DNA from: a virus
IMG/VR virus record: IMGVR_UViG_3300021092_000123
Span: 1 to 31,654 of that record
Length of the DNA stretch: 31,654 bases
Strand: one strand, 5' to 3'
Shown here: positions 1-31,654 of the stretch, piece after piece
Layout: every line of letters begins with the position of its first letter
Numbering within the stretch: position 1 is the stretch's first letter
Position numbers and translations under genes: made by a program
The notes under the pieces: model-generated
The model's input: only the letters and a program-made list of their open reading frames with translations
Told to the model about the DNA's origin: nothing
Databases searched by the model: none

Positions 1-28
1 ACCTATTTATTTTTCGTTTAATCACAAC

Positions 29-42
29 AATAAATATTTATT
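29..42 (-). promoter_or_regulatory. Intergenic AT motif, perfect 14-bp palindrome
   Basis: The 14 bases AATAAATATTTATT form a perfect palindrome that overlaps the stop codon of the gene at 41-697. The site lies upstream of whatever minus-strand gene comes next, beyond the left edge. It contains AATAAATA, a one-mismatch relative of the octamer found in most other gaps of this window. A promoter role is inferred from recurrence only. The palindrome could also be chance in AT-rich DNA. Confidence 0.25.
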
Positions 43-697
43 ACTCATCCAGATATGTAAAAGTGGTAGAGCCAGCAGCTGTCCATCTATCAGAGTTTTC
101 ACATATCCATGTTTTAGTTGAAAATTTAAAATATGGTATTTTTAAATCAGTAGATGGTGTTTGAGACTGGTGTTTCCACAATATTCTATTGTTAGGTTGA
201 GCTGCAAATTGGCCATTATCTAATTTAATTATGTTAAATGATTTATGCTCATTTGGAGTTTCTGACCAAGATACATCAACTTCATTAGGATCTGAAGAGC
301 ATGAATCTATAGTAAATAAATAATAACCAGGTGCTCTAGATTTATCTTTCATTATTACCTCGCAGCGTGCATTTCTTAATCGTTGTTTTTTAATAACAGT
401 AATATTATATGAAAAACAATCCCATAATTGTAACCAATCTAAGGGATATAATTTATCAATATCTGTTTTCCAAACAAAGGCATGAATAGGTAATTTATCA
501 AATAAAGCACCATAATCATGTATAAATGATTCAAAATATAATGCCTGGTTTGGAATTGATTTTGTGGTAATCCAATGTGCTGACTCATACTCACCTTTAC
601 CAAGGGGAGCATTGTTTTTGTCTTTTTGAAAATCGTATAAAAATTCCTTTCTTACAAAAACCTCTATTGGTGGAATATTAGCTACTAAATAGCTCAT
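41..697 (-). CDS. Conserved phage protein of unknown function (218 aa)
   Basis: This complete 218-residue protein begins MSYLVANIPPIEVFVRKEFL and ends shortly after a run of aromatic and Thr residues. It has no signal peptide or membrane segment. The central part is rich in Trp, Tyr and Phe (WKTDIDKLYPLDWLQLWDCF, about residues 76-95) and is followed by a conserved-looking stretch, DNGQFAAQPNNRILW. From memory, proteins with this opening and this QFAAQPNNR-type stretch occur in T4-like cyanophages and other marine myoviruses, always as hypotheticals. I know of no function. It is the last gene of the block that may encode head-packaged proteins, but it lacks the N-terminal targeting-like segment. 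It ends 3 bases past the start of the preceding gene's non-coding gap, so it is probably co-transcribed with its neighbours. Confidence 0.8.
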   Translation of the reverse strand: MSYLVANIPPIEVFVRKEFLYDFQKDKNNAPLGKGEYESAHWITTKSIPNQALYFESFIHDYGALFDKLPIHAFVWKTDIDKLYPLDWLQLWDCFSYNITVIKKQRLRNARCEVIMKDKSRAPGYYLFTIDSCSSDPNEVDVSWSETPNEHKSFNIIKLDNGQFAAQPNNRILWKHQSQTPSTDLKIPYFKFSTKTWICENSDRWTAAGSTTFTYLDE

Positions 698-700
698 ATT

Positions 701-1018
701 TTATTTTTCTCTAATAAGTAATTCACCTAAAACTTCCATACGACCTACTTGTCTTTGAAATTCATTTTGGTTCATATCTAAAGAAATACTTTTTAGAATT
801 TCATTAAATTCTTTTTTAGCAGCTTCTTTATCAAATTTACCATTTATAGCTTTTTTATAATAAGGTGCTTTTACATAAAAGTGATTATAGGTTAACATTG
901 CTAAACCACCTTTTTCTTTAGCTGTTTCAGCTATTTTAGCAGCACCTTTAGCACGTGTAGTAGCAAAATCTTCAAAAGTTTCTTTTGCTTCTTTTAATAT
1001 GTCAGTTAATTTAATCAT
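701..1018 (-). CDS. Small conserved phage protein with capsid-targeting-like N-terminus (105 aa)
   Basis: The frame is open to 1105, but I place the start at 1018. That ATG lies 5 bases after the stop of the preceding gene (stop at 1023), and the longer version would overlap that gene by 83 bases. The protein then begins MIKLTDILKEAKETF. Residues 1-11 match the layout of the T4 internal-protein targeting peptide MKTYQEFIAEA, with an L-K-E site at 8-10 followed by Ala. The rest is helical and Lys/Glu-rich. It has an Ala-rich stretch (TTRAKGAAKIAETAKEKGG, about 20-38) and a C-terminal helix with QNEFQRQVGRMEVLGELLI. I do not recognise a function. Packaging into the head is an inference from the N-terminus. 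Confidence 0.75.
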   Translation of the reverse strand: MIKLTDILKEAKETFEDFATTRAKGAAKIAETAKEKGGLAMLTYNHFYVKAPYYKKAINGKFDKEAAKKEFNEILKSISLDMNQNEFQRQVGRMEVLGELLIREK

Positions 1019-1022
1019 TTTA

Positions 1023-2489
1023 TTATTTTTTAACACAATTAGGATATCTTTTACCAAACATTTTTTTAAAACCTTTTTGGGTATATCCTTTCCAACATTT
1101 TTCATTTAATTTGCCAGGAGCATTTAATGTTTTATTTGTTTTAACATCTTTATTATATCCACAAGTACCTTCTTTTTTTACTTGGCCATATCCTGAACCA
1201 TATGGTACTGCTTTACCTGATTGTGGATTTGAAGTTTCTTTATTTAAAATTTTAGTCTTCTTTTTTGATGCTTCTTTACGTTTTTCAATATAATTTAATG
1301 CACGTTTTAATCTAGATTTCACCTCAGGGTCTTTAGCTTTACCATAAGCTGCTCTAACACGTTGATGAATTAAATTAATAACTTGTGATTTACGAGCATG
1401 TGGTTTAGCTTTGAATGATTTTTTAGCTAATGTATTTTTGATATCTTGAGCTGTTTTAAACTTAATACGGACAGTATCTTTTGGATTTTCGTCTGTATAT
1501 AAACGGCGATCAGATCCTTTTGGTTTTTTACCTGTACCTTTTTTGGGGTCTGGTTTTTTAGTGTTACCTTCTAAATATCCTTTTTTTACTGCTAATTTAG
1601 GATCATTAGTCCAAACATCAGATGCTTTATATCTAGTTTTTAATATCATATCTGCCTTATATGGCGGATAATTTTCATCTAATTTAGGAAGAGATTGATT
1701 TACTCTCTTTCCATCTAATATCTCTGTTGGTTTCATTATTATTTCATTCCAGAGATATGTTTTATTTTGTTGACATTCTATCCAGTTTCTACACAAATTA
1801 TTTTCATTATCTGGGAAAGAAAATCTAAATAAATTGGCAGCTTTGTGTCCTTTGTCTGTTGTTATTGATTTAACATCTGATTGGAATGCTGCTACTAAGT
1901 CACCTTTTAATTTTAGTAATATATTACTTTCAGGTTTAAAAAATTCTTTGAATTGTGTAGTAAATGTAGAAATAGGTATATGAATACCTTGAGAAATAGA
2001 ATCTACAATATTTTTATATCCTTCTTCTGTAGTATAATGATATGATACTACTTGAATATCATTACTTCCATAAGTGTCTTCAGTAAATTGTTCGTCTAAT
2101 AAAATATAAGGTTCAAGTGCTCCTCTTGAATAAAAAAATGCAATCTTATCATTATCAAAATTAACAATATATTTTTCAAATTCATCTTTTAAAGACCAAA
2201 CTCTATGATTTACAAAATCTTCAATGAAATCTAACACCATTTTTTTAGTTAACTGAGAAAATAATTCAGTTTCACTATAAAGTTGATATCCAAAATATTT
2301 ATTAACTAATTCTATTAATTGGTCATTATTACTTATTTGACCTCCTCTAACATCATACCCTTGGGATTGTAATGCTAAAAATTCTTTAGATATAGCTTCC
2401 CATTCGCTTATAGTATGAAAACTAGACTCGGGTCTATAGTAACCTCTTACAGGGAATACTTCATTTAGTATGTTTATTAAATTAATCAT
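1023..2489 (-). CDS. Multi-module protein: possible ADP-ribosyltransferase-like domain plus basic Cys-containing tail (488 aa)
   Basis: Residues 1-11 (MINLINILNEV) resemble a T4 capsid-targeting peptide with an L-N-E cleavage-type site at 8-10. Residues 13-36 contain RPESSFHTISEWEAI, which echoes RPESKAYFDLFNEA in the upstream neighbour. Residues 146-255 have the strand order of an ADP-ribosyltransferase fold: SYHYTTEEG at 149-157, STFTT at 174-178, ILLKLKGD at 190-197 and LWNEIIMKP at 246-254. H151 and E249 are candidate active-site residues. Residues 325-412 form a Lys/Arg-rich helical module containing INLIHQRVRAAYGKA and DPEVKSRLKRAL, which I recall from many phage proteins. The C-terminus (440-488) holds C443, C465 and C485 in CWKGYTQKGFKKMFGKRYPN-type sequence. 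The stop of the preceding gene and this start share one base (TAATG). The enzyme assignment is tentative. Confidence 0.6.
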   Translation of the reverse strand: MINLINILNEVFPVRGYYRPESSFHTISEWEAISKEFLALQSQGYDVRGGQISNNDQLIELVNKYFGYQLYSETELFSQLTKKMVLDFIEDFVNHRVWSLKDEFEKYIVNFDNDKIAFFYSRGALEPYILLDEQFTEDTYGSNDIQVVSYHYTTEEGYKNIVDSISQGIHIPISTFTTQFKEFFKPESNILLKLKGDLVAAFQSDVKSITTDKGHKAANLFRFSFPDNENNLCRNWIECQQNKTYLWNEIIMKPTEILDGKRVNQSLPKLDENYPPYKADMILKTRYKASDVWTNDPKLAVKKGYLEGNTKKPDPKKGTGKKPKGSDRRLYTDENPKDTVRIKFKTAQDIKNTLAKKSFKAKPHARKSQVINLIHQRVRAAYGKAKDPEVKSRLKRALNYIEKRKEASKKKTKILNKETSNPQSGKAVPYGSGYGQVKKEGTCGYNKDVKTNKTLNAPGKLNEKCWKGYTQKGFKKMFGKRYPNCVKK

Positions 2490-3265
2490 TACCAGAATCC
2501 TGAAAATGATGTTTTAAAGCCTAACAGCTTAGCATATCGTGGTAAACGACAGCTCCAATACGATGCCTTTGTTCTATCTTTCTTTTGAGGGCAATTATGG
2601 CGTTTAGAAAACGCTTGTCTTGCTTTTGAATTGTTTAATTTAGCACGTAATCCTGATGTGTCCCCAAATGATACTTTTTTAATTTTTTTCGTCTTAGGAT
2701 TCTTAACGTAAACATAGAATTTCTTAGAACCACCACGTTTTGGTTTTCCAATTGGTGGATCTTTTTTCTTTTCTTCTTCAGTTAAAAACTCGGCATCATC
2801 TAAGAATGGTAATCCTAAATGTATTGTTTTATTTTCAATAATTACTGAATGACCAATACCTGATTCAAGTAATTCTGCTTCTTCTTTAGTTACTTTTAGT
2901 AAACCTTCGTTATATAATTGTCTTGCTTCGTTAAATAAATCAAAATATGCTTTTGATTCAGGACGAAACACATTTTCAAATAAACTTAACTTATTTTTAA
3001 TATGGAAAGCTAAACCAGCTGAGATTTCATTTAAATCACCAGCGTATTCCATTTTTTCTTGTGTTGCCTTAATTAAATCTGAAAAGTGAAATGATTTTGT
3101 AGAACCATCACTTAATTTAATAGCGTAGAAGGGATGTTTAGCTAAAGTAATTTCACCTTCTTTACCGTCAGTAGTTTTTACTTTTTCACCTTCAGCAAAT
3201 TTTACATCTTCCTCTAAAAGACGTTCAATTTCTTCTCTAATTAAAACTTTTAATTCTACTGACAT
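2489..3265 (-). CDS. Modular phage protein with SH3-like N-terminal domain and SFGD...RHNC...YWSC C-terminal module (258 aa)
   Basis: The protein opens with a charged helix, MSVELKVLIREEIERLLEED, similar to the start of the gene at 24621-25079. Residues about 20-67 (EGEKVKTTDGKEGEITLAKH then YAIKLSDGSTKSF) look like a small KOW/SH3-type barrel. A middle region contains FENVFRPESKAYFDLFNEAR and ends in an acidic Lys/Glu stretch. The C-terminal 78 residues, from about 181, are strongly basic and contain VSFGD (198-202), RHNC (C225) and YWSC (C239). I recall this as a module recurring in unrelated proteins of marine phages. It may bind metal or nucleic acid, but two Cys plus His is thin evidence. 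Both ends overlap the neighbouring genes by one base, so translation is probably coupled. Confidence 0.65.
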   Translation of the reverse strand: MSVELKVLIREEIERLLEEDVKFAEGEKVKTTDGKEGEITLAKHPFYAIKLSDGSTKSFHFSDLIKATQEKMEYAGDLNEISAGLAFHIKNKLSLFENVFRPESKAYFDLFNEARQLYNEGLLKVTKEEAELLESGIGHSVIIENKTIHLGLPFLDDAEFLTEEEKKKDPPIGKPKRGGSKKFYVYVKNPKTKKIKKVSFGDTSGLRAKLNNSKARQAFSKRHNCPQKKDRTKASYWSCRLPRYAKLLGFKTSFSGFW

Positions 3266-3636
3266 TATTTTAAGAATTTTAACTTGTAAATAGTAGTATT
3301 AATTAACTCAGAAATCATATCTACTTGATTTTGCACATATGAGTCTTGAGGTAATTTATTTCTGTTTTGTTCAACATACATTGACAACGCAGTAAAATAA
3401 GCAATTATTTCTTCACATGAAATATACTCTCTTACTTGACCAGGAGCAGAATAACCTGTGATGATACCATTTTTACCTTGAATTGATTCAACAAGAGGAT
3501 CAATTATATCAATAATTTTTTCATAATAAGCAGCTAATGCTCTGTGAGCCGCATCAGATGGAGTCTGCCAATGATAAATGTGAGCTTGGTTTCTTGAGGC
3601 AAGTAAAGTTGAAAAAAATGCAGCTATAGGATTCAT
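3265..3636 (-). CDS. Dps/ferritin-like small phage protein (123 aa)
   Basis: The first helix carries LLASRNQAHIYHWQTPSDAA, followed by H31, a YYEKII helix, and D46 and E50 in IIDPLVES. This spacing of HW, His and D-x3-E resembles the ferroxidase-centre region of Dps/ferritin-like proteins, in which an HW pair starts the motif and a D-x3-E follows on the next part of the helix. Full-length Dps is about 165 residues, so this is short, with room for perhaps four helices. I believe it belongs to a phage family of unknown function (DUF5856-like, from memory). A Dps-like role would be iron handling or DNA protection, but that is an inference. The gene is coupled by one-base TAATG overlaps on both sides to modular proteins that may be virion-associated. 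Confidence 0.6.
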   Translation of the reverse strand: MNPIAAFFSTLLASRNQAHIYHWQTPSDAAHRALAAYYEKIIDIIDPLVESIQGKNGIITGYSAPGQVREYISCEEIIAYFTALSMYVEQNRNKLPQDSYVQNQVDMISELINTTIYKLKFLK

Positions 3637-4298
3637 TATTTTTTAATTTTTTCAGCTTCGTCTAATTTTTTTACTTCGTTTTCTAAAGCACCTTTTAATT
3701 TAGCTAATTCGGCTTCTTTTTTCTTTAAATCACCTAATAATTTTTCAGCATCAGCAAAGTGAGCATCACGAGTGCCAGGTTCAGACATAGCTGACTGCAT
3801 GTGATGTTCGATTTCTTGCTTAATTAAATTAATATCATCTTCAAGTTCAGCTGCTTTATTTTCACCTAATTTAAGATTTTCTCTCATTTGTTTTCTCATT
3901 TCGTTGATGAGTCTTTCACCAATTCTTTGAGCTTTATCAGCTGTTTTGTATAAACCAAATATATTATCAAAATCTAACCCACGTTTAAATAAATTAGCAA
4001 TGGTAAATAAATCACCTTCAGCTACAATATTTTCAACAGTTGAATCTTTAGTTGGGTTTTGTACAATAAAAAATGAACCCAATTGATCATCAATACCAAG
4101 GGCAGCAGTTGTTGGATCAACATTATCTTGTAATGCTTCTTTAATTTCTTTTGCAGCTTTAACCGCTTCGTTTTTTTCAACAGCGTATAATGCGGCTAAG
4201 TAGTCTTTAACTGCACCTTTAGTGCATCCTACTTTTTCCCCGCGTTTGCCATTTTCGTATTGTTTGTAAACACATTTACCGACTGATGTATAAGGCAT
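3636..4298 (-). CDS. Phage protein with N-terminal KCVYK...VGCT module and long coiled coil (220 aa)
   Basis: Residues 1-39 contain VGKCVYKQYENGKRGEKVGC, with C9 and C25, followed by TKGAVKDYLAALYA. I recall this small Cys module at the ends of many otherwise unrelated proteins of marine and Bacteroidota phages. Residues about 40-125 include GIDDQLGSFFIVQNPTKDST. From about 125 to the end the sequence is Glu/Lys/Leu-rich heptad-like helix (for example AELAKLKGALENEVKKLDEA), so a long coiled coil is likely. No enzyme motif is visible. The start lies after a 47-base gap with a TATTTATA-type motif, so this gene may begin a transcript running leftwards through at least the genes to 1023. The function is unknown. 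Confidence 0.7.
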   Translation of the reverse strand: MPYTSVGKCVYKQYENGKRGEKVGCTKGAVKDYLAALYAVEKNEAVKAAKEIKEALQDNVDPTTAALGIDDQLGSFFIVQNPTKDSTVENIVAEGDLFTIANLFKRGLDFDNIFGLYKTADKAQRIGERLINEMRKQMRENLKLGENKAAELEDDINLIKQEIEHHMQSAMSEPGTRDAHFADAEKLLGDLKKKEAELAKLKGALENEVKKLDEAEKIKK

Positions 4299-4308
4299 AA
4301 ATATTATT

Positions 4309-4336
4309 ATTTATTAGAGTATTTCTCTATATAAAT
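4309..4336 (-). other. Stem-loop in leader of the gene at 3636-4298
   Basis: On the coding strand ATTTAT-A-TAGAG pairs with CTCTA-ATAAAT around the five-base loop AAATA, giving 11 pairs with one bulged base. The stem overlaps the TATTTATA motif at 4330-4337. No T-run follows on the coding strand, so it is not an intrinsic terminator. It could be a leader structure, or only a consequence of the AT-rich composition. Confidence 0.25.
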
Positions 4337-4337
4337 A
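4330..4337 (-). promoter_or_regulatory. TATTTATA motif, 31 nt upstream of the gene at 3636-4298
   Basis: The coding strand reads GTATATTTATATAG here, and the plus strand reads TATAAATA exactly. The extended sequence is nearly identical to those at 15086-15093 and 22295-22302. TATATTTA also fits the TAnnTTT part of the Bacteroidota -7 promoter element. With 31 bases to the ATG, a transcription start downstream would leave a short leader. This is a promoter candidate by recurrence only. Confidence 0.4.
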
Positions 4338-4345
4338 TACAATAT

Positions 4346-4945
4346 TTAATAAAGGTAGCCAGAAAATACACCGGCTTCTACGTTAAGCGCGGTAATTTGC
4401 TCAGTATCTAATATAACTTTCTTTTTACAATAATCTAAACCTAAAACTCCAATAAATTTTCCATCAATGTTTTTAATAGCAAAATAATAACCCCCTTTAG
4501 TATTTGTTTCCGCAGCGGTATATTTTAATCCTAAATCATTAATATTTTCATTTTTAAAATCGAAAATAGCAAGATGTGTATTTTCTAATAAATAATTTGT
4601 AGATCTTGAAAATAACGATACTGGAATGTTTTGGAATATCATCTTTACAGATTCAGTATTTAATGTTAATACTTCATAAAACATACTAAATTTCTGTATT
4701 GATTTTCCTGAGGGGTAAAAATACCCTCCATTATGAAATTGGGTAATCCAAACTCTATCAGCTTTATACGTTTCCCTAATTTTTTCTAATTTAGTGTCAA
4801 TTTGACTATATAGTGCACATTGCTCTGCTATTGGATCTGTATTTTTTTCCTTTATTTTTTTAGTACGATTAATATAAAATTGAACTAATAAAGGACCTAA
4901 TATACCTGTTAAAAAGGCTGCTATTATTTCTGTAGAGTAAGTCAT
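4346..4945 (-). CDS. Membrane-anchored GAF-like protein (199 aa)
   Basis: An N-terminal hydrophobic helix (about residues 7-26, IIAAFLTGILGPLLVQFYIN) is followed by the basic stretch RTKKIKEK, which suggests a single anchor with the rest in the cytoplasm. After a short helix with TDPIAEQCALYSQIDTKLEK comes RVWITQFHNGGYFYPSGKS, about residues 64-82. The protein ends with strands YYFAIKNI and IGVLGLDYC. The order (RV-I-QFHNG, long helical insert, final paired strands) resembles GAF/PAS-like sensory domains. No ligand can be named. The gene sits between the zinc-ribbon gene and the Cys-module genes, with gaps of 17 and 47 bases. An alternative is a small membrane protein involved in lysis control or superinfection exclusion, for which I see no specific evidence. 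Confidence 0.55.
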   Translation of the reverse strand: MTYSTEIIAAFLTGILGPLLVQFYINRTKKIKEKNTDPIAEQCALYSQIDTKLEKIRETYKADRVWITQFHNGGYFYPSGKSIQKFSMFYEVLTLNTESVKMIFQNIPVSLFSRSTNYLLENTHLAIFDFKNENINDLGLKYTAAETNTKGGYYFAIKNIDGKFIGVLGLDYCKKKVILDTEQITALNVEAGVFSGYLY

Positions 4946-4952
4946 ATATAAA

Positions 4953-4960
4953 AATAAATA
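4953..4960 (-). promoter_or_regulatory. AT motif (AATAAATA on + strand), 7 nt before the gene at 4346-4945
   Basis: The coding strand reads AATATATTTATTTTTATAT just before the ATG, which gives ATATTTAT, a near match to the intergenic octamer. It is only 7 bases from the start codon, so it could act as a promoter only for a very short-leader or leaderless mRNA, or it may be an AU-rich translation signal instead. Confidence 0.25.
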
Positions 4961-4962
4961 TA

Positions 4963-5535
4963 TTAAATTGATTTATTCTTTAATTCCTGAATATATTCTT
5001 TTAGTTTAGTTACTTCATTTTTATTAACGGTTCCACCTCCCCAATTTTCAACATCTCCTGCTTCATTTACAAATGTATCTTTTACATTAGCCCACGCATC
5101 TATAGCTTCTAAAGTTTCATCTAGCACTGCATCTTTATTAGCATTTAATATATTACATTGATATTCTTCAAACTTACCTTCTTGACGTAATTTAGTTTCA
5201 TATTCAATTACACAATCAAAACATGTTTTGTGTATTGCCCACATTTCTTTATTATAGCGGTTATCTTTCATTGGACGACCACAATTAGGACATAAAAGGG
5301 GTAAAGTAACTAAACGTTTTAAAGTATCATACTTTGTAACAGTTTGTTTAATACCATTTTTAATAGTCCATTTCCTACCATTTTCTTCCCATATATCACC
5401 TTCAGTATGTTCTATTTGTGTTTTAGTATAACCTACCTGGGATTGGGTTTTACCACCTAAATCTCCAGTAATAAGATTTCTCATACGTTGAACATCACGT
5501 TGAGAAAATTCTCTTTTTAATTGTGATTCACTCAT
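4963..5535 (-). CDS. Zinc-ribbon phage protein of unknown function (190 aa)
   Basis: The sequence contains CPNCG (C82, C85) and CFDC (C105, C108), a four-Cys zinc-ribbon layout with about 19 residues between the two knuckles. The N-terminus (SQLKREFSQRDVQRMRNLIT) is a basic helix, and residues 44-68 (EGDIWEENGRKWTIKNGIKQ) form a short hairpin-like, aromatic segment. I recall proteins with this LKREFS-RDV-R-RN opening and the ribbon from many tailed phages, always as hypotheticals. The fold suggests binding to DNA, RNA or another protein, but no catalytic motif is visible. The start overlaps the HAD phosphatase stop? No: here this gene's ATG and the stop of the upstream gene at 5532 share ATGA (4-base overlap), indicating coupled translation with the phosphatase. 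Confidence 0.7.
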   Translation of the reverse strand: MSESQLKREFSQRDVQRMRNLITGDLGGKTQSQVGYTKTQIEHTEGDIWEENGRKWTIKNGIKQTVTKYDTLKRLVTLPLLCPNCGRPMKDNRYNKEMWAIHKTCFDCVIEYETKLRQEGKFEEYQCNILNANKDAVLDETLEAIDAWANVKDTFVNEAGDVENWGGGTVNKNEVTKLKEYIQELKNKSI

Positions 5536-6047
5536 AAACCTAATTCTTTAAGTTGCGAAATAGTGTCGCTGGCACTTTTATGATGGATACCAATTCCACC
5601 TTTTTCTCTCCACATAACAATATTTGGTTCTAATCTATCATCTATTAATATTTTCCCTTCACCTGATTGATCTGCTTTGCGTTCTGGAGAAGCTAAGATT
5701 AATTTAGTTCCTGGTAGATATTTTTTAACCCACAAACGCTTACCTAAACGGCTTGATTCTGAAGCTGATGGTGATGATAATAAAATAGGATTATATTTTT
5801 TAATATAGTCCCAAAGTTGATGTCCATCTGGCATCCAAGGAATACCAACCCAGAATTTAACACCTATGTTGTTATCGATTTGATTCCAAAATGCTCTTTT
5901 ACCATACTTTGCTTCGTACTCTTGAGGAGGGATTCCAAAAAAATGGTCAAAACGTGCTTCAAAATCAGCAATAACGCCATCCATATCACAATAAATTTGA
6001 TATGGGGTAATGCCTTCTACTTCTAATATGTTTTTTAAACTTATCAT
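5532..6047 (-). CDS. HAD-family phosphatase, 5'(3')-deoxyribonucleotidase-like (171 aa)
   Basis: The HAD motifs are in order: YCDMDGVIADF with the nucleophile D21 and acid/base D23, LLSSPS (about 89-94) as motif II, K124 in the ERKADQSGEG stretch, and ILIDDR with D136-D137 as the metal-binding motif IV. Size and motif spacing fit the 5'(3')-deoxyribonucleotidase branch, which dephosphorylates deoxynucleoside monophosphates. T4-like phages often carry such enzymes. The N-terminus MISLKNILEVEG precedes the catalytic core by about ten residues and looks like a capsid-targeting peptide, with I-L-E at 7-9. The gene overlaps by 4 bases (ATGA) with the second HAD gene upstream and with the zinc-ribbon gene downstream. 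Substrate is inferred from family resemblance only. Confidence 0.85.
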   Translation of the reverse strand: MISLKNILEVEGITPYQIYCDMDGVIADFEARFDHFFGIPPQEYEAKYGKRAFWNQIDNNIGVKFWVGIPWMPDGHQLWDYIKKYNPILLSSPSASESSRLGKRLWVKKYLPGTKLILASPERKADQSGEGKILIDDRLEPNIVMWREKGGIGIHHKSASDTISQLKELGL

Positions 6048-6934
6048 AACTCAAATACCATCGGATTTTTCTGTCCATAATTTCTCATTAATACACCTGC
6101 TAAAGCATTTGCTTCATTCTCTACTGGTGAGCCCGTTTGGCCTGAAGACATATCAAGTTTATTAAGTTGCATCTGTTGAGCATGAACCATTTCGTGAGCT
6201 AATGTTCTTAATATATCAGCTAATCCTCTTCCTTTAATTACTATAGCAATTTTGTTTTGCATTGGTTGGTATCCACCAAAACTTTTAAATTGTTGAGTAA
6301 AATTAGGAGAATTAATAACATGTACTTTAGGAACATCTTTTAATTGAAGTTCATTTGATGCAAAATTAACAAAATCTTTCATAGTGTGAAAGAAATTAGG
6401 AGCATATTCTTTAATAATGTTTTCTTGTAAACGTTTTTTATTTAAATAATTTTTCCAATAATTTTCTTTTAACATACCTAATTGCTTAATAATTTGATTA
6501 GCATTATTTTGAAATAAATACGATATTCCTCCTTCTATTTCCCAATCAGCCACATTATCGGGACGATCATCAATTAAAATATTACCTCCCTTAGCGTATT
6601 TCTTTTTCGCTGATTTATTATTAACAAATATGATTTCTTTAAGGTAAGGAGATAAACCATTCTTTTTTAACCATTCAAGTTTACCTTGTTTTGTTCGTTC
6701 ATTTGTTCCCGCTGCTGATAATATTGATGGTTCTTTATCTTTAACAGTGTTAAATATTTTCATTCCCTCAGGGATTGGTTTTAAATTAGACCACCACTCC
6801 TCAGGATTACTATTAATTTTATTCCAAATAGCTTTGCCATCATCCTCAGATACACCTAATTGTTTAGCAGTATCTTTCAAACCACCTTTATAGTCTGCTA
6901 ATAAACCATCCATATCAAGATAAATCTGTGGCAT
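6044..6934 (-). CDS. Fusion of HAD phosphatase and HExxH metallopeptidase (296 aa)
   Basis: Residues 1-150 are a second HAD domain: YLDMDGLLADY (D7, D9), SAAGTNE at 73-79, a Lys-rich stretch at 107-112 and ILIDDR (D122, D123). Residues about 170-296 form a zinc peptidase-like domain with TLAHEMVHAQQ (H247, E248, H251) and a downstream ENEANALAG helix whose E272 or E274 could be the third zinc ligand. This is the layout of a gluzincin-type minimal metallopeptidase, often seen as a stand-alone phage protein. The linker contains ENIIKEYAPNF, whose I-K-E resembles a prohead-protease site or the start of a once-separate peptidase. Both active sites look intact. The gene overlaps the kinase gene by one base (TAATG). 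Substrates are unknown. Confidence 0.8.
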   Translation of the reverse strand: MPQIYLDMDGLLADYKGGLKDTAKQLGVSEDDGKAIWNKINSNPEEWWSNLKPIPEGMKIFNTVKDKEPSILSAAGTNERTKQGKLEWLKKNGLSPYLKEIIFVNNKSAKKKYAKGGNILIDDRPDNVADWEIEGGISYLFQNNANQIIKQLGMLKENYWKNYLNKKRLQENIIKEYAPNFFHTMKDFVNFASNELQLKDVPKVHVINSPNFTQQFKSFGGYQPMQNKIAIVIKGRGLADILRTLAHEMVHAQQMQLNKLDMSSGQTGSPVENEANALAGVLMRNYGQKNPMVFEL

Positions 6935-7674
6935 TACTTAAGAAATCCTTTTAATTTAGTTGCTAATTCATCAAATGCCACAAAGTTAGCATCTTCAGTT
7001 TTATCAATAAGTGTTTGAATACGTGCCTCAATTTTCTTCTTATCTTCCTCGGGTATGTCTTTCCAGATTTTAGATTTTTCAAATAATGATTCTACATCTT
7101 CTAGGTTAAAGCTTTTATTAGCACCTTGAGGATCATTATCTACTAAAGCAAAATGATCAGCATCAAATAGTTGTGAATATAAATCAACATTTTTAATTAC
7201 ATCTTCCCAGTTTCTAATTACAATACCTGGATCTAGTGATCTGTCTCTACTCATATTGCGAGATAAAGTAGTATATGGTGAAGCATATAATAAAACCATC
7301 ATTACATCATAACCTTGTTTTTCTAGTTTTTCCTTTGTTTCCTTTACCTTTTTAAAGCTACCACCTGTAATATCTAAAATAACTGGTTTTGTACCAATTG
7401 CTTTTTCTAATTCAGATCTGTATTGTTTTACAGCTACCGCTTGTGCTTTTGCTGCTGCTGATAATTGTTCAGGTGAAAAATCTTTCATATTCATTGAACC
7501 ACCACCAATTTTGGCTAATTCTGGTTCGTAGAATTTATCAGGATTTAACACATATTTTTGATATTCAGTAGGAATAACAGATTTAACAAATGTCGACTTA
7601 CCCACGTTAGATGGTCCAGCAATCAACACTGCTTTTAAATCTTTCTGTGCTTCCTTAATAACTTTTAATTTCAT
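6934..7674 (-). CDS. P-loop kinase, zeta-toxin/polynucleotide-kinase-like (246 aa)
   Basis: A Walker A motif, GPSNVGKST, lies at residues 20-28, followed by NPDKFYE (about 44-50), a Walker B-like VILDITGG (D101) and an Arg-rich segment SRNMSRDR (138-145) that could be the lid. This is the order of small-molecule and nucleic-acid kinases of the zeta-toxin/PNK group. The phosphate acceptor cannot be read from the sequence. The first residues MKLKVIKEAQ sit just before the first strand and resemble a capsid-targeting peptide with I-K-E at 6-8. This is the first gene after the terminator at 7692-7721, so it probably starts a transcript that continues into the two HAD genes. Kinase plus phosphatase suggests nucleotide or nucleic-acid end processing. 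Confidence 0.8.
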   Translation of the reverse strand: MKLKVIKEAQKDLKAVLIAGPSNVGKSTFVKSVIPTEYQKYVLNPDKFYEPELAKIGGGSMNMKDFSPEQLSAAAKAQAVAVKQYRSELEKAIGTKPVILDITGGSFKKVKETKEKLEKQGYDVMMVLLYASPYTTLSRNMSRDRSLDPGIVIRNWEDVIKNVDLYSQLFDADHFALVDNDPQGANKSFNLEDVESLFEKSKIWKDIPEEDKKKIEARIQTLIDKTEDANFVAFDELATKLKGFLK

Positions 7675-7691
7675 GACGCTTAAAGATAAAT

Positions 7692-7721
7692 AAAAATTAG
7701 CGATTCCCCAAGGAGAACCGC
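7692..7721 (-). terminator. Intrinsic terminator after the PD-(D/E)XK nuclease gene
   Basis: On the coding strand GCGGTTCTCC and GGGGAATCGC can pair over ten positions, including two G-U pairs, closed by a CUUG tetraloop. The stem is followed by TAATTTTTATTT. The two wobble pairs exist only in the minus-strand transcript, which supports that orientation. It lies 25 bases after the stop of the gene at 7746-8525 and ends shortly before the kinase start at 7674. It separates the replication genes from the block to the left. Confidence 0.7.
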
Positions 7722-7722
7722 C

Positions 7723-7730
7723 AATAAATA
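7723..7730 (-). promoter_or_regulatory. AT motif (AATAAATA on + strand) before the terminator
   Basis: The coding strand reads GGTAAATATTTATTGG, a near match to the intergenic octamer, directly upstream of the terminator stem. A second near match (GATAAATA on the + strand) is at 7685-7692, ten bases before the kinase start. If these are promoters, only the second could express the kinase without reading through the terminator. Confidence 0.2.
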
Positions 7731-7745
7731 TTTACCATTTCACCA

Positions 7746-8525
7746 TTAAATCATCTTGATACTAGTAGGCAACGTTTCAGTTGCTGGTTTAGGATCAGGA
7801 TTTTCAAGTTTATATATGTCGTATATATTTAAAAACATTTTAAAGTTATTTTCAATGTCTCCACAATTCTTTAACTGCCACCCATTTCCCTGTATTTTAT
7901 CCTTAGAAGCGCCTCTAGTGGATGCTTTTAACCATAAAATACCGGTCTCATCAATCTTTTCGTTGTGTGTTTCTGTCCATGCTTTAGCATAAGCAGCTAA
8001 CTGAAGATTATGCGATGTATGTAATGAATTAGATGTTTTAATATCTAATAACCATAATTTATCTTGAAAACGACAAACAATATCTGTTGTTCCAGCAAAA
8101 CAATATTCGTCTGAGAATAAATGATATTCTGTTGCTACTAATTCTGGTTTGTATTCATTCCAAAATTCGGCAAAATGCAGAATCATTTTCCATGCTTCAA
8201 GACTATATTTTGCCGTTCCGTCTTCATTAATCCAATTTAATTCGTTACCTAATAAAAACCATTCTACTGCGTTATGTACTATAGTACCTTCAGTAGCTGC
8301 TTTGTTAGCAATAATTTCGCTGTTATGGCCTACATCTTTAAGCCAATTATGGAAAAATTGATTTTTAGGAAAATAATTTAGAATGGAGGTTACTGAAGGA
8401 TAGTATTTGCCATTACGTCTATAAAAACGTTGATCTAATACATTTAACTGTTTGTTATCCTCTGTGTATTCAACAATCCTTTTAATTTTAGGATCATGAA
8501 TAATATTAGAGTTTTTTTCTATCAT
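7746..8525 (-). CDS. PD-(D/E)XK exonuclease, RecB/Cas4-like (259 aa)
   Basis: The RecB-type nuclease motifs are present in order: H84 in GTIVHNAVEWF, E133 in ATEYHLF, GTTDIV with D148, LLDIKTS with D161 and K163, and QLAAYA with Q175. Together these form the metal-binding PD-(D/E)XK core. No Cys cluster of the Cas4 Fe-S type is visible, so a plain RecB-like exonuclease is more likely. T4-like phages use nucleases in recombination and host DNA degradation, and this gene follows the primase with a 4-base ATGA overlap (8522-8525), so a role in replication or recombination is plausible. It is the last gene before the terminator at 7692-7721. Confidence 0.8.
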   Translation of the reverse strand: MIEKNSNIIHDPKIKRIVEYTEDNKQLNVLDQRFYRRNGKYYPSVTSILNYFPKNQFFHNWLKDVGHNSEIIANKAATEGTIVHNAVEWFLLGNELNWINEDGTAKYSLEAWKMILHFAEFWNEYKPELVATEYHLFSDEYCFAGTTDIVCRFQDKLWLLDIKTSNSLHTSHNLQLAAYAKAWTETHNEKIDETGILWLKASTRGASKDKIQGNGWQLKNCGDIENNFKMFLNIYDIYKLENPDPKPATETLPTSIKMI

Positions 8526-9451
8526 GCTTGGTTTAATTTGAGAGAAAAGAATGATGAAAAAGTAAGCGGTACTGATGTTTGTACTAAATTAGTAAATTGT
8601 TCGAATCCCATTTCACTAGGGTCTTTATCGTCCATTTCTACTATGTAAACTTCTTTTCCAGAATTCATTATTTTCTCAGATAATTTGAGAGTATCTTTTA
8701 TGGCGTCTTTATCTAAGGCGATATAGACTTTTTTGACGTCATTGGTAACGATTTTTTGCATTAATTTTTTAGAAACAATCTTACCAAATAACGGAATAGC
8801 ATTTCTTTTAACAGCAATAGCGTCAAATGCTCCCTCACATAAAATAACGGGAACATTCCAATTAATTAAATTTTCAAAACCAATAATGTTTTTACTAGCA
8901 GTAGGGGCATCAAACTTTCTTCTAGGATCTTTCTCAAAACTACGTCCTACAAAATATTCTAGTGTACCGTTTTCGTTATACGAAGGAATGATAACCATAT
9001 TTTCATAACGTCCTGATTCACAATATCCAATATTGTATTTTATAATATCTTCTTTTTTAATTCCTCTTTTTTTCAAATATGAAGCAGCTTGTTTAGCAAG
9101 AGGAGTTGGTTTTGCTTCATATAGTAGAATAAATTCTTTAGGTAATTCTACTTTAACTTTTTCATCTTCATCTTTTCGTTTTTCAGAAAAACCTAATGTT
9201 GATCTAAGTTCAAATATTTTTTCTTTATCAATCTTTAATTTCTTAAATAAACCAACTAATGTTTTGCCTTTAGCATCACATACCCAACAATGCCATGGGT
9301 TTTCTCCCTTAGCCGTTGGAATCATGTTTATTTCCAATTTCTTTTTATGGTGGTTGCAAAAAGGACATTTATAGGAATAATTGCCTCTTGCTGTAGGAGA
9401 ACCTTTTCCTAATATATTGTCTATTAGTCCAACAAGTATTGAATTAACCAT
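8522..9451 (-). CDS. 61: DnaG-type DNA primase, T4 gp61-like (309 aa)
   Basis: The N-terminal zinc-binding domain has CPFC (C29, C32) and CWVC (C55, C58). The Toprim domain has CEGAFDA (205-211, with E206), YIALDKDA (D247, D249) and a later DPSEMG (277-282). This is a compact primase that makes RNA primers for lagging-strand synthesis. T4 gp61 is slightly longer, at about 340 residues. There is no helicase domain, so it should work with a separate helicase, as gp61 does with gp41, but none is in this window. The 23-base gap before the start has no Shine-Dalgarno sequence. It is followed directly by the nuclease gene with an ATGA overlap. Confidence 0.85.
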   Translation of the reverse strand: MVNSILVGLIDNILGKGSPTARGNYSYKCPFCNHHKKKLEINMIPTAKGENPWHCWVCDAKGKTLVGLFKKLKIDKEKIFELRSTLGFSEKRKDEDEKVKVELPKEFILLYEAKPTPLAKQAASYLKKRGIKKEDIIKYNIGYCESGRYENMVIIPSYNENGTLEYFVGRSFEKDPRRKFDAPTASKNIIGFENLINWNVPVILCEGAFDAIAVKRNAIPLFGKIVSKKLMQKIVTNDVKKVYIALDKDAIKDTLKLSEKIMNSGKEVYIVEMDDKDPSEMGFEQFTNLVQTSVPLTFSSFFSLKLNQA

Positions 9452-9474
9452 AATCTCAATATACGAAAGTATCT

Positions 9475-9912
9475 TTAGTTAACAAAATCTTTTTTAAAGA
9501 ATTTGCCTAACACATTATCATTGTAAGATAAACTAGGAGATACTAAGCATTCAAATTTACATTGATAATGCATTTCGTAGTATGTAAGTAGTTTTTTTGT
9601 TTTACAAGGCATAAGTATCATACATTCAAAATAACTACCCCCTAATTCTTTTACATCAGTGAGTAATTCTTTAGATGATCCCCAATATGTTTTCCAGTCG
9701 CTTTCTACTTTAATTATTTCAAAAGCAGATTTGCGACCAGGTCCTGTTTGTTCAGCAAGTTGTTTTTTGGTTAATTTTTTCTTCTTGTTAAACCAGAAGT
9801 ATTTTTTACCAATATAAAATCTACCATCGGTTAAATTGGTAATTTTATAAACAAAACCTAAATAATCTTCGGGATTTAATTTATCCCAATATAACCATTT
9901 ACCTGTATCCAT
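9475..9912 (-). CDS. GIY-YIG-like endonuclease (145 aa)
   Basis: GFVYKITNLTDGRFYIGKK (19-37) gives the two GIY-YIG strands as VYK and YIG. WKTYWGSS follows at 73-80, E113 in TYYEMHY is the probable metal-binding Glu, and SYNDNVLG (129-136) is the expected Asn-containing end of the domain. A basic insert (FNKKKKLTKKQLAEQTGPGR) lies after the first motif. The whole protein is one catalytic domain with no DNA-binding extension, unlike most homing endonucleases such as I-TevI. Phage functions for such nucleases include homing and host or competitor DNA cleavage. The gene is coupled through a one-base TAATG overlap to the small structural gene upstream, an unusual pairing. Confidence 0.7.
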   Translation of the reverse strand: MDTGKWLYWDKLNPEDYLGFVYKITNLTDGRFYIGKKYFWFNKKKKLTKKQLAEQTGPGRKSAFEIIKVESDWKTYWGSSKELLTDVKELGGSYFECMILMPCKTKKLLTYYEMHYQCKFECLVSPSLSYNDNVLGKFFKKDFVN

Positions 9913-10220
9913 TATGTATCGTATTTTATAACAAATGTTGTGTCAACCATATTTGAAATAGGAATAGGTTGAGATAATTTTCCAACTAATAATAATTCAT
10001 TTAATTCATTGTAAATACCAACAGTAGTTACATAAGGTCTAAAATTAGAACCTGTAGCAAACGGAAGTAAATCACCATTGCTGCCTGTATTAATAGAAGG
10101 ATTTTGAGATTGGTTAAATTCATTTTCAGTAATAGTACAACGTATCTCATTTTCATATAGAATATATGTGTTTTTAAAACTCATTTCAAATGAACCTGTA
10201 TGTATTGAAGATATTGGCAT
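9912..10220 (-). CDS. Small tail/baseplate protein, paralogue of the C-terminus of the gene at 13292-14398 (102 aa)
   Basis: Residues 35-87 read FNQSQNPS, then a variable segment, TTVGIYN (65-71) and ELLLVGKLSQPIP (75-87). The 368-residue protein at 13292-14398 ends with FNYSTNPS, TTVGLYN and ELLAVAKLSKALP in the same order and spacing, so the two share a module of about 65 residues. The module is here nearly the whole protein. I recall this TTVGLYN-type ending from structural proteins of several T4-like phages. Lying at the end of the fibre/baseplate gene run, it is probably a virion component. Its exact position in the tail is unknown. Confidence 0.7.
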   Translation of the reverse strand: MPISSIHTGSFEMSFKNTYILYENEIRCTITENEFNQSQNPSINTGSNGDLLPFATGSNFRPYVTTVGIYNELNELLLVGKLSQPIPISNMVDTTFVIKYDT

Positions 10221-10225
10221 TTAAT

Positions 10226-10233
10226 TATAAATA
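10226..10233 (-). promoter_or_regulatory. TATTTATA motif, 5 nt before the gene at 9912-10220
   Basis: The plus strand carries an exact TATAAATA, and the coding strand reads AAAATATTTATAATTAAATG up to the start codon. It is the only notable sequence in the 26-base gap. It is so close to the ATG that a promoter acting from it would make a nearly leaderless mRNA, so an AU-rich translation signal is an equal alternative. Confidence 0.3.
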
Positions 10234-10246
10234 TTTTTAAAACCCA

Positions 10247-13200
10247 CTATTCCGGTAGATACCCGGAACTGTAATTTATAGTTACTATGTAATTAAAAGT
10301 ACCTGTTATATATAAAGGATTAGATATAAAATTAGCATATGTAACTCCTGAAAAAGTTGTAGGTCCTAATAAATAATTTGTTGAAGATTCATATCCAACA
10401 GCACCACTAGTAACTGCTATAGTTGCAAAAATATCTCCTTGAGGGTCTAACGCTTGATCAAGTAAAGCATTTACTGTATATGAACCTAATCCTGGAGGTA
10501 CTGGAATGGTATGTAAAGAAGAAGTAGTAGTTACACCGTTCCATGCTAAATTAAAATTTGAACTAGTAACAGCCGCACCATATTGATATTGAAGCTGAGT
10601 GAAAGATGTTACTTTAATTGGATTATTATTAATAGTAGTACTTATAGTTTTAGATACTGCTATAGGACAAGGATCAAAATTATTTACCCATCCCCCTACT
10701 GCTGTTCCTAATCCAATATCTCCAACATTACCAATTCCATCAGAATAGCTACCTACAGAGGCTGTGATTGTTTGAGCACAATTATCCCAAATTAAAGCAT
10801 TTATATCTCCATTTGCCGCTAATAATGAACTAAGATTTGTTATTGTTGAGGATGCAGTAGCGCTACTTGCAAAAGAAGATGATAAATAAAATATTGTGGG
10901 GGACCCAACAGCACAATTACAAACATTTGATGTAATACTACCATCAAAGCATACTGGGATTTGTTGTACTACTTGTGGGGCTAAAGATAGATAATATGAA
11001 GGACTATAATTTGAAGATGTACAATTATTATTATCTGTTCCTAACAATACCCAGTTAGTAGATGCAGTTAAACAAGATTGAGTTAATAATAGTTGTTGAG
11101 TAGATGTTGTGGAAGCAGTTATTGTGTATTGTAAACTTAATCCAGCACTTGAACTTAAATATAATGAAGCTGTATAACCACCACCTGTATCTAAAGTACC
11201 TCCTTGAAATGCAAATCTAATACGATAAGGACCAACAAGTGAAGATAAAGCAGGAGTTCTATCTATAGTAAATGAAGATGATTTAAATTCGGTGGGTTGA
11301 TTAACAGCATAAGGACCAAAAGTATAATAACATCCTGTAGCTGAATCTGTAACAGTTAAGGTATAACTACCTATATTTAGATTAATAATATTTACACTAT
11401 TTGAAGTAAACCCACTAGGACCAGTAAATACAGGACTTAAACTACCAGAGCCTCCAGTTAAAGAACCTCCAGTAATGCTTCCGCCACCACCACTTCCATA
11501 ACATGAAGAAGAGGCAATAGTAAACCCTGCAAATCCAACCGCTGTAACAGATCCTACTGTTATAATACTTGAAGTAGTACTATTACATCCTGTACTATCA
11601 CTTACATATAATTCATAGTTTCCAGCAGATAATCCTACAGGATCTTCTACAAAACTTACAAAAGAGACACCACTATTGTTTGTCCATCTGTAGTTGTATA
11701 AACCAGATCCTCCAGTTACACTAATAGCAATACCTCCATTTGGTTGTCCTGTACCTCCTGGGCAATCAGCTTCAACTGATTGAAGGGAAATATTAATTGG
11801 GGGAGGAGTTGTAATAGTAATATTAGAAGAAGTAGTACAATTATTATTATCTTTCCAAGTCACAGTATAACTACCACTATTTAATCCTGTAAACACATAA
11901 GAACCTCCAACTAGTGGAAAATATCCACTATTATAGGAACCTGATTGATAACTTGCTGATAAAGCATTTGTTGGGTTTCCACCTGTAGCACTAGCAGATA
12001 TAATACCTGTACTTCCATTTATACAAGTATCTAAATAACTTGGGTTTGGAACTATAGGAAACAATTGCGTGTCTAAAGAATAAGAAATAATAGTTCCTTC
12101 TACATCTTTAAGATAAACATTGACGTTATCTGCTGTTGGAACAGATAAACTTACAATAGGTTGATATAAAGAAGGACATCCACTAAATCCAGTATAAGTT
12201 ATATTATCTAAGGAATAGCTATATGGAGGAATACCTAAATCAAGTGAAAAAGTTACTGATTGACTTGCTACATCACCCCAACATCCCGAAGTATGAGCAA
12301 TAAATGATGAAGTAAATTCACTTGATAATATAGTTAAACTACAAGTAGCTAAATTACTTGTTGTTCCTTTATCATTATTTACTGTGTATAATATTTTGTA
12401 TACACCAGGAGTAACTTGTAAATTATTAGCACCACAATCAGTAATATGAATATCTCCACTTACAATTGAAAATGAAGGAAAACTATATCCTGTTAAAGGA
12501 TAAGTTATCACGGTTGCATCATCAATATTGCTACAATCATCAAAATCATTTGCTAAAATATCTAATACTTTACTTTGAGAAACATTTAATATTACATAAT
12601 TATCATTTAAAGCAACAGGATCAGAAGGATAAAAACATAAGTAATCTGGATTTGTTATAATAGCAAATCCTGGGGAATAAACTATGTTTCCAATGTATGT
12701 TTTTGTATCATTTACCCCAGCATACCAAGATCCACTATAAGGTCCTTCATTATAAATTGACCCGGAGTTTATATAATCCCATAAATTGCCTTGACCATCA
12801 TCTTGAATATAATAAGTGGAACTTGAAATTATAAAGGTACCTGGTTGAACACCATTACCATAAATGTCTTGGGGAATAGAAATTACTCTAATTTTAGGTT
12901 GAGTAGCAGATGAAGTATTAGTATTAAAAATTTTTACTACTGTAGCATCAAAAGCGCCAGATGCTAAGGTCGTTTGGTTATAATTTTCATATGAAGAAGA
13001 TACAAAAAATGAACCTGATTGTGATCCTGAAATGTAGTTTTGGTAATATAATTTTTGAATTGAATCAAAAATTAATCTTCTATACTGGCCATTGTTTTTT
13101 ACATCATTAATAGGATCAAAAGCATTATAAACTGTTCCGCTTATAATATATTGAGGATCGTATTCACCAGTATAAACTATTATTCCAGAGCTAGATAAAC

Positions 13201-13288
13201 TATTGCTCGGAAAGGTATATTGCTTATTGGCAATATACGGCGATATCGAAATATCGGATCCTTTTAATGTTTTGTATGCAAAACTCAT
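10247..13288 (-). CDS. Long tail fibre/adhesin with SprB-like repeats (1013 aa)
   Basis: Residues 1-205 form a phage-type N-terminal region (with YRRLIFDSIQKLYYQNY near 69-85) that probably attaches to the baseplate. About 223-320 resembles a cadherin-like/tandem-95 domain (ALNDNY then VLDILANDFD). About 410-495, 500-580 and 590-665 are three repeats with the hallmarks of SprB repeats: a Gly-rich GGSG-Y segment, then L-x-x-G-x-Y-x-x-x-V-x-D-x-x-x-C, for example SAGNYELYVSDSTGCNS at 554-570. SprB is the gliding adhesin of Bacteroidota. The C-terminal third is Ser/Thr-rich and beta-like, with a Cys pair NVCNC near 788-792. It probably binds the host surface. The stop codon is followed by a gap with a TATTTATA motif. 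Confidence 0.75.
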   Translation of the reverse strand: MSFAYKTLKGSDISISPYIANKQYTFPSNSLSSSGIIVYTGEYDPQYIISGTVYNAFDPINDVKNNGQYRRLIFDSIQKLYYQNYISGSQSGSFFVSSSYENYNQTTLASGAFDATVVKIFNTNTSSATQPKIRVISIPQDIYGNGVQPGTFIISSSTYYIQDDGQGNLWDYINSGSIYNEGPYSGSWYAGVNDTKTYIGNIVYSPGFAIITNPDYLCFYPSDPVALNDNYVILNVSQSKVLDILANDFDDCSNIDDATVITYPLTGYSFPSFSIVSGDIHITDCGANNLQVTPGVYKILYTVNNDKGTTSNLATCSLTILSSEFTSSFIAHTSGCWGDVASQSVTFSLDLGIPPYSYSLDNITYTGFSGCPSLYQPIVSLSVPTADNVNVYLKDVEGTIISYSLDTQLFPIVPNPSYLDTCINGSTGIISASATGGNPTNALSASYQSGSYNSGYFPLVGGSYVFTGLNSGSYTVTWKDNNNCTTSSNITITTPPPINISLQSVEADCPGGTGQPNGGIAISVTGGSGLYNYRWTNNSGVSFVSFVEDPVGLSAGNYELYVSDSTGCNSTTSSIITVGSVTAVGFAGFTIASSSCYGSGGGGSITGGSLTGGSGSLSPVFTGPSGFTSNSVNIINLNIGSYTLTVTDSATGCYYTFGPYAVNQPTEFKSSSFTIDRTPALSSLVGPYRIRFAFQGGTLDTGGGYTASLYLSSSAGLSLQYTITASTTSTQQLLLTQSCLTASTNWVLLGTDNNNCTSSNYSPSYYLSLAPQVVQQIPVCFDGSITSNVCNCAVGSPTIFYLSSSFASSATASSTITNLSSLLAANGDINALIWDNCAQTITASVGSYSDGIGNVGDIGLGTAVGGWVNNFDPCPIAVSKTISTTINNNPIKVTSFTQLQYQYGAAVTSSNFNLAWNGVTTTSSLHTIPVPPGLGSYTVNALLDQALDPQGDIFATIAVTSGAVGYESSTNYLLGPTTFSGVTYANFISNPLYITGTFNYIVTINYSSGYLPE

Positions 13289-13291
13289 TCA

Positions 13292-14398
13292 TTAGAAATC
13301 TAACTTAACACGAATATATATTTCTTTTGTAAAATCCTTTGGTAAGGCTTTTGACAATTTAGCTACTGCTAATAATTCATTATTATCATTATACAAACCT
13401 ACTGTTGTTGGGTAAGTTTGAGGATTATTTACTAATGATGGATATATAAATTCACCACTACCACTAATAATAGAGGGGTTTGTTGAATAATTAAAATCTG
13501 AATTTATAGCTCTTACAAACACATAATCTGAACTAATTTGTTCTTCACTATTAATTTGAAATGAACCAGAAGATAATGATCCTGAAATTGATTGGAATAA
13601 TCTAGCAATTGAGCCAGAAGGTCCTGTTAAATCACCATTATAAGTTGTAGCAACAGAAGCTGAATATGGTTGAATATTTACACCTCCTGAAGCAAAAGGT
13701 AAAGCTAATGCTCTTGGGTTTAATAAAATTAAACCAACATCAGGTAAGTATTTACCATAAGATCCTGAAGGAGTATAACCAGCAGAAACTCCTGGAAATG
13801 ATGCTGTTGTAATAGCAGTACCATTTGTGCCACTTACTATATCATAAACTCTACCTGCATCGCAATAAGTAACTGTTGATACGTTATTACTATTATTTGT
13901 TAATACAATAGATCCAGTATGAGGAGTAGGTAAATTACCACCCCCACCTAAACAAGATAATCTTAAATTAAATGTACCTAAGAATAAATGATCTTTGTAA
14001 CGAGCTCTTTCAATGTTAATTACATATAAATCTACTGAACTTGTATTATTTAATCCAAAGTTAAAATTTGTATTTTCATCACCATTAACTAATGTTCTAT
14101 ATTGTCCATAAGTTACTCTTGTAGGAGTATTATTAGGAACTAATAAATTGTAAGGAGCTGAACCTGAACTATCTACTCTACCATAAGCGATAGAAAACTG
14201 AATTTCTGCACTTGCCGTTAACGCAGGATTTGATTGGTATACATTTAAGTAATTAGCAGAACCAGTAGTAGTTCCACCTACTCCTGTTGATGAAGTAAAA
14301 AATGTAGTTAATGTAGGAGTAGCATTTGACCATAGTGTGGTTGTAACTGAATCTGCACTTACTACAAAATCTTCAGGATTTAATTGTATATAGCTCAT
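13292..14398 (-). CDS. Conserved structural protein, baseplate/fibre-associated (368 aa)
   Basis: This is a Ser/Thr/Gly-rich, beta-like protein beginning MSYIQLNPEDFVVSADSVTT. It has a conserved-looking region, YGQYRTLVNGDENTNFNFGL, followed by INIERARYKDHLFLGTFNL. It ends with the FNYSTNPS, TTVGLYN and ELLAVAKLSKALP module (about 302-352) that is repeated in the gene at 9912-10220. I recall relatives next to baseplate genes in T4-like cyanophages and in Bacteroidota phages, without a known function. It lies 6 bases after the preceding structural gene and 3 bases before the adhesin gene, so all three are in one transcription unit. No enzyme motif is visible. Confidence 0.75.
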   Translation of the reverse strand: MSYIQLNPEDFVVSADSVTTTLWSNATPTLTTFFTSSTGVGGTTTGSANYLNVYQSNPALTASAEIQFSIAYGRVDSSGSAPYNLLVPNNTPTRVTYGQYRTLVNGDENTNFNFGLNNTSSVDLYVINIERARYKDHLFLGTFNLRLSCLGGGGNLPTPHTGSIVLTNNSNNVSTVTYCDAGRVYDIVSGTNGTAITTASFPGVSAGYTPSGSYGKYLPDVGLILLNPRALALPFASGGVNIQPYSASVATTYNGDLTGPSGSIARLFQSISGSLSSGSFQINSEEQISSDYVFVRAINSDFNYSTNPSIISGSGEFIYPSLVNNPQTYPTTVGLYNDNNELLAVAKLSKALPKDFTKEIYIRVKLDF

Positions 14399-14404
14399 AT
14401 TTTA

Positions 14405-15067
14405 TTATTGTGTTACTTTTGTAATTGTTACGGGGACTGTTAAACGAGCACCTGAATCTCTACCTGTAATGATTAATTGGGTAAAAAGAGAAGTTGCTGT
14501 TGAACCAAATAAAGTATTAACAGTTGTACCTGTCATATTAATTGTAGTACCTATTACTGTTTTACTTACTATGGTTCCTATTGTAGTAGAAGTATTTAAA
14601 GCAGCCACTTCAGGTGTATTAATACCTACACCATTAAACTGAGATAATGTTCTAACATCACCTATAGTAGCTGTATAACCAGAAGATTCAAAGGTAGTAG
14701 CAGCACCTAAATAATTAAGTGTTTGGGGTGTAATTGATAATGTAGCACCTTGTCTTAGGCTAATTGAAGCATAACCAATATCAATTACAGGTAATTTAGC
14801 TGTTCCACGAGGAGCAGTAAATAATTTATATTTCATAATTTGCGTTTCATCGGGAAAAGCCTCAATAATTGGCATTGCCTCAATAGCTTCACCATAAAAA
14901 GCGGAACCCGAAGGATGGTTAGGGTTGTATAAAGTATAATCAATCTCGTCATCAGATAAAGCAAATTGAGTAATTCTAAATGAACCATCATTTGCAGCTA
15001 ATAACTGTCTACCTTTTGTTGTTAATATTGCATCTACTGTTACTGTAGTTGAATTTAAATATCCCAT
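14405..15067 (-). CDS. Conserved structural protein with DDEIDYTLYN motif (220 aa)
   Basis: The N-terminal 70 residues are highly characteristic: TVTVDAILTTKGRQLLA, then FRITQFALSDDEIDYTLYN, HPSGSAFYGEAIEAMPIIEA and FPDETQIMKYKL. I recall this block from structural proteins of many T4-like marine phages, always next to baseplate and fibre genes. The C-terminal half is Thr/Ile-rich and beta-like. Function is unknown; it may be a baseplate or fibre-connecting component. The gene starts after a 42-base gap that carries a TATTTATA-type motif, so it may begin a transcript covering it and the genes down to 9912. Confidence 0.75.
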   Translation of the reverse strand: MGYLNSTTVTVDAILTTKGRQLLAANDGSFRITQFALSDDEIDYTLYNPNHPSGSAFYGEAIEAMPIIEAFPDETQIMKYKLFTAPRGTAKLPVIDIGYASISLRQGATLSITPQTLNYLGAATTFESSGYTATIGDVRTLSQFNGVGINTPEVAALNTSTTIGTIVSKTVIGTTINMTGTTVNTLFGSTATSLFTQLIITGRDSGARLTVPVTITKVTQ

Positions 15068-15085
15068 GTTTTAATGTTTACTATA

Positions 15086-15093
15086 TATAAATA
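15086..15093 (-). promoter_or_regulatory. TATTTATA motif, 18 nt upstream of the gene at 14405-15067
   Basis: The coding strand reads TTATATTTATATATAG and the plus strand TATAAATA. The sequence and the distance to the ATG (18 bases) match the site before the gene at 21132-22277 (17 bases). This is one of the three best promoter candidates in the window. Its orientation is opposite to the T4 late promoter. Confidence 0.4.
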
Positions 15094-15109
15094 TAATGTT
15101 TTTGTATTT

Positions 15110-18100
15110 CTAAATTAGATTTTGTGCCTTAAGTTGTTTTACAATATTACCTGCTTTATCTCTTAATGATGTAGGAGCATCAGCTGGTAATATAATACCA
15201 TCAGAAGTTACACCTGGTTGTTTTTGGTAATTAAGAGTAATATTAGTTTCATCAGGTGTTTTTTTCATTATAATAAATTTTTGAACTTGATAACAAGCAT
15301 CTGAACTTGAAGGGTTCAAATAGTCAAAGCATGATCTTGGGTCAATTTGTTCGTCAAATTCAATAATCATTCTTTTACCTGCAGAAAATTCGCCTGATGT
15401 AGGAACATATATACTTTTTACTTCACGTTCAAAAGCTTTTGGCCAACTATTACTAGCATATTCATAAAATCTAAATAAATCACCCCTATTAATTGTAAAT
15501 GGTTCTTCAATAAGTTCATATCCAGATTGAGACATATTTAATGATCTAGATTGAATAAATGTTCCATAATAATAAGACATTGAATCAGAAGCTGTAAGAT
15601 AATTAAATGAACCCGATAAATCTCTTTTAAAGAAATATCTATGACCTCCACCATCAAATCCAGGATCTATTGCTCCTGAAACAATTTGGGTTACTAAAGA
15701 AGTTGCTTGTTGCGTGATAGCAGATGAACCAGCACCACTATCAACTAATGATAATGAGTTTGGACCACCATATGCATTATAAGTAGCATTATAAAAATTA
15801 GTACCATTACCATCTATAAAAATGTATAAAGGACTAGCTACATACGTTACTGAAAGTACTCCTGCTGGAATAGAAATTGCAGGCAAATTACCATAAAAAG
15901 TTCCATATACAATAGTGAAAGGAGAAGATGATTGAGAAACCACATTATCTAAACTATATCCTCCTAAAAAAACTGTTGGAGTTGCAGGCATATTATCATT
16001 CCAATGGCCAAAAGTTACTTGAAAAGAAGATGAAAAACCTACGTAAACATTAACAGAGTTATTTAAATAACCTCCAGCACCGGATGAAGCTAAAGCCCCT
16101 GTTCTTGTAACAGAAAATGTAGGATAAAGAAGTACTTCTCCATTATAAAAAGGAGGATAAGAAGGAACGAATGATATACTACTTGAAATTCCAACACTCG
16201 CCGGCACAACTCCTGCAGGAGCAGTAGCCGCAGTAAATATTCCTGCTTCACCTGCTGCTGGAGTAGTTATTACTAGAGATTCTGTAAGGTTATATTGTAA
16301 CGAAGAAGCGGCTAATGGATTATAAGAAATAGGAGAATATTTAAATCCACCAGCATATATATCTTTTAAACCATCTAAGAATTTTTGATTTGATGGTTGT
16401 TGATTATTAAATAATGAAATTACAGCTTGTTGATTATTATATATTTCTTGAACTTCAAAAATATTTTTATTTTGTTTTGTTAATTCAAGTACATTTGATT
16501 CAGCATCAATAAGATACTTAATATAAACATTACTGATATAAGGGGTTAAAGAAGATGTAGTTACCATCATACTAGAACCTGTTGCTACTACTTCTTTAAA
16601 ATAACTAAATAAAATAGAATTCTTATTAATAACTGGTGAGCTACCATATGATATATCACCTACAGAGTAAGTATTATAAGTTCTAGCTATAAGTTTTACA
16701 CCATCATATCTAGAATCAACAGTAGGAGTAGTAGTATAATTACTATCTTGAACTGGTGCATTTAAAAATGAAGAAGATTGTTGAGATAAAGCAAACGATA
16801 GTTGTGAGTTTGGAGTAGCAGCGGTTGAACCTGTTAAACTACCCCCAAATCTACCTGTAATAAAACTATTATTTACAGCAACATTTGGATTAGATGAATA
16901 ATCTATATCTAACTGTTTATTAGTAGTTCTAGCATTATTAACTGTATTTAATGTTGGTAAAAAAGGTAAAACTGAATATGTGGTAGCAATTGCTATTTCT
17001 TGAGCATCAGGAATATCAAATAAATCTAATTTATTAACTTCCATTACCATACTAGAAGTAGGTTGAGTATAAGTTATAATTTCACTCCCACCATACTGAC
17101 CATTAAATTGAGATCTTTGATCAGTAATATTATAAGCATATATTCCTGATTCATTAGTAAATAATGACTGGGATGGGTTGCTATGAGGAGGAACATTTGG
17201 TGCTACATCATTATGATTTGAATCAAATGTAATTTCATCCACTTGATAGCTATAACTGCCAGATATTTCTTCCATTGGAATAGAACCTGTATAATAACTA
17301 CCTGTATAAAAATCAGGCTCAAATCTTTGAGTTTTAACTCTTTCGAGCAAGTTAGGTCTAATAATAACTCCCGAAGCTAAAGCAGCACGACCAGGAACCC
17401 AATTTTTAATCATTTTAAATAATGAGTTATCAAAATATCCTAATAATCTCATTATATCAAGAACATTATATTTTTGAATGTATTTTTTAAAATAATAATT
17501 TCTAAATGTATTAAGACTTTGATAAAAAGAACTTTGAGCTTCTAAAGGATTACCTATATATTCATCAATGTTCCAATATCCTAATTGATTAATAATATCA
17601 TAATCAATTGAATTTTGAGGAGATAAACTTACATCTAAATAAGGAAAATCTGGGGTAATTGGATTAAGTTGAGGCTGGGTTATACTTATAAAAGGTGATA
17701 AAGTACTTCCTGTTATTAAATTTTGTTCTATAATTCTTATTTTATCATCAACAGGAGAAATAGCACCTACATTAGGAGCTGATTGTAAAGCATAGTATGT
17801 AGTATCACCTTGACTTCCTGAATTGTTTATACCAAATGAGAAAGTATATAAATCATATGTTGTTGAACCTGAGTAGTAACTTCCACTATAGAAAGATCCA
17901 CTATATATACCTGTAGGGCTTCCACTTAAGATAAGCTGATACGTACTAACATTATACAGGTCAATAGTATATCCTGATGTGTTAAGAGGAAATATAAATG
18001 AGGCTGTTGGAGCAACAGTACCTGTAATCGCAGGGTGAACTGATTGTAAATAAGCATCTGATGCTGTGTAAGAAGCTGTTAAATAATAAGCATTTCCATA

Positions 18101-20788
18101 GGGGTCTACACTGTAAGCACTACCTGTAAATGTAAGACCATTAGGAGTAGCCATTAGATCATTACCTAGACCTAAACGGAATACTAAATCGTTATAAGAG
18201 TCATTTGAACCCGAAAATTGGTCATTTTGAATTGACATTGGGTTTAATACGTGTTTGTTAAATGACTCTAATCCAAGTGTTCTTCTCCAATATCTTAAAT
18301 CTTGAAATGAACCTGTAAATCCAACCCCATTTGGAGCTAATACGTTATTACTTCCAGTACCACCTAGATAAGCATCAGTAGGAATTAATGATGCCGAAAC
18401 AACAGGAGTAGAATTATAATAGTTCCATGAATTATTATAAGAAGAAGAAACAGCACCCATTACATAAATTGATGATGATGCTTGAAAACCAACTGTGGTT
18501 CCGTCTCCTCCTTGATAAATTGAATTTTTAGCTACTAACCAATACGTGTTATTTGATATATTATCAGATGCTGGATTTTCTCTATATAATAAAATACTCC
18601 ACCAATTTCCATTAAAAAAAGGCAAATAAATAGGAGTACTATAGCAATATCCTTGAGAGCCAGACATTACTAATTGCATTAAACCATACTCTTGAAAGTT
18701 ACTTCCTAATCGTTGATTATAGTAGGGGGAAGCTGGTGATTGAACAGTTCCACTTACATAATTATTATATGATTGACTATAAGCAAGTTTAACACCAAAT
18801 CTAAAATTAGAATCTTTACCTACTTGGAATACCGGTTCTGTAAAACTTCCTGTTGTAGGAATACCTGGTGTTTTTAGTCTAAATTCGATAGCATCAGGCA
18901 TTAGATTTGGATCACCTGTGTCAATAAATTGTGCTAGTGAAGGTAACCAAGGAACATTAATATTACCATATCCTTCAAAATCAGTTTGGAAAGCAAAACG
19001 TTCAAAGTATGTTTCTATAGAACCCGTTGTTTTAATATTTCCACCATATTCGTCTACACGAAGTAAAGTTGAGGGAATACCAAAACAATTCATTAATATT
19101 CTTAAACCATTATAAGTACCTTTTGCTTTTAATAAATAAGGTAAGTTATGATATAAACGTTTATATCCTTCAGCTACTAAATTACTATCTGGAATAGTTT
19201 GGTAGGAAGCTGTTACATAATCAGTAATTAATAATGAACCCGTTGAGGGCAGTAATGAGCCTGAAGGTGTTATGCCTAAAAGAGCAGTATAAATATCTTC
19301 ATTATTACGGTTATTACCATATAATTTAATACCAAAAGATTGTAAAGCAGCCCCTACTAAATCTTTTGAAATACCATGTTCTAGTCTATTATCTCCACTT
19401 TGAATATCAGTAATTGCTCTAATATAAGTCCAAAGGTAATCATAGTGTTGACCTAACATTGAAACAAATAACTTAATAATAGCATTTTGTGGATCACTTA
19501 CTATATAAGAAGGCATTGTATTCCAAACATAATTGGAATTTAAATTATCGTAAACTGAAGCAGATAAATATTGCCCACCATAATAAGGCTGATCATAATT
19601 ATCATCACCAAACCAAGTTAATGCCGTTGAACTTGTTACTGAGTATAAAACATAAGGTTGACTACTATTTACTTTGGGCCATGCTGCTGATGATGAATCA
19701 TAATATAAAAAATATTCGTAATTATCAAAATGCTTAATTATTTCATCAATTTTAGCTTGTAAAGGAGCTTTACTTTGAGATATAAAAGGAGAAGCAATTG
19801 TATTATTTAAAACATTAATATCACTTTGATAACCTTGTATTAATGTTAATTTATATTTAAAATTTGTTAAACGTTCAGCTGCGGAAGAAAAATGAACAAA
19901 ATTTGCAAAAGCAGTTGAACCATCAGGATTTTCATACTCAATATTAATGTCAGCACTTGTTTCATCAAATAAAGATACTAATTGTTGTAATGAAGATGTT
20001 ACTTCTGTAGAACGTAATTCATCTAAACTAAATTTTTCAGTTGATAAATTTGGTTTATCTTCAATATCAATAGTAATATTTGGACCTCTTAATTGAGTTG
20101 ATTCTATTACATTTACAAATTCTTGTTGAATTGTAACTTCATAAGTAATAGGATCAGATACTTCTTCTACCAGCCAAAATGTATCATTATTATTAAATTG
20201 AAAAGGTAAAGGTTCGTATAATTTAACCAATAAAGTAGGAACTAAACTATCTTCAAAAGCTAGATTAACGCCAATTAATGTAATATTATTTCCAAAATTA
20301 AGTACAAAATCACTATAATAATTTCTGGAGTTAACTAAATTTGACCATCCAATAAAATCTAATTGTAAATCATCTACAGATACTGATGGTAAAATAACAC
20401 GTAATTCTGTCCTATCAGAAGAAATATCTTTAATTAAAAATTTTTTACTTGAAGAACTATTAAATAATTTTCTGTAAAAATAATAAATTGAATTAACTGT
20501 ACCCTGATTAATGCCATTTGTTTTAACATCATTTTCAGGAGATATATATAATTGGTTAAATGTATCTGAACTTTCGTAAGTAAGATATACTTTATAATTT
20601 GTAAAATTATAATTTGAAGCAAGTAATTCACCAGAAGGAGAATAAATAAAGTTTTCAATACAATCAGTATCTAAACCAAAATTTTTAGTTATAAAAATTG
20701 AATTTAATACCCCCTGATCTTTAGGAGTATATTCTTGGTTTTCAGGTACCTCTATGTAATTTATATTTTGAACATTAATATTTTCCAT
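15110..20788 (-). CDS. Giant baseplate/tail protein with P2 gpI-like segment and LamG-like insert (1892 aa)
   Basis: At 1892 residues this is the largest gene. The N-terminal ~500 residues look like a structural scaffold (for example LRGPNITIDIEDKPNLSTEK). About residues 545-585 contain RLYHNLPYLLKAKGTYNGLR and then MNCFGIPSTLLRVDEYGG, which resembles the core of P2 gpI-type tail proteins that join fibres to the baseplate. The next region, about 590-850, has strands such as NWWSILLYR and DLRYWRRTLG, suggestive of a concanavalin A/LamG-type lectin domain. After that come Gly/Ser/Tyr-rich low-complexity runs (YSGSFYSGSYYSGS), another scaffold part near 1120-1250, and a beta-rich C-terminus ending in a basic helix. 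By position it may replace T4 gp7. The start is coupled by TAATG to the 114-residue gene. Confidence 0.7.
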   Translation of the reverse strand: MENINVQNINYIEVPENQEYTPKDQGVLNSIFITKNFGLDTDCIENFIYSPSGELLASNYNFTNYKVYLTYESSDTFNQLYISPENDVKTNGINQGTVNSIYYFYRKLFNSSSSKKFLIKDISSDRTELRVILPSVSVDDLQLDFIGWSNLVNSRNYYSDFVLNFGNNITLIGVNLAFEDSLVPTLLVKLYEPLPFQFNNNDTFWLVEEVSDPITYEVTIQQEFVNVIESTQLRGPNITIDIEDKPNLSTEKFSLDELRSTEVTSSLQQLVSLFDETSADINIEYENPDGSTAFANFVHFSSAAERLTNFKYKLTLIQGYQSDINVLNNTIASPFISQSKAPLQAKIDEIIKHFDNYEYFLYYDSSSAAWPKVNSSQPYVLYSVTSSTALTWFGDDNYDQPYYGGQYLSASVYDNLNSNYVWNTMPSYIVSDPQNAIIKLFVSMLGQHYDYLWTYIRAITDIQSGDNRLEHGISKDLVGAALQSFGIKLYGNNRNNEDIYTALLGITPSGSLLPSTGSLLITDYVTASYQTIPDSNLVAEGYKRLYHNLPYLLKAKGTYNGLRILMNCFGIPSTLLRVDEYGGNIKTTGSIETYFERFAFQTDFEGYGNINVPWLPSLAQFIDTGDPNLMPDAIEFRLKTPGIPTTGSFTEPVFQVGKDSNFRFGVKLAYSQSYNNYVSGTVQSPASPYYNQRLGSNFQEYGLMQLVMSGSQGYCYSTPIYLPFFNGNWWSILLYRENPASDNISNNTYWLVAKNSIYQGGDGTTVGFQASSSIYVMGAVSSSYNNSWNYYNSTPVVSASLIPTDAYLGGTGSNNVLAPNGVGFTGSFQDLRYWRRTLGLESFNKHVLNPMSIQNDQFSGSNDSYNDLVFRLGLGNDLMATPNGLTFTGSAYSVDPYGNAYYLTASYTASDAYLQSVHPAITGTVAPTASFIFPLNTSGYTIDLYNVSTYQLILSGSPTGIYSGSFYSGSYYSGSTTYDLYTFSFGINNSGSQGDTTYYALQSAPNVGAISPVDDKIRIIEQNLITGSTLSPFISITQPQLNPITPDFPYLDVSLSPQNSIDYDIINQLGYWNIDEYIGNPLEAQSSFYQSLNTFRNYYFKKYIQKYNVLDIMRLLGYFDNSLFKMIKNWVPGRAALASGVIIRPNLLERVKTQRFEPDFYTGSYYTGSIPMEEISGSYSYQVDEITFDSNHNDVAPNVPPHSNPSQSLFTNESGIYAYNITDQRSQFNGQYGGSEIITYTQPTSSMVMEVNKLDLFDIPDAQEIAIATTYSVLPFLPTLNTVNNARTTNKQLDIDYSSNPNVAVNNSFITGRFGGSLTGSTAATPNSQLSFALSQQSSSFLNAPVQDSNYTTTPTVDSRYDGVKLIARTYNTYSVGDISYGSSPVINKNSILFSYFKEVVATGSSMMVTTSSLTPYISNVYIKYLIDAESNVLELTKQNKNIFEVQEIYNNQQAVISLFNNQQPSNQKFLDGLKDIYAGGFKYSPISYNPLAASSLQYNLTESLVITTPAAGEAGIFTAATAPAGVVPASVGISSSISFVPSYPPFYNGEVLLYPTFSVTRTGALASSGAGGYLNNSVNVYVGFSSSFQVTFGHWNDNMPATPTVFLGGYSLDNVVSQSSSPFTIVYGTFYGNLPAISIPAGVLSVTYVASPLYIFIDGNGTNFYNATYNAYGGPNSLSLVDSGAGSSAITQQATSLVTQIVSGAIDPGFDGGGHRYFFKRDLSGSFNYLTASDSMSYYYGTFIQSRSLNMSQSGYELIEEPFTINRGDLFRFYEYASNSWPKAFEREVKSIYVPTSGEFSAGKRMIIEFDEQIDPRSCFDYLNPSSSDACYQVQKFIIMKKTPDETNITLNYQKQPGVTSDGIILPADAPTSLRDKAGNIVKQLKAQNLI

Positions 20789-21132
20789 TAACCTGCCCTA
20801 TTTATCGTCAAATCTAAAATTGTTTTATTTGCATCAAGAAGTTCTTGTCTTAATGAGTTAATTTCTTCTAATAACCCATTTACTTCATTATTTTGAACTG
20901 TTGCCCCAATATATTCAGAACTTCTAGTTACTAAATAAGTGTGAGAATTAATATCTCCTTCTATTGGAATTTCATAAAATAAATTATCATATGCTTCAAA
21001 AAACTCGGGCACTGTAAGTGCTTGTGGGGGTGGAGCAGCAGGTGGAATTAATTGATTAAAAGTAGTATCTACAACTTGAGGATATAAACCTCTTCCATAT
21101 ACCTTTTTAGTTAATTGAACTTCTTGACTCAT
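20788..21132 (-). CDS. Small baseplate-region protein with C-terminal coiled coil (114 aa)
   Basis: The protein has a Pro-rich segment (LIPPAAPPPQALTVPEFFEA, about residues 28-47), a short region with YDNLFYEIPIEGDINSHTYL, and a C-terminal helix with NGLLEEINSLRQELLDANKT that looks like a coiled coil for oligomerisation. I do not recognise a named family. It lies between the DNRLRE-like protein and the 1892-residue protein, linked to both by one-base TAATG overlaps, so strict co-expression with those two is likely. It is presumably a small tail component or connector. Confidence 0.65.
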   Translation of the reverse strand: MSQEVQLTKKVYGRGLYPQVVDTTFNQLIPPAAPPPQALTVPEFFEAYDNLFYEIPIEGDINSHTYLVTRSSEYIGATVQNNEVNGLLEEINSLRQELLDANKTILDLTINRAG

Positions 21133-22277
21133 TATCTTACAACTTTAAAATAATATGATGGATTATCAATAATTATTTCCTGTTTACCAATTTGAGTTTT
21201 AATTAATATTTGATAATATCTTTCTGGTTCTAATCCGTTCATATAAACATCAAAATAATTATACTCTGGGGTTGAGCTTAATCTTGTACAATTACTAAAA
21301 TCAATTATAACTTCTTCTGTATTTAAATCAACTAATGACCAAAAACTATTTGTTGGTAAAAGTTTAGTATTTAAGTATACAGATTGAGTTTGAAATGAAC
21401 GAGTAGGAAATTGATCTCTTGAATATACATTAAATCTATATATTGAATTTTCAGGTATTTCTTCCTGTAAATTACCTATAGTAGTAATAAATTGGTTATT
21501 ATTCACAATTGATGAAGAACCAGTATTAAAAGTATAATCAGGCCATTTGAGTTCTAAAGTTGGAGGATAAATAGTATGAGTATCCATTGAAAAGAAATCT
21601 AATTGTTGAATACTCGCTGTATTAAATTCTTGACTTGCTGTATATCTAATAATAAATCCTTCATTACCAAAAGATTCACCAGCTAAATATCCTTGACTAT
21701 GACTATACCAGTATTTAACCATTTGAGTAACATCAAAATTAGTATCTTTATTTGAGGTATAATTAAATGTTTGAGAGGATGAGGGTACAATATACCAATT
21801 ACCTCCTCCTCTTTGTATACCATTGTCTGAAGAAGTTACATTAGCTTGAAAACTTGAAGTTTGCCATTCAACAAAAGAAGCAGAAGTAGAACGATAAGTC
21901 CAAGAAACTCCGTTTGTTGTTCTTGGCCTGTCTGCTAGTCGTCCCGTGCCCATTTCCCATGATTGAGAAATAGCGTTAGCTACTAAAGTATAATTTTGAG
22001 GTAAATTGGAAGCGTTTGCTAAATATAATTGAAAAGAAGCAGTTAGTTGCGAAAAAGCATTATCTTCATTAACTAAAGTTATTACTTGATTTATTTGAGA
22101 AAGTGAAAACTTAACTAATGCTCTAGTTGCTGAGGGTAATGTATTTAAATTATTATTAACTGTATCGGGATTATTATACGTTGAAATTTGAAGAATTTCA
22201 TCGCGGCCCGTATTTTGAACAGGTTGTTCATTCCAAATGAATGCATCTTTTTCGGGGAATATTTTATAAACTGCCAT
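21132..22277 (-). CDS. DNRLRE/CBM96-like tail or baseplate protein (381 aa)
   Basis: The opening MAVYKIFPEKDAFIW, followed by the strand RALVKFSLSQI, looks like the start of a DNRLRE/CBM96 beta-sandwich. That fold is usually found in secreted surface proteins and normally carries a conserved Asp-Asn-x-Leu-Arg start. Later marks are SWEMGTGRLADRPRTTNGVS, FDVTQMVKYWYSHSQGYLAG (a V-x-x-W-x-x-x-x-N/S-x-G strand typical of the fold) and YPPTLELKW. The C-terminal 120 residues are a separate beta-rich part. It lies where T4 places gp7 and gp8. I infer a wedge or fibre-attachment role, possibly with glycan binding. It starts after a gap with a TATTTATA motif. Confidence 0.65.
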   Translation of the reverse strand: MAVYKIFPEKDAFIWNEQPVQNTGRDEILQISTYNNPDTVNNNLNTLPSATRALVKFSLSQINQVITLVNEDNAFSQLTASFQLYLANASNLPQNYTLVANAISQSWEMGTGRLADRPRTTNGVSWTYRSTSASFVEWQTSSFQANVTSSDNGIQRGGGNWYIVPSSSQTFNYTSNKDTNFDVTQMVKYWYSHSQGYLAGESFGNEGFIIRYTASQEFNTASIQQLDFFSMDTHTIYPPTLELKWPDYTFNTGSSSIVNNNQFITTIGNLQEEIPENSIYRFNVYSRDQFPTRSFQTQSVYLNTKLLPTNSFWSLVDLNTEEVIIDFSNCTRLSSTPEYNYFDVYMNGLEPERYYQILIKTQIGKQEIIIDNPSYYFKVVR

Positions 22278-22294
22278 AAGTATACTTAATCCTA

Positions 22295-22302
22295 TATAAA
22301 TA
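22295..22302 (-). promoter_or_regulatory. TATTTATA motif, 17 nt upstream of the gene at 21132-22277
   Basis: The coding strand reads GTATATTTATATAGG, nearly identical to the site at 4330-4337, and lies 17 bases from the ATG. An additional palindrome AAGTATACTT (22278-22287) sits between the motif and the start codon. This is one of the three best promoter candidates in the window. Confidence 0.4.
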
Positions 22303-22319
22303 TACTTACTTGTTACTCT

Positions 22320-24194
22320 TTAGAAGTTAACTACTCTACCTTGAATATCATTTCCGGGGAATTTTACTTCAAAAATGCTTGGATCTAATGAAGGATAAAC
22401 AATTCCATTAATTGTAGCAGCTTTAATATCATAAGCATATTTAGAATATCCTGTTGATTCTCCTACAATATTGTAAATATCAACGTTTTGTACAGTTTGA
22501 ACACCTTCTATTGTATCAAGTAAACTATATATAGTGGCAAGAATTATAGGTTGATTTATTTGCCAATTTTCTATAGAAAAATAATCATTTAATGTTGTTA
22601 AACATCTATTTAATACATCTCTATTATTATATTTTGGTCTAACAACGATATCAAAATCTATGCCAATGTTTATAATAAAGGCATCAATAATATTAATAGC
22701 ATCTGTTAATATTCTATATTCACCTAAAAATGTTTTTAAATTTTGTTTTAATGCTAATGTAGGTGGCTCGAGTTTGTTTTGATTATTTTTTGATAATACG
22801 TACAAATTTAAGGCAAAAGGATTATTTTCTATTTCCGCAAATGTATTTTGTGTAACTGCTTTTTCTTGAGTAACATATGCCTTAGATACAACACCATACT
22901 TAGGATTCATAGATAAAGCTCTAATTAAATAGTCATCTTTAGTTACAGTACGTAACTGAGTAGGGTACGATGCAAGAGTATTTAGTCTTAAGTCATCATT
23001 TGTATCACCATCACCACCTCCTGTAGCCGCGTTGGGATTATTAAATATTAATGATTGTTGAACATTAGTAGAAAGAGCAGCATTTAAATTACTTCCATAA
23101 AATGAAATACTACCTGAGGCAATTAAACCTAATGTGTTTGAAGGAATATTTGACGTAACCCCACCTCCAGCTAAATAAGTAACTGTTAATGTTGTATTAG
23201 AAGGAGCAACACCATATGTCTTTGTATACATAAAGTTAGATGGATCATAAGCTGTAGTCATTTTATCAACTCCATAAGGTAAACCTATACCTACGTTTTC
23301 CGAATTTGGAGTAATATATTCATCAGCATCATTTGAAATTCCAGCTCCAAATTGTAATTGTAAGGTATCATCAGATAAAAATCTACTAACAAAACGTCTT
23401 GAAACTTTTTGTAATTTTAATAAATATGGAACTTGATCTCTATATTGATATAAATTAGGATCATTTAATATTGTATTTTCTTCAGGAGTAAATATAGTTT
23501 CTTGAGCTAAATAAGGTACTTCATAATATTTGTTTCCATCTTCATCTACTATATCTATTATCTCTATAATTTGATTATCATTAATAGTAACAGTTGGAAA
23601 TTTTTCAGGAGCACCAAAAGTAAAAGTAGTAGTTTTTATAGTACCAGCTACTGCTAATGCTTGTTTTTTTAATAAGTAAAAGTCTGGTTGGTTTATATTA
23701 TTAAGTGAACGTACTGTTAATTCAGTAGGAGAAAATGACCCGGATTGTGTAAAATCTATTTTATTTTCAATATAAAATTTTATAGTAGGGTCATTAATAT
23801 ATGAAAGTTGAGCACCTTGTTCAATAATTAAAGCATAATCCCAATTAGGAACAGATTGACCAAAAACAATTTGTGAAGGAATAATTTGATATATATCTAC
23901 TAAAGTAGTAGAGGCAGCTGTTACCTTAGGAATATAACCTCCTCTGTAAGCAGCCGCTAATAAACTTCTTCTTTGTTTAGCAAACTGAACAAAATTTTCT
24001 TGAATTTGATTATCAGAATAAAATGATAAAACATCTCCTACATAAGAAGCTTGCTCAATAAACATCATACCAGGTGAGGCCTCAGTAAAATCATTGTATG
24101 ACTGTGGATAATACGTTTTAGCAAAATTAATAAGTTGTTGTTTAAACGTATCAAAATCTTTATTTATATATGATACTTTTTTAGATGTTGGCAT
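22320..24194 (-). CDS. 6: Baseplate wedge protein, T4 gp6-like (Baseplate_J family) (624 aa)
   Basis: The N-terminus (VSYINKDFDTFKQQLINFAK, about 8-27) and EASPGMMFIEQASYVGDVLS (about 38-57) are typical of T4 gp6. QENFVQFAKQRRSLLAAAYR follows. T4 gp6 has about 660 residues and forms the core of each baseplate wedge, dimerising into the inner ring. The middle holds TNDDLRLNTLASYPTQLRTV and KDDYLIRALSMNPKYGVVSK, the conserved J-type core. The gene overlaps the gp25-like gene by 14 bases. Together with gp25 this is the strongest evidence for a contractile tail. Confidence 0.9.
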   Translation of the reverse strand: MPTSKKVSYINKDFDTFKQQLINFAKTYYPQSYNDFTEASPGMMFIEQASYVGDVLSFYSDNQIQENFVQFAKQRRSLLAAAYRGGYIPKVTAASTTLVDIYQIIPSQIVFGQSVPNWDYALIIEQGAQLSYINDPTIKFYIENKIDFTQSGSFSPTELTVRSLNNINQPDFYLLKKQALAVAGTIKTTTFTFGAPEKFPTVTINDNQIIEIIDIVDEDGNKYYEVPYLAQETIFTPEENTILNDPNLYQYRDQVPYLLKLQKVSRRFVSRFLSDDTLQLQFGAGISNDADEYITPNSENVGIGLPYGVDKMTTAYDPSNFMYTKTYGVAPSNTTLTVTYLAGGGVTSNIPSNTLGLIASGSISFYGSNLNAALSTNVQQSLIFNNPNAATGGGDGDTNDDLRLNTLASYPTQLRTVTKDDYLIRALSMNPKYGVVSKAYVTQEKAVTQNTFAEIENNPFALNLYVLSKNNQNKLEPPTLALKQNLKTFLGEYRILTDAINIIDAFIINIGIDFDIVVRPKYNNRDVLNRCLTTLNDYFSIENWQINQPIILATIYSLLDTIEGVQTVQNVDIYNIVGESTGYSKYAYDIKAATINGIVYPSLDPSIFEVKFPGNDIQGRVVNF

Positions 24195-24621
24195 TTAATG
24201 TGGCATTTTGGAATGTTACTTGAATTTCATCTTCTATGTTAGTCAATGCTACTGAATAGCGAAAATATATTTGGATTGTGTTATTATCATAAAGAGGAGT
24301 TATTTCTAAATTTTCAACTATAATGTTTGGAAAGTAAATAGCAATTTCATTTGAAACCATCTGTTTTAATTCACTAGTAGAAGAAGTAGTGATTTGTTCA
24401 AATAACATACCTCTTATGCCTGATCCAAAATTAGGATTAAATACTCTTTCTCTATTATCAGTTAAAAAATAATTAAGTAAATTAGATTTTATAGCTTCTT
24501 GAGTAGTAAATGTTTGATTAATACCTGTTGGACCATCAAAAGGTAAAGAAATACCTACTCCAGTGCTTGGTCTTTTATTACCATCTAGGTTATTACGAAA
24601 TATGTAATTTACAGCGGGCAT
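24181..24621 (-). CDS. 25: Baseplate wedge/sheath initiator, T4 gp25-like (146 aa)
   Basis: The gp25/GPW family core is visible: QTFTTQEAIKSNLLNYFLT followed by NRERVFNPNFGSGIR (about 56-70), which corresponds to the conserved E-R-x-x-x-P-x-F-G segment. A later VENLEITPLYDNNTI and strand-rich end fit the family. T4 gp25 is 132 residues, so the length agrees. The protein joins the baseplate to the first sheath ring and templates sheath assembly. It overlaps gp6 by 14 bases and shares a TAATG junction with the 152-residue gene upstream. This gp25-gp6 order is standard in contractile-tailed phages. Confidence 0.9.
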   Translation of the reverse strand: MPAVNYIFRNNLDGNKRPSTGVGISLPFDGPTGINQTFTTQEAIKSNLLNYFLTDNRERVFNPNFGSGIRGMLFEQITTSSTSELKQMVSNEIAIYFPNIIVENLEITPLYDNNTIQIYFRYSVALTNIEDEIQVTFQNATLNANI

Positions 24622-25079
24622 TATAGTTTACCTTTTTCTTTTAAAGCGCCCATCATTTTACTAAAATCAGGAACGGCATTGATTTGAACTTGATTAATAT
24701 CAGCTGAAGGGCGAGCAGTTGCCATCATTTGATCAACTGATTCTACGGCAGGAGCTCCACCAAATGCGGACATCATTTCAGCACGATAACTATTAATATT
24801 ATTTGAATCAAAATTACCTATTGATTTCCATTCTTCACCACCTGCAACCATGCTCATTTTTGTTTCATTAATTAAATCGAGCATTGGGTTACCTGTAGAT
24901 TCAACCATAGGTTGTTTAATTTTATGATCCATTTCTTCAAATAAACCACTAAAAGCACGACCTGGTTTAGCTACCCCTTTAGGTTGTTCAATAACTTCAG
25001 TAAGTAAAGATGGTAATTCTTCACGAAGCGCGCGTTTTACCTCTTCTCTTATTAATTTTCTAAATGTTTCGACTTTCAT
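24621..25079 (-). CDS. Small charged helical protein in the baseplate cluster (152 aa)
   Basis: It begins with the strongly charged amphipathic helix VETFRKLIREEVKRALREEL, similar to the start of the gene at 2489-3265 (LKVLIREEIERLLEED). Next come KPGRAFSGLFEEMDHKIKQP and a segment NPMLDLINETKMSM, then a Met/Ala-rich stretch and a basic end (SKMMGALKEKGKL). No enzyme motif or membrane segment is visible. Its place directly before gp25 suggests a baseplate component or assembly chaperone. The similar N-terminus in block 5 leaves open a head-targeting role, but position argues against it. I cannot name a family. Confidence 0.6.
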   Translation of the reverse strand: MKVETFRKLIREEVKRALREELPSLLTEVIEQPKGVAKPGRAFSGLFEEMDHKIKQPMVESTGNPMLDLINETKMSMVAGGEEWKSIGNFDSNNINSYRAEMMSAFGGAPAVESVDQMMATARPSADINQVQINAVPDFSKMMGALKEKGKL

Positions 25080-25082
25080 ATA

Positions 25083-25090
25083 TATAAATA
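25083..25090 (-). promoter_or_regulatory. TATTTATA motif, 3 nt before the gene at 24621-25079
   Basis: The coding strand reads GTAAATATTTATATATATG up to and including the start codon, and the plus strand carries TATAAATA. With 3 bases to the ATG, transcription starting downstream would exclude the start codon. A translation-enhancing AU leader is therefore as likely as a promoter here. Confidence 0.25.
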
Positions 25091-25119
25091 TTTACAAAAT
25101 CATAATTTATTTACATAAG

Positions 25120-27273
25120 TTATTTCAGCGCAATGTTAATGGATGATTGGCTGGCTTTCCATGCTTCTTCGAAATCAGATTCGTCAAATTGGTCAAATCT
25201 ATTTTTATTTAATACTTTAGCTTTAATTTCTTCTTTAGTAAATCTTTTACCAAATATTTCTGTTACTCTGTATCTTTTAACTACACGTACCAAACGTCTA
25301 AACTTACGTTTATCTTTTTTACTACGTTCTTTTTTAAGATTTTCTTCAGCAGGAATCTGTTTAATTAAATTATCAATTTGTGCTTGAGCTTCAGCAGCAT
25401 CATTTATTTGGTCTTGTTCACTTGGTAAATCAAGATCTGCAAGAATTTGATCTTCTTCACTTGTTGTATTTTGATTAACTGGATTAGCATTAAGATTATT
25501 TGCATCAATTAAATAGCGTAATTCATTTCTTATTATATCAAGATTAGTAGCAAATGTTAATTTAGTTTGAACAACTACTACTCCTCTTGCATTTAAAGCA
25601 ACACCATATCTTCTATTTATAGAAATACCTTCATCAGTTACTTGTTCTTCAATAATTTCTAAAGTAAATCCTTTATATATAATCTTTTTATTTGGATTAG
25701 TTTTTGGTAAAACATCTTCTAAAGCAGCTAAACTATTTTCTAAAACTAACGTTGCTGCTTCTAATTTTTTAGTTATAGGAAGATTAGTTGTTTTTTTACA
25801 TTTTTTGAGGTTTTGTAATAAAATTCTTAACTCTAAAACTAATACAGCTAATTTTCTATTAATACCTGATATTATAGAAACAAATGTAGATAAGAAATAA
25901 GATACTTGAGATAAAGTAGAAGCTATTTTTTTTACTTTTTCGTCTAATTTATCTGCTATATTACTAAGAGTAGATATAATTCCAGAAGTTAAAAAACGAG
26001 CGGGTAGAGGCAATAGACGAATATATTTAATTAAAATTTTAAATACATTTACAATTGTGTTTAACGTTCTTATAACAGTAGCTATTTTACCTAAATAACT
26101 TGTAATTGTATTTAAAACTTTACTTAAAACTTCAAGTGATTTTACAATTTCGTTTAATGCAGGAATAAGTTTAACAGGATTTATTTTATCCTGTAATTTA
26201 GTTATGGCATTTTTCGCTTGAAATACTGCTAATAAATCAGCAGGATTTTCAGCAATTGAAATACCAGATAATATATTTTTTAACTCAGAAAATGATTGAG
26301 TAATTTTTTGTAAATCCTGATTAGGAAAATTACTTATGTTAGTGGGGATTTGTTCATTAATTCTTTTTAATGAACTTAGTAATTTACCTCCCCCAGGAAT
26401 TACTCTTAATACTGGAGTGGGGATATTTAAACCATCAATAAGTCCCTTTACTGAACGTATTGCATCTAAAGTGCTGCCTATTGTAGCAGATGTTCCATTA
26501 TTTCCTCCTGTTACAGATTGAACAGCGGGGGTAGGGGGTGTATTAAATGCTCCACTGCCACCATAATTTGCGTTTTGAGCAGCTATGTTAGTTGGAGCAG
26601 GTGCCCCACTATTTACATTAGTAGTTGCACTTGATGAAGTAACACTTCCTGTTAAAGCATTAGCAGGAGAAGCTATAGAAGATCTAGTAAAAGGTTGATT
26701 AATAATTTTTTGTTCTGTGTCTTCTATTTTTTGTAATAATTTAGCAGATTGATCTTTTACTTTTTGAAATTGTTGCTCTACATTAGATCCTGAGGGTAAA
26801 GCTTGTGTAAGAAAATAACTTACTAAATTACATAAATCAATTTCATTTATTGTTTCAACTTTGTCTGATGCTTTAACTATTACTTTCTTTATGTCTTTAC
26901 TTATTTGAATAGCGTAGTTCGAAGCATTTTGTAAAAATTTACCTAATGGAGCACTATCAATATAAGGATAATCCATTGGAGTTACTCCTTTAAGTTCTTT
27001 TATTACGTCCCTTTCTTTTTTTCTAAGTTTTTTTCTGCTTTTTGAAGCAGGGGCAACTATAACTACTTCGTCTAGTGTTTTTGTTTTTGCTAAGTCACCT
27101 GTGGCAATTCCTTGATCTTGTAATGCAAATTCCTCTTGTTGAGAAAGAGGTTTTACTGCAGCCGCAGGTGTAGTTGAACCAGCCGCTGGAGAAGGAGTGG
27201 GTGCAGCAGGTGGAGTAGATTGAATTGGCGCCTGATTAGGATTAGGATTACTATTTATAATTGGGTCAGCCAT
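25120..27273 (-). CDS. Long helical structural protein, baseplate hub or tape-measure candidate (717 aa)
   Basis: The first ~45 residues are Pro/Ala/Ser-rich and probably disordered. A basic patch (KSRKKLRKKERDVIKELKG) follows. Residues about 305-500 form an almost unbroken hydrophobic to amphipathic helical region (for example LEVLSKVLNTITSYLGKIAT, NVFKILIKYIRLLPLPARFL, YFLSTFVSIISGINRKLAVL), the kind of composition seen in tape-measure and central hub proteins. A compact domain comes later (YKGFTLEIIEEQVTDEGISI, then RRYGVALNARGVVVV), and the C-terminus is charged. It lies between the spike and gp25. T4 gp29, which is both hub and tape measure, has 590 residues. No sequence motif proves the assignment. 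Confidence 0.5.
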   Translation of the reverse strand: MADPIINSNPNPNQAPIQSTPPAAPTPSPAAGSTTPAAAVKPLSQQEEFALQDQGIATGDLAKTKTLDEVVIVAPASKSRKKLRKKERDVIKELKGVTPMDYPYIDSAPLGKFLQNASNYAIQISKDIKKVIVKASDKVETINEIDLCNLVSYFLTQALPSGSNVEQQFQKVKDQSAKLLQKIEDTEQKIINQPFTRSSIASPANALTGSVTSSSATTNVNSGAPAPTNIAAQNANYGGSGAFNTPPTPAVQSVTGGNNGTSATIGSTLDAIRSVKGLIDGLNIPTPVLRVIPGGGKLLSSLKRINEQIPTNISNFPNQDLQKITQSFSELKNILSGISIAENPADLLAVFQAKNAITKLQDKINPVKLIPALNEIVKSLEVLSKVLNTITSYLGKIATVIRTLNTIVNVFKILIKYIRLLPLPARFLTSGIISTLSNIADKLDEKVKKIASTLSQVSYFLSTFVSIISGINRKLAVLVLELRILLQNLKKCKKTTNLPITKKLEAATLVLENSLAALEDVLPKTNPNKKIIYKGFTLEIIEEQVTDEGISINRRYGVALNARGVVVVQTKLTFATNLDIIRNELRYLIDANNLNANPVNQNTTSEEDQILADLDLPSEQDQINDAAEAQAQIDNLIKQIPAEENLKKERSKKDKRKFRRLVRVVKRYRVTEIFGKRFTKEEIKAKVLNKNRFDQFDESDFEEAWKASQSSINIALK

Positions 27274-27693
27274 TTACAGAGTAAAATTATTTTTTGAAAG
27301 TAAACCATCTACTTGAGTAGATAGTAATTCAATTGTTTTTAATAAATCAGTTCCTGCAACGTTTAATGCAGCAAAGGGAGTACCACTAGGTACACCTTTT
27401 ACTTTCGATAAAGCCTTAGCTAATAGAACTAAAGAATCATTTAAATCTCCTAAATAATCAGCTAATCTTCCCCCTCTAACTAGTGGTTCAGTTGCATTTA
27501 ATCCTAAATAAATTTTAGGTGAATTAATAATACATGCATCATCACTATCAAAATTAATAGTACCAGCTGAAGAAAAACCTATTGATTTTTTAGCAAATAT
27601 AAACACAGAATCATCCTTAGCATTTAATAATACTCGCCCTGATGTTATAATTGCTTGATCACCTTTATATGGAAATTCTGGAGTGTATGCCAT
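27274..27693 (-). CDS. Central spike protein, gp5 C-terminal/needle-like (139 aa)
   Basis: Residues about 18-64 contain short repeating strands: SGRVLLNAKDDSVFIFAKKS, IGFSSAGTINFD and CIINSPKIYLG. The repeated I-x-x-S-x-x-I-x-L-G pattern is typical of the triple-stranded beta-helix needles of phage and type VI spikes. The second half (LGDLNDSLVLLAKALSKVKG, VDGLLSKNN) is helical. In T4 the needle is the C-terminal part of gp5. Here it seems to be a separate gene directly after the hub, with only 1 base between them. It probably forms the membrane-piercing trimer. It lies one base upstream of the 717-residue gene. Confidence 0.65.
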   Translation of the reverse strand: MAYTPEFPYKGDQAIITSGRVLLNAKDDSVFIFAKKSIGFSSAGTINFDSDDACIINSPKIYLGLNATEPLVRGGRLADYLGDLNDSLVLLAKALSKVKGVPSGTPFAALNVAGTDLLKTIELLSTQVDGLLSKNNFTL

Positions 27694-27694
27694 T

Positions 27695-29716
27695 TTATAC
27701 TACTTTAATATTTCCTAAATCATATGTTAAACCAGCAAGAGTCATAGTTCTTTTAAAGTTATTATCTGGTTTTCCTCCTAATTTAACGTATGGTCCTTGT
27801 TTTGCTAATTGTGGATGATATTCCCAATGCCATGTTTCTGTTGACACTGTTCTAACAAATCCATATTTCCAACCATTTAAAGCCATCCATACAAATACAT
27901 TAGTTAAAGCACTTGTAGATGGTGATTTAGATGAGAATCCTCCAGTGTTGATATCTATAGCAATTCCATCTCCATGTTTAGATTTACGAGGAGCAGCAGT
28001 TGCTGGATGGAAACAACTAGCGCCAGCATTCATCCTTTGATTATCGTTATATGCTCCACATTTACCTGTCCATCTATCAACTGTTCTCAATTGATATTGA
28101 GCTGTAAATTTAAGATCTACACCTTTACTAGATTTACAACTTACAGGTGTAATTGGAGGTCTATATCCACTACTAATTCTAATATTAACACCGGAGGCTT
28201 TAGCAGCAGCAGCCATTACTATAAATGCTTTAGCTGCTTCGATTTCTATTACTTGACTACCTACTACAACTAATGATATTACCTTACCAGCATTATTAGT
28301 ATAACTTCCAGGAACTATATCTAAACCAGTTTTTAAAGCTATTGCTTTAGCTTGTTCAATTTGGGCAGGAGTTAAATTAGCTTCTGCAACAGTAGCTCCT
28401 GGTGTGTATGAACTTCCAGCAGGTCCAGATGGGGGTATATCTAGTATAAATTTTTCTAATGCCTTAGGAATATTAATAGATGGTGGATTCATATCCCAAT
28501 ATTGAGACTCATCTTCTTCTAATTGAGAATAATTTTCTTGATAATTTAATACTTGAACTTCTTCACCTGCCCATGTTAATGGTCCTAATTTAGATTCAGG
28601 GATAGGTTCATATTTAGAAGAACCAGGACCTGATGTAGGTGTTTTTTCTGGTGAGGGATTTACTGATGAAGTTGGTGAAGGATTTTGAGTTGTTGAATTA
28701 TTAGGAGCTTGAGAAGCAGTTATTGCTATAGAAGCTGTTACTGGTCTAGTTAATACAGCGGGAGCTTCTATTAATGATTGAGAAGTAGCTAATTTTAATT
28801 CTTCCTCTTCTGATTGATTTAAGGATTGGTTTTGAGGTTGTGATACAACATTAGGGATCTGAACTACTGTAGGTGTTGAAGTTACAACCATATTATATGA
28901 TGCTAAGTTTTTAGAAGCAAGAGTCATATTAATTTCCTGCCCATTAGTAAGATAAATTGATGATGCATCACCATCAATGTCTTCAAATACAGGAGTCCAT
29001 CTTATAGATGAAGCAGGTTTTGTTTGGCCATTACGAATAATAGTAATAGGACTTGTATTACGTCCTGATTTACTCCAGGGGCTTACTACTGATTGAGATG
29101 GAGAAATTGATGTGTGAGAAAAACGAATTGAATTACCAAAACGACCTTCAATCATTGTATCACCTTCAACAGGATATAAGTTTCTAATTTGTGGATCTTC
29201 AACAAATGTATTTCCTAAATATAAATCTTTAGGTGAATCATCTTGTTTTTTTACTAACCCATTTTCAGTACTTATATATCCAAGTAGTTCTTCTGGTTTT
29301 TGTGTAGTATTTAAATTTTGTAAATCGGGAAAACCATTATGATGTATACTATTCCAAACATTAACATTATTTAAATAATAATATTTTTGCGCTTGAGGAT
29401 TATCGTTTAATATATCTGCTGATTGTATTATTAATACAATTTCATTAATTAAAGGCAAACGCCTAATGTTTACATCCATTGGTGCAGCTACTAAATTAGC
29501 CTTATTATTTGAATCAACAACAGAATATAAAGGGTGAAATGATATAAAACCAATAGCAGGATATCCTCTATTTTGATAAAATAATGAATTAGGATCTGTA
29601 CTAGGTTGTAATACAATATCCTTAACCCTAGCGGGAAATATTTGGGCTTTCCCGCCGCGTTTACTTGACTGACCTAAACCAGCTATATCTCCACCAAAAT
29701 TAGGAGTTAATGACAT
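27695..29716 (-). CDS. 5: Baseplate hub, T4 gp5-like, with C-terminal M15 peptidase (673 aa)
   Basis: Residues about 20-140 look like the OB-fold of gp5-type hub proteins. Residues 176-260 (EDPQIRNLYPVEGDTMIEGR, GNSIRFSH, ITIIRNGQ, EDIDGDASSIYLTNGQ) are the second conserved hub segment. Residues 290-445 are a Pro/Ser/Gln-rich linker. Residues 450-645 form an M15 (VanY/VanX-type) zinc peptidase: SSGYRP at 515-520, SKHGDGIAIDIN with H581 and D588, and ETWHWEY with E627 and H630. These match the H-x6-D and E-x-x-H ligand and catalytic pattern. It would cut the peptide part of peptidoglycan during tail penetration, where T4 gp5 uses lysozyme. The start overlaps the preceding gene by 17 bases. Confidence 0.8.
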   Translation of the reverse strand: MSLTPNFGGDIAGLGQSSKRGGKAQIFPARVKDIVLQPSTDPNSLFYQNRGYPAIGFISFHPLYSVVDSNNKANLVAAPMDVNIRRLPLINEIVLIIQSADILNDNPQAQKYYYLNNVNVWNSIHHNGFPDLQNLNTTQKPEELLGYISTENGLVKKQDDSPKDLYLGNTFVEDPQIRNLYPVEGDTMIEGRFGNSIRFSHTSISPSQSVVSPWSKSGRNTSPITIIRNGQTKPASSIRWTPVFEDIDGDASSIYLTNGQEINMTLASKNLASYNMVVTSTPTVVQIPNVVSQPQNQSLNQSEEEELKLATSQSLIEAPAVLTRPVTASIAITASQAPNNSTTQNPSPTSSVNPSPEKTPTSGPGSSKYEPIPESKLGPLTWAGEEVQVLNYQENYSQLEEDESQYWDMNPPSINIPKALEKFILDIPPSGPAGSSYTPGATVAEANLTPAQIEQAKAIALKTGLDIVPGSYTNNAGKVISLVVVGSQVIEIEAAKAFIVMAAAAKASGVNIRISSGYRPPITPVSCKSSKGVDLKFTAQYQLRTVDRWTGKCGAYNDNQRMNAGASCFHPATAAPRKSKHGDGIAIDINTGGFSSKSPSTSALTNVFVWMALNGWKYGFVRTVSTETWHWEYHPQLAKQGPYVKLGGKPDNNFKRTMTLAGLTYDLGNIKVV

Positions 29717-30074
29717 CTGCTTCTTTTATTTCAGTTTGTTTAACATTTGTACCCAATTCATCTAAACTTTTAAATAACATTTCCTTATCGGCGTCACTTA
29801 AAAGTAAATCCTCATTTGCACTTGCATTCATCATAGCGCGTTGAACGATACCAGCCATTTTAATCAATGCCTCATCGTTTTTAACAGCTATTTCCATGTA
29901 TTCTTTAATTAATGGAACAATAAGAGTGGCATCACCTGGGGATTCGATTAATGGTTTTAAACCCTGAATTAAAGCGGAAATTTGCTTTTCTTTATCTTTA
30001 GAATTATTATAAATTTCTTTAAGTAAATCGGCGAACGTTTTATTCCCGAATAATGTTACTTGGTTAAAATCCAT
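29700..30074 (-). CDS. Small acidic helical protein before the hub gene (124 aa)
   Basis: The protein starts MDFNQVTLFGNKTFADLLKE and continues as helices: ISALIQGLKPLIESPGDATL, IVPLIKEYMEIAVKNDEALI, KMAGIVQRAMMNASANEDLL. It has no Cys and no enzyme motif, and it is acidic towards the C-terminus. I recall a similar small gene next to the gp5-like hub in some T4-like marine phages but cannot name it. It overlaps the hub gene by 17 bases and shares its transcription unit, so a tail-assembly or hub-associated role is the natural guess. Confidence is in the gene, not in a function. Confidence 0.7.
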   Translation of the reverse strand: MDFNQVTLFGNKTFADLLKEIYNNSKDKEKQISALIQGLKPLIESPGDATLIVPLIKEYMEIAVKNDEALIKMAGIVQRAMMNASANEDLLLSDADKEMLFKSLDELGTNVKQTEIKEADVINS

Positions 30075-30086
30075 ACATGTTTTGAT

Positions 30087-30094
30087 AATAAATA
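30087..30094 (-). promoter_or_regulatory. AT motif (AATAAATA on + strand), 12 nt before the gene at 29700-30074
   Basis: The coding strand reads GATAATATTTATTATC (30084-30099), a six-base inverted repeat around ATTT, with one mismatch to the octamer seen elsewhere. It occupies the gap between the sigma-factor gene and the tail genes, where a late promoter would be expected. Confidence 0.3.
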
Positions 30095-30110
30095 TTATCT
30101 TATGAAACTT

Positions 30111-30881
30111 TTAAGCATCAAGTATTCTATCGTGCTCAAGATATTGCGAAAGTAAGCTTTTATATATTGTTTTTAATTTTTTAATTATCTTAGTAATTTG
30201 AGGAGTTGATTGATTTGTTATCTCCCTTATGTAAATGTATATGCCTTTTTTATTAAATATATCTAAATTTTCACGTCTCCTGAATAATTCCAATATGGCA
30301 TCTGCTGTTTTAATATCATCATCTTTGGGAAAATATTTAGATAAATTTTTATCAACATGAATAATAAATGCATCAATAAAATTATTAATAGATATATTAT
30401 TATTTTCTTCATTTATTAAACTAATAAAAGTAGATTTATCTTCATCTACAGCATTTACTTCAGCTTTTTCTTTTAATTTTTTATAATTAGCATTATTATA
30501 TAAGATTAAATAACGTTTAGCAATTGTACCGAAATACGAATATGCTTTACCTTTTTCTTGCTTATATAAGTGTAATTTTTCAAGTAAAAACGCTACTACC
30601 TCATGCTTAAGTTCATCAATTGTATTTACTTCAGTATAATAGAATTTAAATGTATGAATAATGTTTTCCGCTAATTTATGGAAAGCATAGTTAATACGTT
30701 CATTAAATATTTTATTGCGTTTAGCTGGACTTTTAGCTCGTAAGTACTCTAAAATTGCTTCTTCAGTATCTGAAGTAAAATAAATATTTGATTCTTTTGG
30801 TTTACGTTTACGTATAGTACCTCGTTTTGTAAGGGACACATTATCGTCCTTTAACAATTCATCAATTGTATTTTTTACCAT
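30111..30881 (-). CDS. 55: Late-transcription sigma factor, T4 gp55-like (256 aa)
   Basis: About residues 60-140 match the sigma region-2-like core of T4 gp55: AFHKLAENIIHTFKFYYTEV, then NTIDELKHEVVAFLLEKLHL and KAYSYFGTIAKRYLILYNNA, corresponding in T4 to LIAEGLSKRFNF, QEMIADGIEASIKGLHNF and PHAYITQACFNAFVQRI. T4 gp55 has 185 residues. The extra C-terminal part here (about 185-250: TADAILELFRRRENLDIFNK, then YIREITNQSTPQITKIIKKL) looks like a region-4-type helix-turn-helix. The N-terminus is basic (RGTIRKRKPKE). It directs host RNA polymerase to late phage promoters. It lies directly upstream of the tail genes it would be expected to switch on. Confidence 0.8.
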   Translation of the reverse strand: MVKNTIDELLKDDNVSLTKRGTIRKRKPKESNIYFTSDTEEAILEYLRAKSPAKRNKIFNERINYAFHKLAENIIHTFKFYYTEVNTIDELKHEVVAFLLEKLHLYKQEKGKAYSYFGTIAKRYLILYNNANYKKLKEKAEVNAVDEDKSTFISLINEENNNISINNFIDAFIIHVDKNLSKYFPKDDDIKTADAILELFRRRENLDIFNKKGIYIYIREITNQSTPQITKIIKKLKTIYKSLLSQYLEHDRILDA

Positions 30882-30884
30882 TTG

Positions 30885-31160
30885 TTATTTTCTTATTTTA
30901 TACACGTTTAGTGTTTCAGACATTTGCTTTAGGCTATTAAAGAAAAAACCTACTTCATCATCACTAGCAAATGTGCCTCTATTATCAATTTCTTGAAGAC
31001 GCTTATTAATATCTTCAACTACAGCATCAAGATTATTAATGTAAATATCTCTTTCTTCTATTAAACGAGTTAATTTCTCATTTTGAACCATTAGGTTACG
31101 AACAAAATAACCTATAATTGTTGCTATCCAAAGTATAATAGCTACTATTCCCCAATTCAT
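30885..31160 (-). CDS. Small membrane protein with coiled coil (91 aa)
   Basis: Residues 3-22 (WGIVAIILWIATIIGYFVRN) form one transmembrane helix. Residues about 26-65 (NEKLTRLIEERDIYINNLDA, VVEDINKRLQEI) look like a coiled coil, followed by a short acidic region with DDEVGFFFNSLKQMSETLN. The topology is N-terminal anchor with a cytoplasmic coiled coil, or the reverse. A role in lysis (spanin- or holin-like) cannot be supported because there is no lipobox or lysis neighbour. It lies 1 base after the HD-domain gene and 3 bases before the sigma-factor gene, so it shares their transcript. Confidence 0.65.
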   Translation of the reverse strand: MNWGIVAIILWIATIIGYFVRNLMVQNEKLTRLIEERDIYINNLDAVVEDINKRLQEIDNRGTFASDDEVGFFFNSLKQMSETLNVYKIRK

Positions 31161-31161
31161 A

Positions 31162-31654
31162 TTATATATTTTTTAAAATGTTAGCTAGATTATCGTTGCC
31201 CATTGTTTTAAGTGCTTTTTGTTTTTGGGCTGATTGTCCTGATTTATTTAAGACAAATTCTTTTTTAGGAGGTTTACTTGTATTGCCCTTTACTAGTTTA
31301 GGTAACCACTCACGTTCATACTCAATACGAGCAGACATCATATCAGCATGATGTAAAACGTAAAGTAAAGACGAACGTGGTTTAGTTTCAGGCATATAAG
31401 ATAATAAATATGATTTATTTGCTTCATCATACATACCATCATGTGTTTTAATAGCAATATATTCGTTTTCACTCATTGGAATACCAAGTGAAAATAAGAT
31501 ATGTAAACTTCTATCTGGAACAGACATATAAGTAATATTAGTATTAAACTTATATAATTCACCTCTATTTTTAATCTCCCACTCATTATCGTTATCGAAA
31601 ACAGATGTTTGTTCTAGATTACCAAACTTACCTAAATCGTGATTGATAGCAGAA
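31162..31654 (-). CDS. HD-domain phosphohydrolase, 5' end outside the window (at least 163 aa)
   Basis: The reading frame stays open through the right edge, so the ATG at 31527 is internal and the true start lies outside. The residues before it read AINHDLGKFGN, the HD metal-binding motif. Downstream are IKTHDGMYDEAN and LHHADMMSARIEYE, which supply the later His and the final Asp of the H...HD...H...D superfamily pattern. HD proteins hydrolyse phosphate esters of nucleotides or nucleic acids. Substrate is unknown. T4-like cyanophages also carry HD-domain proteins. The C-terminus is Lys/Ala-rich (KSGQSAQKQKALKTMGNDNL). The gene precedes the small membrane protein by 1 base. Confidence 0.75.
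   Translation of the reverse strand, partial: SAINHDLGKFGNLEQTSVFDNDNEWEIKNRGELYKFNTNITYMSVPDRSLHILFSLGIPMSENEYIAIKTHDGMYDEANKSYLLSYMPETKPRSSLLYVLHHADMMSARIEYEREWLPKLVKGNTSKPPKKEFVLNKSGQSAQKQKALKTMGNDNLANILKNI

Follow-up and report, generated by a model that had tools for sequence, protein, structure and literature searches.

Bacteriophage T4 provides the closest described system in which unrelated proteins share a short N-terminal peptide for import into the phage head. In the accessible portions of the T4 literature, residues 4 and 7 of this peptide are assigned to head targeting and residues 8 and 10 to cleavage by gp21, and the T4 review states, in the part available, that an Asp at position 10 blocks processing while targeting is still allowed. 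The same partial sources describe Alt as a packaged and injected ADP-ribosyltransferase (ART) with a short N-terminal propeptide. As far as the accessible text goes, cyanophage virion proteomes report kinases and NMNAT-like enzymes, and the polyvalent proteins (PMC5512222, 2017), whose domains include ART, peptidase and similar ones, are predicted to be injected as early effectors. Outside subscription papers and preprints, the accessible text deals with capsid targeting in T4, P1 and giant phages, with none on the leaders described here; a search for the leader strings found no paper, a search on capsid targeting and cyanophages found only the T4 review, and the available parts of the S-CREM2 and S-SCSM1 virion publications do not mention a leader. 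Here, we analysed a 31.7-kb viral fragment (the window, i.e. the whole stretch of DNA under study). Judged from sequence, four leaders encoded in it are members of a set of portable N-terminal tags that is widespread among T4-like relatives of Flavobacterium phage immuto, and in our view they are quite likely capsid-targeting propeptides of the T4 kind that would deliver enzymes.

Leaders and their proteins in the window

The first-pass annotation had pointed to four proteins with short N-termini ending in [I/L]-x-E, two of them with the Glu at the same position 10. All four are present, all on the minus strand, and the Glu is residue 10 in the 105-aa and 488-aa proteins, 9 in a HAD protein and 8 in a kinase. 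The leader MIKLTDILKE-A (989..1018) of the 105-aa protein (gene 701-1018) has the exact T4 register L4-I7-L8-E10. The longest open reading frame at this gene encodes 134 aa; the start at 1018 follows an upstream stop and is the one used by relatives. Its small body (701..988), 67% identical to that encoded by immuto 112261-112575, is conserved upstream of the immuto head genes, and homologues retain a leader (MRLLELLRE, MVKLIHLLTE, MIKFSNILNE, MKLKDILIE). The leader MINLINILNE-V (2460..2489) of the 488-aa protein (gene 1023-2489) also has the exact register phi-x-x-phi-phi-x-E, with E10, which is shifted in the 258-aa protein encoded at 2489-3265 on the same strand (start MSVELKVLIRE, 3233..3265, E11, class C).

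The exact register is absent from the HAD and kinase starts of the window, which have only [IL]-x-E. The leader MISLKNILE-V (6021..6047) of the HAD/5'-deoxyribonucleotidase-like protein (gene 5532-6047) is off the T4 register by one residue. This protein matches the PHROG 5'-3' deoxyribonucleotidase profile phrog_2643 (E 1.3e-25) and has no Pfam match at E<=0.1. Among 43 distinct N-termini of its family, collected as domain-pattern matches, 42 have at least 8 aa preceding the domain, all 42 with phi-x-E within the first 17 residues, and a single one (L086) begins at the domain itself. The leader MKLKVIKE-A (7651..7674) of the P-loop kinase (gene 6934-7674), whose Zeta-toxin/AAA_33-like matches lie below curated cut-offs, is a shortened version of the register. 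Its homologues have 38 distinct leaders, 31 in the exact register and 6 with another [IL]xE; in the last, MNILLE, the Glu is too close to the start for either pattern.

Two LIREE-type starts had been ranked as weaker in the first reading. They in fact fit the register better than those of the kinase and the HAD protein, with E11 in the 258-aa protein and E12 in MKVETFRKLIRE (25044..25079, minus strand), the start of a 152-aa protein (gene 24621-25079). The latter remains doubtful and may be merely an amphipathic helix; the register matches at 21132 and 24621 both lie among baseplate genes.

Register statistics

The loosest pattern covering all four leaders ends in E in 34 cases and in L in 32 among 1668 proteins of whole genomes; not being E-specific genome-wide, it proves little alone, and it was replaced by a test in which no E is required and by a T4-register test. 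This lack of specificity is what could be expected if AT-rich codons and helical N-termini simply favoured Met-Lys-Leu-Ile-Glu strings and the likeness to T4 were accidental. The controls with internal Met, shuffling, residue swaps and spacing speak against such an accident, as do the leader swaps and graft junction described below, and we regard it as highly improbable. In seven relatives, the strict register, with E anywhere from 9 to 12, is present at 75 of 1668 N-termini versus 60 of 5698 internal Met (1.05%). The N-terminal enrichment of phi-x-x-phi-phi-x-E there is 3.64x for E and 1.05x for D, and in a scan of 16 spacings the exact T4 spacing was the best (3.81x); control phages show no enrichment (0.64x). 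Three control phages have the strict register at 1 of 220 N-termini. In the window, it is found in 5 of 31 genes (binomial p 1.8e-5) and in 3 of the 10 genes of the block (701, 1023 and 2489; p 1.3e-4).

When only the hydrophobic part was fixed, counting one protein per body cluster and setting signal-like starts aside, E stood at +2 in 19 of 34 N-termini, at +3 in 7 and at +1 in a single one; none of the 34 has D at either +1 or +2. Beyond residue 30, the identical hydrophobic pattern has E at +2 in 48 of 484 cases. The leader prefix was counted at 195 of 3002 N-termini versus 6 of 10388 internal Met. The patterns for the leader classes were written after the immuto N-termini had been seen, so that class counts are descriptive. 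For unannotated contigs, gene starts come from a simple in-house caller and some genes are clipped.

The preference for E over D also bears on whether the leaders are removed. The carriers could be targeted to the prohead core without removal of the leader, or be associated with the scaffold only and leave before DNA packaging, so that nothing would be injected. The residue after the Glu (P1') is frequently bulky (I in 6 of 20), and in the available part of the T4 review Asp10 blocks processing yet permits targeting, both in keeping with this reading. Against it, E is retained over D, and kinases and NMNAT-like enzymes occur in cyanophage virion proteomes according to the accessible text of those reports; we see little likelihood that the leaders act in this way.

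Exchange of leaders between proteins

A separate conservation of leader and domain had been proposed as something that an alignment of homologues could reveal, and it was indeed seen: homologues exchange leaders, and a graft junction can be read in the 488-aa protein. Non-homologous bodies share N-termini in 578 of 1388355 pairs versus 20 of 926672 for internal Met, and in 5 of 24082 pairs in control phages. Several leader classes occur on the same body in 9 of 138 clusters, three of them checked by eye and part of the nine probably being clustering artefacts; a first single-linkage clustering had over-merged the bodies (largest cluster 419) and was replaced by one that imposes a coverage rule. 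A broader grouping gave 6 groups in which a homologue lacks the leader and begins at the boundary, and 7 with a leader swap; these counts are rough, as groups had merged and one of them held 57 leadered proteins. Few known families emerged when 106 leadered proteins were scanned against Pfam and PHROG. A test for lineage dialects (Leu at residue 3 or 4) gave within-contig agreement in 176 of 219 cases against a shuffled mean of 115, but with related contigs merged and one protein per body it was weak (101 of 176 versus 88.3; 237 of 5000 shuffles as high) and is not relied on. The leader DNA was too short for a synonymous-site comparison to help.

The 488-aa protein is the best case for a leader grafted onto an otherwise free protein. 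Its body (residues 11-265; 1695..2459, minus strand; model pLDDT 87.6) corresponds to a free-standing phage protein of ~256 aa elsewhere, and its C-terminal modules (1023..1694, minus strand) are found elsewhere directly behind other leaders (MIKLRDILNE in L030 at 4917 and MIKLLDLLRE in G001 at 37931, junctions read by eye). Among 80 homologous loci, counted with duplicates and yielding 67 distinct complete proteins, 71 lack the leader and encode a protein that begins at the body boundary. The tag exactly abuts the start of a complete protein, and a cut after E10 would nearly restore that protein's own N-terminus. The prediction that leaderless homologues would exist only where gp21 is missing proved wrong: they are found in gp21-bearing phages, beside leadered neighbours. 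The records of both remaining copies with the leader (G025, 102 kb; G050, 64 kb) yielded no gp21 match.

The suggestion of the first-pass annotation that this protein may be an ADP-ribosyltransferase fared less well. The 488-aa protein has no Pfam match up to E 1 and no Foldseek match at E<=0.001; what stands is a set of low-Z structural matches of residues 132-284 to ART folds obtained with VIA-align, in which Scabin ranks first with Z 4.5 and many PARP entries lie at Z about 3. In 43 family sequences, H151, S174 and T175 are nearly invariant and E249 is invariant; these may correspond to the H, S/T and E of an ART active site. The body is possibly ART-like, a weak identity.

Head genes, virion proteomes and comparison with T4

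The window has no head genes. Of the related records, which may be incomplete, 10 of 24 and 10 of 29 encode a gp21-type prohead protease. The gp21 pro-segments read [LI]xE-[SG] in 8 of 8, and the major capsid protein (MCP) start contains phi-x-E in 9 of 12, those of Mel-JY01, G031 and G048 having no N-terminal phi-x-E. Some proteins of the relatives' head operon are leadered, and in seven genomes small leadered genes adjoin gp21 or lie at most two genes from it. Class A leaders lie within 30 kb of gp21 in 19 of 22 cases; with all classes pooled, neither G004 (p 0.16) nor G002 (p 0.64) shows significant clustering around gp21.

These observations bear on an alternative in which the leaders target another assembly site, such as the tail, the membrane-bound prohead base or a replication compartment, the Glu being part of a docking helix. 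The leaders can indeed be read as amphipathic helices, and a class C start, in a register also found on a terminase, is retained by a conserved protein whose gene lies among those of the baseplate. The E-specificity with T4 spacing, the phi-x-E that these genomes show in gp21 and in most MCPs, the leaders in the head operon and the virion detection in the cyanophage S-CREM2 argue for the head instead, and we consider another site unlikely.

The published virion proteome of S-CREM2 contains 5 of its 6 register proteins versus 21 of 187 other non-structural proteins (p 1.7e-4 with 26 named structural or lysis proteins set aside, p 0.003 over all proteins), the p-value not being fully blind as the E10 register was run after 30 of its N-termini had been inspected. 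With E relaxed to positions 9-12, the count is 5 of 10, with p 0.005 if structural proteins are excluded and 0.06 if every protein is included. For S-SCSM1 (plus strand, its five minus-strand genes checked separately) and T4 (both strands) the pattern was left unchanged; a script located the starts, which were checked by eye against the annotation. In S-SCSM1, a virion mark (48 marks taken from the record, 45 according to the paper) is attached to only 1 of 3 register proteins, and one register match is RecA. In T4, 4 of 5 annotated register starts belong to packaged or gp21-cut head proteins.

Taken together, the register, the leader swaps, the gp21 of relatives and the S-CREM2 virion data strongly support the initial proposal of a common T4-like capsid-targeting leader on unrelated proteins. 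By analogy with T4, we infer the following course for this phage. An N-terminal stretch of 8-12 residues, with hydrophobic side chains 6, 3 and 2 positions before a Glu, would dock the carrier onto the prohead core. A gp21-type protease would cut after phi-x-E and release the mature protein within the head, where it would be packaged and later injected into the next host together with the DNA; any protein gaining the tag would become cargo. The phage thus probably ships ready-made enzymes, a kinase and a phosphatase among them, into its host.

More broadly, the chances seem to us evenly balanced that a single head-import code, phi-x-x-phi-phi-x-E, is in use among T4-like phages well beyond T4 itself, with dialects that differ by lineage and with several classes of leader, and turns any protein into injected cargo, some genomes (e.g. 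G002, 268.7 kb) having dozens of tagged, unrelated and mostly uncharacterised early effectors. If so, a ten-residue signature would predict from the gene alone which T4-like head cargo is delivered at time zero, many uncharacterised small genes of uncultured aquatic phages would become candidates for injected effectors or counter-defence proteins, the recurring kinases and NMNAT-like enzymes of cyanophage virions would be accounted for, and natural cargo tags would be at hand for Bacteroidetes phages.

The leaders resemble the capsid-targeting sequences of T4 IPI, IPII and IPIII and the gp24 propeptide in being N-terminal, about 10 aa long and followed by unrelated bodies. They share with IPII, IPIII and gp24 the hydrophobic residues 4, 7 and 8, Glu 10 and [LI]-x-E, from which IPI deviates, and the 105-aa and 488-aa starts match IPIII at residues 4, 7, 8 and 10. 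They differ in reading L..LLKE where T4 has Y..FIAE, and in that a single genome has several classes of them, carried by enzymes and by dozens of body families; cleavage is here predicted from the motif. Alt is likewise an enzyme and its start fits the register, although its propeptide has 7 residues in the available part of the T4 review, so that Alt is not cut at E10; its likeness to the 488-aa protein, given the weak ART identity of the latter, is tentative. Polyvalent proteins are defined, in the accessible text, by multidomain architecture, whereas the present set is defined by its leader. The virion kinase and NMNAT/cytidylyltransferase of S-CREM2 and S-SCSM1 belong to similar enzyme classes and start with MKRFDAFLTE, MKNFSSFLTE and MKSFLQFLKE; the S-CREM2 kinase is APH-like and that of the window P-loop, and the cyanophage leader is a different dialect, in the T4 register.

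The leadered genes of the window

The window, a 31,654-base IMG/VR virus record, belongs to a T4-like myovirus whose nearest annotated complete relatives, judged on one baseplate protein, are Microcystis phage Mel-JY01 (47.8%) and Flavobacterium phage immuto (47.0%). Its gene order is immuto-like, with baseplate, fibre, GIY-YIG, primase and exonuclease genes followed by the block carrying the leadered genes. In immuto, the corresponding block is followed by the terminase, portal, gp21-type (prohead) protease, scaffold and major capsid protein genes; the window ends short of the head genes. Four minus-strand proteins had been proposed in the first-pass annotation to begin with a short leader ending in Glu, and reading the sequence bore out all four starts: MIKLTDILKE on a 105-aa protein (701–1018), MINLINILNE on a 488-aa protein (1023–2489), MISLKNILE on a 171-aa protein (5532–6047) and MKLKVIKE on a kinase (6934–7674). 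By sequence family, the 171-aa protein is a HAD similar to 5'-3' deoxyribonucleotidases and the kinase a P-loop kinase, its top Pfam families (AAA_33 and Zeta_toxin) both scoring under their curated cut-offs; the Pfam search gave no family above cut-off for the 105-aa and 488-aa proteins. The immuto homologue of the 105-aa protein (112261–112575) is publicly annotated as tRNA(Ile2) agmatinyltransferase TiaS, probably a misannotation. A second HAD protein (6044–6934) lacks a leader and carries a fused, putatively metallopeptidase-like C-terminal region. The DUF5856 protein at 3265–3636 does not start on the T4 register described below; its relatives in loci L012 and L013 begin MNPLAAFLSILFE-A, on register, and a similar start is found on a protein near gp21 in the related contigs G031, G044 and G048.

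The leader register and its carriage by unrelated proteins

According to the accessible part of a T4 review, gp21 cleaves after L/I-X-E, residues 1–10 of the internal protein IPIII are enough for targeting, and residues 4 and 7 are important for its targeting and residues 8 and 10 for its processing. The T4 record shows hydrophobic residues at 4, 7 and 8 and Glu at 10 in IPII and IPIII (MKTYQEFIAE) and in gp24 (MAKINELLRE), a register from which IPI (MKTFKEFTST) departs. The 105-aa and 488-aa leaders fit it exactly, each with L4, I7, L8 and E10; typical leaders from the relatives' other classes also fit when counted back from the Glu (NFDLKKFLVE, MKKSELRQIIKE, RMQKLAGIITE). A loose pattern spanning all four leaders was unspecific; the stricter T4 register was found in 5 of the 31 window genes versus 1.05% of internal Met. 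We compared pattern density at residues 8–24 with that beyond residue 40 in seven relatives, taking one protein per body cluster (1010 proteins). Patterns ending in E gave a ratio of 3.64, those in D 1.05, those in K 1.42 and those in Q 1.36; other final residues gave 3.19 (Leu, presumably due to signal peptides), 2.11 (A), 1.91 (S) and 1.82 (T). The T4 spacing had the top ratio (3.81) among sixteen tried; elsewhere, the register ratio was 0.64 in three Cellulophaga phages of other groups and 1.67 in Mel-JY01.

First residues were also compared pairwise between proteins of different body clusters in the seven genomes, where 578 of 1,388,355 true start pairs exceeded the threshold. Internal Met gave 20 such pairs of 926,672, shuffled starts 46 of 1,388,355 and control phages 5 of 24,082. 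The groups sharing starts included leaders, Sec signal peptides and one tail-fibre start, so the method picks up several kinds of N-terminal signal. By pattern, 339 proteins in 138 body clusters are leadered, and nine clusters contain at least two leader classes; some of the nine look like clustering artefacts. Inspection by eye found the body CxRIAxRKYDKPSAY behind MIKL[AS]DILCE in four loci, behind a leader resembling class C (the class of MSVELKVLIRE in the window) in the contig G001 and immuto, and behind a bare NLNE in three other loci; DEVGKFFVV is preceded by class A or class C leaders, and GTLYHYT by MIKLLDILRE or MKKSELKQIIKE. A leader is present in 42 of 43 distinct N-termini of the HAD family and in 38 of 39 of the kinase family as caught by a P-loop pattern (31 of the 38 on the exact register); the one kinase exception reflects a short start call. 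Taken together, the leader is very probably a portable N-terminal signal.

Dozens of small, mostly unrelated proteins with recurring starts (MKIIITESQ, MKKVVRLTESDLxRIVKRVIKEE, MRKFVITE, MNLQENIxRIKEMMG) occur at ~124–184 kb of G002 (an IMG/VR contig of 268,739 bases) and in L133–L136; these may represent additional leader classes with IITE-S sites. Amphipathic leaders precede GGGFKPPTKGH in NMNAT/NadR-like proteins as long as 1337 aa (L040, L021, L023, L068, L074, G002:6421 and others), an enzyme class that includes the NMNAT reported in cyanophage virions.

The leader boundary of the 488-aa protein

Relatives of residues 11–265 were found in 101 of 153 candidate stretches, of which the best 80 were kept. 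At 71 of these 80 loci the protein is free (MYPVRGYxKPE), and its start, 2–6 residues ahead of the position matching V14 in the alignment, coincides with the leader boundary; three carry a class A or similar leader (L152, the window's sibling; L153, MKIRIIKE; L231, MIKLKNIISE). The remaining six show different N-terminal extensions, 8–13 residues long. A complete protein has thus either acquired the leader or shed it at the point of predicted cleavage. Leaderless forms also occur in gp21-bearing phages (gp21 in 10 of 29 records, the other 19, including those of L153 and L231, being possibly fragments) and beside leadered neighbours (leader pattern in 50 of 672 genes of 79 loci), so that packaging of the 488-aa protein would be optional. 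Its two C-terminal modules are also found directly behind other leaders (L030, G001). The C-terminal module CWKGYTQKGFKKMFGKRYPNCVKK (within 1023–1694) and the segment preceding it recur on other leadered proteins.

The AlphaFold2 model of the core, built from 43 sequences, reached a pLDDT of 87.6, with the leader as an uncertain helix. Foldseek returned no match to it at E<=0.001; in a second comparison with VIA-align, ADP-ribosyltransferases ranked high, yet with Z at most 4.5. The conserved residues H151, S174/T175 and E249 presumably agree with the active-site residues of these enzymes, and the modelled core is possibly an ADP-ribosyltransferase.

Head genes, virion proteins and comparison with T4

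A gp21-type protease was found in 10 of 24 related records, its pro-segment containing [LI]-x-E with S or G as the next residue (8/8). Of 12 major capsid proteins, 9 begin with a phi-x-E segment (e.g. MEVNQLLE-S, MSQIQSLLE-S); those of Mel-JY01 (MDIKNILTS), G031 and G048 (MDLKKLMNG) start without Glu. Of 22 class A leaders, 19 are no more than 30 kb from gp21. With all classes pooled and contigs treated as circular, five of seven genomes showed significant clustering near gp21 (p 0.0003 to 0.034); G004 and G002 did not. Small genes with a class B or B-like leader sit directly beside gp21 in immuto, G004, G005 and G007, and a class A gene adjoins it or lies at most two genes away in G031, G044 and G048.

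The accessible text of PMC10665884 names 52 virion proteins for the T4-like cyanophage S-CREM2. The E10 register occurs on 6 of its 219 coding sequences, five of which are on that list: a SAM hydrolase (MKDFDSFLEE), ORF13 (MKDLHSFLTE), an APH-like kinase (MKRFDAFLTE, GTG start), ORF136 (MQTFSMFFSE) and a cytidylyltransferase (MKNFSSFLTE). Setting aside 26 named structural or lysis proteins, 5/6 register proteins versus 21/187 others are listed (p 1.7e-4; 0.003 with all proteins counted); registers ending in D (0/1) or K (0/2) are not. Allowing E9–12 gave 5/10 (p 0.005; 0.06 with all proteins). Such enzymes could be listed merely through their abundance during infection, as the authors themselves caution in that text; the leader common to them speaks against mere abundance. 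Near the N-terminus of the listed Cas9-like nuclease gp12 (L242:7704–10313) lies an internal RFASFMAE-A, on register at E25. In the T4-like phage S-SCSM1, one of three annotated register starts is marked as virion, namely the NMNAT reported in virions (MKSFLQFLKE); SSCSM1_30 (MKTFKQFMSE) and RecA are unmarked. In T4 itself, the annotated register starts are those of gp24, Alt, IPII and IPIII, packaged or gp21-cut head proteins according to the T4 review, and gp61.1. The latter, a 54-aa hypothetical protein (NC_000866, 18966–19130), begins MKTFKEFIKEDM, which resembles the IP capsid-targeting sequence.

The leader is likely directed to the prohead core; its removal after the Glu would be somewhat less certain though still probable, and injection of the leadered cargo is a reading we favour slightly. 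No description of these leaders was found in the accessible parts of the open-access literature searched. They share the form and portability of T4 capsid-targeting sequences; their own sequences, the presence of several classes in one genome and the breadth of their cargo set them apart.
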